Part shown: positions 1 to 64,000 of the stretch, one piece after another
How the letters are laid out: each line of letters starts with the position of its first letter
How positions within the stretch are numbered: the stretch's first letter is position 1
Source: Alistipes sp.
Lineage (GTDB): Bacteria; Bacteroidota; Bacteroidia; Bacteroidales; Rikenellaceae
DNA length: 64,000 nucleotides
Assembly: GCA_017646625.1 (NCBI GenBank)
Contig: JAGCMF010000002.1
Span: 86,751 to 150,750 of the forward strand
Direction of reading: 5' to 3'
Made by a program: the position numbers and the translations under genes
Notes under the pieces: model-generated
Told to the model about the DNA's origin: nothing
Database searches by the model: none
Seen by the model: only the letters and a program-made list of their open reading frames with translations

Positions 1-102
1 ACATTCATCTGGGAGGCCACATCGCCACAGTGGGGTGGACTATTTGATGAGAGGGGTGCTGCCACCGAGGCTCTCGATAGATATAATGGTGTTGTGAGGT
101 AG
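1..102 (+). CDS. C-terminal end of an unidentified protein (partial)
   Basis: An open frame runs from the first base of the window to a TAG at 100-102 and encodes 33 residues (ending LDRYNGVVR). The composition (FIWEATSPQWGGLFDERG, then a helix ending in Tyr) faintly resembles the last strand and helix of secreted glycoside hydrolases such as GH53 or GH5, where a WE...GLFD..G pattern closes the barrel. That is a weak resemblance from a short fragment. mntP begins two bases after this stop, so the two genes are probably cotranscribed. Confidence 0.5.
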   Translation, partial: TFIWEATSPQWGGLFDERGAATEALDRYNGVVR

Positions 103-104
103 TT

Positions 105-662
105 ATGGGTATTGTTGAACTGTTGTTGATAGCCGTAGGTCTGGCTATGGATGCCTTTGCCGTCTCTGTCGGCAAGGGCCTCACACTGCGCAATGTCACG
201 CCACGTCATGGCCTTCTTGTAGGTGTGTGGTTTGGTGGCTTTCAGGCCCTCATGCCTATTATCGGCTATCTTCTGGGCACGAGCTTCTCGAGCATCGTGG
301 AGAGTGTCGACCATTGGATCGCCTTCGGACTGCTTATGTTGATAGGCCTTAATATGATTCGTGAGACGTTGTCGGGCGATGAGGAGGGTCATAGTGCCGA
401 CTTCGGCTTTAAGCATATGCTGCTTATGGCTATTGCTACCAGCATTGATGCTCTGGCTGTGGGCATAAGTATGGCATTCCTGAATGTTAGTATATGGGTG
501 GCAGCGCTGATTATCGGTGTAGTAACGTTCATCATATCAGCTGTCGGCATACACCTTGGTGCTCGCTTTGGCTCGCGCATAGGCACGAAGGCGGGCATTA
601 TTGGTGGCGTGATACTCATAGCCATAGGCGTCAAGATAGTTATAGAGCACATCTACTTCTAA
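105..662 (+). CDS. mntP: Manganese efflux pump MntP
   Basis: A 185-residue inner-membrane protein that exports Mn2+ to prevent manganese toxicity. It has about six hydrophobic segments arranged as two homologous halves. Each half carries the family's Asp-containing motif (GLAMDAFAVSVGKG near residue 15 and ATSIDALAVGIS near residue 110). Length and architecture match the MntP/DUF204 family (185-190 residues). The ATG lies two bases after the preceding stop, so no separate promoter and no room for a manganese riboswitch is seen. A strong bidirectional terminator follows. Confidence 0.93.
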   Translation: MGIVELLLIAVGLAMDAFAVSVGKGLTLRNVTPRHGLLVGVWFGGFQALMPIIGYLLGTSFSSIVESVDHWIAFGLLMLIGLNMIRETLSGDEEGHSADFGFKHMLLMAIATSIDALAVGISMAFLNVSIWVAALIIGVVTFIISAVGIHLGARFGSRIGTKAGIIGGVILIAIGVKIVIEHIYF

Positions 663-686
663 AGATTGTAGATGTTTGTTAAAACA

Positions 687-724
687 AAATAAGTGGTTGT
701 CCGCGGACAACCACTTATTTATTT
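687..724. terminator. Bidirectional terminator between mntP and the M64 peptidase gene
   Basis: The arms 687-702 and 705-720 are perfectly complementary and form a long stem rich in GGTTGTCC/GGACAACC around a very short loop. Runs of A upstream and T downstream let it act for both convergent genes. Confidence 0.85.
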
Positions 725-738
725 GTTGTGGATAGTTG

Positions 739-2022
739 TTACTCTGCCTGATGTAGAATCACACGTTCTATGGCTCGTTCACATACGGGGCAGAAGCGTT
801 CTGCGGTGTTGTTACGCATGCGGCATACGTCTGTTGGGCGATATATGCCCTTTGAACGGTAGCCACCACCCTCATATACGCCCACGACATACTCTCGTGT
901 TCTCTGCTCGGTAACCTGTGTAGGTATCTCTACGCCCTCTGCAACCATATCTGCCCACTTCGACTCGAAGTCGACAAAAGTTGTGATGTTGGGCTCCCAG
1001 GGCTCGTGCGAGAGTGAGTGCATCTCGTCGTTGTTGTCGGCATTGTCATAGAAGTACTCATCACCGAGGCCCGCGAAGGAGTGACCAAACTCATGCACAA
1101 CAACAGGCTTGAAGTCGCGGTGGTGTGCAGTGGTTAGGGTGTATGAGTTGTAGATGCCGCCACCACCATATGTGTCGGTGTTGGCAAGGATGATGAAGTG
1201 CTCGCATGGGATGTTAGTAACAAGGTCATACATGTCGTATACCCTTGACGATGTGAGGTAGCGAGGCATGTAGAATGTCATGAAGTTAGAGCCCACGGCG
1301 GTGCTGCGCCATGCTCCCTCCTGTGGCACACTAACGTTGCTATCAAGTGATGGTGAGGTCACGGCGATGAAGTTGAACTTTTCGCGGTGTGTATTGAAGG
1401 GCTCGTATGAGAGAATCTCGTCGGCAGTTATCTTGGCATCTGCCATGAATATATCCATCTCCTCTGCTGTGTATCCCTCTGCCAATATCACCACATCTAT
1501 GCACTCCTTTGAGTCGCCACCCTGGTGTATGTAGGTGTAGGGTAGTGCTGCCTCGTTTGTGCGGTCACGAATGAGCACATCCGAGGGGTCGATAGTGAAG
1601 GTGTGTGTGCTCTCCTTACCAGTGTTGTCGCGTAGCACGAGTGTCGCTACCGTAGCCTTAAGAGGCATGGGCACGAGGAGTGTGAACTCGAAGCTGCGTG
1701 TTATAGTCTCGGCCTCGGGTGTTGTTATCCACTCCTGGAAGAGTGACGAGAACGATGTCTTGTATATCACGCTGTTTGTCTCGGCATCAGTAAGTGTAAG
1801 GTCGCCATTACCCTCCAATGGTACGCTGTCGAGGTTTATGCGACGACCCCACCAGCCTGGTGTCTTCGACATATCTCCGAGGGCTACATACTGTTCGTGG
1901 GCATTACCTGCGAATGTGTAGTCGAGGCGTAGTGTGTTGTCGCTGAACGATGCGTCGAAGTCCTGTGCCTGAAGCGCAGATACTGCTAATACGGCGATGA
2001 CGCAAAGTAGAATCTTCTTCAT
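739..2022 (-). CDS. Secreted M64-family (IgA peptidase-like) zinc metallopeptidase
   Basis: A 427-residue exported protein. A signal peptide (MKKILLCVIAVLAVSALQAQ) is followed by a beta-rich N-terminal domain and then a peptidase domain from about residue 165. The zinc motif HEFGHSFAGLGDEY starts at residue 310. His310 and His314 bind zinc, Glu311 is catalytic, and the HExxHxxxGxxDE arrangement is the hallmark of peptidase M64, whose founding member is the Clostridium ramosum IgA peptidase. Bacteroidales carry many M64 proteins of unknown substrate, so cleavage of IgA is not implied. A CPVC pair near the C-terminus could form a disulfide. It is monocistronic, with plsY just upstream on the same strand (20 bp gap). 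Confidence 0.9.
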   Translation of the reverse strand: MKKILLCVIAVLAVSALQAQDFDASFSDNTLRLDYTFAGNAHEQYVALGDMSKTPGWWGRRINLDSVPLEGNGDLTLTDAETNSVIYKTSFSSLFQEWITTPEAETITRSFEFTLLVPMPLKATVATLVLRDNTGKESTHTFTIDPSDVLIRDRTNEAALPYTYIHQGGDSKECIDVVILAEGYTAEEMDIFMADAKITADEILSYEPFNTHREKFNFIAVTSPSLDSNVSVPQEGAWRSTAVGSNFMTFYMPRYLTSSRVYDMYDLVTNIPCEHFIILANTDTYGGGGIYNSYTLTTAHHRDFKPVVVHEFGHSFAGLGDEYFYDNADNNDEMHSLSHEPWEPNITTFVDFESKWADMVAEGVEIPTQVTEQRTREYVVGVYEGGGYRSKGIYRPTDVCRMRNNTAERFCPVCERAIERVILHQAE

Positions 2023-2042
2023 ATCAATATAGTTTTACGTTA

Positions 2043-2735
2043 TTACTTATCCTGCTGGTTGGGATCTCCCCATATATATATCTTGGACTCTGTGCCCTCG
2101 CGAAGACGATCTATATTCTTGCGGTGTGTCCACACAAGAAGTATTGCCACCACCCATGAGAATATGATGAATGGAATGCTCTGGAAGGGTGCCGCCTTGT
2201 CGAACGTCATCGTCGAGAATATCAGCACGAGGCATGGGTAGCAGCATCCTGCCACCATCGATGCCAACGACACGTAGTGCCATATGGCAAATACAAGACA
2301 CCATATGCCGAAGCATAACATGAGTATAGGTGCATATATTCCTGTTCCTGCGCCGAGGAGTGTTGCCACGCCCTTGCCGCCCTTGAAGCCAGCAAATATG
2401 GGGAATATGTGGCCGAGGACCACAAAGATGGTTGCTATGATACGTAGGTTTATCAGCCAAGCATCACTCACAGCATCATCATAGCGCATCAACGATGTTA
2501 GAATCACGGCGATGAAGCCCTTGAAATAGTCGATGATGAATACAGGTATTGCGGCACGCTTGCCGAGCACGCGTAGCATATTTGTTGTGCCGGCATTCTT
2601 GCTTCCATGTTCACGAATATCTATGCCATAATATTTCTTGCCAATCCATACTGCGCTGGGTATCGAGCCGAGTAGATAGGCGGCTATCATAAGCGCTATT
2701 GCCGATAACCATGTTATTGCATCCCAAGCCTCCAT
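2043..2735 (-). CDS. plsY: Acyl-phosphate:glycerol-3-phosphate acyltransferase PlsY
   Basis: A 230-residue integral membrane enzyme that makes lysophosphatidic acid from acyl-phosphate and glycerol-3-phosphate, the first committed acylation of phospholipid synthesis. The family motifs are visible: GSIPSAVW near residue 23, GSKNAGTTNMLR near residue 44, and FKGGKGVATLLG near residue 117. Length fits PlsY (about 200-230). A well-formed Bacteroidetes promoter lies upstream (2797-2827). The M64 peptidase gene follows 20 bp downstream and may be cotranscribed. Confidence 0.94.
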   Translation of the reverse strand: MEAWDAITWLSAIALMIAAYLLGSIPSAVWIGKKYYGIDIREHGSKNAGTTNMLRVLGKRAAIPVFIIDYFKGFIAVILTSLMRYDDAVSDAWLINLRIIATIFVVLGHIFPIFAGFKGGKGVATLLGAGTGIYAPILMLCFGIWCLVFAIWHYVSLASMVAGCCYPCLVLIFSTMTFDKAAPFQSIPFIIFSWVVAILLVWTHRKNIDRLREGTESKIYIWGDPNQQDK

Positions 2736-2796
2736 AGTGAGTCTATTGTGTTGAAAATAAATGTTTTACGTAGCGACGAGCTAATGTCGCTAAATA

Positions 2797-2827
2797 CAAA
2801 GTTACAAAGAATATCGTTATTTGCAAA
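2797..2827 (-). promoter_or_regulatory. Bacteroidetes-type promoter for plsY
   Basis: On the minus strand TTTG (2827-2824) is followed by exactly 19 bases and then TAACTTTG (2804-2797), the -33/-7 consensus of the Bacteroidetes housekeeping sigma factor. The predicted start leaves an untranslated leader of about 55 bases. Confidence 0.8.
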
Positions 2828-2913
2828 TTTTTGTACCTTGCATCTGCTATTCTCGATATGCGCTGTAGAACTCCTCTGGGTGGTGGTGTCGTGAGAAAAA
2901 TGGAGGAAATTAG

Positions 2914-2943
2914 TTGGAGTTATGAAAAAAATGTGTAAATTTG
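2914..2943 (+). promoter_or_regulatory. Bacteroidetes-type promoter for the YitT-family gene
   Basis: TTG at 2914-2916, a 19-base spacer, then TAAATTTG at 2936-2943. The start codon at 2972 is about 22 bases from the predicted transcription start. Confidence 0.75.
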
Positions 2944-2971
2944 TTTTTGATTATTACATAAACGCATATTT

Positions 2972-3985
2972 ATGAAACTACAACTTAACTTTGCTAACCT
3001 TGCAACTTCGGCTCGTGAGTCGATAACAGATTGGCGTTGGTGGTCATCGATGGGTCAGATTGTCGTCGGTTGCTTCCTTGTAGCGGTCGCTTTCGTCGTA
3101 TTTATCAACCCTTATGACCTTGTGCCTGGTGGCATCTATGGTCTTGCTTTGGTGTTGCATAACATCTTCCCATCTGTGCAGGTGGGTACCTTCGGTTATA
3201 TGTTCGATGTGCCGTTGATTCTTACAGCCCTTGTGCTCTTTGGTGGTACGTTTGGAGGTCGCACAATCTTTGCGTCGTTCCTCACACCTGGTATCATGAA
3301 CATCCTCGACTACCTCGTCTACCCTTCACGTGAGGCTATTGAGGCACTCGACCCTACGCAGCTTCTCTTCGGACAGATTGACCTCTCTAATCACCTCATG
3401 CTTGCCGCCATCATAGGTGGTTGCTTCAGTGGTGTCGGCGTAGGTATCGTTATCCGTAATAATGCCGCTACGGGTGGTACAGATATCACAGGTATGTTGC
3501 TGCACAAGTTCGCAAAGATGAAGTTTGCTAATGGTGTGCTTCTTTCGGATGCCATCATCGTGTTGAGTGGTCTTTTGGTAATCGGCTTCGGCTTGGGTAT
3601 CGATGGTCCTGGTCAGGGTGTCATGCTATCACTCTACTCTGGTGTCTGCATCTTTGTCAATGCCAAAGTTTTGGGCTACACTATTGATGGTGCTTCACGA
3701 GATAAGCTACTATATATTATATGTGAGAACCACTCGGAGGAGATGCGTAACTACATCCTCAATGAGCTCGACCGTGGTGGTACCTATCTCAAGGCAAAGG
3801 GTATGTACACAGGTCACGATAAGGAGATGATATTCCTTGTTGTAAGCCGTAAGGAGGTGCGTAACGTGCAGCAGAAGATTAAGGAGTTCGACCCCAAGGC
3901 TTTCGTTGTTGTAACCGACGCCTACGACACCTTCGGTCAGGGCTTCAAGCCATTCCCACAGGAGGATGGCATGCCTACAGAGTAG
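2972..3985 (+). CDS. YitT family membrane protein with C-terminal DUF2179 domain
   Basis: A 337-residue protein with about five hydrophobic segments in residues 25-230 (including VFINPYDLVPGGIYGLALVL and NNAATGGTDITGMLLHKF), followed by a soluble DUF2179 region of about 80 residues (DRGGTYLKAKGMYTGHDKEM...VVTDAYDTFGQGF). This is the standard YitT/DUF161 layout. Its molecular function is not established, though transport of small molecules is often presumed. It has its own promoter and a hairpin at 4006-4040, which suggests a monocistronic unit. Confidence 0.88.
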   Translation: MKLQLNFANLATSARESITDWRWWSSMGQIVVGCFLVAVAFVVFINPYDLVPGGIYGLALVLHNIFPSVQVGTFGYMFDVPLILTALVLFGGTFGGRTIFASFLTPGIMNILDYLVYPSREAIEALDPTQLLFGQIDLSNHLMLAAIIGGCFSGVGVGIVIRNNAATGGTDITGMLLHKFAKMKFANGVLLSDAIIVLSGLLVIGFGLGIDGPGQGVMLSLYSGVCIFVNAKVLGYTIDGASRDKLLYIICENHSEEMRNYILNELDRGGTYLKAKGMYTGHDKEMIFLVVSRKEVRNVQQKIKEFDPKAFVVVTDAYDTFGQGFKPFPQEDGMPTE

Positions 3986-4005
3986 TGTACTAAATGATTA
4001 GTATT

Positions 4006-4040
4006 ACGGGTGTCATGCTACGGCTATGATACCCGTTTAT
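4006..4040 (+). terminator. Probable terminator after the YitT-family gene
   Basis: ACGGGTGTCAT (4006-4016) pairs with ATGATACCCGT (4026-4036), followed by a short T-rich stretch. The T run is weak, so termination may be partial and read into miaB. Confidence 0.55.
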
Positions 4041-4053
4041 TAAGTTTAAGGAT

Positions 4054-5406
4054 ATGAATATCAACATTAATAACTTGCGCCCACTCACAGGTAGTGGTCG
4101 TAAACTATACATTGAGACCTATGGCTGCCAGATGAATGTCGGCGACACGGAGATTGTTGTCTCTATCATGCAGCAGGAGGGTTATCGCTATACCGATGTG
4201 CTTGAGGAGGCCGATGTGGTGCTCATCAACACCTGCTCTATACGAGATAATGCCGAGCAGCGTATATGGGGTCGCTTAAGTGAGATGCGCCGTATACGTA
4301 AGCAGAAGCCATCACTCATCATCGGTATCATAGGCTGTATGGCAGAACGCCTCAAGGAGGATCTTACGAAGGGTGGTACAGGTGTTGACATTGTTGCTGG
4401 CCCTGATGCCTATCGTGATCTGCCACGCCTTGTTCGTGAGGTGGATAATGGCTCTACGGGTGTTAATGTGGAGCTCTCGAAGGAGGAGACATATGCCGAG
4501 ATTGCCCCTGTGCGTCTTGACCGTAATGGTGTGAGTGCCTTCATAGCCATCATGCGTGGCTGCAATAACTACTGCTCATACTGCGTTGTGCCCTACACAC
4601 GTGGTATAGAACGTAGTCGTGATGCCGAGACTATCATCGCGGAGGCACGTACACTCTTTGAGAATGGCTACCGTGAGGTTACACTCCTCGGCCAGAATGT
4701 TAACTCATACCGCACAGGTGAGGTTGACTTCCCCGAGTTGTTGAGGCGTGTTGCCGAGATATCGCCACTCCTGCGTGTGCGCTTTGCTACGTCACACCCC
4801 AAGGATATCAGCGACAAGTTGCTCGAGACTATGGCCTCTATGCCTAATATATGTAAGGCTATTCATCTGCCTGCGCAGTCAGGCTCTACGGAGATGCTCA
4901 AGCGCATGAATCGTAAGTATACGCGTGAGTGGTATTTGGAACGTGTTGCAGCCATACGTCGTTATATGCCCGACTGTGCTATCACCACCGACCTTATCGC
5001 AGGCTTTGCGCATGAGACCGAGGAGGAGCATCATGAGACCATCACACTCATGGAGGAGGTAGGTTACGACTTCGCCTATATGTTTAAGTACTCGGAACGT
5101 CCTGGCACCTTTGCGCAGCGCAACCTCGGTGACGATATCCCCGAGGATGTAAAGACACGTCGTCTGACAGAGATTATAGATCTGCAGAATAGGCTCTCGG
5201 AGGAGAGTAATAAGAGGGATGTGGGTAAGGAGTTTGAGATTCTTGTTGAGTGTACCTCGAAGCGTAGCGAGGAGCAGCTCTCTGGTCGCACATCGCAGAA
5301 TAAGATGGTCGTATTCGATAGGGGAGACCATAAGGTTGGTGATTACGTCAAGGTTCGTATTACGGGTTGCTCATCGGCAACGCTGTTTGGTGTTGAGGTT
5401 AAGTAG
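4054..5406 (+). CDS. miaB: tRNA-2-methylthio-N6-dimethylallyladenosine synthase MiaB
   Basis: A 450-residue methylthiotransferase that adds the 2-methylthio group to i6A37 of tRNAs reading UNN codons. The N-terminal UPF0004 domain supplies the three cysteines of the auxiliary [4Fe-4S] cluster (YGCQMN, NTCSIRDNAEQR, GCMAER). The radical SAM domain has CNNYCSYC near residue 170 (CxxxCxxC), and a C-terminal TRAM domain spans about residues 380-450. Length is typical. The annotation favours MiaB over RimO because of NTCSIRDNAE and GRTSQNKMVVF. Confidence 0.95.
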   Translation: MNININNLRPLTGSGRKLYIETYGCQMNVGDTEIVVSIMQQEGYRYTDVLEEADVVLINTCSIRDNAEQRIWGRLSEMRRIRKQKPSLIIGIIGCMAERLKEDLTKGGTGVDIVAGPDAYRDLPRLVREVDNGSTGVNVELSKEETYAEIAPVRLDRNGVSAFIAIMRGCNNYCSYCVVPYTRGIERSRDAETIIAEARTLFENGYREVTLLGQNVNSYRTGEVDFPELLRRVAEISPLLRVRFATSHPKDISDKLLETMASMPNICKAIHLPAQSGSTEMLKRMNRKYTREWYLERVAAIRRYMPDCAITTDLIAGFAHETEEEHHETITLMEEVGYDFAYMFKYSERPGTFAQRNLGDDIPEDVKTRRLTEIIDLQNRLSEESNKRDVGKEFEILVECTSKRSEEQLSGRTSQNKMVVFDRGDHKVGDYVKVRITGCSSATLFGVEVK

Positions 5407-5430
5407 TATAGACGTATACCTATAAATATT

Positions 5431-5463
5431 AAGGGGTTATCCAAACGGATAATCCCTTTTTTT
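5431..5463 (+). terminator. Rho-independent terminator of miaB
   Basis: AAGGGGTTATCC (5431-5442) pairs with GGATAATCCCTT (5447-5458) with one G-U pair, followed by seven T residues. Confidence 0.88.
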
Positions 5464-5610
5464 AGGTTGTATAACAAATGCTAATTTTAGGCTGCGCAGC
5501 TCTAAAAGGCGGAGTTTTACCTTAAATATATTTGTTGTTAGAATAATGCAGATACAATGCTCGGTGAGATAATTCGTTAGCAGCAGTAGATGCGCTATTA
5601 TTACAACAAA
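5464..5610. other. Non-coding interval with a 10-bp inverted repeat
   Basis: About 150 bases between the two terminators hold no credible reading frame. TATTTGTTGT at 5529-5538 has its exact reverse complement at 5603-5612, with partial complementarity continuing inward (AATAAT and TATTATT). It may be a degenerate palindromic element or simply spacer. I recognise no RNA family here. Confidence 0.35.
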
Positions 5611-5645
5611 TACGAAAAGAGGGTGCCATACATGACACCCTCTAT
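5611..5645 (-). terminator. Terminator of rpmH
   Basis: GAGGGTG (5619-5625) pairs with CACCCTC (5636-5642). On the minus strand the stem is followed by TTTTCG, placing it just beyond the rpmH stop. Confidence 0.75.
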
Positions 5646-5665
5646 TCTTCTACATCCGCCTGGGA

Positions 5666-5827
5666 CTAGTTGTACTTGAATGTTGCCTCGTCTGATACAG
5701 TCAACTTCTTACGACCCTTTGCGCGACGTGCAGCCAATACCTTACGGCCATTGGCAGTAGCCATTCTCTGACGGAAACCATGCTTGTTGATTCTCTTACG
5801 ACGAGAAGGCTGGTAAGTTCTTTTCAT
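5666..5827 (-). CDS. rpmH: Large ribosomal subunit protein bL34
   Basis: A 53-residue, highly basic protein of the 50S subunit. It begins [18 protein letters not shown] and continues with the family's conserved [22 protein letters not shown] second in-frame ATG two codons upstream (5833) would add Met-Ala; I chose the start that matches the family. A promoter lies at 5901-5931 and a terminator follows, so the gene stands alone rather than beside rnpA/dnaA as in many bacteria. Confidence 0.96.
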
Positions 5828-5900
5828 TGCCATAGTTGTATCTGTTTTTTATTGTTTTTGTTCCGTTTTTTACTATCTATAGCGCTTCATCTGCGAGGTG

Positions 5901-5931
5901 CAAAGGTACAACCTTTTTTCTTAATTGCAAA
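5901..5931 (-). promoter_or_regulatory. Bacteroidetes-type promoter for rpmH
   Basis: On the minus strand TTTG (5931-5928), 19 bases, then TACCTTTG (5908-5901). The spacing is exact for the consensus and the leader is about 65 bases. Confidence 0.78.
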
Positions 5932-6037
5932 CTTTTCACTGAAAATATTTGGGTTATCCCCTCTTATTATGCTCTTTTAGTGGTTTGTAGTGCCTCCGAT
6001 GAGTCGTTATAGTGTGTTGTGCAGCAGCCTCTGGGAG

Positions 6038-6742
6038 CTATAAAGCTGTGTTTAGGAACTCGATGAATGCCTCAACATCGGTGTTGTAGGCATATGGAGT
6101 GCCTACTATAGTGTTGCTTTCGGCTGCAAGGAGCACAAATGATGGGTTGGCGTTAACATTCCAGTTTGTGCTTGCAAGCTGGTAGTTCTTACGGCCAAGA
6201 GATGTGCCGTCGACATCTGTATTGTCGTCAACGAAGAGTGCGCACACAATAAAGCTGTCGTGGAGCATCTTGAGGACCCTCTCATCGCCCAACACGTTGT
6301 TCTCCATGTCGCGGCTATTGTTGCAGGCATGAGCTGTGATGTATACGAGTATTGGTTTTTGCTGGTCCTTTGCCGCCTCTATCGCCTCGTCGATGTCGAA
6401 GTAGCCATCTATGTCGTGAGGTAGTGACAATGTGTCGGCATACTTACGCGATGGTGTGCTATAGTTGGCTGTTGACTCCAGGTCTCTATACTTGTGTTCT
6501 ACCTCCTCTACCCACTCCTCTTTTGAGGCAAGCGCAGCGGCAACAATCAAGGTGTCTGTTTCCGAGAGTGTGCCTATCCATCTCTCCAAGTCCTCAACGA
6601 GCATCGATGCAGTCTCGTAGTCGTTATTCTCTACTGCCTTCTCAATCTCTATAAGGCGATTCTCCGCCTCTGTTGCAATCTCTGATGTGCTGCAACCAAC
6701 AAACATAAGCGTCGCAGCCAATAGTAATAGTAGTCTCTTCAT
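6038..6742 (-). CDS. Thioredoxin-like lipoprotein with a CxxS active site
   Basis: A 234-residue predicted lipoprotein. The signal peptide ends in the lipobox LMFVGCSTS (Cys16). A helical, acidic region (about 20-100) is followed by a thioredoxin-7/DUF255-like fold. There KPILVYITAHACNNSRDME places a single Cys where thioredoxins have WCxxC, and the second Cys is Ser. The later strand contains the expected loop NANPSFVLL with a Pro in the cis-Pro position. It probably acts in the periplasm or at the inner face of the outer membrane. Because only one active-site thiol is present, a disulfide reductase role is unlikely. Its partner is unknown. Confidence 0.75.
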   Translation of the reverse strand: MKRLLLLLAATLMFVGCSTSEIATEAENRLIEIEKAVENNDYETASMLVEDLERWIGTLSETDTLIVAAALASKEEWVEEVEHKYRDLESTANYSTPSRKYADTLSLPHDIDGYFDIDEAIEAAKDQQKPILVYITAHACNNSRDMENNVLGDERVLKMLHDSFIVCALFVDDNTDVDGTSLGRKNYQLASTNWNVNANPSFVLLAAESNTIVGTPYAYNTDVEAFIEFLNTAL

Positions 6743-6790
6743 ATTAGATACCTATATTTAAGTTGTATAAATCGTTTGTCACCCGGCAGC

Positions 6791-7342
6791 CTACTCCTCG
6801 AAGAGGTTTATCTCGCCACGTTCCACCTTGCCATGTATTGCCGCAAGCTCACCTATGCATGGCGATATTACAGCCAACGTATCCTCTATGGCTCTCTCAC
6901 CCCCACCCTTTATGCGGTAGAGGAGTGCTGCGTAGAGGGCGCGGAAGCATAGCTCGGTGTCGCTGATGTCGTCGTTGTCGAGGATTGTGCGTAGGCGTGG
7001 TAGCTCGGCAGCAAGTGCAGCGTATGTGGTGCGGTAGTGCTCACCTATGGGCAGCTCCATGAGCTGTAGGTGTAGGTTGTGGAGGTCGGCAATGAGGTGT
7101 AGCGTGTGGTCTATATGACCCTTGCTCTCCTTGCCCTCCTTGCGTAGCAGGTCCACAATCTGCATGTACCAGTTAAATATATTCTCTTTCTGCTGCTCGT
7201 CTGTACCATCGGTCTTGGCCACAAGTGTCGAGTATATAGCCTCGGGGCTGAACTGCATGGCGCGTAGTAGGTCCTCTACCTGCCATATGTAGAGTATGTA
7301 CTCTGCGATGTTCTCGCGACGTTTCTGTAGTGCTATAAGCAT
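6791..7342 (-). CDS. DUF4924 family protein
   Basis: A 183-residue, all-helical, probably cytoplasmic protein without signal peptide or membrane segment. The opening MLIALQKRRENIAEYILYIWQVEDLLRA and the central NIFNWYMQIVDLLRKEGKESKGHIDHT resemble the Bacteroidetes-specific DUF4924 family, whose function is unknown. It lies 10 bp downstream of the secreted endonuclease gene and upstream of the thioredoxin-like lipoprotein on the same strand, but nothing in the sequence ties their functions together. Confidence 0.7.
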   Translation of the reverse strand: MLIALQKRRENIAEYILYIWQVEDLLRAMQFSPEAIYSTLVAKTDGTDEQQKENIFNWYMQIVDLLRKEGKESKGHIDHTLHLIADLHNLHLQLMELPIGEHYRTTYAALAAELPRLRTILDNDDISDTELCFRALYAALLYRIKGGGERAIEDTLAVISPCIGELAAIHGKVERGEINLFEE

Positions 7343-7352
7343 AATCTCTCTA

Positions 7353-8702
7353 TTATAACCAGTCGTTAGTGTTTACCGTGCCCTTTGGTGCATTGGGCAC
7401 ATTGTCAAAGTAGGTGAAGCCTGTTAGTTCTTCGAGCTCCTCTATAGAGATGATATCCTTCACCTGTGGTTTGTGACCCTTCTGCTGCTCGTGGCATATC
7501 ACAAATGCTGCACACTGCAGTTCTGATGCCGAGCAATCCTTTACTGACTTACCCGATGAGCCACTCTTGGTGCGCAGTAGTGCGTAGTAGAACATCGTTG
7601 GGCGTGATACGTCTGTGCGACCACCGAATGATATCTTTGCTGGTCTGCCAGTGTTGCCATACTTGTCGGTGTATGTGTCGAAGTAGCAGCCTATTACGGT
7701 GTATAGCGTGTCACGACATACGAGGCCGTCGATGTGGTCCTCAAGGTTGTTCCATGCGCCACCTCCCGTATTGAAGGTGTCGGAGTACTGTGGTGCGATG
7801 TTAGAGTAGTAGAATACCTGTCTGTTTGTTGCAGATGACGATAGTCGTTCTGCCGAGCCCAGCATATGACCCTTGTTACATCCGCCACCCGTACTCTTGC
7901 TCGAGTACTGTATGTTTGATGGTATCTGTGGATCTTGTGCGTAGGCATCCGTGCGACTTGCTCCCGACTCGTATGACGAGTGGCGTGGTGCAGCTACCCA
8001 TACAGGGCAGTGATGGTCGGCAGAGAAGCATACGGTGAAGTTACGTGCTGCACCGTTGCGCTGCGCATTCTTCTCACCACCAGCACATAGGTGGTGTGCA
8101 TAGTAGTACGATGTGTTCACATCATCCCTGCCGTCACCATTGCTATCCATCTCGGCGGGTAGCTCAAACCATCCCGCACGATAGGTGTTGCCACTCGATG
8201 GATTTGGCTCTGGGTCGGGCTCTGGGTCGGGCTCTGGATCAGGTTCTGGGTCGGGTTCTGGATCAGGTTCTGGGTCGGGCTCTGGATTTGGTTCAGGGTC
8301 GGGCTCTGGGTCTGGTTCGGGGTTGGGGGTCTCGCCGTTGGCCAGTGTTTTGAATGTGTCGCCCTTGAGCTGCCAGCTGTCGTCTTCGGTCATGATTAAG
8401 ATGCTGTAGGCGTAGCTTGTCGATGGCTTAAGATTCTCGATATTGACCTCTATTATGCGACCGAGGGGTGCATCGTGTAGCTGCTGCTTATCCGATCCTG
8501 ATAAGCTCAATAATACTCCAATGCGCTTTATTGCGCCAAAGTCAGAGGCGTTTATTGTCGCCTCTATTGTCACACTTGTGGCTGTGATGCTTGTGGCATT
8601 GCTCTCCACGACGCTGCAGATGAAGGGGGTCTCCTTCTCGCAGCCCACAAAACCTATCACTGCGATGGCTAACGCAGCAACTAATGTAAGTATTCGTCTC
8701 AT
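7353..8702 (-). CDS. DNA/RNA non-specific endonuclease, lipoprotein with PEPD-repeat linker
   Basis: A 449-residue predicted lipoprotein ([10 protein letters not shown], Cys21). Residues about 28-120 look like a fibronectin-type beta domain. A linker of Pro-Glu-Pro-Asp/Asn repeats (about 126-168) follows, and then an Endonuclease_NS (Serratia/NucA) domain. The active-site region reads [16 protein letters not shown], with His of the xxGH motif as general base, and the downstream metal-ligand Asn lies in NIAPQ...AWNNLEDHI. The family usually has DRGH; here it is NKGH, a known type of substitution. The probable role is surface nucleic-acid degradation for nutrient supply or biofilm. It overlaps no neighbour and is 6 bp from dtd. 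Confidence 0.88.
8200..8333 (-). repeat. 12-bp coding tandem repeat (PEPD/PEPN units)
   Basis: About eleven imperfect copies of a 12-base unit encode Pro-Glu-Pro-Asp or Pro-Glu-Pro-Asn in the endonuclease linker. Each unit keeps the frame, so copy-number change would alter linker length without truncating the protein. Confidence 0.9.
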
Positions 8703-8708
8703 ATATCT

Positions 8709-9161
8709 CTATTCTCTACTCTTTGAATCGATCCAAATTGTCACAGGACCATCGTTTGTTAGCTCTATCTTCATGTCGGCGCCAAAGCTTCCTGTTGCCA
8801 CCTTGTGGCCCAGGGCACCCTCCACCATTGCCACAAACTCCTCATATAGTGGCTTCGATATAGCCTCGGGTGCAGCATTTATCCACGATGGGCGGTTGCC
8901 CCTCTTTGTCATGGCGTGCAGCGTAAACTGGCTAACAATCATTATCTCTCCCTCGATGTCCATCACTGAACGGTTCATTACGCCCACCTCGTCGTCGAAG
9001 ATGCGTAGCTGCACGAGCTTCTTTGTTAGCCATGTGAGGTCCTCGGGAGTCTCGTCATGGCCTATGCCTACGAGCACCACAAGACCCTTGCCTATGTGGC
9101 TATATACCTGGCCACCGATGTGGCAGCGTGCCTCGGTGACACGTTGTATTAGTAGTCGCAT
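8709..9161 (-). CDS. dtd: D-aminoacyl-tRNA deacylase
   Basis: A 150-residue cytoplasmic proofreading enzyme that hydrolyses D-aminoacyl-tRNA (and Gly-tRNA-Ala), keeping D-amino acids out of protein. The start MRLLIQRVTEARC, the SQFTLHAMTKRGNRPSW motif (near residue 79) and the C-terminal NDGPVTIWIDS, which corresponds to the cross-subunit Gly-cisPro motif, are all present. Length is standard. It starts 7 bp after the stop of the upstream pseudouridine synthase gene and is likely cotranscribed with it. Confidence 0.95.
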   Translation of the reverse strand: MRLLIQRVTEARCHIGGQVYSHIGKGLVVLVGIGHDETPEDLTWLTKKLVQLRIFDDEVGVMNRSVMDIEGEIMIVSQFTLHAMTKRGNRPSWINAAPEAISKPLYEEFVAMVEGALGHKVATGSFGADMKIELTNDGPVTIWIDSKSRE

Positions 9162-9167
9162 TGTGAC

Positions 9168-9860
9168 CTACTGCTGTGCCTCCTCAAAGAATGCCCAAAG
9201 GTTATCACTCTTGGGTGTGGGGGCTGTTATAGATATTGGCTTGCCACCTACGGGGTGTCGGAACTCCACGCGACGTGAGTGTAGCGATATGCCACCATCC
9301 TTATTCGAACGCTTTGCACCATACTTGAGGTCGCCCTTTATCGAGCAGCCTATCGCCGATAGCTGTGCACGTATTTGGTGGTGACGACCCGTCTTGAGGT
9401 CTACCTCCACGAGAGTGTAGTTTGTTGATGCTCCGAGTACGCGGTAGTCAAGGAGTGCCTCCTTACCGTCGCCCTTTGGTCGTTGGTGTGCATGCGAACG
9501 ATTTGTCTTGGGGTTGCGCACTATCCAGTGGCGTAGCGATCCCTCCTCCTCTGCTGGGCGGCTCTCTGTTATTGCCCAGTAGCTCTTCTTTATCTGTCCC
9601 GAACGTATCATCTCGTTTAGGCGTGTGAGAGCCTTCGATGTCTTGGCAAATACCACAGCGCCACTCACCGGGCGGTCTATGCGGTGTACCACGCCGAGGT
9701 ATACGGCGCCAGGCTTATGGTCGCGAATCTTTATCATCGCCTTTATCTGATCCTCAATGGCCTCTGTGCCATCAGGATCACTCTGTACAAGGTCGCCCAC
9801 ATGCTTGTTTACCACTATTATGTGGTTGTCCTCATATAGTATGTCGTTGATAGTGAACAT
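9168..9860 (-). CDS. RluA-family RNA pseudouridine synthase without S4 domain
   Basis: A 230-residue protein that isomerises uridine to pseudouridine in rRNA or tRNA. The catalytic motif is VVHRIDRPVSGAVVFAK near residue 55, where the Asp of HRIDRPVSG attacks the base. GRHHQIRAQL and the C-terminal HSRRVEFRHPVGGKPI are also typical. It starts directly with the catalytic domain (LYEDNHIIVVNK), like RluA or TruC rather than RluD, so the exact target cannot be assigned. It lies between cdd and dtd in a minus-strand run. Confidence 0.88.
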   Translation of the reverse strand: MFTINDILYEDNHIIVVNKHVGDLVQSDPDGTEAIEDQIKAMIKIRDHKPGAVYLGVVHRIDRPVSGAVVFAKTSKALTRLNEMIRSGQIKKSYWAITESRPAEEEGSLRHWIVRNPKTNRSHAHQRPKGDGKEALLDYRVLGASTNYTLVEVDLKTGRHHQIRAQLSAIGCSIKGDLKYGAKRSNKDGGISLHSRRVEFRHPVGGKPISITAPTPKSDNLWAFFEEAQQ

Positions 9861-9916
9861 ATAATGGGTATGTCCTATTAAATTGTTAAATGATTACTCT
9901 CTCTCTGTCGTATCGC

Positions 9917-10372
9917 TTATAGCTTAAATGTGAAGGGTAGGAGCTTCTCTGCGCTATCTACCACTGTTGCGCTGTTTGCTCCCGACATTATCACACGTAT
10001 TGGGCTCTTCTGGCGGCGTTCCACGTCTACAATCACCTGGCGGCACTGACCACAGGGGTAGCACTCGCGTTCCGATGGGTTTGATGCTATGGCGAGGGTC
10101 TCTATAGGGTCGTTAGCATAGTTCGCCTCGATGTAGAATAGCAGGGAACGTTCAGCACATAGGCCTGCGGGGAATACCTCACTCTCGAAGTTCGAGGCGT
10201 GGTAGGTGTTGCCGCTGCGTAGTCTCACGGCGGCGCCCACATGGAAGTGCGAGTATGGGGCATTTGCTGTCGCTGTTGCCTCTATAGCCTCATTTACGAG
10301 GGCACGGTCGGGGGCTGACAACTCATCAAAGTTGTCATAGTGCTCGTACGATATGTCCATTATTCGCTTCAT
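9917..10372 (-). CDS. cdd: Cytidine deaminase
   Basis: A 151-residue zinc enzyme that deaminates cytidine and deoxycytidine in pyrimidine salvage. YSHFHVGAAVRL precedes the catalytic CAERSLLF (Cys ligand and Glu proton shuttle), and PCGQCRQ gives the two remaining zinc cysteines. Length matches the tetrameric short-form Cdd, with a slightly extended N-terminus. A TATATTTG element lies upstream on the minus strand (10408-10401). Confidence 0.94.
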   Translation of the reverse strand: MKRIMDISYEHYDNFDELSAPDRALVNEAIEATATANAPYSHFHVGAAVRLRSGNTYHASNFESEVFPAGLCAERSLLFYIEANYANDPIETLAIASNPSERECYPCGQCRQVIVDVERRQKSPIRVIMSGANSATVVDSAEKLLPFTFKL

Positions 10373-10400
10373 TGTCTATGACGATTATGGTTAATTTTGG

Positions 10401-10408
10401 CAAATATA
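10401..10408 (-). promoter_or_regulatory. -7 element of the cdd promoter
   Basis: TATATTTG on the minus strand, about 30 bases upstream of the cdd ATG. No convincing -33 element at 19-20 bp was found. Confidence 0.5.
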
Positions 10409-10560
10409 CAAAAAATAACAACATCATATACCTATATTTAAAATAAAAGCATGTTGTATAGTGCTAAATGCTCGATTTTGTATGTTTATGCTATGTTTTG
10501 TGGTGGTGGCTGTATGGTAAGGTGGCGGCTGGTAAAAGTTAATTACATGGCGATATTATT

Positions 10561-10590
10561 TTGATATTTAAAAATAATTTATTAACTTTG
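10561..10590 (+). promoter_or_regulatory. Promoter of the metY-metX-hom operon
   Basis: TTG (10561-10563), a 19-base spacer and TAACTTTG (10583-10590) give a near-perfect Bacteroidetes promoter. The predicted start near 10597 leaves a leader of about 225 bases before metY, unusually long for this window. Confidence 0.8.
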
Positions 10591-10608
10591 CATAACCTAC
10601 TAACAAAA

Positions 10609-10701
10609 ATGAACGCTGTAAGAGATATAGATTGTTTGTGTGTAGCCGTTGTGATGATGGCTCGCTGTGATATGTATATCTCTATGCGAATGTGCCGTTA
10701 G
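10609..10701 (+). CDS. Candidate Cys/Met-rich leader peptide upstream of metY
   Basis: A 30-codon frame starts 12 bases after the predicted transcription start and ends in TAG at 10699-10701. Four residues are Cys (positions 9, 11, 20, 29) and six are Met (1, 16, 17, 22, 26, 28), so ten of thirty residues are sulfur amino acids. It begins MNAVRDIDCLC and ends SMRMCR. The operon it precedes makes homocysteine, the precursor of Met. This is the logic of amino-acid-sensing leader peptides. No homologue is known to me; expression is inferred. Confidence 0.55.
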   Translation: MNAVRDIDCLCVAVVMMARCDMYISMRMCR

Positions 10702-10737
10702 GCACTACTCTTCACCTCGTGTGGCTACGTGCCGCAC
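10692..10737 (+). promoter_or_regulatory. Competing hairpins in the metY leader
   Basis: GTGCC (10692-10696) pairs with GGCAC (10701-10705) across a four-base loop, overlapping the leader stop codon. GTGTGGC (10719-10725) pairs with GCCGCAC (10731-10737) with one G-U. GGCAC can alternatively pair with GTGCC at 10729-10733, so the structures are mutually exclusive. A C-rich, G-poor stretch (10736-10760) follows and could serve Rho. No U-tract terminator is visible, so any control would be translational or Rho-dependent. I do not recognise a known SAM riboswitch class. Confidence 0.4.
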
Positions 10738-10822
10738 GCACCCAACCCCATTTAAATACCAAGAAGTGCGCCACAGGTGTGTGGATGTGCTATGTGTGAT
10801 TATTAAAAAAAACGATATAACT

Positions 10823-12106
10823 ATGTCTGATAGAAAACTACACTTCGAGACCTTGCAGATTCACGGTGGCTACCATGTAGATGCTTCGCAGGCGCGAGGT
10901 ATCGCCATACACCCAACTGCCGCCTACCACTTCCCATCATGCGAGTATGCCGCAAACCTCTTCACTTTGAGTGAGCCAGGTTACATTTATACACGTCTTC
11001 ATAACCCCACTACAGCATCATACGAGGAACGTATAGCTGCCCTATATGGTGGTGTTGGAGCTCTTGCTACGGCATCGGGTATGTCGGCTATATTGCTTAC
11101 TGTCACTGCCTTGGCGAATGCTGGACAGAATATCGTTGCCTCGCCATACCTCTATGGTGGCACACACAACCAGTTTGTTATATCGTTGCGAAATGTGGGC
11201 ATCGAGTGTCGCTTGGCAAAGAGTGACTCGGCAGAGGATATCGCAGCCTTGATAGATGAGAATACGCGTGCAGTGTTTGCCGAGTCTATGGGTAATCCGA
11301 CATGCCGAGTTGTAGATATTGAGGCTTTGGCGAAGGTGGCGCATCAAAACAATATTCCACTTATCATCGACAATACGTTTGGTGCTGGTGGTTACCTATG
11401 TAACCCCTTTGAGTGGGGTGCTGACATCATCACCGACTCGGCAACAAAGTGGATAAATGGTCATGGCACAGCCATGGGTGGCATCATCGTCGATGGTGGT
11501 ACGTTCGACTGGCGTGCATCGGGTAAGTTCCCACAGATTGATGGCCCTTCGGAGGGTTACCACGGCCTTAACCTGTGTGATAGCTTTGGTAATGCTGCCT
11601 TCATCGTTAAGTGTCGTGTTGATGGCATGCGTGACTTCGGTTGCTGCCCATCGCCCTTCGATGCATACCTCATGCTCATAGGCCTTGAGACCCTATCGTT
11701 GCGTGTAAGACACGAGGTGGAGTCGGCATATAAGCTTGCCGACTACTGCCGTCGTCACCCTAAAGTTAAGAGTGTCAGCTTTGTGGGTCATGAGGATCAC
11801 CCCAGCCATGAGCTTGCCAAGAAGTACTTCCGTCATGGTGCCTCGGCAGTCATGACCATAGAGCTCGCTGGCGACCTTGACTCTACCGTGAAGTTTGTCG
11901 AGAGCCTCAAGCTGTCGGGTAATATGACTATGATTGGTGACTCTATGACTGTTGTTACGCACCCCGCCTCGACAACACATAAGCAGCTCTCTGACGAGGC
12001 GAAGCGTGCTGCGGGCATCACCCCAACGCTGCTACGCATATCTCTCGGCTTGGAGAATGTCGAGGATATCATCGCTGACTATGAGCAGGCGCTAAACAAC
12101 ATATAG
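10823..12106 (+). CDS. metY: O-acetylhomoserine sulfhydrylase (aminocarboxypropyltransferase) MetY
   Basis: A 427-residue PLP enzyme of the Cys/Met metabolism family that makes homocysteine from O-acetylhomoserine and sulfide. The sequence starts MSDRKLHFETLQIHGG and shows the YTRLHNPTTASYEERIAALYGG region and DSATKWINGHGTAMGG, where Lys binds PLP. Upstream in-frame codons extend the frame by 52 residues, but they fall inside the structured leader and do not look like the family, so I chose 10823. It is the first gene of metY-metX-hom; metX begins one base after its stop. Confidence 0.95.
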   Translation: MSDRKLHFETLQIHGGYHVDASQARGIAIHPTAAYHFPSCEYAANLFTLSEPGYIYTRLHNPTTASYEERIAALYGGVGALATASGMSAILLTVTALANAGQNIVASPYLYGGTHNQFVISLRNVGIECRLAKSDSAEDIAALIDENTRAVFAESMGNPTCRVVDIEALAKVAHQNNIPLIIDNTFGAGGYLCNPFEWGADIITDSATKWINGHGTAMGGIIVDGGTFDWRASGKFPQIDGPSEGYHGLNLCDSFGNAAFIVKCRVDGMRDFGCCPSPFDAYLMLIGLETLSLRVRHEVESAYKLADYCRRHPKVKSVSFVGHEDHPSHELAKKYFRHGASAVMTIELAGDLDSTVKFVESLKLSGNMTMIGDSMTVVTHPASTTHKQLSDEAKRAAGITPTLLRISLGLENVEDIIADYEQALNNI

Positions 12107-12107
12107 T

Positions 12108-13124
12108 ATGAGCAGGCTATTTAGATATAGCGCCCCTGTGACTCTTGAGTCGGGTGCTCTCTTGCCCGAGGTGGAGATTGCCTACGACACCTTTGGTGAG
12201 CTCAATGCCCAGAGGGATAATGTCATATGGGTGTGTCATGCTCTCACGGCGAACTCCGATGTGGCAGATTGGTGGCCACATACTGTCGAGGAGGGTAAGT
12301 TCCTTGATCCTGGCAAGTACTTCATCGTGTGTGCCAACTTCCTCGGCTCGCACTATGGCACGACCTCTCCACTATCGATAAACCCCGCTACGGGCAAGAA
12401 GTGGTACTATGACTTTCCGCAGATTACCGTGCGCGATATGGTTATGTGTCATCAGCTCCTTGCCAAGCACCTCGGCATAGAACGTGTCAAGTTACTTATT
12501 GGTAGCTCTATAGGTGGCTTTCAGTGTATGGAGTGGGCAATTATGGAGCCTCACTTTATGCAGCATCTGGCACTCATCGCCACCACGCCCTGCTCCGAGC
12601 CGTGGGCGGCAGCCTTCAATGAGTCGCAGCGCATGGCCATACGCCTCGATAAGACATGGGGCGAGGAGAGTGATGATGCAGGATTGGATGGTATGGCCGT
12701 GGCGCGTTCCATAGCCCTTATAAGCTACCGTGGTGGTGCTGCCTATAACGCCACGCAGCAGGAGACGGAGCCCTGTGAGGCGTCGTTTGTACGTCGTGCA
12801 CATAGCTACCAGCAGTACCAGGGTGAGAAGCTACGCCGTAGGTTCAATGCCATGTCGTACTACCGCCTGTCGGAGGCTGTAGACTCGCATAACATAGCAC
12901 GTGGCAGAGGTGGCATCGCCGAGGCGTTGGGTCGTATTGCTGCGCGCACACTTGTTGTTGCCATCTCGTCAGATATACTCTTTCCTCCCGAGGCACATAT
13001 ACCTCTACGTGAGCATATCGCCGATGTTGAGTACCACCTCATAGAGTCGGAGTTCGGCCACGATGGCTTCCTTGTGGAACACGAAAAACTAAACACTATA
13101 ATACAGAACTTTATAAATGCATAA
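12108..13124 (+). CDS. metX: Homoserine O-acetyltransferase MetX
   Basis: A 338-residue alpha/beta hydrolase-fold enzyme that acetylates homoserine for methionine synthesis. The family signature VCHALTANSDVADWW appears near residue 45. The nucleophile is in LIGSSIGGFQCMEW (near residue 130), and the C-terminus has the acid (SSDILFPPEAH) and catalytic His (EFGHDGFLVE). It is adjacent to metY, which uses its product, so assignment as the acetyl (rather than succinyl) enzyme is supported by context. Seven bases separate it from hom. Confidence 0.95.
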   Translation: MSRLFRYSAPVTLESGALLPEVEIAYDTFGELNAQRDNVIWVCHALTANSDVADWWPHTVEEGKFLDPGKYFIVCANFLGSHYGTTSPLSINPATGKKWYYDFPQITVRDMVMCHQLLAKHLGIERVKLLIGSSIGGFQCMEWAIMEPHFMQHLALIATTPCSEPWAAAFNESQRMAIRLDKTWGEESDDAGLDGMAVARSIALISYRGGAAYNATQQETEPCEASFVRRAHSYQQYQGEKLRRRFNAMSYYRLSEAVDSHNIARGRGGIAEALGRIAARTLVVAISSDILFPPEAHIPLREHIADVEYHLIESEFGHDGFLVEHEKLNTIIQNFINA

Positions 13125-13130
13125 CGATAT

Positions 13131-14312
13131 ATGAAAAATATTAATATTGGACTCTTCGGTTTTGGTAATGTGGGTCATGGTCTCTATGACGTGTTGCAGC
13201 GCATAAACTCATCGCACGTGCACATCAAGCGTATCTGTGTGCGCGACTTGAATAAGGATAGAGGTGTCAAGGCGGAGTTTACCTCAAACCCTGACGATAT
13301 ATTTGAGGATAGGGATATAAACCTTATCGTTGAGGTTATCGACGATGCAGAGGCGGCATATGAGATTGTCAAGCGAGCTCTCAAGAGCCGCATCCCCGTG
13401 GTGTCGGGAAATAAGAAGATGCTCGGCCACCACATCATCGAGCTCATAGACCTCCAGGAGCAGTTTAACACGCCGCTGTTGTACGACGCCTCGGCCTGTG
13501 GCTCTATACCTGTTATTCGTAACCTCGAGGAGTACTACGACAATGACCTGTTGTGCTCGGTTAAGGGCATCCTCAATGGCTCGTCAAACTTTATCCTGTC
13601 GAAGATTTTTAATGAGCATATGTCGTACGAGGCGGCCCTCAAGCTCGCCCAGGACCTCGGCTTTGCCGAGAGTAACCCAACACTCGATATAGATGGCTGG
13701 GACTCGTTGTATAAGCTTATCATCATCACCATGCACGCCTTTGGCGTATATGTAGCCCCCGAGGAGATTCTCACTTATGGTATCTCTACGATGAACGACT
13801 CGGATATACGCTTTGCGTTGGAGAAGGATCGCCGCATAAAGCTCGTTGCACATGTCGAGAAGATTGACGATAGGCTCATCATGTGTGTGTTGCCACAACT
13901 CATATCGCGCAACAAGTATATCTATAGTGTTGAGGATGAGTTTAATGGCGTTGTCATCAAGGGCTTGTTCTACGATAAGCAGTTTATGTTCGGCCGTGGT
14001 GCTGGTGGTCACCCTACAGGCTCTGCGGTGTTGAGTGATATCACGGCGTGTGGCTATAACTACCGCTACGAGTATAAGAAACGTAAGGACTCGGTGCTTC
14101 CTGTCTATACCACCGACCACACCTTCCGCGTATATTTCCGCTATAAGAGTGCCGAGCAGCGTAACCTTCTTAACTTCCTGAAGATTAGGGAGCAGTATTC
14201 GTCTGACGACTACAACTATATCGTTGGCGATGTTACGCTTGCCAACCTTAAGGCGCACCAGGAGCAGCTGCGTGTTGCTGACTGTTTCGTCGCAGCATAC
14301 CCTTTCGACTAA
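13131..14312 (+). CDS. hom: Homoserine dehydrogenase
   Basis: A 393-residue NAD(P)-dependent enzyme reducing aspartate semialdehyde to homoserine. The Rossmann motif GLFGFGNVGHGLYDVL is at residue 8. The catalytic domain shows SGNKKMLGHH, LLYDASACGSIPVIRNLEEYY, ILNGSSNFILSK and GFAESNPTLDIDGWDS. The last 70 residues (HTFRVYFRYKSAEQRNLL onward) could be a divergent ACT-like regulatory region, so feedback control by threonine is possible but not shown. As last gene of the operon it supplies the substrate of MetX. asd, which makes its substrate, is 10 kb downstream. Confidence 0.95.
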   Translation: MKNINIGLFGFGNVGHGLYDVLQRINSSHVHIKRICVRDLNKDRGVKAEFTSNPDDIFEDRDINLIVEVIDDAEAAYEIVKRALKSRIPVVSGNKKMLGHHIIELIDLQEQFNTPLLYDASACGSIPVIRNLEEYYDNDLLCSVKGILNGSSNFILSKIFNEHMSYEAALKLAQDLGFAESNPTLDIDGWDSLYKLIIITMHAFGVYVAPEEILTYGISTMNDSDIRFALEKDRRIKLVAHVEKIDDRLIMCVLPQLISRNKYIYSVEDEFNGVVIKGLFYDKQFMFGRGAGGHPTGSAVLSDITACGYNYRYEYKKRKDSVLPVYTTDHTFRVYFRYKSAEQRNLLNFLKIREQYSSDDYNYIVGDVTLANLKAHQEQLRVADCFVAAYPFD

Positions 14313-14322
14313 CGTGATATGT

Positions 14323-14410
14323 GAGACAGAGGGACAGAGAGACAGAGAGACGGTCGCTTAAGATGTGATTCTTGGCCTCGTTCTGTTTCTCTGTTTCGTT
14401 GTCTCTTTTT
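14323..14410 (+). terminator. Repeat-built hairpin after hom, likely terminator
   Basis: Four 8-base units related to GAGACAGA (14323-14353) face a reverse-complementary arm built on the same period (14381-14405), followed by TTTTT at 14406-14410. The fold would be a long imperfect stem with a 27-base loop. Confidence 0.55.
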
Positions 14411-14537
14411 GCTTTGTATTCTCTTTTTCTTTGTGTGTAGCTCTCCTTTGGGTGCGTGTTTTCTTCCACTCATCTATAAAAAACGTACTTTCGTCTAAAA
14501 ATAGGGCTTTTGTTATCCACGCTTGTATAAAATTTTA

Positions 14538-14545
14538 TACTTTTG
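14538..14545 (+). promoter_or_regulatory. -7 element upstream of the small peptide and lipoprotein genes
   Basis: TACTTTTG fits TAnnTTTG about 57 bases before the ATG at 14602. A TTTG lies at 14509-14512 but the spacing (25) is longer than usual. The rest of 14411-14537 is T-rich and shows no gene. Confidence 0.45.
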
Positions 14546-14601
14546 TACACTTGTTGTATGAAATACAAAACAGAAATATAACAATCTAATACCTATCAAA
14601 G

Positions 14602-14760
14602 ATGAAAGTTACAAAGAATTTCGTGGACATGGCAACATGTCAGTCTCGCTACGAGGCTCCTGCGGTGGAGGTCGTAGAGGTAGCAATCGAACGTGGCTTC
14701 GAGATTAGCTCGGAGGGCGTTGATGGTCCTTCTTATGGTGAGGAGGATATTATCTGGTAA
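14602..14760 (+). CDS. Small 52-residue protein preceding a fimbrillin/SusE-like lipoprotein
   Basis: A 52-codon frame opens MKVTKNFVDMATC, contains RYEAPAVEVVEVAIERGFE, and ends in an acidic Gly/Ser-containing tail finishing GEEDIIW. It has no signal peptide. From memory, short Bacteroidales proteins with a YEAP..EVVEV..E.GF core often precede surface-lipoprotein genes, and their function is unknown to me. The gene lies 33 bases before the lipoprotein start and probably shares its transcript. It is too short to be called by many pipelines. Confidence 0.7.
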   Translation: MKVTKNFVDMATCQSRYEAPAVEVVEVAIERGFEISSEGVDGPSYGEEDIIW

Positions 14761-14793
14761 CCAATGTTTAACCTACAAAAAGAGCAAATGACA

Positions 14794-16335
14794 ATGAAGA
14801 AGATTTGGAATTTGATGCTTGTTGCATTGGTTATGTTGGGTGCAGCAGCATGTACAGAGAAGGATGCAAATGTAGATGCTAACGAGAAGGCAGGTTTCTC
14901 ATTCTACGCAGAGGTAGCTGATGCTACACGTGCCACTATCGAGAAGGATGGTGAGGTATGGAATACAGTATGGGAGGAAGACGATAAGCTCTATGTTACT
15001 GCTGGTGAGACATCTTATGAGTTCCTTTGTGCAGATGTTGAGTCGGGTAAGTTCACTTGCAGTGCTGATGGTGTTGAGTCGCTTGTTGGTCAGTCTGTGA
15101 CTATCACTACTGATGGTAAGCACCACTCACTTCAGGGCAAGAAGGCACTCTACACAACTGCTACAGTTGAGTCATTCGGTCCTGATGCTAATATTAAGCT
15201 TGAGGCACTCACCTCATTCTTCCGTTACACATTCAATGGCGAGGGCGAGGTAAAGCTTACCTTGTCTGCAGCAGCCTTCCGCAATGAGGCTGGTGAGGCT
15301 GTTAATGAGGTTGTTATCTCTGGTAATGGTGAGCAGTTTGTTGCTTTCTGGCCTACTGGCGAGGAGGTAACTTTGACTTACGCTATTGATGGCGTGACTG
15401 CAAAGCAGAAGGCGCATACTTTTGCTGCTGGTATGGTTTATAACCTTGGTACATTCTCAAAAACAACTGATTACGGTATTGTGGGTTCATTCCAAACTCC
15501 AACTACTTGGGATGTAGCAAATCCTGTTAAGATGAGACATGTTGAGGCTGACTGGAACTGGGTTGTTGCGGAGAATGTTGAACTTTATTTGTCTGATGAG
15601 ATTAAGATCGTTAAGGGCAACTCATGGGACGTTAGCTTTGGTGCAAAAGATGCTGTTTTGGTTGCCGAAGAGGGTACAGAGTATACCCTCACAAACAATG
15701 ATGGTAAGAATATTAGACCTACAAAGAATGGTAAGTTCAACATATATTTCAACGAGGTATCGCATGCCTTTAAGTTAGAGTGTGTTGAGGAGTATGTAGA
15801 CCTTAAGGTTACTATTACTATCAATAATAAGGCAAATTGGAGCCCACTTTATATCGTACTTAAGGATGGTAATACTCTTCTTACTGCTGCAGATGGTGAT
15901 CTAGTTACTGATAACAAGTATGTTATTGGTGGAGAGTTTATTGGTAAGTCGCTTACTTGCAAGTTTATCTCTGGAGATAAGGCAACAGAGGAGATGACCA
16001 TTGCTATTAACAAGGATGGTGCATCTATAACTTTGGAGGAGACGATTATTAAGCTTAAGGTTCAGTTGAACACTGCCAATGCAAAGCAGTGGTGGGGTGA
16101 CACTATGAAGATTCACGCTTGGGGTACTGGTACATCATTCGACACAAGTTGGCCAGGTAATACTATGACCAGCGAGGGTAACTATACTTGGAGCATCATC
16201 GTGCCATCAGAGTTGGTGGGTAAGACTATTAACTTCCTTGTACACAATGGTAACGGCTGGCAGTCAAAGGACTCAAAGGTGACAATCTCTGCCGAGGGTA
16301 ATCTAGTTACGGGTTCTTCAATTGGTATCAACTAA
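14794..16335 (+). CDS. Surface lipoprotein with fimbrillin-like N-terminus and SusE/CBM26-like C-terminal modules
   Basis: A 513-residue predicted lipoprotein (MLGAAACTEKDA, Cys20). Residues about 30-230 resemble fimbrillin-family domains (DATRATIEKDGEVWNTVWEE, LEALTSFFRYTF). The rest holds three beta modules. The last (about 415-513) has IHAWGTGTSFDTSWPG, TWSIIVP and INFLVHNGNGWQSKDS, the layout of starch-binding CBM26/SusE modules. The module before it shares the same ending pattern. It likely sits on the cell surface and may bind carbohydrate. No SusC/SusD pair is nearby. I start at MKKIWN; an ATG ten codons earlier (14764) is possible. Confidence 0.75.
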   Translation: MKKIWNLMLVALVMLGAAACTEKDANVDANEKAGFSFYAEVADATRATIEKDGEVWNTVWEEDDKLYVTAGETSYEFLCADVESGKFTCSADGVESLVGQSVTITTDGKHHSLQGKKALYTTATVESFGPDANIKLEALTSFFRYTFNGEGEVKLTLSAAAFRNEAGEAVNEVVISGNGEQFVAFWPTGEEVTLTYAIDGVTAKQKAHTFAAGMVYNLGTFSKTTDYGIVGSFQTPTTWDVANPVKMRHVEADWNWVVAENVELYLSDEIKIVKGNSWDVSFGAKDAVLVAEEGTEYTLTNNDGKNIRPTKNGKFNIYFNEVSHAFKLECVEEYVDLKVTITINNKANWSPLYIVLKDGNTLLTAADGDLVTDNKYVIGGEFIGKSLTCKFISGDKATEEMTIAINKDGASITLEETIIKLKVQLNTANAKQWWGDTMKIHAWGTGTSFDTSWPGNTMTSEGNYTWSIIVPSELVGKTINFLVHNGNGWQSKDSKVTISAEGNLVTGSSIGIN

Positions 16336-16388
16336 TACGATGACTTGGTTATTGTAGATTTTACACCAATTTAAAGTAACATATAACT

Positions 16389-16426
16389 CTCTGCTCGGTG
16401 CTTCGGCATCGGGCAGAGTTTTTTTT
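16389..16426 (+). terminator. Rho-independent terminator of the lipoprotein gene
   Basis: CTCTGCTCGGTGC (16389-16401), a TTCG tetraloop, and GCATCGGGCAGAG (16406-16418), followed by eight T residues. A classic strong terminator. Confidence 0.93.
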
Positions 16427-16603
16427 GTCTTGTGTTGTTGTGATATCAAGAAGATAGATGGCAAATGAGAGGAGGGGAGTGCGTAGCCGAGTATCACAAC
16501 ACCTCTCTCCGCGACATCACTATGTCCCATTGTCCCAAATAAAGATACAAAGAAGACTAAAGGTCTCGAAAGAGTAAAAGTGGGCAAACAGAGCAACTTT
16601 TTC

Positions 16604-16654
16604 TATAGTCTAAAACTATGCGATGGCTTGAGACTATAAAATTTACCCCCCCCC
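16604..16654. repeat. 8-bp inverted repeat and nine-C tract upstream of the ABC exporter promoter
   Basis: TATAGTCT (16604-16611) and AGACTATA (16631-16638) are a perfect inverted repeat spaced by 19 bases. Eight bases later lies an uninterrupted run of nine C (16646-16654), about 10 bases before the -33 element. The remaining interval 16427-16603 shows no gene. Confidence 0.7.
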
Positions 16655-16663
16655 GTGAAATGC

Positions 16664-16694
16664 TTGCATAATGGATTATTTATTAGTATCTTTG
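16664..16694 (+). promoter_or_regulatory. Promoter of the ABC exporter operon
   Basis: TTG (16664-16666), 20 bases, then TATCTTTG (16687-16694). The leader to the ATG at 16803 is about 100 bases. Confidence 0.72.
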
Positions 16695-16802
16695 CCATCG
16701 TAAGATGGTCCTACTACAGCAAGCTATTGCCGAGACAATATGTGACACGTGGCTTGAGTTTGTCGCTGTTACCATCTTCATTATAGTAAATTTTTATAAG
16801 CT

Positions 16803-17729
16803 ATGGATGCTATTCTAAAGATTGAGGGTGTTACGAAGAGTTATACGGGGCATGTGGCACTCGATGATGTCTCGTTGGAGGTGCCACGAGGTGCTGTATA
16901 TGGTCTGTTAGGCCCTAATGGCGCGGGTAAGACGACGCTTATACGTGTCATCACACGCATCACCATGGCAGATAGTGGTCGTGTGTTGCTCGATGGCAAG
17001 CCTCTCAAGGCCGAGGATGTATACCATATAGGTTATATGCCCGAGGAGAGAGGTCTTTACAAGAAGATGCGTGTTGGTGACCAGGCGATATTCTTCTCAC
17101 GCCTCAAAGGTCTGGATAGGCGCGAGGCAGAACGTAGGTTACGCATCTGGTTTGACCGCCTGAATATTGCCGATTGGTGGAATAAGAGAGTGGAGGATCT
17201 ATCGAAGGGTATGGCGCAGAAGGTGCAGTTCATCTCTACCGTTGTGCATGAGCCCAAGCTCCTAATCTTTGACGAGCCATTCTCGGGCTTCGACCCTATA
17301 AATGCTAACCTCCTCAAGGAGGAGATTCTCGGGCTGCGCGATCGTGGTGCCACGGTGATATTCTCTACACACAACATGGCCTCTGTGGAGGAGATATGCG
17401 ACCATATAACCCTCATCAACAAGTCGCGCAACATACTCTCGGGTGCTGTTGAGGATATACGTCGTGCCGCGGGAGGTAATATGTTCGAGGTTGTGCATAG
17501 AGCCTCGGATGAGGTACTTGTGGCAGCACTTGGCAGCCATGCCATGGCTGTTGGCGATAGTTGCGGCATCGTGGGTGGCTATCGTTCGGTTAAGATACAT
17601 ATCCCCAAGGATGAGGATGTGCGTAGCGTCATAGCGGCGCTTAACGACAGGTGTGAGCTACGTTCGTTGCGCGAGGTTATGCCCTCGATGAATGATATAT
17701 TTATCCGTGCCGTGAATGGTACACTATAA
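16803..17729 (+). CDS. ABC transporter ATP-binding protein (NatA-like)
   Basis: A 308-residue ATPase subunit. Walker A is GPNGAGKTT near residue 38, the signature is LSKGMAQKVQF near residue 137, and Walker B is LLIFDEPFSGFDP, followed by the switch His in FSTHNM. The roughly 80-residue C-terminal extension matches the DUF4162 domain of ABC-2-type exporters. Eleven bases separate it from the permease gene. The substrate is unknown; the NatAB/YhaQ-like pair is often linked to export of ions, antibiotics or lipids. Confidence 0.9.
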   Translation: MDAILKIEGVTKSYTGHVALDDVSLEVPRGAVYGLLGPNGAGKTTLIRVITRITMADSGRVLLDGKPLKAEDVYHIGYMPEERGLYKKMRVGDQAIFFSRLKGLDRREAERRLRIWFDRLNIADWWNKRVEDLSKGMAQKVQFISTVVHEPKLLIFDEPFSGFDPINANLLKEEILGLRDRGATVIFSTHNMASVEEICDHITLINKSRNILSGAVEDIRRAAGGNMFEVVHRASDEVLVAALGSHAMAVGDSCGIVGGYRSVKIHIPKDEDVRSVIAALNDRCELRSLREVMPSMNDIFIRAVNGTL

Positions 17730-17740
17730 AATTTTAGGCT

Positions 17741-19021
17741 ATGAATAAGTTATACCTTATAGTCTCGCGTGAGTTCTCGGAACGTGTACGCAAGAAGTCG
17801 TTTATCATCGTCACGCTGCTCATGCCACTGTTTATGATAGGCATGATGCTCGCACCTTCGCTTATCATGCTCTATGGTGGTAGCGAGCAGAAGCAGGTTG
17901 TTGTGGTGGATCGTTCGGGCATCGTTGCCGACAAGCTATATAGCGGCCCCGAGGTGACCTTCATCCTCGAGGATGAGATGTCGAAGGCCGAGGCGTGTAA
18001 CATATATAATGCGGAGAGTGGCATCTTTGGCGTGTTGTATATAGGTAGCACCATCGAGGCGCGCGACTCTGTGCAGCTCATAACAAATAGCTCATCCTCA
18101 ATGGCCATCGAGGAGAATATATCGCGCCAGATATCGAAGATTGTAGAGAGTGAGAAGCTGCGAGCTTACGATATTGAGAATTTAGATGAGATATTGGCTT
18201 CGGTAAAGACAGACATCGAGTTGAGCACCTTCCTCAACGATGGCACTGGCGAGGAGGCAACCATGGAGTCTACATCCTCTGGCATGAACTATATTCTGGG
18301 CCTTGTGCTCGGCATGCTGCTATATATGGTCATCATCATCTATGGTCAGATGGTCCTCACCTCTGTTGTTGAGGAGAAGGCGAGTCGTGTTATAGATGTT
18401 ATGGTGACAAGCTGCACACCCTTCCAGCTTATGATGGGTAAGATTCTCGGCATCGCCTCTGTTGCCATCACGCAGATTGCCATCTGGGCGTTGCTCGTCA
18501 TCGGTGCCTCGAAGTTCATTGTGCCTGCGGTCTTCGCAACGGATGTGACAGCTATGAGTGACACGATGCTACAGACGCTTGTTGGCACATTTGGCGACAC
18601 TACATACATAGCTATGCTCTTCTGCTACCTGCTACTCTTCATCGTTGGTGGTTTCTTGCTCTATGCCTCGCTATATGCTGCTGCGGGCTCGGCGGTGGAC
18701 TCTGTGCAGGATGGTCAGCAGTTCAACACGGTCATCATGCTGCCTATCATCTTTGCTATGATTGTCATGACCTCGGTCTTCAACGACCCTAACTCCCCCA
18801 TGGTGCTATGGGCATCACTCATACCCTTCACCTCGCCTGTGGTTATGATTGCGCGCATACCCTTTGGCATCCCCACATGGGAGATTGTGACATCGCTGGT
18901 GTTGCTCTACGCATCCTTTATTGTCACCACATGGCTTGCATCAAGAATCTATCGTGTAGGTATCTTCATGCATGGCAAGCGTCCTTCGTGGGCGGAGTTG
19001 TGGAGGTGGCTTAAGAGTTAG
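17741..19021 (+). CDS. ABC-2 type transporter permease (NatB-like)
   Basis: A 426-residue membrane protein. One N-terminal transmembrane segment (SFIIVTLLMPLFMIGMMLAP) is followed by a large extracytoplasmic loop of about 150 residues (TM1-TM2). A cluster of five further segments (about 190-410) includes VVEEKASRVIDVMVTSCTPFQLMMGKIL, the conserved cytoplasmic motif of ABC-2 permeases. This is the NatB/YhaP layout. It forms an operon with the upstream ATPase, ending at the terminator 19050-19086. Confidence 0.9.
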   Translation: MNKLYLIVSREFSERVRKKSFIIVTLLMPLFMIGMMLAPSLIMLYGGSEQKQVVVVDRSGIVADKLYSGPEVTFILEDEMSKAEACNIYNAESGIFGVLYIGSTIEARDSVQLITNSSSSMAIEENISRQISKIVESEKLRAYDIENLDEILASVKTDIELSTFLNDGTGEEATMESTSSGMNYILGLVLGMLLYMVIIIYGQMVLTSVVEEKASRVIDVMVTSCTPFQLMMGKILGIASVAITQIAIWALLVIGASKFIVPAVFATDVTAMSDTMLQTLVGTFGDTTYIAMLFCYLLLFIVGGFLLYASLYAAAGSAVDSVQDGQQFNTVIMLPIIFAMIVMTSVFNDPNSPMVLWASLIPFTSPVVMIARIPFGIPTWEIVTSLVLLYASFIVTTWLASRIYRVGIFMHGKRPSWAELWRWLKS

Positions 19022-19049
19022 TTCTCGAGCTACTATATAGACATTCAAC

Positions 19050-19086
19050 AGCCCCTTCTGCAGCAGCAGTGGGGGCTTAATTTTTT
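19050..19086 (+). terminator. Terminator of the ABC exporter operon
   Basis: AGCCCC (19050-19055) pairs with GGGGCT (19072-19077) around an inner CTGC/GCAG stem, followed by TAA and TTTTTT. Confidence 0.85.
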
Positions 19087-19115
19087 GTCGTTACATCACT
19101 TTAATATTTTTTTCG

Positions 19116-19123
19116 TATATTTG
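19116..19123 (+). promoter_or_regulatory. -7 element before the large metallopeptidase-like gene
   Basis: TATATTTG at 19116-19123 predicts transcription starting near 19130. This argues against initiation at 19132 and for the ATG at 19150. Confidence 0.6.
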
Positions 19124-19149
19124 CACGTTATATGTACATGTGTGTGCGA

Positions 19150-22131
19150 ATGAAAAGGCTAATGATACTATTGCTGCTGGTCATCGGTGGTATGTTTACC
19201 ACTGAACGTGTTGCTGCGCAGTATTATAGCTGGGGTGCTGATCCGCTATCTTTCCGTTGGCGACAGATGAAGGCGGATGAGTATCGTGTGGTATACCCCG
19301 ATACGGCACGACATATAGCCTCGCGCATGATGTATTATCTCGATGCTGTGAAGGATGACATAGACTATGGCTACCGACATCCGCAGATGTCAATACCCTT
19401 TGTTGTTCACCCCTCCAACTTCCTATCAAATGGTCTTGTGATGTGGATGCCACGTCGTGTGGAGTTTATATCGACACCTGCTGTTGATGGCTACTCTATG
19501 CCGTGGATTAAGCAGCTCATAGCACATGAGTATCGCCATGCTGTGCAGTATAACAACATCAATCGAGGTATATTCAAGGGCTTAAGCTATATCCTGGGAC
19601 AGCAGAGTTCTACAATAGGTCTTCTTGCTATGCCACTATGGATGATGGAGGGTGATGCCGTGATGACCGAGACCGAAATGTCGACTTTTGGTCGCGGACT
19701 ACAGCCGTCGTTCACCATCGCATATCGTGCCTATGGTAACGTATCGTATAAATACCGAAATATAGATAAGTGGTTTTGTGGCTCGTTTAAAGACTATATC
19801 CCGAACCACTATCATCTGGGATATCTCATGAGCCGTCATGGCTATGTGACCTATGGCAGGGTTATGGGTGATGATGTTGTAGAGCTCACGTCGCGTCGCC
19901 CCTACATGATTGTGTCAGCAAGCTGGGTGCTCAAGAAGTTGTATGGCATCACACGTCCACAGCTCTTTCACGACACCTTCCGTAGACTATATCGTCATTG
20001 GCAGCCGCTGGAGAGTGTCGTGGAGACCACGCGCCCACTACCTACCCCCGAACTCCGTAGTTTTACGACATATGCCCACCCCATGCCGTGTGACGACGGC
20101 ACTATCATAGCCCTCAAGGAGGATTTAGATAAGCCCACGGCCTTTGTCGCCATCGACACCCTCACAGGTAGAGAGAGGCGCATAGCCTATACGGGTCATA
20201 TCTCCACACGTCCCGCCTTGAGTGATGATGGCAGGGTGTGGTGGACAGAGTATCGCCAGAGTACACTCTTTGCGCAGAAGGTTAACTCACAGCTATGCTA
20301 CATGGACCTTGCGAGTGGCCGCCCCCGCACGATGCATAAGTATCGTAACGTGCTATACCCAACGCCTATGGATCGGGCTGGCATAGCATGGGTGGAGTAT
20401 ACGCCAGATGGTAGATATACCGTTGTTGTGAATGGCAGAACGGAGCTTAAGCGTCGCACGGAGATACCTATGGGTAGCGAGGTGCACGGCTTGGCATGGG
20501 ATGATGTCACACAGGCGCTGTATATGATAGTCACCGATGATGATGGTATGCATATAGCCAGCATCACGGCAGATGGCATAGAGGGTGTCACCGTGCCTGC
20601 CTATACCACCATCAGCGATCTTCAGGCCAAGGGTGGTAGGCTCTACTACGGCTCTATAGCCTCGGGGCGTGACGAGCTTCATGCCTATGACCTTGCCACG
20701 AGACGTGAGTATCGCCTCTCGCAGTCGCGCTATGGCTCATTCCAACCGATGCCATTGGATAGTTGTAGGGTTGTGGCCACGACATTTGATGAACGAGGCT
20801 ATCTGCCAGTGGTGCAGGATGTGGATGGTGCGCATGAGGTGGCGTGGTTGCCTCATCCTCCAAAGATTATGCTTCCCGAGAGTAAACCATGGGGCGTTGT
20901 AAACCTCGATACGGTGCGCTACGGTGATGCGGCGGCAGATAGTGTGATGCGCAATACGCCACCACGACGTTTTAGCCGTGTGGCACACGCCTTTAATATA
21001 CATAGCTGGGCGCCAGCATCATACGACCCATATGAGATTATGGAGGAGTCGTCTGTAGCCTTCAACCTCGGTGCTACGGTGCTCACACAGAACATACTAT
21101 CCACCATGGAGGGTTTCTTGACGTGGGGTTGGAATCCGCGTGAGGGCTCTGTTTTCAAGGCGAAGTTACGCTACTATGGTCTCGGCGTTAACCTGTGGGT
21201 TAATGGCACGTATGGCGGAACGCAACAGATATATAAGGTTGCGGTATATGACCCCGAGAAGGGTGCGCTGGAGTATCCCGATGAGCCGGAGGTAGGTAGA
21301 TACTACTCTGTGACGGCGGGAGCATCGTTGCCACTGCTCCTGCAGGGTGGTTACCATACACGTCAGCTTGCTCTCGCAGCGTCGTGGAACTTCTCGAATG
21401 GCATGGTGGCAAATGTAGATAGACTTATCTTTGAGGAGGGTAAGGTTACGAACATTGCAACAATAGGCTATAAGGAGGGTGTCCATTTGTTGAATGTGGG
21501 ACTCTCATACCAAGATTATGTGCGTCAGGCACATCGTGACTTCCTGCCACCATGGGGTGTCGCATTGTCGATAAACTCGGCACTTAATCCCACCTCTAAC
21601 GACTTCGGACATCTGTGGGTCCTATATGGCAAGCTCTATACGCCAGGCTTTGCTCCTCACCACTCGCTATCTGCTGCCGTGTCGTTCCAGACATCAATGG
21701 GTGGTTTCCACTCGGACGTGGTGCTCTCGGGTCTTACGTTCAAGTCAACACGTCTTATCCCCCGCGGATACTCGTCGTACGACATAGAGAACAACAACTA
21801 TGTCGCCACGTCGCTAAACTATCACCTGCCAATATGGTATCCAGATGGTGGTATCCAGGGTGTGATATTCTTCAAGCGTCTGCGCCTAAATGTGGGTGTG
21901 GACTACGCATCGTTCAACCAGGTGAGTGGCTTCGATGATAGTGGCAGTGTGGTGCAGCGACGTAGGCATATAGGCTCCTATGGTTTAGACGTTGGTGTCG
22001 ACTTTAACATATTTACCATGCCCGAGGCAGCAACAATGTCGGCAACATTTACGTTATATAGAACAGTATCGTTTGATCCGCTTAAAGATGGTAAGTTCCA
22101 CTTTGCCTTTGGCGTAGGACTACCATTCTGA
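19150..22131 (+). CDS. Large exported zinc-metallopeptidase-like protein with probable outer-membrane barrel
   Basis: A 993-residue protein. A signal peptide (MKRLMILLLLVIGGMFTTERVAAQ) precedes a peptidase-like domain with HEYRH inside LIAHEYRHAVQYNN and a downstream acidic WMMEGDAVMTE, which fits an HExxH...E gluzincin pattern. The middle (about 310-570) has WD/TolB-like repeats (GRERRIAYTGH, TISDLQAKGGRLYYGS). The last 330 residues have alternating beta-strands and end in a terminal Phe (FAFGVGLPF), as in outer-membrane barrels. The combination suggests a surface-anchored protease; I do not recognise a named family. The start at 19150 rather than 19132 is chosen from the promoter position. 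Confidence 0.7.
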   Translation: MKRLMILLLLVIGGMFTTERVAAQYYSWGADPLSFRWRQMKADEYRVVYPDTARHIASRMMYYLDAVKDDIDYGYRHPQMSIPFVVHPSNFLSNGLVMWMPRRVEFISTPAVDGYSMPWIKQLIAHEYRHAVQYNNINRGIFKGLSYILGQQSSTIGLLAMPLWMMEGDAVMTETEMSTFGRGLQPSFTIAYRAYGNVSYKYRNIDKWFCGSFKDYIPNHYHLGYLMSRHGYVTYGRVMGDDVVELTSRRPYMIVSASWVLKKLYGITRPQLFHDTFRRLYRHWQPLESVVETTRPLPTPELRSFTTYAHPMPCDDGTIIALKEDLDKPTAFVAIDTLTGRERRIAYTGHISTRPALSDDGRVWWTEYRQSTLFAQKVNSQLCYMDLASGRPRTMHKYRNVLYPTPMDRAGIAWVEYTPDGRYTVVVNGRTELKRRTEIPMGSEVHGLAWDDVTQALYMIVTDDDGMHIASITADGIEGVTVPAYTTISDLQAKGGRLYYGSIASGRDELHAYDLATRREYRLSQSRYGSFQPMPLDSCRVVATTFDERGYLPVVQDVDGAHEVAWLPHPPKIMLPESKPWGVVNLDTVRYGDAAADSVMRNTPPRRFSRVAHAFNIHSWAPASYDPYEIMEESSVAFNLGATVLTQNILSTMEGFLTWGWNPREGSVFKAKLRYYGLGVNLWVNGTYGGTQQIYKVAVYDPEKGALEYPDEPEVGRYYSVTAGASLPLLLQGGYHTRQLALAASWNFSNGMVANVDRLIFEEGKVTNIATIGYKEGVHLLNVGLSYQDYVRQAHRDFLPPWGVALSINSALNPTSNDFGHLWVLYGKLYTPGFAPHHSLSAAVSFQTSMGGFHSDVVLSGLTFKSTRLIPRGYSSYDIENNNYVATSLNYHLPIWYPDGGIQGVIFFKRLRLNVGVDYASFNQVSGFDDSGSVVQRRRHIGSYGLDVGVDFNIFTMPEAATMSATFTLYRTVSFDPLKDGKFHFAFGVGLPF

Positions 22132-22180
22132 CATGATGACAATGAATGATTTATAGAAGAAACAAAAAAACTCAAACAAT

Positions 22181-24625
22181 ATGGCAAAGAAGCAAGAGAG
22201 AGAGAAGAAGAGGTCGTGGAGACGTGGCATAGTTGTGGCCATGTGGTCGGTGACAATATTGGGTGTTATCGCCGTTACGAGCCTCTTCCTTATGGCCAGG
22301 TACGAGAAGTTAGGCCCTATGCCCACCTTCGATGAGTTGGAGAATCCGAAGACTAACCTCGCAACACAGATCTTCTCGGAGGATGGCGAGGTGCTCGGCA
22401 CCTACTTTATCGAGAATCGTACATACCTATCCTACGAGGAGCTATTCCCCGCAGACCGTAGTAAGTGGCTCGAGATAGATGGTCATATGCTGCCCCCTAT
22501 CGTTGCGGCGCTGCTGGCTACGGAGGATGTCCGTTTCTTCGATCACTCGGGCATCGACTTCCAGGCTACGGCACGTGCAGGTATCAGAACGGTGATCCTG
22601 GGTCAGAGTAGTCAGGGTGGCGGTAGTACCATCACGCAGCAGCTCGCCAAGAACCTCTATAAGACGCGCCGCAATAAGGAGGGATTGGAGGGTAGCGCTG
22701 GCACACTTGCCGCCAAGGCGCAGGAGTATGTCATCGCCACACAGCTCGAGTATAACTATACGAAGGAGGAGATTGTCGCTATGTACCTCAACACCGTGGA
22801 GTTCTCCAACTCCAACTTCGGCATTAAGTCTGCGGCAAATAACTTCTTCGGCAAGGAGCCTTGTGACCTATCTGTTGAGGAGGCTGCTGTCATCGCAGGT
22901 CAGGTTAAGGCGCCAGGTACTTATGCTCCCATGAAGCGAGGTGAGCCTAATGAGAAGGCGAGGGAGAGACGTAATACGGTGCTTGACCGTATGGCTGCTG
23001 CAGGAGCCATAGCGCAGGATGTTGCCGACTCGCTTAAGACCTTGCCTATAGACCTTACTCGCTACCGTCGTGCTGGTGATGCTCATAATGAGGGTGCGGC
23101 GACATACTTCCGCGAGATGGTACGTCGCACGATGATGGCACAGGAGCCACAGCGCAGAAACTACTATACGCAGTGGGACTATGAGCAGGCACTTAAGGAG
23201 TATAATGAGAATCCTATATATGGCTGGTGCTATAAGAATCTCAAGGCTAATGGTGAGCCTTACGACATCTATCGTGATGGTCTTAAGATATATACTACGG
23301 TAGATGCTCGCATGCAGCAATATGCCGAGGAGGCGTTCCGTGAGCATATGGCCGATATTGTGCAGCCACGCATGGATCAGCAGATAAAGAGCCGTGGCGG
23401 CTCACTCTTCCCCGACCTTACACGCGAGGAGTCGGATCAGAAGATATCATCTGCTATGCGCCAGACGGAACGCTGGAGGAATATGTCTTCGGAGGGTGCT
23501 ACGGAGGCAGAGATAAGGGCTGCGTTTAACACGCCTATGTCGATGTCTGTATTTACGTTCAATGGAGTGAGGGATACTGTGATGACACCCCGCGACTCGC
23601 TTGTGCACTACAAGAAGACTATGCGTGGTGCCCTTGTTGCCATGGACCCTGCAACGGGCTATGTCAGGGCATATGTCGGTGGTCCTGACTACCGCTACTT
23701 CAAGTATGATGCTGCAACGCAGGGTAAGCGTCAGGTGGGATCTACGTCGAAACCCTTCATCTACACCTTCGCTATCGACCACCTCGGTCTAACACCCTGT
23801 ACGCCTGTGCCTAATGTGCCAGTCTCTATAGAGACACCTGCGGGTATATGGTCACCCAAGGAGGCGGGCGATGTTGAGTATACGGGTGTTCACCCCTTGT
23901 ATTGGGGTTTGGCAAACAGCCGTAATAACTATTCGGCATGGATTATGAAGCAGGCCAAGCAACCGGAGGCTGTTGCAGAGTTTATCCACGATATGGGTAT
24001 AAGGAGCTTCATCGACCCTGTCGCTGCGTTGTGTATAGGCTCGTACGATAGTAACCCTTTCGAGATGGCATCTGCCTACTCTACATTTGCTAATCGTGGT
24101 GTGCACGTAGACCCAATATTTGTCACTCGCATCGAGGATAGCCAGGGTAATGTCCTTGCTACGTTCACGCCCAAGACCAGCGATGTGTTGTCGAAGCGTG
24201 TGGCCTATACTATGATTACTATGATGCAGCGCGTTGTTACCATGGGTACGGCACGTCGTATGCTCTATGAGTTTGGATTCAACGATGTTGAGATGGCTGC
24301 CAAGACGGGTACTACGAACGACAATGTAGATGCATGGTTTATGTGCTGTGTTCCCAACCTTGTCATGGGTGTATGGGTTGGTGGTGAGGAGAATGGCATT
24401 CACTTTACGCGTAACGCCGATGGCTCGCGTATAGCACTGCCTATTGCTGGTCGCTTCCTCACAAAGGTCTTTGCCGATGGCCAACTCGGTGTCACACGTG
24501 CCGATAGGTTCGAACGATCAGACGAGGTGCCCGACTATAGCTGCGATATAGATATGGCATCGGAGGATGTGGGTGGCTCTATGGAGGATGATATCTTCTT
24601 TGGTGGCGATGATGACTTCTTTTAG
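22181..24625 (+). CDS. Bifunctional penicillin-binding protein 1A (transglycosylase/transpeptidase)
   Basis: An 814-residue class A PBP that polymerises and crosslinks peptidoglycan. A basic N-terminus and one transmembrane segment (about 17-38) precede the GT51 domain: TEDVRFFDHSGID, with catalytic Glu115, and GGGSTITQQLAKNLY. The transpeptidase domain has the SxxK serine in STSKPFIYTF (about 521), SRNNYSAW as SxN, and KTGTTNDNVDAWF (about 708). The C-terminus is acidic with Gly/Phe. Length is usual for Bacteroidetes PBP1A. It stands alone between the metallopeptidase gene and asd. Confidence 0.94.
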   Translation: MAKKQEREKKRSWRRGIVVAMWSVTILGVIAVTSLFLMARYEKLGPMPTFDELENPKTNLATQIFSEDGEVLGTYFIENRTYLSYEELFPADRSKWLEIDGHMLPPIVAALLATEDVRFFDHSGIDFQATARAGIRTVILGQSSQGGGSTITQQLAKNLYKTRRNKEGLEGSAGTLAAKAQEYVIATQLEYNYTKEEIVAMYLNTVEFSNSNFGIKSAANNFFGKEPCDLSVEEAAVIAGQVKAPGTYAPMKRGEPNEKARERRNTVLDRMAAAGAIAQDVADSLKTLPIDLTRYRRAGDAHNEGAATYFREMVRRTMMAQEPQRRNYYTQWDYEQALKEYNENPIYGWCYKNLKANGEPYDIYRDGLKIYTTVDARMQQYAEEAFREHMADIVQPRMDQQIKSRGGSLFPDLTREESDQKISSAMRQTERWRNMSSEGATEAEIRAAFNTPMSMSVFTFNGVRDTVMTPRDSLVHYKKTMRGALVAMDPATGYVRAYVGGPDYRYFKYDAATQGKRQVGSTSKPFIYTFAIDHLGLTPCTPVPNVPVSIETPAGIWSPKEAGDVEYTGVHPLYWGLANSRNNYSAWIMKQAKQPEAVAEFIHDMGIRSFIDPVAALCIGSYDSNPFEMASAYSTFANRGVHVDPIFVTRIEDSQGNVLATFTPKTSDVLSKRVAYTMITMMQRVVTMGTARRMLYEFGFNDVEMAAKTGTTNDNVDAWFMCCVPNLVMGVWVGGEENGIHFTRNADGSRIALPIAGRFLTKVFADGQLGVTRADRFERSDEVPDYSCDIDMASEDVGGSMEDDIFFGGDDDFF

Positions 24626-24695
24626 TCCTCTGCCACAAAAGATTAAATTTATAGTCTAATAAAATCTGTTATCACCATTTAAAATTGAATATATT

Positions 24696-25697
24696 ATGAA
24701 GATTGCAATTGTTGGCGCAAGTGGCGCCGTAGGTCAGGAGTTTCTTGCGATACTCGAAAACCACCCTATGCCTATCGAGGAGTTGCGTCTGTTTGGCTCG
24801 AAGCGTAGTGCTGGTACAACATATCGCTTCCGTGGTGAAGATGTCGTAGTACGTGAGTTGCAGCATAATGATGACTTTATGGATATAGATGTTGCCCTCT
24901 GCTCTGCCGGAGCATCAACATCAAAGGAGTATGCCGAGACTATAACGAAGCATGGTGCCTTCATGATTGATAACTCAAGTGCTTTCCGTATGGACGACGA
25001 TGTGCCATTGGTTGTTCCCGAGGTGAATGGCGAGGATGCCTTTAGTGCATCGCGTCACATCATTGCCAACCCCAACTGTACGACGATACAGATGGTCGTG
25101 GCCCTCAACGTCATCGAGCAGCTCTCGCACATCAAGCGTGTCCATGTTGCCACATACCAGTCGGCAAGTGGTGCGGGTGCTACGGCTATGCAGGAGTTCG
25201 AGCAGCAGCATCGCGACATTGTCGAGGGTAAGGAACCTACAGTTGAGAAGTTTGCCTACCAGCTCGCCTATAACCTCATTCCGCATATAGATGTCTTCCA
25301 GGATAACGACTATACGAAGGAGGAGATGAAGATGTTCTACGAGACGCGCAAGATTATGCACTCCGATATCCATGTGTCGGCTACATGCGTGCGTGTGCCT
25401 GTCATGCGTGCACATAGCGAGGCTGTGTGGGTGGAGACTGATGAGCCACTCTCTGTAGAGGCGGTTCGTGAGGCCTTTGCTGCGGCTCCAGGTGTTGTTC
25501 TTCTCGATAATCCTGCCGAGAAGAGCTATCCTATGCCTCTCTTTGCGCAGGGTACAGACCCTGTATATGTAGGTCGCGTGCGTAAGGATATTGGCTCGGA
25601 GTGTGGTCTTACCTTCTGGTGTGTTGCCGATCAGATACGTAAGGGAGCAGCCCTAAATGCTATCCAGATATTGGAACTTCTTGTTGCAAATAAATAG
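24696..25697 (+). CDS. asd: Aspartate-semialdehyde dehydrogenase
   Basis: A 333-residue NADPH enzyme that makes aspartate semialdehyde, the branch point for lysine/diaminopimelate and for homoserine. The N-terminal [17 protein letters not shown] is the nucleotide-binding loop. The catalytic Cys is in [10 protein letters not shown] (near residue 127) and the active-site His in [13 protein letters not shown]. Its product feeds Hom in the metY-metX-hom operon and peptidoglycan synthesis, which may be why it lies beside PBP1A, although no shared promoter is evident. Confidence 0.96.
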
Positions 25698-25747
25698 TTA
25701 TATGGTTTTTCTTGCGCTGTCGTTCAGAAAATAATTTGAATTAACAG

Positions 25748-25778
25748 TTGCAAATGACTATATTTTTGTGTATCTTTG
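25748..25778 (+). promoter_or_regulatory. Promoter of tnaA
   Basis: TTG (25748-25750), 20 bases, then TATCTTTG (25771-25778). The leader is about 115 bases and contains no Trp-codon-bearing short frame like enterobacterial tnaC. Confidence 0.75.
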
Positions 25779-25899
25779 TACCGTGACAGTGTGTAAATGG
25801 CTATATTTTGCTGATTAAGCATAGTGTAGCGCGGTTGCAGAATGATAAATAAAAGAATAAATTATTAAATAAACGTATAACCTAAAAAAACTAACTACT

Positions 25900-27273
25900 A
25901 TGGAAATCCCATTTGCAGAAGCGTATCGAATTAAGATGGTTGAGCCATTGAAGAAGAGCACACGTGAGCAGCGTGAGCAGTGGCTTAAGGAGGCACACTA
26001 CAACCTCTTTGGCTTGAAGTCAGAGCAGGTGTACATCGACTGTCTTACTGACTCTGGTACAGGTGCCATGAGTGATCGTCAGTGGGCTGCTATGATGACA
26101 GGTGATGAGGCATATGCTGGTTCAAAGTCATTCTTCGAGCTCAAGGAGACTATCGGTAAGATTACAGGCTTCGATTACGTTATCCCTACACACCAGGGTC
26201 GTGCAGCCGAGAACGTGTTGTTCTCACACCTCGTAAAGGCTGGTGACATCATCCCAGGTAACTCACACTTCGACACTACAAAGGGTCACATCGAGTTCCG
26301 TAAGGCTACAGCTTTGGACTGCACAATCGACGCAGCAAAGGATACACAGCTCGAGATTCCTTTCAAGGGTGAGGTTGACTGCGCAAAGTTGGAGAAGGCT
26401 CTTGCGGAGAACGCAGAGAAGATTCCTTTCATCATCGTTACTGTAACAAACAACACAGCAGGTGGTCAGCCTGTATCAATGAAGAACCTTCGTGATGTAC
26501 GTGCCATCGCTGACAAGTATGGCAAGCGTGTTGTATTCGACTCTGCACGTTTCGTTGAGAACGCATACTTCATCAAGACTCGTGAGGAGGGTTACGCTGA
26601 TAAGACTATTAAGGAGATTTGCAAGGAGATGTTCTCATATGCTGATGGTATGACAATGTCATCAAAGAAGGACGGTCTTGTAAACATGGGTGGTTTCATC
26701 GCTACACGTCATGAGGATTGGTATGAGGGTGCAAAGCGTTTCTGCATCCCATTCGAGGGCTTCTTGACATATGGTGGTATGAACGGTCGTGATATGGCTG
26801 CTTTGGCTGTAGGTTTGGATGAGAACACAGAGCTCGAGACTATCGAGACACGTATCAAGCAGGTTCAGTACCTCGCTGCGAAGCTCGACGAGTACGGCAT
26901 TCCTTACCAGCGCCCTGTTGGTGGTCACGCCCTCTTCGTAGATGCTGACAAGGTTCTCTCTAACATTCCAAAGGAGGAGTTCCCAGCACAGACTCTCGCT
27001 ATCGAGCTCTACCTCGAGGCTGGTGTTCGTGGTTGCGAGATCGGTTACATCCTTGCTGACCGTGATCCTGTGACTCGTGAGAACCGCTTCGGTGGTCTTG
27101 ACCTCCTTCGTCTCTGCATCGCACGTCGTTCATACACTAACAACCACATGGACGTTATCGCTGCAGCATTGAAGAACGTATACGACCGTCGTAATGAGAT
27201 CACACGTGGTGTGAAGATCGTATGGGAGACAGAGTTGATGCGTCACTTCACTGTTAAGCTCGAGAGACTATAG
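25900..27273 (+). CDS. tnaA: Tryptophanase
   Basis: A 457-residue PLP beta-eliminating lyase that splits tryptophan to indole, pyruvate and ammonia. LTDSGTGAMSDRQWAAMM, TVTNNTAGGQPVSM and MSSKKDGLVNMGG (PLP lysine) are conserved with both tryptophanase and tyrosine phenol-lyase. The substrate-specificity positions favour tryptophanase: Asp in HFDTTKGH where phenol-lyase has Thr, and EIGYIL where phenol-lyase has the phenol-binding Arg. Codon use looks more optimised than in neighbouring genes (AAG, TTC, ATC, CGT), suggesting high expression. It has its own promoter and terminator. Confidence 0.92.
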   Translation: MEIPFAEAYRIKMVEPLKKSTREQREQWLKEAHYNLFGLKSEQVYIDCLTDSGTGAMSDRQWAAMMTGDEAYAGSKSFFELKETIGKITGFDYVIPTHQGRAAENVLFSHLVKAGDIIPGNSHFDTTKGHIEFRKATALDCTIDAAKDTQLEIPFKGEVDCAKLEKALAENAEKIPFIIVTVTNNTAGGQPVSMKNLRDVRAIADKYGKRVVFDSARFVENAYFIKTREEGYADKTIKEICKEMFSYADGMTMSSKKDGLVNMGGFIATRHEDWYEGAKRFCIPFEGFLTYGGMNGRDMAALAVGLDENTELETIETRIKQVQYLAAKLDEYGIPYQRPVGGHALFVDADKVLSNIPKEEFPAQTLAIELYLEAGVRGCEIGYILADRDPVTRENRFGGLDLLRLCIARRSYTNNHMDVIAAALKNVYDRRNEITRGVKIVWETELMRHFTVKLERL

Positions 27274-27292
27274 TCTGTAACCCGAGACATAA

Positions 27293-27334
27293 AAAAGAAG
27301 ACCACCCGAATTTTAGGGTGGTTTTCTTTTTTTT
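27293..27334 (+). terminator. Terminator of tnaA
   Basis: ACCACCC (27301-27307) pairs with GGGTGGT (27316-27322), flanked by AAGAAG and a T-rich tail that extends the stem and ends in eight T. Confidence 0.92.
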
Positions 27335-27391
27335 AAGTGAACTTCCAGAATGTTGTATACAGATAGCTCGACGCTATATGCCTTGGGTATG

Positions 27392-28132
27392 CTATCTTGG
27401 TCTGCGGAACTCCGCGAGTATTATGCCCGTTGCCATAGCGACGTTTAGCGACTCTGATGTAGGCGCATCGGCAGGGTAGGGAGGTATGTACAATCTATGT
27501 GTTAATCTTTCGCGGCATGCATCCGAGAGTCCACGACCCTCATTGCCCATCACTATGATGCCCGACGAGGTTATGGGCGCCGAGTATATATTGTCGCCAT
27601 CGAGCAGCGTGCCATATATCGGCATCTGCATCTTCGCGGCGCGTGATAGGAGCTCTGCGAGGTTATCCGTATAGTGTATGCGCACACGAAGTATTGCGCC
27701 CATTGTCGCCTGCACAACCTTGGGGTTGTAGCAGTCGGCGCACTCGCGTGAGCATATTATATCTTTTATGCCAAACCAGTCGGCAAGGCGTACTATTGTT
27801 CCGAGGTTACCAGGGTTCTGCACGCCATCAAGTGCGAGAACGAGGTTACCGCGTAGGCTGTCGATGTTTAGGCTGTAGTGTGGTTGCTCAACAACGGCGA
27901 GGGTGTCGTTAGCACTCTTGAGCTGCGATATGCGTTCCATATCCCTTCTCTCTATGAGTGTGACATTATCGCCACGCATTGCAGCATTTGTCGTATAGAC
28001 GTTGCGCACAACAAGTTGTGATGCCATTATCTCCTCGACAAGCTTGCTACCCTCGGCAATGAATAGCTGCTCGGCATCGCGTGTGCGCTTGTCGGCGAGT
28101 GATCGTAGGAATTGTATCTCGGCCTTTGTCAT
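27392..28132 (-). CDS. TrmH/SpoU family RNA 2'-O-methyltransferase
   Basis: A 246-residue SPOUT methyltransferase that modifies ribose in rRNA or tRNA. The N-terminus is a substrate-binding domain (FLRSLADKRTRDAEQLFIAEG). The knot motifs follow: ALDGVQNPGNLGTIVRLADWFG, IVMGNEGRGLS and IPPYPADAPTSESLNVAMATGIILAEF. The target nucleotide cannot be read from sequence. Its ATG overlaps the stop of the upstream rnz gene by four bases, so the two are translationally coupled. Confidence 0.9.
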   Translation of the reverse strand: MTKAEIQFLRSLADKRTRDAEQLFIAEGSKLVEEIMASQLVVRNVYTTNAAMRGDNVTLIERRDMERISQLKSANDTLAVVEQPHYSLNIDSLRGNLVLALDGVQNPGNLGTIVRLADWFGIKDIICSRECADCYNPKVVQATMGAILRVRIHYTDNLAELLSRAAKMQMPIYGTLLDGDNIYSAPITSSGIIVMGNEGRGLSDACRERLTHRLYIPPYPADAPTSESLNVAMATGIILAEFRRPR

Positions 28133-29052
28133 CGTCTCTCTTCTATGGTGAATGTTGAGCCTTCACGCGCAACATCCGTATTCGGAAATATTGTTCGGCA
28201 CTCCTCAACAAGGTCATCATGGCTCTTATAGCGTGATGAGAAGTGACCTATGATGAGTCGTTGTGCCTCGGCCTTGAGTGCCACCTTTGCGGCCTCTATT
28301 GTCGTGGCATGCCCACGTCCCTTTGCCCACATCTCCTCCTTTATGCCATATGTGGCCTCATGATATAGGAGGTCTACGCCCCTGACGAGCTCTGCGGCCT
28401 TTGCCGAGTAGTTGGTGTCAGAGAGGTAGGCGTAAGAACGTGCAGGGTAGGGTATGTATGTGAGTTCGGCGTTGGGTATTATCTCGCCGCTATCCATCAC
28501 CACATCCTCGCCACGTTTGGCGGCTGTAATTTGCGCTATGGATAGTCCATACTTCGTAATCTTAAACTTGTCGACATTAAGTCCTGGCTGCTTCTCCTTG
28601 AAGTGGAAGCCCGCTGTGGGCACCCGATGTCGCAAGGGTATACTCCACACCTCGAGGGTGTTGTTCTCCATAAGCAGTCTATGTTCCGTGGTGCGTATCT
28701 CGTGCCACCTAACCTCATATGGGAGGTCCTCCCAGAAGTATCGTCTATGAAACTCCAGAATCTCGCCCATGGGTGCTGGGGCGTATATGTCAAGAGGTGT
28801 ACGCTTACCCTCGAGGCCCAGGGTGGCTATGAGGGGAAAGAGTCCGAAGCAGTGGTCGCCATGGAGGTGTGATATAAACACAGCTCGTAGGCGCAGCGGG
28901 TTAATGCCGCGCCTTATGAGCTGCCTTTGTACGCCCTCACCTGCGTCTACGAGGTAGTATTGCTCGTTGAGGTTTACTACCTGTGCCGAGGGGTGGGCAG
29001 TGGGTGTTGGCTTGGCAGACGAATTACCTAATATGGTGACGCTGAAAGCCAT
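28129..29052 (-). CDS. rnz: Ribonuclease Z
   Basis: A 307-residue metallo-beta-lactamase-fold endonuclease that trims tRNA 3' ends. The zinc motif HLHGDHCFGLFPLI is near residue 60. Further ligands are in SDTNYSAKAAELV (Asp) and the C-terminal IGHFSSRY (His), and an exosite segment lies around residues 150-180. Length is typical of short-form RNase Z. It overlaps the downstream methyltransferase gene by four bases; trxB lies 3 bp upstream. Confidence 0.93.
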   Translation of the reverse strand: MAFSVTILGNSSAKPTPTAHPSAQVVNLNEQYYLVDAGEGVQRQLIRRGINPLRLRAVFISHLHGDHCFGLFPLIATLGLEGKRTPLDIYAPAPMGEILEFHRRYFWEDLPYEVRWHEIRTTEHRLLMENNTLEVWSIPLRHRVPTAGFHFKEKQPGLNVDKFKITKYGLSIAQITAAKRGEDVVMDSGEIIPNAELTYIPYPARSYAYLSDTNYSAKAAELVRGVDLLYHEATYGIKEEMWAKGRGHATTIEAAKVALKAEAQRLIIGHFSSRYKSHDDLVEECRTIFPNTDVAREGSTFTIEERR

Positions 29053-29055
29053 ATG

Positions 29056-29979
29056 TTACTGTGCGAGCAACCAACGTTCGCAGTCGAGGGCTGCGATACA
29101 GCCAGAACCTGCAGCGGTGATAGCCTGACGGTAGTGAGGATCCTTAACGTCGCCAGCAGCGAACACACCCTCAACAGATGTCTTTGATGTGCCAGGAACA
29201 ACCTTGATGTAACCCTGCTCATCGAGCTCAAGCTGACCCTTGAATACCTCAACATTAGGGTGGTGACCGATGGCGAGGAAGAAGCCCATGATGTCGAGAG
29301 TGCGCTCTACGCCGTCGTTGCTAACCACGCGTACGCCTGTTACGCCATCCTCGTCGCCGAGTACCTCCTTTGTGTTGTGCTCGAAGAGAACCTCGATGTT
29401 AGGAGTATTGAATACTCTCTCCTGCATAGCCTTTGATGCGCGGAGGTAGTTCTTACGAACGATGAGGTATACCTTCTTGCAGATAGATGCGAGGTATGTA
29501 GCCTCCTCACATGCTGTGTCACCGCCGCCAACAACAGCAACATCCTGCTTGCGGTAGAAGAAACCGTCACATGTAGCACATGCGCTCACGCCCATGCCGC
29601 GGAACTTTGACTCTGACTCCAAGCCGAGGTACTTTGCACTTGCACCTGTGCTCACAATCACTGCCTCTGCCTCGATCTGATGCTCGTGGTCAACAGTAAC
29701 CTTGAATGGGCGCTGTGAGAGGTCGATGTCTGTGATGATACCTGTGCGCACGTCAGCACCGAAGCGCTGTGCCTGCTTCTTGAGGTCGGCCATCATGGCT
29801 GTACCTGTGATGCCCTCTGGGTAGCCTGGGAAGTTCTCAATCTCTGTTGTTGTTGTCAACTGACCGCCTGGCTCGATACCCTCGTAGAGTACTGGTGATA
29901 GATTAGCACGTGATGTGTAGATAGCTGCTGTGAAGCCCGCTGGGCCACTACCAATGATCAATACTTTTACTTTCTCCAT
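29056..29979 (-). CDS. trxB: Thioredoxin reductase
   Basis: A 307-residue flavoprotein that reduces thioredoxin with NADPH. FAD binding is shown by IGSGPAGFTAAIYTSRANL, the redox pair by SACATCDGFFYR (CxxC), NADPH binding by VVGGGDTACEEATYLA, and the second FAD motif by GVFAAGDVKDPHYRQ. Length is standard. It ends three bases before the start of rnz. The CxxS thioredoxin-like lipoprotein at 6038 is unlikely to be its substrate because it is exported and lacks the second cysteine. Confidence 0.96.
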   Translation of the reverse strand: MEKVKVLIIGSGPAGFTAAIYTSRANLSPVLYEGIEPGGQLTTTTEIENFPGYPEGITGTAMMADLKKQAQRFGADVRTGIITDIDLSQRPFKVTVDHEHQIEAEAVIVSTGASAKYLGLESESKFRGMGVSACATCDGFFYRKQDVAVVGGGDTACEEATYLASICKKVYLIVRKNYLRASKAMQERVFNTPNIEVLFEHNTKEVLGDEDGVTGVRVVSNDGVERTLDIMGFFLAIGHHPNVEVFKGQLELDEQGYIKVVPGTSKTSVEGVFAAGDVKDPHYRQAITAAGSGCIAALDCERWLLAQ

Positions 29980-30022
29980 GGTTTAGTTGTTTTTAGTTAT
30001 TGTATAGTTTGTTTGTTGTAGT

Positions 30023-31753
30023 CTATCGTGTGTTTAAGAAGTCTGCCAGGTGCTCACTCTCGTTGCGGAAGTCGTAGCCATAGCCCACCATCATGTCGGT
30101 GCCAGCATCACGCTGTCTATCCTCCTCTGTAGCCTCTCTCATGCGTGCCACAATCCTCTCGGATGAGGCTATTATATCCTCCACCTCGGCCTCTGTGGGT
30201 GCGTGTCCGAGGAGCATGGCAAGGATGTCGCTTGCATATGCTGCTGCCATGTCGTTGTAGGATAACATCAGGGTGTTAAACCTCTCTGTTATGCCCTCCA
30301 GCGTTAATTTACCCTCTATTGTCTGGCACATTATATCCTCCACAATGCCTATTGGCAGATACTGACCTGCCACGTCTATCCACTCGCTGCCATCCACCTT
30401 CACGGCTGTTCTGTCACCACCACGTAGCATGGTGCCAAGGGATGCTGCTATGGCGCTGTTGTATAGCTTTATGCCTCGTGCGAGCATCGTTGCGCGTATC
30501 GTCGTGCGGTTGTAGCTGTAGCTCTTTGCCTCGGGGTCACTCTCCTGTAGGCGTGTCAGGGCATCTACGCCACGTAGCATCTTGCCTGTGATGAAGGGGT
30601 TGAACTCGTCGAAGCATATGTTGTCGCGCTTCAGCGTGCGCTTATCGCGTGCCTTCCACTTCTCTATATCGCGCACCGTGCCGTAGCTCTTGAGTGCGAG
30701 GCCTGGCATGAGCAGCGTGTGTCCATTCTCCTCGATGAGGTATGAGTAGGGCATATCCTGTGTGTCGTGGTGGCGCGTATGACGACCGAGTACCACGGTG
30801 TAGGGGCCCTCTATCGCTGGCGACATTACGTATGCGCTACTTCCGAACTTCGTGCCTCGCTGGTGCACCGCCTGGTGCACAGCACCACTCTTGAATAGGT
30901 GGTTCGACTGGTTTGTGCCACTGCCGGCGTTGAAAAATGAGAATATGCCGGCAATCAGTAGTGACGACTTGTGGTGCGACACGGTAAATGGTCCAGCGAA
31001 GACCGATGCTGCCTCGCCATTCTCGAAGTGGCAGTTGGCAAACATAAGCGTGTCGATGGCTGTGAAGCCATTGTCGATGACCGTATTCTCGCCTATGAAG
31101 CAGCGTTCTATGCTCGATGCTCCATCCACACGTGCAGCATTGTCTATTATGAAGTTGCGGGCACGCACGTCGATGCCCACGTAGGCATTACGTCCCACCG
31201 TGCCATTCTCAAGGTGCGATGAGCCCTCTATCACACAGCCCTCCTCTATGAGTACCTCGCGCAGGAAGCGAGCTCCCACAATCGTGCTGTTGTTGCCCAC
31301 GTTACCTATGGCTGACCTATGCTCCTCGGCACGTTCCATGATGAGGTGTGTTATCCTCTCTGCCAGCGATGCACGGTTGCGCATCATTGTCATGAGGTAT
31401 GCTGTCTGTGCCGTGAGGTTGCGGTATATCACCGCTGTGCGACCTCCATTCTCATTTACTGCGGCAACCTTCACGCCCTCACCAAATGTCGAGGCGTGGC
31501 GACACTCCATGCGTAGCACGTCGTCTATTATGCAGTCGTCGCCGATAGTGTAGTTTGCAATCGTTGAGTCGGTGATGCGTGTGCGTGAGCCTATGGTAAC
31601 CTCGCCCTCGAAGCGCACGTTGCGTAGCTGCTCGGGGGTAAAGTCTTCGGATACAAGAACCTTGTCCCACGCCTCGGTGTAGCACCCACGCATGGCAAGT
31701 GCTGCTCGTTCCTCGGCTGTCGTTACTCTGTGCTTAATCATCGCCTCACTCAT
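30023..31753 (-). CDS. DUF4954 family protein with left-handed beta-helix
   Basis: A 576-residue protein without signal peptide. Residues about 40-320 carry hexapeptide-like repeats (VTIGSRTRITDSTIANYTIGDDCIIDD, GCVIEGSSHLENGTVGRNAYVG), the left-handed beta-helix of sugar acyl- and nucleotidyltransferases. The helical C-terminal half includes SEWIDVAGQYLPIG. This matches the Bacteroidetes DUF4954 family as I remember it. Activity is unknown; a sugar-nucleotide or acyl-transfer role is a guess from the fold. It lies 12 bp downstream of rsmG on the same strand. Confidence 0.78.
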   Translation of the reverse strand: MSEAMIKHRVTTAEERAALAMRGCYTEAWDKVLVSEDFTPEQLRNVRFEGEVTIGSRTRITDSTIANYTIGDDCIIDDVLRMECRHASTFGEGVKVAAVNENGGRTAVIYRNLTAQTAYLMTMMRNRASLAERITHLIMERAEEHRSAIGNVGNNSTIVGARFLREVLIEEGCVIEGSSHLENGTVGRNAYVGIDVRARNFIIDNAARVDGASSIERCFIGENTVIDNGFTAIDTLMFANCHFENGEAASVFAGPFTVSHHKSSLLIAGIFSFFNAGSGTNQSNHLFKSGAVHQAVHQRGTKFGSSAYVMSPAIEGPYTVVLGRHTRHHDTQDMPYSYLIEENGHTLLMPGLALKSYGTVRDIEKWKARDKRTLKRDNICFDEFNPFITGKMLRGVDALTRLQESDPEAKSYSYNRTTIRATMLARGIKLYNSAIAASLGTMLRGGDRTAVKVDGSEWIDVAGQYLPIGIVEDIMCQTIEGKLTLEGITERFNTLMLSYNDMAAAYASDILAMLLGHAPTEAEVEDIIASSERIVARMREATEEDRQRDAGTDMMVGYGYDFRNESEHLADFLNTR

Positions 31754-31765
31754 ATTATACTTATC

Positions 31766-32398
31766 TTACCTCTTGAAGGGGGTGTATACAACTCTCTTTG
31801 TGTCGAAGAACTCATCCTCGAACATTGTGCCAATCTCATGTATATCCCAGCGGCGGCGTGTTGCTGCGAGCTCCTCGGCAAGGTCTCCGCCCTTGAGATA
31901 TAGTATGCCGTTGGGGAGTGTTCCGCGCTGTCCGCTGCGTAGCAGAGACCATGCCCATGGCATGAAACGAGACATCTCTGTCACTGCGCGTGACACCACA
32001 TAGTCGAACTTCTCGCCCAGCTGCTCGGCACGGCAGTTCTCGGCACGTAGGTTCTTTATGCCAGCGCCGCTTGTCACGCCCTCAACAACGCGTATCTTCT
32101 TACCTATGGAGTCTACGCCCACGAACTCCGTCTCGGGGAACATGATGGCGAGAGGTACAGAGGGGAAACCACCACCGCAGCCTATGTCTACAACCTTTGC
32201 TCCCGGCTCGAAGGTGCACACCTTGGCTATTGCCAGCGAGTGGAGTATGTGGCGTGTGTATAGGTGCTCTACATCCTTGCGTGATATGACGTTTATGCGC
32301 GCATTCCACTCCTCGTAGAGCTTCCCGAGTCTCTCGAACTGCTCCTGCTGCTCTCCCGTTATGTCGGGGAAGTATTTTAGTATGATGTCGCTATTCAT
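31766..32398 (-). CDS. rsmG: 16S rRNA (guanine527-N7)-methyltransferase RsmG
   Basis: A 210-residue SAM-dependent enzyme that methylates G527 of 16S rRNA. KLYEEWNARINVISRKD near the start and VVDIGCGGGFPSVPLAIMFPE, the SAM-binding loop, are the RsmG signatures. Length fits (about 207-215). Loss of this enzyme gives low-level streptomycin resistance in other bacteria. It follows the ECF sigma gene by 18 bp. Confidence 0.95.
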   Translation of the reverse strand: MNSDIILKYFPDITGEQQEQFERLGKLYEEWNARINVISRKDVEHLYTRHILHSLAIAKVCTFEPGAKVVDIGCGGGFPSVPLAIMFPETEFVGVDSIGKKIRVVEGVTSGAGIKNLRAENCRAEQLGEKFDYVVSRAVTEMSRFMPWAWSLLRSGQRGTLPNGILYLKGGDLAEELAATRRRWDIHEIGTMFEDEFFDTKRVVYTPFKR

Positions 32399-32416
32399 CC
32401 TATTGTAGCTTATCGT

Positions 32417-32974
32417 TTACTCCTTCTCAATAATTCGTCTGCATATCTCGGCTCTGCCGCGACGTATCTGCGTCTTTACGGTGTTCAGTGGGCGTGATAG
32501 CTTCTCGGCAATCTCATCGTATGAGTACTCATCGAGGAAGCGCATCTCAATCACCTCTCGATACTCGTCACTCAACTCCTCGAGGGCGGCGTAGAAGTGT
32601 GCACGACTCTGACTTATTATCACCGACTCCTCGGGTGATGGTGTCGTTGCCATCGGTATGCGGAAGCGTTCGTCGATGGATATGTCGTCATTACGGCGGC
32701 GCAGATGGTCTATCAGCGTGTTTCGTGCAATGGTGTATATCCACTGTCCGAAGGTGTAGCTCTTCGAGTAGTTCTCTATGTGCAGATAGACCTTTATGAA
32801 GGTCTCCTGCAGTAGGTCGCTGGCCATCGCTTTGTCGCCAAGGCGCTGCTCGAATAGTCGCATCAGGGCATCGCGGTAGCGTGTGAAGAGGTACTCGAAG
32901 GCCTGCTGGTCGCCCGAGGCAGCAAGCTCCACAAGAGAGCTGTCGCTGGCTACGATGTAGTCATCTATCTCCAT
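32417..32974 (-). CDS. ECF-type RNA polymerase sigma factor
   Basis: A 185-residue sigma-70-family factor. Region 2 (about 28-95: AFEYLFTRYRDALMRL, DLLQETFIKVYLHIENY, TFGQWIYTIARNTLIDHLRRR) recognises -10 DNA and core polymerase. Region 4 (about 128-180: EVIEMRFLDEYSYDEIAEKLSRPLNTVKTQIRRGRAEICR) is the -35 helix-turn-helix. No anti-sigma gene is adjacent. Its start overlaps the end of the glycosyltransferase gene by 10 bases, so the two are made together. Confidence 0.93.
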   Translation of the reverse strand: MEIDDYIVASDSSLVELAASGDQQAFEYLFTRYRDALMRLFEQRLGDKAMASDLLQETFIKVYLHIENYSKSYTFGQWIYTIARNTLIDHLRRRNDDISIDERFRIPMATTPSPEESVIISQSRAHFYAALEELSDEYREVIEMRFLDEYSYDEIAEKLSRPLNTVKTQIRRGRAEICRRIIEKE

Positions 32975-34125
32975 ACGCGCGGTGTGTTATGACTCTCGTG
33001 TGAACCTATCATCCACTCTATAAATGGACCTATGAGGTCGTATATCCAGTAGTGTAGTGCTATGCCACGTTCTCCGAGCTTGCGTGCTGTGCGGTGCGAT
33101 GTCCACACCACTATGGCGTAGCGTAGGAGTATTAATCCTGCTACTATGCACTTTAACTCGAGGGGTAGCACTGCGAGTGCTGTGACGGCTGTGAGGAAGA
33201 ATAGTAGGCGGCTGTCACGTTCACGGCGTATGAATGTCTTCACGGATGTGGGGTAGTCCTTCGCCGTAGAGCCGTAGTAGCGCATATGCTCCATCCACTC
33301 TGACCACTGTGATGGTCGTTCCTCGGCAACGAGGGAGTGTGGAGATAGCACCACGGCGATGTGCTCTGGACGTGTGATATCCTGTAGGTACAGGTCGTTG
33401 TCGCCTATGTCTATGCCGAGGTGGTTGTATCCGCGTGTCGACTCGTAGAGTTCGCGTGTGAAGCCATAGTTGCTGCGTGGTGCGTAGTATAGTTTGTCCA
33501 CTACGGCACGCGACATGGCATTGCGCAGACGGTGAAGCTCCGTTAGGCGCATCAAATATGTCTTAAGACTATTATTCTCGAATGAGGGTACCACAGGACC
33601 TAATACCACCGAGCCACGTTCAAAACCCTTTGCCATGAGAGCTATCCACTTCTCCGAGAGGGGTGCAGCACCAGGTGTTGTGAAGAGCAGTGCGTCGTAC
33701 TGTGCCGACTTTATGCCTACGTTGAGTGCCTGCTTGTTGGTTATGTATACGTGGTCGTTGCCACCCATCTTCGTGAGTCGCATGTATGAGTAGCTGTCGC
33801 GTATGCGCTGCAACTCCTCGTAATACTCCATGTCGCCACCGATGTATACCACGACAATCTCGTAGTGGTCGTACTGCTGTTGTAGGAGTGCTGGGAGCTC
33901 TGTTGTGAGGAAGTTGTCACTCTCGCCGCGCAGTGCCACAATGACCGATATCGGAGGCATGCTGTCGTGCTTCTTGCGACGGCGCATTAGACGGAAGCGA
34001 TATATGCGGTAATAGGCTATGGCATAGTAGTATAGCTGCACCATAAAGAGTATTATGATTGCGGCCATCAGGGCAACGCCTTGCCATGTATAGTGTTCAA
34101 GTATCTGGTTAAAAAAATGTGTCAC
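32965..34125 (-). CDS. Membrane-anchored family-2 glycosyltransferase
   Basis: A 386-residue protein. One N-terminal membrane segment (VALMAAIIILFMVQLYYY) precedes a GT-A domain beginning PPISVIVALRGESDNF. C-terminal hydrophobic segments (about 300-345) complete the layout of a processive-type GT2. The usual DxD is not obvious; ALLFTTPGAAPLSEKW occupies that position, so activity may be altered. The start codon is GTG. A promoter lies at 34150-34180. The adjoining genes (sigma factor, rsmG, DUF4954) follow on the same strand. Confidence 0.8.
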   Translation of the reverse strand: MTHFFNQILEHYTWQGVALMAAIIILFMVQLYYYAIAYYRIYRFRLMRRRKKHDSMPPISVIVALRGESDNFLTTELPALLQQQYDHYEIVVVYIGGDMEYYEELQRIRDSYSYMRLTKMGGNDHVYITNKQALNVGIKSAQYDALLFTTPGAAPLSEKWIALMAKGFERGSVVLGPVVPSFENNSLKTYLMRLTELHRLRNAMSRAVVDKLYYAPRSNYGFTRELYESTRGYNHLGIDIGDNDLYLQDITRPEHIAVVLSPHSLVAEERPSQWSEWMEHMRYYGSTAKDYPTSVKTFIRRERDSRLLFFLTAVTALAVLPLELKCIVAGLILLRYAIVVWTSHRTARKLGERGIALHYWIYDLIGPFIEWMIGSHESHNTPRVWR

Positions 34126-34149
34126 TTTTCAAGTATCTATATAATCGCA

Positions 34150-34180
34150 CAAAGATAGTAAAAAAATGTGAAAGGGACAA
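34150..34180 (-). promoter_or_regulatory. Promoter of the glycosyltransferase-sigma-rsmG-DUF4954 operon
   Basis: On the minus strand TTG (34180-34178), 20 bases, then TATCTTTG (34157-34150). The leader to the GTG start is about 20 bases. Confidence 0.75.
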
Positions 34181-34284
34181 TGCTACACATGAAAACTATA
34201 GACCTAATATTGGGGTAAAGGGTTAATTGATGCTTTGGCTTGGAAGTTATTAAATTTATTAGCTGAAGAATGAATTATTTTTAG

Positions 34285-34292
34285 TATCTTTG
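34285..34292 (+). promoter_or_regulatory. -7 element of the tgt operon promoter
   Basis: TATCTTTG at 34285-34292, 18 bases before the tgt ATG. The -33 region has only a weak match. Confidence 0.6.
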
Positions 34293-34309
34293 CACGTTAT
34301 ATATATGTT

Positions 34310-35440
34310 ATGAAGTTTACATTGCAACATACCGCGCCCGAGAGTAAGGCGCGTGCAGGTCTGCTCGAGACAGACCATGGTCCTATCGAGACACCAATAT
34401 TTATGCCCGTGGGTACTGCTGCGGCAATGAAGGGTATCTTCCACCGCGATGTGGAGAATGAGGCAAAGGCGCAGATTATCCTTGCTAACACCTACCACCT
34501 ATATCTACGTCCTGGTATGGATATCTTGGAGAAGGCGGGTGGTGTACATCGCTTCTCGTCGTGGACAAAGCCTATGCTCACCGATAGTGGTGGCTTCCAG
34601 GTATTCTCGCTTGCGGCATGCCGTAAGCTCAAGGAGGATGGCTGTCACTTCCAGTCGCATATAGATGGCTCCCGACATATCTTCACGCCCGAGAGTGTCA
34701 TAGATACGGAACGTACCATAGGTGCCGACATCATGATGGCCTTCGACGAGTGTCCTCCGGGTGATGCCCCCTACGACTATGCCTCAAAGTCGTTGGCGCT
34801 TACAGAACGCTGGCTCGACCGTTGCTTCAACCGCTACCACCAGACGCAACCAAAGTGGGGTCACTATCAGGCACTATTCCCCATTGTGCAGGGTGCTGGC
34901 TACCCCGACCTTCGTGAACGTGCCGCACGCAATGTGTTGCAGTATAATGCCGATGGCTATGCCATTGGCGGTCTTGCTGTGGGTGAGCCTACGGATGTCA
35001 TGTACTCTATGATAGAGGTTTGTAATGGGGTGTTACCAACAGATAAGCCACGCTACTTAATGGGTGTGGGTACACCTATCAACATCCTTGAGGCTATAGA
35101 CCGTGGTGTCGATATGTTTGACTGCGTGATGCCTACGCGTAATGGTCGTAATGGTCAGCTATTCACGTCGGAGGGTATCATCAACATCCGCAATAAAAAG
35201 TGGGAGGACGACTTCTCTCCTATCGACCCTAATGGTGTGACATTCGCCGATAAGCAGTATACCAAGGCGTACCTACATCACCTTGTGGTATGCAAGGAGA
35301 TGCTCGCGGCGCAGATAGCCTCGTTGCACAACACGGCCTTCTACCTATGGCTCGTTGGTGAGGCGCGTAAGCACATCATCGCTGGCGACTTTAAGCCATG
35401 GAAGGAGATGATGGTTGTCAAACTTGGCAGACGTCTATAA
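34310..35440 (+). CDS. tgt: tRNA-guanine transglycosylase (queuine/preQ1)
   Basis: A 376-residue enzyme that exchanges G34 of GUN-anticodon tRNAs for preQ1. The catalytic and base-recognition motifs are present: MLTDSGGFQVFSL (Asp near residue 90), FDECPPG, GGLAVGEP and VDMFDCVMPTRNGRNG (nucleophile Asp). Where most bacterial Tgt proteins have the zinc site CxCxxC, this one reads FSPIDPNGVTFADKQYTKAYLHHL, with no cysteine. The fourth ligand position (HNTAFYLW) is kept. Length is normal. It begins the plus-strand group running to the YgiQ-type gene. Confidence 0.93.
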   Translation: MKFTLQHTAPESKARAGLLETDHGPIETPIFMPVGTAAAMKGIFHRDVENEAKAQIILANTYHLYLRPGMDILEKAGGVHRFSSWTKPMLTDSGGFQVFSLAACRKLKEDGCHFQSHIDGSRHIFTPESVIDTERTIGADIMMAFDECPPGDAPYDYASKSLALTERWLDRCFNRYHQTQPKWGHYQALFPIVQGAGYPDLRERAARNVLQYNADGYAIGGLAVGEPTDVMYSMIEVCNGVLPTDKPRYLMGVGTPINILEAIDRGVDMFDCVMPTRNGRNGQLFTSEGIINIRNKKWEDDFSPIDPNGVTFADKQYTKAYLHHLVVCKEMLAAQIASLHNTAFYLWLVGEARKHIIAGDFKPWKEMMVVKLGRRL

Positions 35441-35492
35441 CCGCATAAAGCTATGTAGCACAGGTCATAAGTGACTTAAAAAGTGTTTTAAA

Positions 35493-36602
35493 GTGAGAAT
35501 ATTTCCATCCATACCAGGTTATCGAATACTCGATAGATATATACTCGGAAAGTTTCTGCGTACCTATATCTTCGGTCTTTTGATGATGACCATCATCCTC
35601 GTAGTCTTCGACTATGTAGAGAAGGTCGATGACTTCACGGAGCTTAAGGCGCCGTGGAGTGCCATCATCTTCGACTACTACAAGAACTTCATCCCACAAT
35701 TCATAAATCAGTTTAGTGCGCTGTTCACCTTCATCTCGGTAATCTTCTTCACCTCGAAGATGGCTATGCAGACCGAGATTGTGGCGATACTCTCGGGTGG
35801 TGTCAGCTTCCGTCGTCTCATGTGGCCCTATATGCTCGGTGCTACGCTTATCGCCGCGTTGAGTCTGTCGTTAAGCCTGTGGGTTATACCCGAGGGCCAG
35901 AAAGCTAGTGTAGCCTTCCTGAGTAAGTACTTAAAGCAGAACCAGGTCATCACCTATAACGAGCATGTATATCGTCAGCTTGAGCCTGGCACGTTTGCCT
36001 ATGTGCGTGGTTACTCGCCGCACCTCGAACGTGTACCCTTCTTCGCCATAGAACGATATGAGGGCTCCACCATGGTCGAGACGCTTAATGCTGCGAGTGC
36101 CACCTTCGATGCGGAGTCTGGTCGCTGGACAGCACCTCGCTATGTCATCTACACACGTACCGAGGATGGCTCTATGGGCTATGAGCAGTTCCGTAACCTC
36201 GACACACTTATAGACCTCGATGTGCGCGAGCTTGTCGACACAAAGGGACTTGTCAAGACCCTCACCTATGAGGAACTCAACGACTTCCTCGCACAGCAGC
36301 AGCGTAAAGGCTCTGATAGTCTCTTCCTTATAGAGGTGGAACGTCATACACGCTTCTCATACCCCTTCTCCACCTTCATCCTAACGATTATAGGTGTGGC
36401 CCTTGCCTCGCGTAAGGTGCGTGGCGGTATGGGTATGCATATAGGCCTCGGTATTGCACTCTGTTTCGCCTATATCATGCTTGGTCGTGTCTTCGAGCAG
36501 ATAGCCCTCGGAGGCTCTATGCCACCATGGTTGGGCGTGTGGCTGCCTAATATTATATTTGCAATAATAGCCATTGTTGTCTATCGTAAAGCACCGAAAT
36601 AG
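35493..36602 (+). CDS. LptF/LptG family LPS export permease
   Basis: A 369-residue inner-membrane protein of the Lpt ABC exporter that extracts LPS. Three transmembrane segments precede and three follow a periplasmic beta-jellyroll (about 135-270). The opening ILDRYILGKFLRTYIFGLLMMTIILVVFDYVEK is characteristic of the family. The only plausible start near the family N-terminus is GTG at 35493. Its operon partner is the mqnE-PASTA gene two bases downstream. The LptC-like gene is 12 kb away on the other strand. Confidence 0.9.
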   Translation: MRIFPSIPGYRILDRYILGKFLRTYIFGLLMMTIILVVFDYVEKVDDFTELKAPWSAIIFDYYKNFIPQFINQFSALFTFISVIFFTSKMAMQTEIVAILSGGVSFRRLMWPYMLGATLIAALSLSLSLWVIPEGQKASVAFLSKYLKQNQVITYNEHVYRQLEPGTFAYVRGYSPHLERVPFFAIERYEGSTMVETLNAASATFDAESGRWTAPRYVIYTRTEDGSMGYEQFRNLDTLIDLDVRELVDTKGLVKTLTYEELNDFLAQQQRKGSDSLFLIEVERHTRFSYPFSTFILTIIGVALASRKVRGGMGMHIGLGIALCFAYIMLGRVFEQIALGGSMPPWLGVWLPNIIFAIIAIVVYRKAPK

Positions 36603-36604
36603 TT

Positions 36605-38875
36605 ATGCGTACGATTACTGATATAGCTGATGCTGTCCGTCGTGACGAACGCATCACACCACAAGAGGCCCTCACCTTATGGCGTGAGGCGCCACTATGG
36701 CTCCTTGGTGAGCTTGCCGTAGCGCGTAAGGTTAAGGCGAGTGGCCGCGAGGTGTACTATAACCGTAATGTGCACCTCGAGCCTACGAACATATGTCTGT
36801 TTAACTGCGAGTTCTGCTCATTCCGCCGTAGGGAGGGTGATAAGGATGCGTGGTATATGTCGCTTGATGAGGTCGAGGCGCGCGCAAAGGAGTTGCGTGG
36901 CACCGACATTACAGAGGTGCATATCGTCGGAGGTGTACACCCCAAGCACGACCTCGACACCTACTGTGCGATGATTCGTAGGGTGAAGGGTGCCTTGCCT
37001 CATGTCACCGTCAAGGCCTATACGGCGGTTGAGATATTCTACATGATACGCCATGAGGGTGTCTCTGTTGTCGAGGGCTTACGTCGCCTTATGGAGGCGG
37101 GCATGGAGTGTATCCCTGGTGGTGGTGCCGAGATTTTCGATAGTGCCATCAGAGAGAAGATATGTCCCGAGAAGTGTAGTGCTGACGAGTGGCTCGCTGT
37201 GCACCGTGCCGCACACAACATGGGTATCGCCACTAACTGCACGATGCTCTATGGCCATATAGAGAGTTTGGAGCATAGGGTAGACCACCTCAACCGTTTG
37301 CGTATGTTGCAGGATGAGGCGCCAGGCTTCGATGCCTTCATCCCGTTGAAGTATCACAGCCGTGGTAATAGGCTTGGTCAGGTGGGTGAGTGCTCCGTGG
37401 AGGATGACTTGCGCATGATAGCTATTAGCCGCATATTCCTCGATAACATACCTCATATCAAGGCATACTGGGTCTCTTATGGTAAGGCTACTACGGAGAT
37501 GGCCCTTGCCTTTGGTGCCGACGACATAGATGGCACTATTGGCGACACCACGAAGATATACTCTATGGCAGGAGGTGTTGATAGACCCTCTATGAGTGTC
37601 GATGAACTTGAGGCTATGGTCGTGGATGCAGGCTTTGTCCCTGTGGAACGTGACTCACACTACAATGTCGTGGAGCATGATGCCAAGCAGGTTGAGCAGG
37701 TTGAGCAGGTGCAGGCTGCGAAGGTTACCCCCGAGGCTGCCATCAGCGAGCTTAAGGCCGAGGTTGTGGTGCCAGCAAAGGAGGAACCACGTCTACGTAG
37801 GGAGAAGGCCATGAGGGTGCTCTATGACGAGCCTGTGGAGGAGAAACAGGCGGTCAAGAGTGCGGAGGTGAAGGAGAAAGCAAAGGAGAATATTAACCAG
37901 GATAAGAGTATGTCGCAAGGTGATAATGCGCAGCCACAGGGAGGCTCTGCAGCAAAGAGTAGTAAGGGTGATAATGGCGGCTCTATAGGTCGTCTCTTTA
38001 GACGTATGCCCGTGATTGCCAATATGGTGGTCATATGCATCCTAGGCATCATTGCCCTTGTCATGCTGTATGTAGGCTTGAGGTTTGGCACACGCCATGG
38101 CCAGAGCATCGAGGTGCCTAACTTCCTCGGTATGACCATCGAGCAGGCACGTGATGTTGCCAATAGTGATGATCTGCAGATTATCGTGCGCGACTCTATC
38201 TTTGATGTGGACCTTCCTGGTGGCATGGTCGTCGACCAGCTACCTCGCACCTCGAGTGTGCGTGAGGTTACTGTTAAGCCTGGCCGTAAGATATATGTCA
38301 CCATCAACGCCTACAGCCGTCGTATTGTCGACATCCCATATGTTGCCAAGCAGACGCTACGTCAGGCACTCAACCAGATAGAACGTTCGGGTCTCACTGT
38401 CGACAGACTCATATACGAGCCCGATATGACCTCTACGGACTATGTCCTCAAGCAGTTTGTTGGCCGTAAGGAGATTCTTCCTGCGACAAACGCTACGGGT
38501 CAGGTGGGTACAGGTGTCACGTTGCGTGTTAGCTACCGCCGCGATGAGCAGCATACCTATACACCTCGCCTCGTGGGTCTATCGCTGCAGCAGGCCAAGA
38601 GTGCATTGTGGGATAATGGCTTGAATGTAGGCGATGTTGTCTATGACGATAGTGTTGAGGATATGATATCGCGTCGCAAGGCACGTGTATACCGTCAGTC
38701 GAAGAGTATCGGTGCGGAGGTGCGTCGTGGTGGTGATGTGACGCTATACCTCACATGTGATGAGGCCCTTGCCGACTCTATGAGCATCATCGCAGAACGT
38801 GAGGCACGTAGCGTTGAGCAGGAGCGCATGAAGCGTCGCTTGGCGCAGGATAGCCTTGCGCAGGAGACGATGTAA
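36605..38875 (+). CDS. mqnE: Fused aminofutalosine synthase (MqnE) and membrane-anchored PASTA protein
   Basis: One uninterrupted 756-codon frame. Residues 1-357 are MqnE, the radical SAM enzyme that makes aminofutalosine for menaquinone: NICLFNCEFCSFRR (CxxxCxxC), HIVGGVHPKHDL and CIPGGGAEIFD are clear. Residues about 358-460 form a charged Glu/Lys/Ser linker. RLFRRMP plus a transmembrane segment (about 470-492) follows, then three PASTA domains (about 502-567, 568-640, 646-710) and an acidic tail. Elsewhere in Bacteroidetes I know these as separate genes. Positive residues before the segment keep MqnE cytoplasmic and the PASTA part periplasmic. An internal ATG at 37910 could also start the PASTA part alone. 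Confidence 0.88.
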   Translation: MRTITDIADAVRRDERITPQEALTLWREAPLWLLGELAVARKVKASGREVYYNRNVHLEPTNICLFNCEFCSFRRREGDKDAWYMSLDEVEARAKELRGTDITEVHIVGGVHPKHDLDTYCAMIRRVKGALPHVTVKAYTAVEIFYMIRHEGVSVVEGLRRLMEAGMECIPGGGAEIFDSAIREKICPEKCSADEWLAVHRAAHNMGIATNCTMLYGHIESLEHRVDHLNRLRMLQDEAPGFDAFIPLKYHSRGNRLGQVGECSVEDDLRMIAISRIFLDNIPHIKAYWVSYGKATTEMALAFGADDIDGTIGDTTKIYSMAGGVDRPSMSVDELEAMVVDAGFVPVERDSHYNVVEHDAKQVEQVEQVQAAKVTPEAAISELKAEVVVPAKEEPRLRREKAMRVLYDEPVEEKQAVKSAEVKEKAKENINQDKSMSQGDNAQPQGGSAAKSSKGDNGGSIGRLFRRMPVIANMVVICILGIIALVMLYVGLRFGTRHGQSIEVPNFLGMTIEQARDVANSDDLQIIVRDSIFDVDLPGGMVVDQLPRTSSVREVTVKPGRKIYVTINAYSRRIVDIPYVAKQTLRQALNQIERSGLTVDRLIYEPDMTSTDYVLKQFVGRKEILPATNATGQVGTGVTLRVSYRRDEQHTYTPRLVGLSLQQAKSALWDNGLNVGDVVYDDSVEDMISRRKARVYRQSKSIGAEVRRGGDVTLYLTCDEALADSMSIIAEREARSVEQERMKRRLAQDSLAQETM

Positions 38876-38898
38876 GCAATAAAAAGAGATAGTAAGAG

Positions 38899-40011
38899 AT
38901 GAAGCAGAGCATGGATGCTGAAAAATATTTAGAGATGATTGACGAGGCACTCCCCGCCGTAGATGTAGATGTCGAGGATGAGGGCGAGGAGGGCGATGAG
39001 ATGTATGAGCACTTCTCAGTGACCGTAGATAAGGGTCAGTCGCTTATGCGTCTGGATAAGTATCTCACCATACGCCTTGAGAATACATCACGCAATAGGA
39101 TACAGACTGCTGCTGACGGTGGTAACATCATCGTCAATGGCAAGCCACAGAAGTCGAGTTATAAGATTAAGCCTCTCGATCAGATATCTATTGTGATGCC
39201 CTATCCACGTCGTAAGGAGGAGATTGTACCAGAGAATATACCTCTTAACATCGTGTATGAGGATGATGACATCATCGTTATTAACAAGCCTGCGGGCATG
39301 GTTGTGCATCCTGGTGTGGGTAACCATAGTGGCACCCTTGTGCACGCCCTGTCGTATCACCTTCAGGCTCTCGAGATGTTCTCCGAGGGTAATGCACGTG
39401 CTGGCCTCGTGCATCGTATAGATAAGGATACGTCGGGTCTCTTGGTTATTGCCAAGACCGAGCATGCCCACACGTCGCTTGCCAAGCAGTTCTTCGACCA
39501 CACCATCTATCGCCGCTATGTAGCCCTTGTGTGGGGTAACATAGCCGAGGATGAGGGTACGATAGTTGGTAATATAGGCCGTAGCCCCAAAGATAGACTT
39601 CAGATGTATGTCTTTGCCGATGGCTCGGATGGCAAGCATGCTGTTACGCACTTCAAGGTGCTACGTCGCTATGGCTATGTCACCCTTGTTGAGTGCCGTC
39701 TTGAGACGGGTCGCACACACCAGATACGTGTGCACATGTCATGGCAGGGTCATCCACTGTTTAACGATGAACGATATGGTGGTAACCGCATCCTTAAGGG
39801 CACAACATTCATGAAGTATAAGCAGTTTGTGGAGAACTGCTTCAAGCTAATACCACGTCAGTCACTCCATGCCCGCGCCCTGGGCTTTGTGCACCCCACA
39901 ACGGGCAAGTATGTGCAGTTCGAGTCGGAGCTACCCGATGATTTCAAGGCTGTACTCCAGAAGTGGGATACCTACACCGATGCTGTGGGTCTCGACATGG
40001 ATGAGATTTAG
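38899..40011 (+). CDS. 23S rRNA pseudouridine synthase, RluD type with S4 domain
   Basis: A 370-residue enzyme. An acidic N-terminal extension (about 40 residues) is followed by an S4 RNA-binding domain (MRLDKYLTIRLENTSRNRIQTAADGGN) and the catalytic domain with GLVHRIDKDTSGLLVIAK and GRTHQIRVHM. RluD modifies helix 69 of 23S rRNA; assignment within the family rests on the S4 domain and on the neighbouring PASTA gene, a pairing common in Bacteroidetes. It begins 23 bp after the mqnE-PASTA stop. Confidence 0.9.
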   Translation: MKQSMDAEKYLEMIDEALPAVDVDVEDEGEEGDEMYEHFSVTVDKGQSLMRLDKYLTIRLENTSRNRIQTAADGGNIIVNGKPQKSSYKIKPLDQISIVMPYPRRKEEIVPENIPLNIVYEDDDIIVINKPAGMVVHPGVGNHSGTLVHALSYHLQALEMFSEGNARAGLVHRIDKDTSGLLVIAKTEHAHTSLAKQFFDHTIYRRYVALVWGNIAEDEGTIVGNIGRSPKDRLQMYVFADGSDGKHAVTHFKVLRRYGYVTLVECRLETGRTHQIRVHMSWQGHPLFNDERYGGNRILKGTTFMKYKQFVENCFKLIPRQSLHARALGFVHPTTGKYVQFESELPDDFKAVLQKWDTYTDAVGLDMDEI

Positions 40012-40039
40012 CGAGTAACGATATTAAACGATAGAGGAT

Positions 40040-41860
40040 ATGTTTCTACCAACAACAAACAAGGAGGTTGAGGCTCGTGGATGGGATGAACTCGATGTCA
40101 TCATCTTCTCGGGTGATGCCTACATCGACCACCCCGCCTTTGGCCCTGCGGTCATTGGCCGCATCCTCGAGGCAGAGGGCTATCGTGTAGCCATCGTGCC
40201 GCAGCCCAATTGGCGTGACGACCTACGCGACTTCAAGAAGTTGGGCAAGCCACGTCTCTTCTTTGCTGTAACGGCAGGTGCTATGGACTCCATGGTCAAC
40301 CACTATACTGCAAACTTGCGCTTGAGGTCTAACGATGCCTATACGCCTGGTGGCAAGGCTGGTTTCCGCCCCGACCGCACGGTAGATACATATACGCGTA
40401 TCCTCAAGAGGCTATATCCACATACGCCTGTTGTCGTTGGTGGCATCGAGGCGTCGTTGCGCCGTCTCACACACTACGACTATTGGTCGGATAAGTTGCA
40501 GCGTTCAATCCTTGAGACGAGTGGTGCCGACCTGCTCATCTACGGCATGGGCGATAAACCTATCCGTGAGGTGGCAAAGGCTATGCGTAATGGCTTTAAT
40601 ATGAAGTTGCTACGTGGACTACGACAGGTGGGATTTATGGCTGATGAGGAGTATGTGACACGCCTATATAATGGCAAGACGATAGTGCTTGAGAGCTATG
40701 AGGCGTGTGTTGCTGATAAGGATAAGTTTGGTCGTAACTTCACCGAAATAGAGGTGTTGAGTAATATGATGGAGTGTAACACCACGCTTGTAGAACGTGT
40801 GGGCGACAGGTATGTCGTCATCACGCCACCCCACGAACGTCTCACCACCGAGGAGTTAGACCACTCCTTCGACCTTCCCTATGAACGTGCTCCCCATCCA
40901 CGATATAAGGGTAAGGGTGATATCCCGGCGTGGGAGATGATTAAGCACTCGGTGAACATCCACCGCGGATGCTTCGGTGGCTGCTCCTTCTGTACCATCT
41001 CGGCACACCAGGGTAAGTTCATACACTCACGTTCCGAGAGATCTATACTCGCGGAGGTTAAGCGTCTTATGCAGATGCCCGATTTTAAGGGTTATATCTC
41101 GGATATAGGTGCTCCCTCGGCGAATATGTATCGTATGAGTGGTAAGAATGAGGAGTTGTGCAAGAGGTGTAAGCGTCCCTCGTGCCTTCATCCGAAGCTA
41201 TGCCCCAATATGAATAACGACCACCAGCCGCTACTGGAGTTGTATCGTAAGATTCGTGAGATTAAGGGCATCAAGAAGGCATTTATCGGCAGTGGTATAC
41301 GTTACGACCTCTTTGATGACTCGCCATACTTCGAGACTGTTGTTAAGCACCACACCTCTGGTCGCCTAAAGGTTGCGCCAGAGCATACCGAGGATAGGGT
41401 GTTGAGCCTCATGCGTAAGCCCTCATTCAGCCTCTTTGAGGATATGAACCGCCGCTTCCAGCAGATATGTCGTCGTGAGGAGCTTAAGTATCAGCTTATC
41501 CCCTACTTTATATCCTCGCACCCAGGGTGCACAGAACGAGATATGCAGTCACTCGCTGATAAGGTTCTTGGACGTCTTAACTTCACCCTCGAGCAGGTGC
41601 AGGATCTCACGCCTACGCCAATGACGCTGTCGTCTGTAATGTTCTATATGGGTAAGAATCCATATACGGGTGAGAGTCTCTATGTGGCACGTTCACAGGA
41701 TGATAAGCGTAAGCAGAAGAGCTATTTCTTTGGTGGAGAACTCCCCACAGCTGTGCCACGCACATCATCGGGTCGATGTCCTGCGCAGCCCACACGCCGC
41801 GGTGGCGAGAGGCCTGGTGCTTCGAGACCTGCGAAGCGACCAACAAGAGGTAGAAGATAG
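40040..41860 (+). CDS. YgiQ family radical SAM protein
   Basis: A 606-residue protein. An N-terminal cobalamin-like/UPF0313 region (WDELDVIIFSGDAYIDHPAFG) precedes the radical SAM core with NIHRGCFGGCSFCTISAHQGKF (CxxxCxxC near residue 315). A second cysteine cluster, CKRCKRPSCLHPKLCPN, follows. The basic C-terminus ends RPTRGRR, suggesting nucleic-acid binding. Length fits YgiQ (about 600-700). The reaction is unknown. Confidence 0.9.
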   Translation: MFLPTTNKEVEARGWDELDVIIFSGDAYIDHPAFGPAVIGRILEAEGYRVAIVPQPNWRDDLRDFKKLGKPRLFFAVTAGAMDSMVNHYTANLRLRSNDAYTPGGKAGFRPDRTVDTYTRILKRLYPHTPVVVGGIEASLRRLTHYDYWSDKLQRSILETSGADLLIYGMGDKPIREVAKAMRNGFNMKLLRGLRQVGFMADEEYVTRLYNGKTIVLESYEACVADKDKFGRNFTEIEVLSNMMECNTTLVERVGDRYVVITPPHERLTTEELDHSFDLPYERAPHPRYKGKGDIPAWEMIKHSVNIHRGCFGGCSFCTISAHQGKFIHSRSERSILAEVKRLMQMPDFKGYISDIGAPSANMYRMSGKNEELCKRCKRPSCLHPKLCPNMNNDHQPLLELYRKIREIKGIKKAFIGSGIRYDLFDDSPYFETVVKHHTSGRLKVAPEHTEDRVLSLMRKPSFSLFEDMNRRFQQICRREELKYQLIPYFISSHPGCTERDMQSLADKVLGRLNFTLEQVQDLTPTPMTLSSVMFYMGKNPYTGESLYVARSQDDKRKQKSYFFGGELPTAVPRTSSGRCPAQPTRRGGERPGASRPAKRPTRGRR

Positions 41861-41878
41861 AGTAAAATTATTGATCGT

Positions 41879-42082
41879 ATGAAGAAAATATTGTTTATTG
41901 CTGCGCTGTCCCTTTTTGTAGGCTGTGCAGGCGAGAGTAAGGCTGAAAAGGATGTCGAGGCAGTGGAGCTTGAGCAGCCACTTGTCGATACATTACCCGT
42001 AGATGCTATGACTGCTGAAAAGTCGGCACATTACAAGAATCACAAGATGAAGCATTCACACCCATCACTTAAAAATAGGTAA
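41879..42082 (+). CDS. Small predicted lipoprotein (67 residues)
   Basis: The signal sequence MKKILFIAALSLFVGCAGES has a lipobox Cys at 16. The mature part is about 50 residues, first acidic then His/Lys-rich (HYKNHKMKHSHPSLKNR), which might bind metal. No family recognised. It lies 18 bp downstream of the YgiQ-type gene and 35 bp before the next lipoprotein start. Confidence 0.65.
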   Translation: MKKILFIAALSLFVGCAGESKAEKDVEAVELEQPLVDTLPVDAMTAEKSAHYKNHKMKHSHPSLKNR

Positions 42083-42116
42083 GACGAAGTAGTTTAATAA
42101 TAAAACAATGCATGCT

Positions 42117-42557
42117 ATGAAGAGATTTATGATGTTTGTAGCCATGCTGCCACTATTTGTGGCGTGTGGCAATACGCAGAATGTAGAGGAGACGGAAGAT
42201 AATGGTGTTGAGGCTACAGAGAGTGTTGAGGCTGAAGATGCTACCGCTGTTGTTGAGAGTGCAGAGGGTACAGAGGCTGCCGAGCCCTCTAAAGTGGATC
42301 GTTTCATCGATAGCGCACGCGAGGCCGCAACCATAGGTGGCGAGATTATCTCTGACGGTGCTGCTGTAGTAATTGAGAAGGGTGGTGAGTTATACCACCA
42401 GGCAGAGCAGGAGGTAGGCGAGGTTATCGATGTTGTTAAGGAGAGAGGTAGCGATGACTGGGAGAATGCCAAGAGAAAGAGTGGTCAGGTCTACGATATC
42501 GTCATCGAGGAGGGTAGCGATGTTGTTGACCGTGTGCGTGAGACACTCGCAGAGTAG
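42117..42557 (+). CDS. Predicted lipoprotein with acidic, repeat-like helical body
   Basis: A 146-residue protein starting MKRFMMFVAMLPLFVACGNTQ (Cys17). An ATG three codons earlier is also possible. A low-complexity Glu/Ala/Thr stretch is followed by amphipathic helices (DRFIDSAREAATIGGEIISDGAAVVIEKG, EVIDVVKERGSDDWENAKRKSGQVYDIVIEEGSDVVDRV) that recall YtxH-like or apolipoprotein-type helices. Function unknown. It is followed by a terminator. Confidence 0.65.
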   Translation: MKRFMMFVAMLPLFVACGNTQNVEETEDNGVEATESVEAEDATAVVESAEGTEAAEPSKVDRFIDSAREAATIGGEIISDGAAVVIEKGGELYHQAEQEVGEVIDVVKERGSDDWENAKRKSGQVYDIVIEEGSDVVDRVRETLAE

Positions 42558-42573
42558 GCGTCACATAGTAGGT

Positions 42574-42611
42574 AAAAGAGGTTGTCCATGTTGTTGTGGG
42601 CAACCTCTTTT
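42574..42611. terminator. Terminator between convergent lipoprotein and adenosine kinase genes
   Basis: AAAAGAGGTTG (42574-42584) pairs with CAACCTCTTTT (42601-42611). A/T runs on both sides allow bidirectional use. Confidence 0.85.
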
Positions 42612-42617
42612 GTCACT

Positions 42618-43622
42618 TTAGAATAGGTATCTCTCGTTGCGCACCCTGTCGTAGAGTGTGAATATCTCGCGCCACGCCTCCTCGTCGAATGTGGTGCCTA
42701 CAACCTCTATGACCTTGCCGGCAGTTATGGCACCCACGGTGCCGCACTGACGTAGGTCGAGGCCTTCGCAGAGGGCTGCGAGGAATCCTGCGGCGTAGAA
42801 GTCGCCAGCACCTGTAGTGTCTACACGCTTTGCTGCGGCCATAATACCTACATGCACGACCTCGTCGCCACGCTTGATGAGTGCACCCTTGACGCCAATC
42901 TTCACTATTGTGAGCTCACACATGCGACTTATGTACTGCAGGGCATTTAGCGCCTCTGTCTCACCACTGAATGCACGTGCCTCCTCCTCATTGGCAAAGA
43001 GAATATCTACGTAGCGTTCCACAAGGTCGCGGAGGAACTCGAGATTCTCCTGCACGATGTTGAACGATGCAAGGTCGATGGCAATCTTCAGGCCACGCGC
43101 CTTTGCCCTCTCCATGGCTGTGCGTATAAGGTCGTGATCCTGAACGAGGTAACCCTCGATGTATAGACAGTCGTAGTCATCGAAGATAACACCATCTATA
43201 TCCTCGGGGTGTAGGTGTGCTGCAGCACCCAGGTGTGTGACAAACGTACGTTCGCCATCTGGAGATATCAACGACACGCACTTGCCAGAACGGTGCTTCG
43301 AACGTAGGATATAGGGTGCCACGCCGATGTTGCGTAGCGCCTGCTCGTAGAAGTCTCCTGTAGTGTCGTTGCCCACCTTGCCAATGAAGCCCACCTCTGT
43401 GCCGAGGCGCGCCATGGCACGTATGGCATTACCTGCCGAGCCACCCAGTGATAGTGAGTAGGGGCAGCCTGCAACAGCCTTCGATATGTCTGTCTGCAGC
43501 TGGCTATCAACAAGACTCATGGAGCCTTTAGCAAGTTCATAGGTGCTCAACACCTCATCGTTGGAGAGGTTTACGAGCATATCTGTGAGTGCATTTCCTA
43601 TGCCTATAATTCGTTTCATCAT
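42618..43622 (-). CDS. PfkB-family adenosine kinase
   Basis: A 334-residue ribokinase-fold enzyme. IGIGNALTDMLVNL and GGSAGNAIRAMARLG near the N-terminus bind the nucleoside. The C-terminal DTTGAGDFYAAGFLAAL holds the catalytic Asp and anion hole. Bacteroidetes proteins of this type are usually called adenosine kinase, which phosphorylates adenosine to AMP; another sugar or nucleoside substrate cannot be excluded. It follows pfkA by 22 bp on the minus strand. Confidence 0.82.
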   Translation of the reverse strand: MMKRIIGIGNALTDMLVNLSNDEVLSTYELAKGSMSLVDSQLQTDISKAVAGCPYSLSLGGSAGNAIRAMARLGTEVGFIGKVGNDTTGDFYEQALRNIGVAPYILRSKHRSGKCVSLISPDGERTFVTHLGAAAHLHPEDIDGVIFDDYDCLYIEGYLVQDHDLIRTAMERAKARGLKIAIDLASFNIVQENLEFLRDLVERYVDILFANEEEARAFSGETEALNALQYISRMCELTIVKIGVKGALIKRGDEVVHVGIMAAAKRVDTTGAGDFYAAGFLAALCEGLDLRQCGTVGAITAGKVIEVVGTTFDEEAWREIFTLYDRVRNERYLF

Positions 43623-43644
43623 CTTATTGGGTTTTCTCCTTGTC

Positions 43645-44625
43645 CTATATTGATAGCATCTTTACGAGCTCCATGCCCTGTATGTCGAGCTTCTGCTTGT
43701 GTGTTGTGGCCTTCGAGAATGGTATATATACGAGCTCGCCATTCTTTGTGCCTATCATAACATTGCGTTGCCCCTCCATAAGTGCTATTATAGCCTGTGC
43801 TCCCATCTTTGATGCGAGTATGCGGTCGGCAGCTGTAGGTGAGCCACCACGCTGTAGGTGTCCCAGTATTGTCACACGTGCGTCATACTCGGGGAACTCC
43901 TCCTTGATGCGCTTTGCGAGACCCATGGCACCTCCCGTCTCGGGATTCTCTGCCACAAGTACTATTGCCGAGTTCTTACTCTTACGGAAGCCGCGGCTTA
44001 CAAGGTCTGCAAGTTGGTCTATCTCTGTCTCCTTCTCTGGTATTATTGCCGCCTCGGCACCCGAGGCTATAGCGCCATTTAGGGCGAGGTAGCCTGCCAT
44101 GTGACCCATAACCTCCACGAGGAAGAGACGTTCGTGGCTTGTTGCCGTGTCGCGGATCTTATCGACAGCCTCGACAATGGTGTTGAGGGCTGTGTCATAG
44201 CCTATAGTCCTATCTGTACCTCCCAGGTCGTTGTCTATGGTGCCTGGTAGACCCACGATGGGCACATCAAACTCCTCGGCGAAGGTGCGGGCACCACTCA
44301 ATGAGCCGTCACCACCGATGACAACAAGGGCATCTATGCCGGCACTCTTCATATTCTCATACGCCTTCTCTCTACCCTCGGCTGTTGTGAACTCCTTGCA
44401 TCGTGCCGTCTTAAGTATCGTGCCACCCTGCTGTATTATGTTGCTCACCGACTTTGTCGTGAACCTCTCCATCTCGTTGAATACAAGACCGTAGTATCCA
44501 CGTTTGATACCTATAACCTCGTAACCATGATATATCGCTGTGCGTGTTACGGCTCTTACCGCGGCATTCATGCCTGGAGCATCACCTCCCGAGGTGAGGA
44601 CTCCAATGCGCTTAATCTGTCCCAT
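43645..44625 (-). CDS. pfkA: 6-phosphofructokinase (ATP-dependent)
   Basis: A 326-residue glycolytic enzyme that phosphorylates fructose-6-phosphate. [19 protein letters not shown] is the ATP-site Gly loop, [11 protein letters not shown] binds Mg-ATP, and the catalytic Asp is in [26 protein letters not shown] and [14 protein letters not shown] bind substrate. The GGDGS form points to ATP rather than pyrophosphate as phosphoryl donor. Confidence 0.95.
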
Positions 44626-44734
44626 AATCTTTATCGTTACAAATATTGTGGTAAAGTTAAGAAAAATATGCCAATAATTAAATTTGTAACGACATCAATT
44701 GGATTATATATACTCTTTCCTCGATACCACAGAA

Positions 44735-44772
44735 AATAGCAGAGGGTGTTCAGCATCTGCCGAACACCCTCT
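44735..44772 (-). terminator. Terminator of the ppiD-like gene
   Basis: AGAGGGTGTTC (44741-44751) and GAACACCCTCT (44762-44772) are perfectly complementary, with TATTTTCT following on the minus strand. Confidence 0.85.
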
Positions 44773-44793
44773 ACTATATCTCGTTGCGTGTGA

Positions 44794-46746
44794 TTAAATC
44801 TCACCTGCGCCACGGAAATCCTTAACTGTAGCCTTTGAGTTGAGAGCCTCAACAGCAACAGAGCTCATAGCTGTCTCACGCTGTGTCATCTCTGGTGTGC
44901 GCTCTGTCTCAAGTGTAGCTGGGTCGATAGTGCCGTTGATAGCCTCAACAACGAATACGTAAGCGCCTGTGCGACCCTTAACACGTGTCTCAACACCTGT
45001 CTCGCGACACATGGTGATAGCACCAACGAGTGCAGACTCGTAGCGGTTGTCTACGTTGTTGTCAGAGAACTTAACGCCAGAGAATGTGCCCATCTCTGCA
45101 CCCTCAATCTCTGCGCCCATGGTCATCTGTGCTGCGATAGCCTCATACTGCTTATCGCGCTTGAGAGTGTTCTCAATCACGAATGTGTTCTTCGCCTCGA
45201 ACTCCTCATCGTTTACAGCTGATACCATAGCAACGTAGATTACGTTCTCACCATGAGTGCTCTTCTTGTCACCCACCTGTGCGTCGTATGCCCAGATAGC
45301 CAACTCGCGTGAGCCAGGGATGTTACGTACGCCACGTGCCATGCCCTGCATAGATGTGTAGTCGTTACGGTTAACTGTTGTCTCAAGAATCTGGTATTGT
45401 GCAGCATCTGCAGCGCTGTTGAACGCCTCGATGTTGTCACCAGCGTCAGCGATGAACTGCTCGGCACTCTTGACGATGTTGTTACGTGTGATCTCGCTTG
45501 CAACGATACTCTTTGCGATGTCGGCAGTAACTACGAAGCGATCCTTCGCGCCAAGAGCAGTAATCTTAACAACTGCTGGCTTGTTGTCGTATGTGTAAGT
45601 GAAGATATCACCAACCTTTGCGCCGATGAAGTAGTCGGCATCAGCCTTGCTCATGTTAACCATTGCGCGGCTGCCTGTAGCTACGTCAACAGCATTGTCG
45701 AGCTTTGTGAAGTCGCCACCGTTTGCCTGAAGAGCCTCGAGAAGCTCCTTTGCCTCAACGAAGTTAGCAACAGTCACAACCTCAAAGTCGTATGTAGCAG
45801 GAGCAGTAACATCAGAGATGATGTAGCTTGCCTTCCATGTGTTGTCCTCCAATACTGGACCATAGTTCTTACCAGCCTTCACAGCCTCTGCAACATTGCT
45901 ATCGAGTGCCGATACGAGTCTGTAGTTCTCAACACGACCGCCGATAGAGTATACAGCGCGCTTGATGGCATCAGTGTCACCATTAGCCTCTGTAATAGCG
46001 TTGTTAACAGCCATTACAGCCTCCTCAACCTGTGCACGGTCAGCCTCTGTAGGCTCTACAGGGAAGCTTACGTAGCGGAGTGTACGAGTGCCGAAGTATG
46101 GGTTAGCCTTCTTGTTCTGCTCGTAGTAAGCATCTATCTCCTCTGCTGTAACGGTTACCTCTGGCATAGCAGCGTAAGGAACCATCATGTAGCGACCATC
46201 GAATGTGATGTTATCCTCACGGAGAGCCTGCTCAACCTCAAGACGGTTAACGTATGCTGCTGCAGTGTATGCTGCTCCGAACTTCTCCTGACCGATTACG
46301 ATGTCGATAGTTGGAAGACCAGCAATCCAGCGCTGCTGAATCTGCTGCTGAATCATGTCTGCAGGGTAGCCGTAAGCCTGGTACATAGGAGTCAATCTGT
46401 TCGCGAATACACGAGCATAGCTCTTGATATCCTCCTCGCTAACGCCTAAACCTGCAGCCTCGAGAGCCTCGCTTGTGAAGTTGTTGAAGAGTGTTACCTC
46501 ATACGCCAAGTCTGCCTGGCCGTCAGCTGGAATCTCGCTATCGCGGAACATCTCCTGATACTGATAGTACTCCGAAGCCATGATATCCTCGCCGTTGATG
46601 TTAATCACGGCCTTATCCTCGGGCATGTTGCTACCACGACCCTGGTTTGAGAGCTGGTCACCGAGGATGAACGCTACAAGTACGAGGGCAATTACCACTG
46701 AAAGGACAATGCCGTACTTGGTTCTTAATGTGTTTAGTGATGCCAT
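44794..46746 (-). CDS. PpiD/SurA-like periplasmic folding factor
   Basis: A 650-residue protein. A single N-terminal transmembrane anchor (GIVLSVVIALVLVAFILGDQL) is followed by a SurA_N-type helical chaperone domain (about 40-220) and parvulin-like regions. It probably helps outer-membrane proteins fold in the periplasm. Key parvulin residues are hard to place, so isomerase activity is uncertain. Length fits Bacteroidetes PpiD (about 700). TACCTTTG (46792-46785, minus) lies upstream as a -7 element. Synteny with the gldE- and lptC-like genes supports an envelope role. Confidence 0.88.
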   Translation of the reverse strand: MASLNTLRTKYGIVLSVVIALVLVAFILGDQLSNQGRGSNMPEDKAVININGEDIMASEYYQYQEMFRDSEIPADGQADLAYEVTLFNNFTSEALEAAGLGVSEEDIKSYARVFANRLTPMYQAYGYPADMIQQQIQQRWIAGLPTIDIVIGQEKFGAAYTAAAYVNRLEVEQALREDNITFDGRYMMVPYAAMPEVTVTAEEIDAYYEQNKKANPYFGTRTLRYVSFPVEPTEADRAQVEEAVMAVNNAITEANGDTDAIKRAVYSIGGRVENYRLVSALDSNVAEAVKAGKNYGPVLEDNTWKASYIISDVTAPATYDFEVVTVANFVEAKELLEALQANGGDFTKLDNAVDVATGSRAMVNMSKADADYFIGAKVGDIFTYTYDNKPAVVKITALGAKDRFVVTADIAKSIVASEITRNNIVKSAEQFIADAGDNIEAFNSAADAAQYQILETTVNRNDYTSMQGMARGVRNIPGSRELAIWAYDAQVGDKKSTHGENVIYVAMVSAVNDEEFEAKNTFVIENTLKRDKQYEAIAAQMTMGAEIEGAEMGTFSGVKFSDNNVDNRYESALVGAITMCRETGVETRVKGRTGAYVFVVEAINGTIDPATLETERTPEMTQRETAMSSVAVEALNSKATVKDFRGAGEI

Positions 46747-46923
46747 AAAATTTATTGTTTTATCGTTAAATTCGTTTTAGCCACCAAAGGTAGTAATTTT
46801 TTATTAAATGCCATAATATTAGTGCATAAAATTTGCGTTATGCTGGCGCAGATGCATATATTTATGGTGTAGCACCTCGCATAGTGCTACATTCAATGCC
46901 CATGCTATGGGTCAATGCCCACT

Positions 46924-48174
46924 CTACTTAATCCTCTTTATGCCCACAAGGTCAAGGCGCGAACCCTCACGGTGCATGATGCTTATGCTGAAGAGCTCGG
47001 TCTCTATATGTTCTCCCTCATGTGGGATGCCACCATGCTCGGCGATGATATAACCAGCAAGGGTGTCATACTCATCACTCTCGGGTATTCCCAGCATGTA
47101 GTGCTCGTTGAGGTATTCGACCTCCAGACGTGAGGAGAATACCCACTCATCCTCGCCCGTCTGCTTCTCTATGAGCTCCTGTGTGTCGTGCTCATCCTCA
47201 ATCTCACCAAATATCTGCTCCAGAACATCCTCAAGCGATATAATACCTGCTGTGCCACCATACTCATCTATCACTACGGCGATGCTCGCACGACGCTTGG
47301 TGAATGTCTCAAGCATTGACTGCAGTGGCATCGTCTCGGCTACATATAGCGTCTTTATAAGGATGTCGGAGATAGATTTAGGCTGCTCGAAGAGGCTCTT
47401 CGAGTTAACATAGCCTATGATGTTATCTATGGTGTCGTGCCATACGAAGATGCGCGAATAGTGTGTCTCGACGAATCGCTGTGTCAGCTCCTCTATCGTG
47501 GTGCTTTCAAGGTCTACAGCCTCCACGTCAACACGCTGCACCATGCAGTCACGAACACGAAGGTCGGCAAAGTCGAGAGCATTCTGGAATAGGCGTATAT
47601 CCTCCTCGTCCTCACTATCTACGGCAACATTCTCTGCCTCTACAAGCGATGCCAGGTCGTCACGGTTGAACTCTGTAGGCTCCTCACGGCTCTCAACACG
47701 TGTTCCGGTGAGGCGCATGAGACCATATGAGATGAGTGTTGTGAAGCGTGTTAAAGGATACAATATAATATAGAAGAGGTATATTACGGGTGAGAATAGT
47801 GAGTAGTAGAAGTTGGGGTTACGACGTACTATAGATTTGGGGATATACTCGCCTATGAAGAGTATTATGATGGTAGATATTATCGTCTGTATAAGTGTGT
47901 TTTCTATGCCAAAGCCCTCGAGGAGCATCTTTGCCATGAACATAGAGTAGACAACAAGCGCTATGTTGTTACCTACGAGTATGGTCGTGATATAGTTGCC
48001 TGCGTTGCGCGAGAATATCTCGGCGATATGGTTGAACATGGGACTCTGTTTACGGTCAATCTCCTCCTTCAGACGATTTCGTCCGAGGAAGGCTATCTCC
48101 ATGCCAGAGAAGAATGCCGAGAAAAGCAGCATCACGGCAATGGTGGTGACCATAGTTATTGTTATATCTCCCAT
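46924..48174 (-). CDS. GldE-like CNNM/CorC-family protein
   Basis: A 416-residue protein. The N-terminal DUF21/CNNM domain has about four membrane segments (VMLLFSAFFSGMEIAFLGRNRLKEE to about 190). Two CBS domains (about 200-325: VRDCMVQRVDVEAVDLE, ISDILIKTLYVAETMPLQSMLETF) and a C-terminal CorC/HlyC domain follow. In Flavobacteria the homologue GldE is associated with gliding, while the wider family exports Mg2+/Co2+. EYGGTAGIISLEDVLEQIFGEIEDEHD is strongly conserved. It lies 50 bp downstream of the lptC-like gene. Confidence 0.85.
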   Translation of the reverse strand: MGDITITMVTTIAVMLLFSAFFSGMEIAFLGRNRLKEEIDRKQSPMFNHIAEIFSRNAGNYITTILVGNNIALVVYSMFMAKMLLEGFGIENTLIQTIISTIIILFIGEYIPKSIVRRNPNFYYSLFSPVIYLFYIILYPLTRFTTLISYGLMRLTGTRVESREEPTEFNRDDLASLVEAENVAVDSEDEEDIRLFQNALDFADLRVRDCMVQRVDVEAVDLESTTIEELTQRFVETHYSRIFVWHDTIDNIIGYVNSKSLFEQPKSISDILIKTLYVAETMPLQSMLETFTKRRASIAVVIDEYGGTAGIISLEDVLEQIFGEIEDEHDTQELIEKQTGEDEWVFSSRLEVEYLNEHYMLGIPESDEYDTLAGYIIAEHGGIPHEGEHIETELFSISIMHREGSRLDLVGIKRIK

Positions 48175-48223
48175 ATTGTTGCGTATCTAATGATGCGAAG
48201 AGGCGTGCTACCTCTTCGTCTGT

Positions 48224-49165
48224 TTAGTCCTGCGGACCATCAACAACCAATCCCATGCCCACTGCCGACTCAATCTCTTCTATGCGTCCGGCTTCTCGCT
48301 GGGGTGTTGCTACCTGCTGGTGTGGTCTTGTTGCGGTCTTTCCCATCGATGGAGGTGTCAACGTAGGACGTTGTACGCCACTCTGCTCGTCGGGGCGTGA
48401 TAAGGTTACTGTCGATGGCGAGAGGTTTTCGCGCGACGTGTTACCACGGCTTGTGGGGCGCGCGGTGCTTGACCCCCTGCCACTTTGTGCTTTGGCGCTG
48501 TTGTCAGCACTTGAGGTTGTGCCCTTGTTCTTATCACTATTATCAGCACCCTCCTGGTCTGGTGTAGACTCTGGCTGACTCATGTCGAACTCCATCTCGG
48601 AGCTATACTTTCTGAAGTGGATGTTCTTAAGGTCCTCGTCAGCATCGAAGCCTACGCCGAAGTGCCAGCCGTCGGGCTGTAGTATCTTGGTGTCTACATT
48701 CGAGTATATCTTCTTTGTTGTGGCATTCCAGAAGAGCTGCTGTGTATATACCTCCGTTAGGCCTGTGACAGTTGTGTCACCCTCCTTACGGTTATTCTTG
48801 ACAATGACAACATTACCCTTCGCCTCCCACAGTTTCTGGCGTTCGTAGTATATGGCGTAGTTGGCTGATATTGTGGCGTCAACCAACGACAGTGTATCGG
48901 TGTATGTTGTCATGCATATGCCGCGTCGAAACTCCTGATAGGGGTTTGATGCCATGCTGTAACCCTCCATAAGCGGTGTGGTGAAGGTGTAGGAACGCTT
49001 GCCATTCTCCATCATCGTTATGGTGCGGTTTTCACTCGACTCGGTGAGCAATGTCTCGTAGTCGTAGTGTGTGGCTTCAGGCTTGCTGTCGCACGAGAAT
49101 AGCAATGTAGCACTCCCCAGTATGGAGAGTGCTAACATGCAATATCGTGTGAGATTAAGGTGCAT
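48224..49165 (-). CDS. LptC-like LPS export lipoprotein
   Basis: A 313-residue protein starting at the ATG 49165. Upstream in-frame codons overlap the preceding TPR gene and do not look like a signal. The lipobox is LLFSCDSKPE. The central region (about 60-200) is OstA/LptC-like: YTFTTPLMEGY, TISANYAIYYERQKLWEAKGNVVI and TEQLFWN-type strands of the beta-jellyroll that shuttles LPS across the periplasm. About 100 C-terminal residues are low-complexity, rich in Ser, Gln, Arg and Pro, and unusual for LptC. Its transport partner may be the LptG-like permease at 35493. Confidence 0.82.
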   Translation of the reverse strand: MHLNLTRYCMLALSILGSATLLFSCDSKPEATHYDYETLLTESSENRTITMMENGKRSYTFTTPLMEGYSMASNPYQEFRRGICMTTYTDTLSLVDATISANYAIYYERQKLWEAKGNVVIVKNNRKEGDTTVTGLTEVYTQQLFWNATTKKIYSNVDTKILQPDGWHFGVGFDADEDLKNIHFRKYSSEMEFDMSQPESTPDQEGADNSDKNKGTTSSADNSAKAQSGRGSSTARPTSRGNTSRENLSPSTVTLSRPDEQSGVQRPTLTPPSMGKTATRPHQQVATPQREAGRIEEIESAVGMGLVVDGPQD

Positions 49166-49184
49166 ATACCCGAATCCTACTCTA

Positions 49185-50531
49185 TTAACGGTAACGTACA
49201 GTTGTTGAGATACCTGCAGCGAAACCACACAAGATAGTGTAGCGATCACCCGATGTGAGCTCTGCGAAGAAGCAAGTCTCCTGTGGTGGGAATGCTGCGC
49301 GGTATGCGTTCATCATCTGCTGTGCTGCGCGCTGTACCTCTGGCTCATCCTTGAGGAGGTTTGCTGCCTGTGCCATAGCATCGTATGCCGCCCAGTATAC
49401 TGAAGCACCACCAATCTTGTCATCTGTGCATGGTGTAGATGCGTAGCACTGTGCGAGGATGAAGTATGAGTAGCCGTTGTCTGGGTTGATGCCACGGAGC
49501 TCACGTGCAGCATCTGCCGCAGCTGTGTAGTTGTGACCAGCAATCTCGATGAGGGCAATCTGTGTGTAGAGTGGCTCCTTCTTTGCAGGGTCTGTCTCTA
49601 CTGCCAATGCCTCACGCAAGTACTTGAGGGCCTTCTCGTTGTCGCCACGGTTCTTGAAGCCCTGTGCGAGGAACAACGCTGTCTCTGATGATGGCTTCAC
49701 GGTGTAGTACTTCTCTGTAGATGCGAAGAAGAAGTCGCTAGTACACTGTGCACGTGACATGAGGGCTACGGCCTGTGCCAAGAGAGCCTCGTTGTCTGGG
49801 TCTGCAGCGAGCTTCTGGCTGAAGAGTGCCTCGAGGTTCTCGCAGCTTGCAGCGCCACTTGTACCGAAGCTTGTCTCGAACTGATCTCTGTACTGCTCAT
49901 CCTCTGCAGATGCCTCTGCGAAGAGTGGTGAGAGACGTTCGTACTCGGCAAGCACCATGTCGCTTGTCACGCTATCATCATACTCATAGTCCTCGCAGAG
50001 GAACTTGTAGTATGAAGCAACGATATCGAGGTTGATACGGCCTGATGCGATAGCAGCATCTACGGCATCCTTCAAGCCCTGGCGGAGCAATGGACGGTCA
50101 GTAGTGCAGAGGCGGAGCATATCGCGAGCCTTCATATCGAGGATGTAGTCCTTACCATTCTTGTTGTGATCACCGAAGTAGATGACGCGCTGGTCGTAGA
50201 TGAAGAGTATTGAGTCGACATACATACGCTTCTCCTCGACGCTACGAGCACGCTGTGCCTTATTCTTGTAGAGTGTCACACCACGTGCGAATGTCTGCTG
50301 TGATGCAGCAGGACAGTTGTTGAGCAACTGCTGGAAGTACTCTGTAGCAGCCTTGAAGTCCTTGGCGTCAAGAGCCTCCTTGAGGTAGTTACTTGCGCTG
50401 ATGTTTGCCTGACGTTCCTCTACTGTGGTACCCCACTTACCGTAGACTCTGTCGTCGCTGAAGTCCTGTGCTGTGGCAGTGTAGCCAACAAGCATCGCAA
50501 CGGCAGCCAAAAGAATTTTTACACTTTTCAT
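49185..50531 (-). CDS. Exported TPR-repeat protein
   Basis: A 448-residue protein with signal peptide (MKSVKILLAAVAMLVGYTATAQ). Helical repeats occur in pairs: NYLKEALDAKDFKAATEYFQQLLNNCP (about 48-74) and SETALFLAQGFKNRGDNEKALKYLREALAVETDPAKKEPLYTQIALIEIAGHNYTAAADAAREL (about 280-345), typical of tetratricopeptide scaffolds. Orthologous synteny (coaX, outer-membrane protein, TPR, LptC, GldE, PpiD) is common in Bacteroidetes, suggesting an envelope-assembly role. The exact partner is unknown. Confidence 0.85.
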   Translation of the reverse strand: MKSVKILLAAVAMLVGYTATAQDFSDDRVYGKWGTTVEERQANISASNYLKEALDAKDFKAATEYFQQLLNNCPAASQQTFARGVTLYKNKAQRARSVEEKRMYVDSILFIYDQRVIYFGDHNKNGKDYILDMKARDMLRLCTTDRPLLRQGLKDAVDAAIASGRINLDIVASYYKFLCEDYEYDDSVTSDMVLAEYERLSPLFAEASAEDEQYRDQFETSFGTSGAASCENLEALFSQKLAADPDNEALLAQAVALMSRAQCTSDFFFASTEKYYTVKPSSETALFLAQGFKNRGDNEKALKYLREALAVETDPAKKEPLYTQIALIEIAGHNYTAAADAARELRGINPDNGYSYFILAQCYASTPCTDDKIGGASVYWAAYDAMAQAANLLKDEPEVQRAAQQMMNAYRAAFPPQETCFFAELTSGDRYTILCGFAAGISTTVRYR

Positions 50532-50606
50532 AGATCTAATTTTTAGTTATTTTGTTTCTGCATTTTGTTTGCGTCTCAATCTCTCTATCCCTTGCTTTGT
50601 GCCCCA

Positions 50607-52010
50607 TTAATCATACTTCTGGCGTACAAACCAATAGTCAGATGTATCGGCCGAGAATAGTGAGAAACCTACCGACACCTTGTAGTAGTTCTGTGTTATG
50701 AGACCGATGGTCTCTCCTCCAAACTGCACTGCCTTGGGTGCAGCCATGCGGCCATACTCAAAGCCGATGTTTACTGACGAAGCACCCCATATCTTCACAG
50801 GTAGACCGAAGCCTGCTGTCACGGCAAGCTGGTTAACACGTTCGCCAGCAAATGTCTGGTAGTAGTTGCCCACACGTGCACCGAGGCGGTACGATATACG
50901 GTTGAAGTAGCTTCGCACATCGTTGGCATGAGGTGTTATCTCGAAGCCCACCTTTATTGTGTGGGTGTTTGTGTAGTTCACAGGTATCGAGCTTCCGCCA
51001 TTCTCATCGAACGACTTATTGTTGTCGCCCCACGCCGCAAAGTTGTAGTCGGCACCCCACGCTATACGTCTATCGCGGTAGAAGAGGCCTACACCCACCT
51101 GATGTGGTACACGTAGCTCGAGGGCCTCAATGCGGTCACGTATAGGCACGTTGTTGATGCTGTGGATGATGTTGTCGGTGTATACGTAGCTCTCGCGCTT
51201 GGGGTTAAGCTTGCCTCCGAGGTCGTATGTGGCACCCACGGTGAAGAGGTGTGTCTCGGTGAGTATTATGTTCCACTGCAAGCCTGCCTGGAATTTGAAG
51301 TTATTTACGTTGTACTTGTCAACACCTATTGTTGAGGAGTATGTTCCAGCGCCAGTAATCATATTCACAACCTCTGTCGTGTAGTTGCGTTCTATGTGTC
51401 CCCAGTAGTACTTTGCTGCCACGCCTATGGAGAAGTTGCGCCATGGCTCCCAGCCTATCGATAGTTTAACCTCTGTGATATCGCCATCGCCGAGGTATCC
51501 GTACATCACGCGGCCGATGTCTGCAGTGTTGTTCTTGTCATAGTCTGGCAACTTCATTTTGTAGCCTACGCTGCTATATGGCGAGAGTCCAAACGACATA
51601 CCAAGACCCTTGGCTATGGGGAATGCGAGGGCGATATTGTGGATGTTTATTGTGTTGTACACCGTCTTTGCCCTCTTCGATATAGCTCCTGTGGCATCAT
51701 ACTTTGGCTGGCTATTGCGGAAGTGTGTGCCGTCGAAGCCGAAGTCAAAGAGGAAGCTCTTGCGTGGTGCTATGCTTGCTGAAGCGGGGTTCATAAGGTT
51801 TACCTGACCCATGGAACGGAGTGCTATACCCACGCCACCCATGGCACGCATCTGTGCAGTGCCAGGAGTGAGAAGCTCACCTGGACCATACATCGAGTAT
51901 GGTGAGTATGCGCTGACGCTACTTGTCTGTGCTGTTGCTACGCAAGGTAGGAATGCCACCATGATGATGGCAACTACAAGCCCACAAATATCTCTATAAC
52001 TTTTCTGCAT
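50607..52010 (-). CDS. Outer-membrane beta-barrel protein
   Basis: A 467-residue protein with signal peptide ending near ATAQTS. YSMYGPGELLTPGTAQMRAMGGVGIAL and QVNLMNPASASI resemble the N-terminal hatch of FadL/OmpP1-like barrels. Many alternating strands follow, with long polar loops. Its start overlaps the end of coaX by 17 bases. The ligand or function is not known; conservation beside lptC-type genes suggests a structural or transport role. Confidence 0.78.
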   Translation of the reverse strand: MQKSYRDICGLVVAIIMVAFLPCVATAQTSSVSAYSPYSMYGPGELLTPGTAQMRAMGGVGIALRSMGQVNLMNPASASIAPRKSFLFDFGFDGTHFRNSQPKYDATGAISKRAKTVYNTINIHNIALAFPIAKGLGMSFGLSPYSSVGYKMKLPDYDKNNTADIGRVMYGYLGDGDITEVKLSIGWEPWRNFSIGVAAKYYWGHIERNYTTEVVNMITGAGTYSSTIGVDKYNVNNFKFQAGLQWNIILTETHLFTVGATYDLGGKLNPKRESYVYTDNIIHSINNVPIRDRIEALELRVPHQVGVGLFYRDRRIAWGADYNFAAWGDNNKSFDENGGSSIPVNYTNTHTIKVGFEITPHANDVRSYFNRISYRLGARVGNYYQTFAGERVNQLAVTAGFGLPVKIWGASSVNIGFEYGRMAAPKAVQFGGETIGLITQNYYKVSVGFSLFSADTSDYWFVRQKYD

Positions 52011-52725
52011 CGTACTCCAAAATTGTAGCGAGACCGTAAATTACCGGTTCACAGTCTGCAAATATCGCGTTTTTAATTCTCTTTACAAAATATTTTGCAT
52101 CACCTCCGGTGAAAATTACACATTTTTTTTGTTTTTCAACATAAAATGCCTCCACATAGCCCCTTATTTCGTTCTCAACACCTCGCATCACGCCCTGCTC
52201 TATGGCCTCTACCGTTGTTCTGCCGTATGGCAACACCACCTCTGTTGCGGTGCATAGTGGCAACTTGGCGGTATAGTCGGCAAGGGCATGGAAGCGCGTG
52301 GTCACACCTGGTGATATGTTACCTCCACGATACCTGCCATCGATGACATAGTCGATGGTTATGGCCGTGCCGAAGTCCACAATCATGATGTCGTGCTCGG
52401 GGTATAGCGCGGCACATCCCACGGCTGCAGCAAGGCGGTCAGCGCCAAGTGTTTGTGGCGTATGGTAGTCGTTGCCAAGGGGTATGGGTGTCGTTGCAGG
52501 GCTAAAGTTTACGACATGTGCTACGTAGGGGCGTAGCATGTCACACACCATGTCGCTGTTGCCGCGCGTCGAGCTTACGATGGCTGCGGTGGCGGGGTAG
52601 CGGGCAACGACATCGCGCACATCATCCTCGGTGATGCTATCGTACACCTTGCTGTGGAGTATATCGCAATTGTGGACAACGGCAACCTTAATACGTGTGT
52701 TGCCGATGTCTATTATGAGCTTCAT
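51994..52725 (-). CDS. coaX: Type III pantothenate kinase
   Basis: A 243-residue enzyme for the first step of coenzyme A synthesis. It uses an ASKHA fold: MKLIIDIGNTRIKVAVV (phosphate 1), MIVDFGTAITIDYV (phosphate 2) and IFTGGDAKYF (adenosine). The frame could begin at a TTG (52740), but the ATG pair at 52728/52725 fits the family. It starts shortly after mfd, whose stop is at 52737-52739, and overlaps the outer-membrane protein gene. Confidence 0.92.
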   Translation of the reverse strand: MKLIIDIGNTRIKVAVVHNCDILHSKVYDSITEDDVRDVVARYPATAAIVSSTRGNSDMVCDMLRPYVAHVVNFSPATTPIPLGNDYHTPQTLGADRLAAAVGCAALYPEHDIMIVDFGTAITIDYVIDGRYRGGNISPGVTTRFHALADYTAKLPLCTATEVVLPYGRTTVEAIEQGVMRGVENEIRGYVEAFYVEKQKKCVIFTGGDAKYFVKRIKNAIFADCEPVIYGLATILEYDAEKL

Positions 52726-52736
52726 CATTTTAAATA

Positions 52737-55700
52737 TCAACCATTTACTTTTGATGCTGATGCCAATGTGCGGAGCATATCAACACCCTCGGCAACACTA
52801 TATATCTTCCTAACGGTCATCGATAGACGATTATTGTACTGCTTGACGACAAAGCGGTCGGGCTGTGCAACAACCATGCGTAGCATGTCGAGGAAGGTGT
52901 CTGTCTTGAAAAATGGTGAGTTGTTGTCGCCCACGAAGCGCACAATCATAAGTCCATTCTTCACCTTTACATGCTCTATGCCGAGGTTTATGGCCTCGCG
53001 GCGTAGCTTGACAACGTCGATGAGCACACGCACAGGCTCTGGCAGCTCACCAAAGCGGTCCTCGAGACGTGCTGCGAAGGCGGCATATTGGTCATCGCTG
53101 CGCATGGCATCAATCTCGCGGTATAGGCGTAGCTTCTCGGACTGCGAACGAACGTAACTATCGGGTATTGAGGCGTCAACGTCAATGTCGATGGTGGCGT
53201 CGTCAACGAATGTAACCTCCCTCAATGCATCGTTCTCGTCCTGTGTCAAGCCTGACGTGTCGAGACCCTCGGCACGAAGCTCCGAGATAGCCTGGTTTAG
53301 AATCTTCTGGTATGTCTCGATGCCTATGTCTGCTATGAAGCCACTCTGCTCGGCACCTAACAGGTTACCCGCACCACGTATATCGAGGTCCTGCATGGCG
53401 ATGTTGAAGCCCGAGCCGAGGTCCGAGAACTCCTCTATGGCGCGCAGACGACGACGTGCGTCGCTACCTATGAGCTCGTCGGGGGGTGATAGAAGGTAGC
53501 AGAAGCCCTTCTTGTTGGATCTTCCCACACGGCCACGTAGCTGGTGTAGGTCACTCAAGCCGAAGCGGTGCGCATCGTTGATAATGATGGTGTTGGCATT
53601 GCCGATGTCTATGCCGTTCTCGATGATTGTCGTTGCCAGCAACACGTCGAACTCGCCATATATGAAGTCCATGATGAGCTTCTCGAGCTGGTCGGCAGGC
53701 ATGCGACCATGACCTACGCCCACACGGGCCTTGGGGCATAGTCGTGTGATGAGACCCTGCATGGTCAAAAGGTCATCAACGCGGTTATGCACGAAGTATA
53801 CCTGTCCACCACGCGACAACTCCTCCTCGATGGCATCACGTATGACATCTTCATTAAAGGTGTGCGACTCGGTGACTATGGGCTGGCGGTTTGGTGGTGG
53901 GGTAGATATCACCGAGAGGTCGCGAGAACCCATAAGCGAGAATTGCAGTGTGCGAGGTATAGGCGTAGCTGTAAGTGTCAGCGTGTCAACAGAGATGGCA
54001 AGCTGTGTGAGCTTCTCCTTTGCTGCCACACCGAACTTCTGCTCCTCATCTATGATGAGTAGTCCGAGGTCGTGGAACTCTATCTGCTTCGAGAGCATCT
54101 TATGTGTGCCGATGAGGATATCAATCTTTCCACTCTTTAAATCTTCGGCTATGCGTCGAGCCTCCTTTGTCGATTTCGTACGGTTTATGTACTCCACGGT
54201 CACGGGGAGGTCACGCAGACGTTCCGAGAAGGAACGGTAGTGTTGTAGCGCAAGGATTGTAGTAGGCACAAGCACGGCAGTCTGCTTACCGTCGCATGCC
54301 GCCTTGAAGGCAGCACGTATAGCCACCTCCGTCTTGCCAAAGCCCACGTCGCCACATACGAGCCTATCCATTGGTTGGCTCGACTCCATATCTCTCTTTA
54401 CTGCGGCAATGGCACTCTGCTGGTCGGGGGTATCCTCCCACTTGAACGACGCCTCAAGCTCCTGGTTTAGGTATCCATCTTCGGAGAAGGCAAAGCCTTG
54501 TGATGCCTTACGTTTGGCATAGAGGGCTATGAGCTCACGCGATATATCTTTTACGGCCTTCTTGGTTGTCGCCTTTAGCTTCTGCCAAGCGCCATTTCCG
54601 AGTTTGTATATCTTTGGTGGTTCGGCCTCGCCACTCTTGTAGCGCGATATGCGGTGCAGGGCGTGGACATTAACAAAGAGGATGTCGTTATCCTTGTATA
54701 TCAGTTTTATAACCTCCTTAATACGGCCATTCTCGTTGAGCTTAACAAGACCACCAAAGCGACCCACGCCATGGTCTATGTGCACGACATAGTCACCAAC
54801 TTTTAGGGCGTTGAGCTCGGCAACGGTCATCTGCTCATCACGTTTTATCTCGCCACGTATGTGGTAACGCTGGTAGCGGTCAAAAATCTGATGATCAGTG
54901 TATATGCACACCTTGAGTATATTGTCTACGAAGCCCTCATGCAGCACAAGGTCTGTGGCATGGAAGGTGACACCCTGTCGGCCTGTTTGGTGGAAGATGT
55001 TCGTAAGACGTTCTATCTGCGCCTTGTTATGCGAGAGTATGAATGTCTCATATCCTCGTTCCTTGTTCCAGCGTATGTCGTCGGCGAGCATCGCAAAGTT
55101 GCGGTTGAAGCTGGGTTGTGGCGCCGTGTCAAAGGCTATGGTTGTCGTGGCGCGCCTCTCGCGTAGGTTGTCTTTAAGAAGCACGAGACGTGATGTAGCC
55201 CAATCCTGTAGTAGTACCTGACGAGATGTGACCCTTGCTGCTAGCATAGCCACGTCGTCCGTGCTCTCCGCCTGTTCGAGCACCTTCTTGCGTATCTCTG
55301 CAATCTTGCGCAGCGCATAGTCGCCATCGTCGAGCCACCATGTGGCCTGGCCGATGAACTGTGCAAGTGACACTCGTGTATTGTCTGATGCACGCATCAT
55401 GTTGGGTATGATGTCTACATCGTTTGGGCGTTCTGCAGATAGCTGACTCGAGATGTCGAAGCGACGTATCGAGTCTACCTCGCTACCGAAGAAGTCGATA
55501 CGGTATGGCTTCGACTCCACGTATGAGAATACGTCGACGATACCACCGCGCACGGAGTATTGGCCCGGCTCGTAGACAAAGTCTACACGTGTGAAGTTGT
55601 GGTCGGCGAGCCACTCTACAAGAGCATTCTGCTCGAGGCTGTCGCCCACGGCTATGTGTTTCGAGTCACTGTCGAGGCGTGTGCGGTCGGCAACACTCTC

Positions 55701-56084
55701 GGCAAGAGCCTCGGGGTAGGTGCATATGGCAAGATATCCGCTGCGGTAGTTGGTTATTGCATTAAGCGTTGCTGTGCGTCGCACAAGACCTTGAGCATCC
55801 TCGGCACCATATGCCGCAGAACGCTTATATCCCGAGGCGAAGAATGCAACATGCTCCTCGTCAAGTAGTTCGTAGAGGTCGTTGGCGAGGTATGCGGCCC
55901 TATCCTTATCCTCCATGAGGAAGACATGTATGCCTCCAAGTCTCTCTACTATTGTTGCCGCATAAAGCGAAAAGGCCCCACCGACCATCTGTGATAGATG
56001 GACGGTAGAGGCCTCTGTACCCAAACTTTTGTATAGCTCATCAGCACGTTTGGACTTACTGATGAGACGCTTCAAATAATCCAT
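52737..56084 (-). CDS. mfd: Transcription-repair coupling factor Mfd
   Basis: A 1115-residue DNA translocase that removes stalled RNA polymerase and recruits UvrA. The UvrB-like N-terminal region (about 1-330), the RNA polymerase-interacting domain with KVGDYVVHIDHGVGRFGGLV (about 430), the helicase core (GDVGFGKTEVAIRAAFKA, Walker A; DEEQKFG, Walker B; TLTATPIPRTLQFSL) and the D7 autoinhibitory domain are all present. Length is normal. It heads the minus-strand block that includes coaX. Confidence 0.96.
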   Translation of the reverse strand: MDYLKRLISKSKRADELYKSLGTEASTVHLSQMVGGAFSLYAATIVERLGGIHVFLMEDKDRAAYLANDLYELLDEEHVAFFASGYKRSAAYGAEDAQGLVRRTATLNAITNYRSGYLAICTYPEALAESVADRTRLDSDSKHIAVGDSLEQNALVEWLADHNFTRVDFVYEPGQYSVRGGIVDVFSYVESKPYRIDFFGSEVDSIRRFDISSQLSAERPNDVDIIPNMMRASDNTRVSLAQFIGQATWWLDDGDYALRKIAEIRKKVLEQAESTDDVAMLAARVTSRQVLLQDWATSRLVLLKDNLRERRATTTIAFDTAPQPSFNRNFAMLADDIRWNKERGYETFILSHNKAQIERLTNIFHQTGRQGVTFHATDLVLHEGFVDNILKVCIYTDHQIFDRYQRYHIRGEIKRDEQMTVAELNALKVGDYVVHIDHGVGRFGGLVKLNENGRIKEVIKLIYKDNDILFVNVHALHRISRYKSGEAEPPKIYKLGNGAWQKLKATTKKAVKDISRELIALYAKRKASQGFAFSEDGYLNQELEASFKWEDTPDQQSAIAAVKRDMESSQPMDRLVCGDVGFGKTEVAIRAAFKAACDGKQTAVLVPTTILALQHYRSFSERLRDLPVTVEYINRTKSTKEARRIAEDLKSGKIDILIGTHKMLSKQIEFHDLGLLIIDEEQKFGVAAKEKLTQLAISVDTLTLTATPIPRTLQFSLMGSRDLSVISTPPPNRQPIVTESHTFNEDVIRDAIEEELSRGGQVYFVHNRVDDLLTMQGLITRLCPKARVGVGHGRMPADQLEKLIMDFIYGEFDVLLATTIIENGIDIGNANTIIINDAHRFGLSDLHQLRGRVGRSNKKGFCYLLSPPDELIGSDARRRLRAIEEFSDLGSGFNIAMQDLDIRGAGNLLGAEQSGFIADIGIETYQKILNQAISELRAEGLDTSGLTQDENDALREVTFVDDATIDIDVDASIPDSYVRSQSEKLRLYREIDAMRSDDQYAAFAARLEDRFGELPEPVRVLIDVVKLRREAINLGIEHVKVKNGLMIVRFVGDNNSPFFKTDTFLDMLRMVVAQPDRFVVKQYNNRLSMTVRKIYSVAEGVDMLRTLASASKVNG

Positions 56085-56104
56085 ATCGCTTCGTTTCGAC
56101 AGGT

Positions 56105-57655
56105 TTAGTTGTTAATCAGAAGCGACTCCCCCTTTTTGTCGAGGTAGCTAACATCAATCATTCCGATGCTATGGTCGGTGGTTAGTTTGATGCGTAGCTT
56201 GTACTTAAAAATCCAACGCATTCGTAGTGGCCAGATACCCTTGCGCAGGTATGCTGCAACATATGGGCTCACTCGAAGGTTTACATATTTGCAACCCTTC
56301 TCTGCGAGTAGCTGTATCTGTCCCTCAATCTTCTGCTCGAGCAGTATTGTAGGCTCAACCTTGCCTGTGCCGTGACATGTAGGACATACGTCAGATGTCT
56401 CGTTCATGGCGATGGGGCGCACACGCTGGCGTGTGATCTGCATAAGGCCAAACTTCGTGATAGGAAGTATTGTATGTTTAGCCTTATCTGTTGCCATGAG
56501 CTTCTGCATCTCCTGGTATAACGTCTGTCGACTCTGCTGCTTGCGCATATCTATGAAGTCGACGATGACGATACCTCCCATATCGCGGAGGCGCAGTTGT
56601 CGTGCTATCTCTGCTGCAGCTGCGAGGTTCACCTCGAGGGCTGTTTGCTCCTGGTCATCCTCGGCCTTGGTGCGGTTTCCGGAGTTTACGTCTATGACGT
56701 GCATAGCCTCCGTGTGCTCGATGATAAGATATGCACCACGACGTAGTGATACATACTTTGCAAATAACGACTTTATCTGTTTCGCGACATCGAAGTTATC
56801 GAAGATGGGCACTTTGCCCTTGTAGAGTTTCACCAGTTGCTCCATATCGGGTTTTATGGCGCGAACGTAACTCTTAATCTCCTTGTACATCGTCTCGTCG
56901 TCGACAGTTATCTGCGAGAATGTGTCATTTAACGAGTCGCGAATAATTGTGTTCACACGGCTCATCTCACTTATGAGGCGCGCGGGGGCCTCACTCTTGC
57001 GCATGGCGGCAAGTGCCGTGTTCCATCTCTCAACAAGAGAGAGTATGTCTTGCATAATGTCGATGTCCTCGGCTTCGGCAGCTGCCGTGCGTATTATGAC
57101 ACCGAAGTTCTGTGGCAACACCTCCTGTGCTACCTTGCGTAGTCGTTTTTTTGCTGTGTTCGAACGTATCTTTGTAGATACAAACACCTTATTGGTGAAC
57201 GGCACCAACACCACGTTACGTCCGGCAAGCGATATGTCGGCTGTTAGTCGTGGTCCCTTGGTCGATATAGCCTCCTTCGATATCTGCACCATTACGGTCT
57301 GTCCGACCTGCAGATGGTCGCCTATGCGACCCTCCTTCTCGAGCTGTGGCTCGAGCTTCATGCTGTCGACATGGAGTGTTCTCTTGCCTGGGGCATGGCT
57401 CTCAACGATGCGACGTAGAGATGAGAAGTTAGCTCCGAGGTCGAGGTAGTGGATGAAGGCATCCTTCTCGTGACCAATGTTTACGAATGCTGCATTGAGA
57501 CCTGGCATTATCTTGCGTACGCGACCTAAATATATGTCGCCCACAGAGAAGCCTGTCTGGCACTGCTCTTTGTTAAGCTCGACAAGCACCTTGTTCTCAC
57601 ATAGTGCTATCGATACTTCCGTTGGATTTACATTGATGATAAGTTCTCTGTTCAT
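56105..57655 (-). CDS. rng: Ribonuclease G/E family endonuclease
   Basis: A 516-residue RNase E/G homologue. The S1 domain (about 30-120) begins IYLGRVRKIMPGLNAAFVNIGHEKDAF. The DNase I-like core has DVNSGNRTKAE and IVIVDFIDMRK with metal-binding Asp residues. CPTCHGTGKV (about 405) is the zinc-link of the tetramer. The RNase E C-terminal scaffold is absent, so it fits RNase G. It processes rRNA and mRNA. It has about 120 bp of upstream spacer after the HU-COX24 terminator. Confidence 0.92.
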   Translation of the reverse strand: MNRELIINVNPTEVSIALCENKVLVELNKEQCQTGFSVGDIYLGRVRKIMPGLNAAFVNIGHEKDAFIHYLDLGANFSSLRRIVESHAPGKRTLHVDSMKLEPQLEKEGRIGDHLQVGQTVMVQISKEAISTKGPRLTADISLAGRNVVLVPFTNKVFVSTKIRSNTAKKRLRKVAQEVLPQNFGVIIRTAAAEAEDIDIMQDILSLVERWNTALAAMRKSEAPARLISEMSRVNTIIRDSLNDTFSQITVDDETMYKEIKSYVRAIKPDMEQLVKLYKGKVPIFDNFDVAKQIKSLFAKYVSLRRGAYLIIEHTEAMHVIDVNSGNRTKAEDDQEQTALEVNLAAAAEIARQLRLRDMGGIVIVDFIDMRKQQSRQTLYQEMQKLMATDKAKHTILPITKFGLMQITRQRVRPIAMNETSDVCPTCHGTGKVEPTILLEQKIEGQIQLLAEKGCKYVNLRVSPYVAAYLRKGIWPLRMRWIFKYKLRIKLTTDHSIGMIDVSYLDKKGESLLINN

Positions 57656-57774
57656 AGTCTATGCAATGTAAATCATGTTTCGAGACCATGTGGCAATACT
57701 CTGTGGAGTGTGCCACTGGTTTCCTAAATGCTTGGTACTGTGACTGTACGACGCATCCCAAGCCTTTGTTTAAC

Positions 57775-57807
57775 AAAGAGACCTGCCCCACGTGGACAGG
57801 TCTCTTT
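57775..57807 (-). terminator. Terminator of the HU-COX24 transcription unit
   Basis: AAAGAGACCTG (57775-57785) and CAGGTCTCTTT (57797-57807) form an 11-bp perfect stem with an 11-base loop. The minus-strand tail is T-rich. Confidence 0.85.
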
Positions 57808-57823
57808 ATGTCCGTTAAGAAGA

Positions 57824-57913
57824 TTACTTCTTCTTGTGACGATTCTTGCGAAGACGCTTCTTACGCTTGTGCGTAGCCATCTTATGACGCTTGTGCTTCT
57901 TTCCGTTTGGCAT
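57824..57913 (-). CDS. 29-residue basic AURKAIP1/COX24-domain (mS38-like) protein
   Basis: An ATG at 57913 opens MPNGKKHKRHKMATHKRKKR and ends RHKKK at a TAA. About two-thirds of residues are Lys, Arg or His. This matches short Bacteroidetes proteins annotated with the AURKAIP1/COX24 (DUF1713) domain, related to the mitochondrial small-subunit protein mS38, so it is probably ribosome-associated. It is cotranscribed with the HU gene 32 bp upstream. Many gene callers would miss it because of its length. Confidence 0.8.
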   Translation of the reverse strand: MPNGKKHKRHKMATHKRKKRLRKNRHKKK

Positions 57914-57945
57914 AACTTAATATATTATTAAAAGGTTTAAAAGTC

Positions 57946-58218
57946 TTACTTAACCTCACCAGCGAAGCTCTTTGCAGGCTTGAAAGCTGGGATGTTGTGC
58001 TCGGGGATAGTGATGGTAGTATTCTTTGAGATGTTACGAGCAACCTTCATAGCGCGCTTCTTGATGATGAAGCTACCAAAGCCACGAAGATATACGTTCT
58101 CGCCATTGATCATAGCACCCTTAACGCTTTCCATGAAAGCCTCAACGATAGCCTGAACCTGAATCTTCTCAACGCCGGTTGACTTCGCAATCTCGTTAAC
58201 GATATCTGCCTTTGTCAT
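57946..58218 (-). CDS. HU-family DNA-binding protein
   Basis: A 90-residue nucleoid protein that bends DNA as a dimer. MTKADIVNEIAKSTGVEKIQVQAIVEAF forms the helical body, and VYLRGFGSFIIKKRAMKVARNISKNTTITIPEHNIPAFKPAKSF includes the beta-arm with the conserved GFGSF and the Pro of the arm tip. Length is standard. A perfect-spacing promoter lies upstream (58308-58338). Confidence 0.95.
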   Translation of the reverse strand: MTKADIVNEIAKSTGVEKIQVQAIVEAFMESVKGAMINGENVYLRGFGSFIIKKRAMKVARNISKNTTITIPEHNIPAFKPAKSFAGEVK

Positions 58219-58307
58219 AGTTGTAAATAGTTTTATTTAGTTTATTTTTTATAACAAGTGTTCAACAATCTTTGCCCTAAATGGGGTCTTTAGCAAAAAA
58301 ATGTCTG

Positions 58308-58338
58308 CAAATATACGGCATCTTTGGGTAATATGCAA
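58308..58338 (-). promoter_or_regulatory. Promoter of the HU gene
   Basis: On the minus strand TTG (58338-58336), 20 bases, then TATATTTG (58315-58308). Leader about 80 bases. Confidence 0.75.
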
Positions 58339-58416
58339 GCAAAAACAAAAATAAAATTCTTTTTTCATCTTTGCAACATATTGTCTGGCAACCAAAAGAG
58401 GGTTGACCGTATCTCT

Positions 58417-58827
58417 CTAACGGAAGTTGTTGAGGGCTGTTGCGAGACCCTCCACCGCCTGGTCGAGACCTGTCTGAATTTTGCTGCCAATCATCATGCG
58501 CATCATCATGTTTAGCTCGGCATGGAGCACCATGCGGATGCGTGTGTCGCGTTCTGCAACCTCCTTAAGCTGAATCCAGAAGCTGAAGTCTATAGGTACG
58601 TTTCCGCCGTCGCCTACAATCTTAACATGCTTATTCTCAACCTTCTCGGCGATGCGAAGGCCTACCTTCATGCCCTTAATCTTGAATGAGCAGCTGTCGG
58701 GTGTTGCCTCCCACTCCTCCACCTTATCCTGTATGGCAGGTGTCATGAGGTCCATGCGCGAGATTATAGGGTATATAAGCGCTGCAGGATGATTTATCTG
58801 TTGCTGTTTAGACTCGTACTTTTCCAT
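58417..58827 (-). CDS. START-like/SRPBCC family protein
   Basis: A 136-residue cytoplasmic protein with the helix-grip pattern: a basic beta-strand opening (YESKQQQINHPAALIYPIISRMDLM), alternating strands (SCSFKIKGMKVGLRI, DFSFWIQLKEV) and a long C-terminal helix (GLDQAVEGLATALNNF). The SRPBCC fold usually binds a hydrophobic ligand; the ligand here is unknown. It lies downstream of tsaE on the same strand (54 bp gap), with its own promoter. Confidence 0.8.
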   Translation of the reverse strand: MEKYESKQQQINHPAALIYPIISRMDLMTPAIQDKVEEWEATPDSCSFKIKGMKVGLRIAEKVENKHVKIVGDGGNVPIDFSFWIQLKEVAERDTRIRMVLHAELNMMMRMMIGSKIQTGLDQAVEGLATALNNFR

Positions 58828-58866
58828 CGTATATATCTTGAAATGGTTTATGACTCAAAAACGGCG

Positions 58867-58896
58867 CAAAGGTAGTTAAAATTACCGAATTACAAA
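58867..58896 (-). promoter_or_regulatory. Probable promoter of the START-like gene
   Basis: On the minus strand TTTG (58896-58893), 18 bases, then TACCTTTG (58874-58867). The -33 element lies inside the 3' end of tsaE. Confidence 0.6.
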
Positions 58897-59295
58897 ACGT
58901 CGTTCTGTATGTCCAAGAATCTCAATCTTCACCACCATGGTGTTGTCGGGTAGCAGTGGCTCAATCTTCTCGGGCCACTCCACGAGGCATAGGTCGCCCG
59001 ATGCGAGGTACTCCTCCGAGCCGAAGTCCAGAGCCTCCTCTACGCGGTCTATGCGGTACATGTCGAAGTGGTATATCGTGCGATCACCCACATATTGGTT
59101 TACGATGGCGAAGGTGGGGCTTGTGACATCATCTTCGGCACCGAGGAGTGCTGCAATGCGGCTTATGAGTGTTGTCTTGCCTGCACCCATGGGTGCGTCG
59201 AAGGCTACGACGGTGCGGTCGCCGAGGTAGTCAATAATCACTCGTGCAACATCATCAAGATCATCCAGAGAGTCAATCTCTATTACTCTTTCCAT
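58882..59295 (-). CDS. tsaE: tRNA threonylcarbamoyladenosine ATPase TsaE
   Basis: A 137-residue P-loop protein required with TsaB, TsaC and TsaD to make t6A37 in ANN-decoding tRNAs. Walker A is APMGAGKTTLISRIA near residue 41; DDVTSPTFAIVNQY is the switch and YHFDMYRI holds the Walker B-like Asp. Length is normal. It is encoded 18 bp downstream of porX, an arrangement I have seen in Bacteroidetes. Confidence 0.94.
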   Translation of the reverse strand: MERVIEIDSLDDLDDVARVIIDYLGDRTVVAFDAPMGAGKTTLISRIAALLGAEDDVTSPTFAIVNQYVGDRTIYHFDMYRIDRVEEALDFGSEEYLASGDLCLVEWPEKIEPLLPDNTMVVKIEILGHTERRFVIR

Positions 59296-59313
59296 AGTTA
59301 TCTCTATTTTCTG

Positions 59314-60873
59314 TTATCTCTTCTTTGGGTTAAGTACTACGTATGGTACAATCATCTCCTCCATCGATATTCCGCCATGCTGGAACGTATTTTTGTAGTA
59401 GCGTATATAGCGGTTGGCATCGTTGTTATATACGAGGAAATCTCTGTTATAGGCAAATATATAGCTTGATGTTAGGCGTCCCGAGGGTAGCTGCACATCC
59501 TCTGGGCGTGTTACCTCATATACATCGCGCGCGTTATACGCGAGGTTACGCCCCGTCTTGTAGCGTAGGTTTGCCGAAGTCTCCTTGTCGCCTGTAACAC
59601 GCACGGGGTTGTCGACACGTATTGTGCCATGGTCGGATGTTATAATCAGCCTATGGCCATGCTCTGCGAGGAGCTTTAGGAGTGTGAAGAGCTCCGAGTG
59701 CTCAAACCATGAACGTGTGAGTGAACGGAATGCCGCCTCGTCGTCTGTGAGGTCGCGTATGATGTCGGTCTCGGTGCGTGCGTGCGAGAGGATGTCGAGG
59801 AAGTTGTATACTATGACCGAGAGATCGGCGTCATATACACGGCTCATGTTCTCCAGGAGCTTACGTCCCGATTCTGGGCGTACGAGCTTGTCGAACGACA
59901 GCTTATATCTCTTTCCTGACTGCGCAATGAGGCGCTTGAGGAACTCCTCCTCGTACATGTTTTTGCCTCCATCCTCGTTGTCGTTGAGCCACTTGTCGGG
60001 CATGAGCTTGTCTATGGCCAGCGGCATGAGGCCGGCAAAGAGGGCGTTGCGTGCATACTGTGTTGCTGTGGGTAGTATGGCGCAGTAGAAGTCGTCGGTA
60101 AGTATGTCGTAGTAGCTGCGCAACATGGGCTCGAGTACACGCCACTGGTCGTAGCGCATGTTGTCTATGAGCAGCAGGGTGGTGTGTTGTGCCTCGTCAA
60201 CGTCGGCAAATATGCGCCTACGCATCAGCGTGTGCGACATCACGGGTATCTGGTCGTCGGGCAGACGGCGGTTTATCCAGTCGTAGTAGTTGCGGCGCAC
60301 AAACTTCGAGAACTCCTGATTTGCCTCATTCTTCTGGTATGATAGCACCTCGCGGATGCTCTTGTCCGAGGATGACGACAGCTCTATCTCCCAGCCTACA
60401 AGCTTGCGGTATAGTGCGCACCACTCGGTAAATGTTGATGCTGTCTGCTGCTGTGCTGCTATGCGTCCGAACTCTGAACGGTAGTCTGCTGTAGTCTGCT
60501 CTGTTACAAGCTGTTCGGAGTGTAGGTTCTTCTTTATTGATAGAAGCACCTGGTTGGGGTTTACGGGCTTTATTATGTAGTCGGCAATCTTTGAGCCTAT
60601 GGCCTTATCCATGATGTTCTCCTCCTCACTCTTCGTAACCATGATTACGGGTAAGGAGGGGTGTGCACTCTTTATTAGTGGCAGTGTCTCGAGGCCTGTC
60701 ATGCCGGGCATCATCTCGTCGAGGATGACAAGGTCATAGGCCTCTGTGGATAGCATCTCCACAGCGTCGTAGCCGTTATTGCATGTAGCAACATCGTAAC
60801 CCTTGGCTGTGAGGAACATAACGTGGGGCTTCAGGAGGTCAATCTCATCATCCACCCATAATATCTTATTCAT
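59314..60873 (-). CDS. porX: PorX-like response regulator with PglZ domain
   Basis: A 519-residue two-domain protein. The receiver (1-120) has KILWVDDEIDLLKPH with acidic pocket residues, phospho-Asp in LVILDEMMPGMTG (about 52), and conserved Thr and Lys (VTKSEEE, YIIKPVNP). After a helical linker the PglZ-type phosphatase-fold domain (about 205-519) has LLLIDNMRYDQWRVLEPML and IITSDHGTIRV, with metal-binding residues. PorX regulates type 9 secretion genes in Porphyromonas and Flavobacterium. Its sensor partner PorY is not in this window. Confidence 0.93.
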   Translation of the reverse strand: MNKILWVDDEIDLLKPHVMFLTAKGYDVATCNNGYDAVEMLSTEAYDLVILDEMMPGMTGLETLPLIKSAHPSLPVIMVTKSEEENIMDKAIGSKIADYIIKPVNPNQVLLSIKKNLHSEQLVTEQTTADYRSEFGRIAAQQQTASTFTEWCALYRKLVGWEIELSSSSDKSIREVLSYQKNEANQEFSKFVRRNYYDWINRRLPDDQIPVMSHTLMRRRIFADVDEAQHTTLLLIDNMRYDQWRVLEPMLRSYYDILTDDFYCAILPTATQYARNALFAGLMPLAIDKLMPDKWLNDNEDGGKNMYEEEFLKRLIAQSGKRYKLSFDKLVRPESGRKLLENMSRVYDADLSVIVYNFLDILSHARTETDIIRDLTDDEAAFRSLTRSWFEHSELFTLLKLLAEHGHRLIITSDHGTIRVDNPVRVTGDKETSANLRYKTGRNLAYNARDVYEVTRPEDVQLPSGRLTSSYIFAYNRDFLVYNNDANRYIRYYKNTFQHGGISMEEMIVPYVVLNPKKR

Positions 60874-60884
60874 ATACTACAATC

Positions 60885-61526
<642 letters not shown>

Positions 61527-61560
61527 TTATAGTTTGAACAAACTAATCAATACAATATTT

Positions 61561-63675
61561 ATGAAAAAATTACTCTTTGTTATGACATTTGCAGCATTAC
61601 TTGGCATGGGTGGTTGTGCTGAAAATGGTGGTGAGAAGCCTGCGCCTCTTACTATCGACAATGCCTTGACAGCCGACGAGAAGGCCGAAGGCAAGTTTAC
61701 ACCCGAGATTATGTGGAAGATGAGCCGTATTGGTGGTCAGACACTATCACCTAATGGCGAGAAACTTCTCTACACCATCACACAGTATAACCTTGCGGAG
61801 AACCGTGGTATCACCTTCCTTCAGTTGCGTGATATGGCCACAGGCCAGGAGGTGCGCCTCACCGACAACGCATCTACAAACACTGCACCACAGTGGCTCG
61901 ACGACAATACTATAGCCTTCATGTCTAACCGCACAGGTGCTATGCAGGCATGGTCTATGGATGTTGAGGGTAAGAACCTTCGTCAGCTTACAGATATTGA
62001 GGGTGGTATCGAGGGCTTCGGCATCGCTGGTGACCACGCCTTCTACGTGCAGCGTGTTGCTGTTGCGAAGCTCAAGGGCTCAAACAAGTATGACGACATG
62101 GATAAGTCGAAGGTGCGCATCTATGACGACCTCATGGTACGCCACTGGGACTATTGGGATGATGGATCATACCTTCACATCTTCGCTGCCGACTATAAGG
62201 ATGGTAAGATTGTGAACGGTAAGGATATCATCGGTGCAGATAAGGCATACGATGCACCTCTTGCGCCATACTTCGATACTGCGGAGATTCGCCTCTCACC
62301 CGATGGTACACAGCTCGCCTACACATGCAAGCCTCTCACAGGTGTTGACTATGCTCTCTCTACAGACTCTGACATCTTCCTCTACGACTTCGCTACGGAG
62401 GCTACACGTAACCTCTCAAAGGAGGCTGCTGCTACCACTGATGATAAGTTCGTGGGCTACGATAAGTATCCTGTATTCTCACCTGATGGCACAAAGATAG
62501 CCTTCCGTTCACAGCGTCGTCCCGGTAACGAGGCTGACCAGCAGCGTCTATGGGTCTTCGACCTTAACACTAACGAGTGCACATACATCACACGTGGTCA
62601 GGACTACTGTGTGACAGAGGTTGTGTGGGATGGCAACGAGGCTATGTACTTCGTTCTTCCATGGCGTGGTACACACCAGGTGGCGCATATAGACCTTGCA
62701 GGTAACATGCAGCATATCACAAGCGGCAACCACGATATCAACAACTTTACATTTGCTGGTGGTCGCATCGTGGCTAACATGAATACTATCTCGAAGGCTG
62801 TTGAGCTCTACGATGTTAACCTCTCTACAGGCGAGCTTACACAGCTCACAGATGTTAACCGTGAGATCTATGACAACATCAAGTTTGGTGAGGTGCAGGA
62901 ACGTTGGATTACAACTACCGATGGTAAGAAGATGCTTACATGGGTTATTCTTCCTCCCGACTTTGATCCTACAAAGAAGTATCCTACACTCCTCTACTGC
63001 CAGGGTGGTCCACAGAGCACCGTATCGCAGTTCTGGAGCTACCGCTGGAACTTCCAGCTCATGGCTGCCGAGGGCTATGTTATCGTAGCGCCTAACCGCC
63101 GTGGTTGCCCCTCGTTCGGTCAGGAGTGGACAGACCAAATCTCTGGTGACTACTCTGGTCAGAATATCCGTGACTACCTCGCAGCTATCGACGAGGTGTC
63201 GAAGGAGCCATGGGTAGATACCGAGCACCGTGGTTGTGTGGGTGCCTCATATGGTGGCTACTCTACATACTACCTTGCTGGTGTTCACGAGGGTCGCTTC
63301 AAGGCCTTCATCGCGCACTGCGGTATCTTTAACTTCGAGTCTATGTATGGTCATACCGAGGAGCTCTTCTTCGTTACTAACGACTATGGCGGTGCTTACT
63401 GGGAGGCTGACAATGCTGTGGCACAGCGTTCTTATGCTAACTCACCACACAAGAAGGTCGCTAACTGGGATAGCCCTATCATGATTATCACGGGCGAGAA
63501 AGACTACCGTATCCCATATAGCCAGTCTCTCGAGGCCTTCACCGCTGCCCGTGTTCAGGGTCTTGATGCTCGCCTCGTATCCTTCGAGAATGAGGCTCAC
63601 CAGGTCTTCCAGCCACAGAATAGCGTTGTCTGGAATCGTGAGTTCTTCGATTGGCTCAACACATACCTCAAGTAA
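61561..63675 (+). CDS. S9 family prolyl oligopeptidase, DPP5-like lipoprotein
   Basis: A 704-residue predicted lipoprotein (LLGMGGCAENGG, Cys18). The N-terminal half is a beta-propeller (repeats such as GQTLSPNGEKLLYTI, IRLSPDGTQLAYT, PVFSPDGTKIAFRSQ). The C-terminal catalytic domain has the nucleophile Ser in GCVGASYGGYSTY, the Asp in ITGEKDYRIPY and the His in NEAHQVFQPQNS. Length resembles Porphyromonas DPP5, a dipeptidyl-peptidase. The start is MKKLLFVM; upstream in-frame codons lie over the divergent promoter and are rejected. Confidence 0.92.
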   Translation: MKKLLFVMTFAALLGMGGCAENGGEKPAPLTIDNALTADEKAEGKFTPEIMWKMSRIGGQTLSPNGEKLLYTITQYNLAENRGITFLQLRDMATGQEVRLTDNASTNTAPQWLDDNTIAFMSNRTGAMQAWSMDVEGKNLRQLTDIEGGIEGFGIAGDHAFYVQRVAVAKLKGSNKYDDMDKSKVRIYDDLMVRHWDYWDDGSYLHIFAADYKDGKIVNGKDIIGADKAYDAPLAPYFDTAEIRLSPDGTQLAYTCKPLTGVDYALSTDSDIFLYDFATEATRNLSKEAAATTDDKFVGYDKYPVFSPDGTKIAFRSQRRPGNEADQQRLWVFDLNTNECTYITRGQDYCVTEVVWDGNEAMYFVLPWRGTHQVAHIDLAGNMQHITSGNHDINNFTFAGGRIVANMNTISKAVELYDVNLSTGELTQLTDVNREIYDNIKFGEVQERWITTTDGKKMLTWVILPPDFDPTKKYPTLLYCQGGPQSTVSQFWSYRWNFQLMAAEGYVIVAPNRRGCPSFGQEWTDQISGDYSGQNIRDYLAAIDEVSKEPWVDTEHRGCVGASYGGYSTYYLAGVHEGRFKAFIAHCGIFNFESMYGHTEELFFVTNDYGGAYWEADNAVAQRSYANSPHKKVANWDSPIMIITGEKDYRIPYSQSLEAFTAARVQGLDARLVSFENEAHQVFQPQNSVVWNREFFDWLNTYLK

Positions 63676-63711
63676 TTTCTTGTGATAATGGGTCGATTGC
63701 GGCCCCTAACA

Positions 63712-63764
63712 AAAAATGCCGTCAATGGGACGTACGCAAAGTACTACCCATCGACGGCATTTTT
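63712..63764 (+). terminator. Strong terminator after the S9 peptidase
   Basis: AAAAATGCCGTC plus ATGGG pairs with CCCAT plus GACGGCATTTTT (one mismatch per arm), followed by TTTTT. A 17-base loop contains a further GTAC/GTAC palindrome. Confidence 0.92.
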
Positions 63765-63821
63765 GCCGAGTGTAGCACTCGGCGCCCTTCTGACAAGAAA
63801 TTTGTCGTGGGTTGGAAGGGC
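63765..63821 (+). repeat. Two further stacked hairpins
   Basis: GCCGAGTG (63765-63772) pairs with CACTCGGC (63776-63783). GCCCTTC with TGACAA (63784-63796) pairs with TTGTCG and GAAGGGC ending at 63821. These directly follow the terminator. Confidence 0.75.
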
Positions 63822-63831
63822 CTTTGTGTGA

Positions 63832-64000
63832 TAGGGAAGTTAGGGAGATTAGGGAAATTAGAGAAGTTAGAGAAGTTAGGGAAGTTAGTGAAATTAGTGA
63901 AGTTAGGGAAATTAGGGATTATATTCTATCTCCCTAAACTCCTTAAGCTCTCTAAACTCCTTAAGCTCCTTAAGCTCCTTAAGCTCCTTAACCTCCCTAA
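63832..64000. repeat. 9-bp tandem repeats arranged as inverted arms
   Basis: Ten 9-base units near TAGGGAAGT (63832-63921) are followed, after 8 bases, by eight 9-base units near CTCCTTAAG (63930-64000, the last cut by the window edge). The second block read in reverse complement is TTAAGGAGC, largely matching TTAGGGAAG. The transcript could fold into a long imperfect hairpin. No coding frame is apparent. Confidence 0.85.

Follow-up and report, generated by a model that had tools for sequence, protein, structure and literature searches.

Attenuators of the trp and his type combine a leader peptide rich in codons for the product of the pathway with a hairpin formed where the leader ORF ends, upstream of a biosynthetic operon. 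In actinobacteria, the accessible portion of Seliverstov et al. 2005 (PMC1262725) describes runs of Cys codons near the stop codon of leaders before cys operons. No conserved terminator is reported in that portion, and polyY motifs are put forward as possible Rho sites, a prediction that the authors themselves call weak. In Streptomyces lividans, the leader metL (MSTTSDRTPATEATTTPGARCMCRRMCAF) precedes metNIQ and has no typical terminator, according to the part of the paper that is openly available (PMC8079986). For the E. coli toiL/topAI uORF, the accessible part of PMC12121999 reports antibiotic sensing and regulated Rho termination shown by experiment. A 2010 survey, as far as its accessible text goes, gives Proteobacteria and Actinobacteria as the known sources of leader-peptide systems and adds Firmicutes (PMC2965389). 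In B. thetaiotaomicron some long 5' UTRs hold sORFs reminiscent of leader peptides, as stated in the accessible part of PMC7366714. Among the open-access matches listed, a set that leaves subscription journals and preprints outside, there was no description of a Bacteroidetes methionine leader or of a SAM-I/uORF tandem.

Here we analyzed a window, i.e., a stretch of 64,000 nt of DNA from an Alistipes sp. genome (G000; 1.87 Mb, 37 contigs, 90.7% complete), in which a leader ORF on the forward strand (10609..10701) precedes metY-metX-hom. The ORF starts with ATG at 10609, ends with TAG at 10699-10701 and encodes the 30 residues MNAVRDIDCLCVAVVMMARCDMYISMRMCR. Translation of 10609-10701 bore out the four Cys and six Met codons, initiator counted, given in the first-pass annotation. 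The last ten codons, DMYISMRMCR, hold one Cys, and the consecutive Cys codons typical of the actinobacterial leaders toward their stop are absent. The leader peptide has no NCBIfam match at E ≤ 1. Bacteroides promoters follow the consensus TTTG/TAnnTTTG, and a promoter of this type can be read from the sequence at 10560..10590 (+), with TTTG at 10560-10563, a 19-nt spacer and TAACTTTG at 10583-10590; it is missing from the output of a sigma-70 scan of the window. The leader ATG is located 18 nt past the TAACTTTG box. With an assumed promoter-to-start spacing, transcription presumably begins at about 10597 and the ATG lies about 12 nt beyond, in agreement with the promoter and start codon that had been annotated.

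The location ahead of metY-metX-hom likewise held up in profile searches. The gene metY, encoding O-acetylhomoserine sulfhydrylase (10823..12106, +), matches TIGR01326 with 557.2 bits, above the cut-off of 495.1, and hom, encoding homoserine dehydrogenase (13131..14312, +), matches NF004976 with 296.7 bits, above the cut-off of 205. The match of metX, encoding homoserine O-acetyltransferase (12108..13124, +), to TIGR01392 (334.3 bits, E 8e-100) lies below the curated cut-off of 500. The leader stop and the metY ATG are 121 nt apart. Since leader-stop to gene-start distances in Bacteroidetes peak at 11-14 bp in the accessible part of PMC4833913, a reinitiation antenna is not favored. Elsewhere in the window, an ORF at 7353-8702 (-) begins like a lipoprotein and contains a long linker of PDPEPDPEP repeats; on the strand opposite to it, an ORF of Gly-Ser repeats can be read at 8185-8409.

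The end of the leader forms a core, ATGCGAATGTGCCGTTAGGCAC (10684..10705, +), which comprises the codons MRMCR, the UAG stop and the first bases beyond, and contains the codon pair CGA-AUG. Of the 101 genomes of the genus, own genome counted, 88 have MetY, and the metY upstream regions of 83 of these were read, one copy each; excluded were five genomes in which the match was fragmentary, weak or at a contig edge, and every second copy except L320. A leader ending in the core was found in 39 of the 83 regions, and all 39 cores read CGA, TGC and TAG in a search that left codon 2, the last base of TGY and the type of stop unfixed. A scan of genome contigs using a 20-mer with CGA fixed and TGY open yielded 77 loci, with TGC in every one. 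Their labels are Alistipes, Rikenellaceae, Tidjanibacter or Candidatus Avirikenella (73 loci), a Muribaculaceae MAG (1) and Prevotella (3). In 74 of the 77, a MetY match starts 118-303 nt past the point where the core begins; two of the core loci without MetY (L124 and L137) have just 199 and 38 nt of DNA from the core onward, and the third, L139 from Prevotella corporis, shows no match over 548 nt. In the Prevotella loci L103, L121 and L139 the core takes the form of a six-residue ORF, MMRMCR, and metY follows about 300 nt downstream in two of them.

Pooling the genus set and the contig scan gave 116 loci, 78 of them distinct by sequence, over which the 22-mer core has 7 variants; the core was the search key that defines these 78 loci, and the Cys of MRMCR, the one constant Cys, formed part of the search pattern. 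In one locus, L015, the peptide ends in MRMCL and not in MRMCR. Searched in 294 further genomes of the order, the exact 18-base core pattern was found in none; the pattern MPMCM[RS] was found in 2 of 395 genomes of the phylum. In the own genome, searching the core with 3 mismatches returned five sites (four forward, one reverse) in comparison to 1 and 1 for a reversed control. The first-pass annotation had regarded absence of the frame from close relatives as speaking against the leader, and on this point the result is divided: four relatives with MetY 89-90% identical (L009, L010, L014 and L017) have the promoter box but no leader, and, these four included, 32 of the 83 genus regions are without a recognized leader, set against the 39 that carry the core. 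One MAG, G082, has two metY copies, L009 without a leader and L320 with leader and core; contamination of this MAG (4%) may account for it.

A TAnnTTTG box lies at most 260 nt upstream of the core in all 78 distinct loci; a few of these boxes, at 50-150 nt from the first ATG, may be chance matches. The first ATG is located 17-23 nt past the box in 58 of the 78; counted from at least 8 nt past the box, in 73 it shares the frame of the core and reads through to it without a stop. In four of the remaining five this ATG is out of frame, 10-15 nt past the box, and in one it is in frame but runs into a stop; each of the five has an in-frame ATG further on. Frames +1 and +2 of the leaders contain 151 and 71 stops, respectively, in 1649 codons. 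The part of the peptide ahead of the core differs strongly between species. In 1205 codons of this part from 56 non-redundant leaders, Met occurs 142 times vs 21.9 expected (sd 4.8), a 6.5-fold enrichment with z=25.0, followed by Ala as the second most enriched residue (z 7.9), whereby z-scores and Fisher values here and below overstate independence, the loci being related by descent and the nulls shuffling base composition, not phylogeny. The Met frequency peaks two codons ahead of the core (38 of 76 leaders); two of the 78 leaders, with just a start codon ahead of the core, were excluded from this variable-part count. Some members have few Met residues outside the core, e.g., MYIFASHIMRMCR, MNLSSYIMRMCR and the Prevotella peptide MMRMCR.

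By its leader ORF, frame and Met enrichment across the relatives, the element is peptide-coding and looks like a methionine leader. The earlier proposal, a leader of the metY operon that senses its own product through both Cys and Met, stands with respect to frame, position and Met enrichment and is not supported for this clade in its Cys half: ahead of the core, Cys is not enriched among the 56 non-redundant leaders (28 vs 39.2 expected, z=-1.9), and the extra Cys codons of the window leader are not conserved across these relatives. Dual Cys/Met sensing is therefore rejected as the main reading for the clade.

At the RNA level, the core contains a hairpin, H1 (10692..10705, +), formed by GUGCC at 10692-10696, the loop GUUA and GGCAC at 10701-10705, so that the stop codon falls partly in the loop and partly in the stem. 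H1 cells are paired to 98.9% and nearly invariant, and the pairing by itself is therefore weak evidence. The arms GUGCC/GGCAC are retained in L015, with the loop shifted. A pyrimidine-rich, G-poor linker follows (10706..10717, +), in which C exceeds G in 46 and falls below G in 5 of 56 loci, with a G content of 5.2%. The second hairpin, H2 (10718..10738, +), consists of CGUGUGGC, the loop UACGU and GCCGCACG, and is present in both the MFE and the centroid fold computed for the window leader. It begins about 34 nt past the start of the core, and UACGC or UACGU stands at the place of its loop in 44 of 77 distinct loci; 78.1% of H2 cells are paired and 22% unpaired. For the whole structure in an alignment of 56 sequences (A1), covariation amounted to 0.323 vs 0.164 in shuffled alignments (0 of 500) and double-change cells to 86 vs 36.0 (0 of 500), whereas 192 of 500 shuffles had at least as many doubly changed pairs (7). 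When the partners were slid against each other, 28-46% of cells paired in place of 86.8%, and covariation fell to 0.05-0.17.

From the end of H2 onward lies a C-rich, G-poor stretch (10738..10767, +), a candidate Rho-loading, rut-like site. In these 30 nt, C exceeds G in 52 and falls below G in 2 of 56 loci, compared with 25 and 24 in the leader ORF and 25 and 21 just downstream. Rho loading sites are characterized by a high C:G ratio and weak structure, according to the accessible part of PMC12121999. Pairing of the core with downstream RNA hardly differed from shuffled controls in any of three ranges (14.21 vs 13.43, 14.68 vs 14.47 and 14.95 vs 14.86), and a conserved antiterminator or a classical switch is not visible in the aligned window-type leaders. 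In one subclade (L028, L032, L034, L036, L039, L040 and others), a third hairpin of approximately GUGUC..GACAC can be seen by eye 3' of H2; its 5' arm could pair with GGCAC of H1 as well.

A second Met-rich leader form precedes metY in 12 members of the same genus (L058, L062, L064, L065, L067-L069, L072, L073 and L079-L081), of which 11 were found by pattern and L058 was added; all 12 were tested together, L068 and L069 sharing an identical leader. In this form, exemplified by MNTARRYDRVSEMLHQNMMMVMCMCNRFRRV, a hairpin precedes a T run, and its 5' arm pairs over 6-7 bp with GCCGGG in the final codons of the leader. A terminator scan flags 9 of the 12, and hairpin and T run are readable in all 12. 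The antiterminator arm is preceded in 12 of 12 loci by in-frame Met codons at distances of exactly 16 and 22 nt, and the alternative folds are similar in energy (-13.9 to -15.4 vs -13.3 to -18.0 kcal/mol). Judged by its layout, the second form is a classical attenuator geometry with Met as the control codon at the same gene, metY. In another family, L168 (MSMMMVTCMRNRRSRV) has a layout resembling the second form by eye.

Beyond the genus, short ORFs ending in Met, Cys and Arg are found in metY upstream regions of several other families; 29 of 89 metY regions of the order hold a short ORF with at least 3 Met/Cys in the last 12 residues, in a scan run without a null. The SAM-I riboswitch family RF00162 was matched in 16 of 20 hand-picked metY loci of the order, and overall 61 times in 54 of 198 genomes of the order, with 0 matches in the own genome G000. 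We examined the 61 RF00162 loci (L259-L319) for uORFs by position only, taking the first ATG 5-25 nt past the riboswitch. This ATG opens a short ORF in 46 loci and a long ORF in 6, and 9 have none. VLDGAMG occurs in four of the six long ORFs, which we take to be metH-like. MetY follows 21 of the 46 short ORFs (L261 and L262 at just ~33-34% identity) and MetX 2; many of the other genes presumably are metH- or aspartokinase-like, judging by eye from their first residues.

The last ten codons of the 43 SAM-I uORFs with at least 8 codons contain Met 76 times in 425 vs 7.0 expected, Arg 53 vs 27.3 and Cys 23 vs 14.0, and Met makes up 6 of 823 residues outside these tails. At least one Met is present in 37 of the 43 tails, at least two in 29, and 3 have neither Met nor Cys; M-x-M occurs in 20 of 43 vs 0.1 expected. 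The tails vary in sequence (MPRMR, MPMCMRR, MFMR, MDMRGMRM). Outside the order, 50 SAM-I loci (the 30 top-scoring of the phylum and 20 chosen from the same class) have a short ORF in 12 cases and Met in 1 of 60 tail codons, from which it follows that the Met-tail uORF is typical of Bacteroidales and not of SAM-I generally; L361, with the end CCITRMR, lies outside the order and resembles its type. Across the 43 loci, a common stop hairpin was weak (mean z -0.93, 9 below -2), as was an excess of C over G after the stop (28 vs 12 loci). Runs of Cys close some metY leaders of the order, e.g., AAMRMCCCC, NSWRMCCCCC, MPMCMCCCGNHS and SSCCCFCCC. Leaders of this kind were seen at L199, L205 (the same place as L294), L223, L225 and L244, their endings also including MCMCCCGNHS and VRMCCCKH. 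These leaders of other families may be candidates for Cys or dual Cys/Met sensing.

The codon pair CGA-AUG of the core has a counterpart in the SAM-I uORFs. In the genus, CGA stands ahead of the second core AUG (10687-10692) in all 39 loci retrieved with that codon left open. In the SAM-I uORFs, CGA makes up 12 of 16 Arg codons before Met vs 3 of 70 other Arg codons (Fisher 4.6e-9), the 12 pairs coming from 9 uORFs of which some are related (L277 has three, L287 two, and L268 and L279 are alike). CGA-AUG is no general rule, as it was found in 0 of 6 cases ahead of the core in window-type leaders and in 2 of 6 in the second form; among Arg codons before Met, CGA accounts for 4 of 14 in MetY genes and 3 of 24 in long ORFs of the window. 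The tRNA-Arg anticodons in G000, a MAG of 90.7% completeness, are TCT, CCT, CCG and ACG; TCG was not found among the 30/31 tRNA loci scanned. CGA is therefore probably read by the inosine (ACG) tRNA. The bias of the riboswitch uORFs points toward a codon-pair effect on ribosome pausing.

We consider it probable that the leader acts in cis as a ribosome-mediated sensor of Met-tRNA for metY-metX-hom. Comparison demonstrates leader ORF, frame, Met enrichment, covarying hairpin and C-over-G bias in the aligned loci, and the steps that would join them can be pictured as follows. RNA polymerase would start near 10597 and a ribosome would translate the leader. With ample Met-tRNA, the ribosome would pass the Met codons, terminate at UAG and leave, upon which H1 and H2 could fold, with the C-rich stretch past H2 left open. 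Transcription would then be aborted before metY, presumably by Rho, or metY would be poorly expressed. With scarce Met-tRNA, the ribosome would wait at the AUG codons near the end of the leader; with AUG 10684 in its A site, it would cover GUGCC and block H1. A waiting ribosome on the transcript would favor read-through and thus higher expression of the operon. CGA before AUG may sharpen the pause, since it is probably read by inosine. Provided that the sensor is right, Rho-type termination is the outlet that fits best, with about even chances, given the base composition. The second form, with its Met codons at fixed spacing from the antiterminator, counts for Met sensing at metY, as do the Met-rich uORFs that follow SAM-I across the order ahead of metY, metX and other genes; leaderless close relatives, Met-poor members and the lack of a classical switch count against it.

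Some of the same features could be explained by arrest of the nascent peptide, in which the C-terminal MRMCR would stall at the stop with a ligand (Met or SAM) in the manner of TnaC and shield the C-rich RNA from Rho. The constancy of MRMCR and UAG in the window type would suit such an arrest, keeping in mind that this end was also the search key, as would its retention in very short ORFs (MMRMCR) and the C-rich stretch near the stop. However, tails across the order vary with Met kept and converge on no single peptide, L015 ends in MRMCL, and Met enrichment reaches ahead of the core, so that we regard arrest as rather unlikely. Decidedly unlikely, in our view, is a structured RNA (riboswitch or protein-binding site) with a chance short ORF whose translation would be incidental. 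CGA and TGC, constant at synonymous positions, the conserved H1, the covariation in H2 and the fold of the window leader (z=-3.45) speak for it, but the frame is kept in 73 of 78 loci despite very different N-terminal peptides, Met is enriched in that frame, and Rfam, RF00162 included, gave no match in the whole window at gathering thresholds or in 10540-10900 at E ≤ 10.

Sensing of both Cys and Met gains from the four Cys and six Met codons of the window leader with one Cys in MRMCR, from the Cys runs in other Bacteroidales metY leaders and from the mildly raised Cys of the SAM-I uORF tails; set against the lack of Cys enrichment in the clade, it appears very unlikely. A classical attenuator with an intrinsic terminator in the window itself would have precedent in the 12 loci of the same genus that carry this form ahead of metY, and 4 of 56 window-type loci contain a terminator-like site, compared with 0.36% of shuffles. 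The terminator scan, however, returned none near the window leader, 52 of the 56 loci are without one and no conserved antiterminator accompanies them, which makes this reading exceedingly improbable.

The methionine sensor may be one version of a modular device that controls methionine genes across Bacteroidales. In this proposal, which taken as a whole could equally prove right or wrong, the Met-rich end of the uORF would read Met-tRNA; a SAM-I riboswitch, present in many lineages 5-25 nt ahead of the start codon, would decide whether translation takes place, giving a two-input gate for SAM and charged Met-tRNA within one leader. The window clade would have lost or never had the riboswitch and would use the uORF, the hairpin overlapping UAG and a Rho-type outlet, with a classical terminator in the sister clade. 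If true, a methionine leader would extend across Rikenellaceae, and three apparent outlets (Rho-like, intrinsic terminator and riboswitch-gated) would exist in one order, a natural series for the evolution of attenuators around one kind of sensor. The layout of riboswitch and uORF would also allow control of methionine synthesis in gut bacteria by SAM to be told apart from control by charged Met-tRNA, and as a feature of Bacteroidales it is broader than the window leader itself.

Compared with the known systems, the window leader resembles the trp and his attenuators in its short ORF rich in codons for the product, the hairpin at the ORF end and the position ahead of a biosynthetic operon. It differs from them in that the window type has neither an intrinsic terminator nor a conserved antiterminator, both of which the second form has. 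With the SAM-I uORFs of Bacteroidales it shares a Met-rich tail before methionine genes, and their ends SMCMR and SMFMR resemble SMRMCR; unlike these, it directly follows a promoter in a genome without RF00162. As far as the accessible parts of the respective papers go, the actinobacterial Cys leaders are similar in having codons for a sulfur amino acid near the stop, no conserved terminator and possible Rho sites, whereas here Met codons precede metY and are accompanied by a covarying hairpin and a strong excess of C over G. Within the same limits, and by description, S. lividans metL is alike in its tail of Met, Cys and Arg, the lack of a typical terminator and a Met-related operon; it belongs to another phylum, has a leaderless start and serves a transporter operon. 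The toiL/topAI system, again going by the accessible text, senses antibiotics, and is like the window leader in that a uORF would report ribosome stalling to a Rho site upstream of the gene, which at metY is a site predicted from composition.
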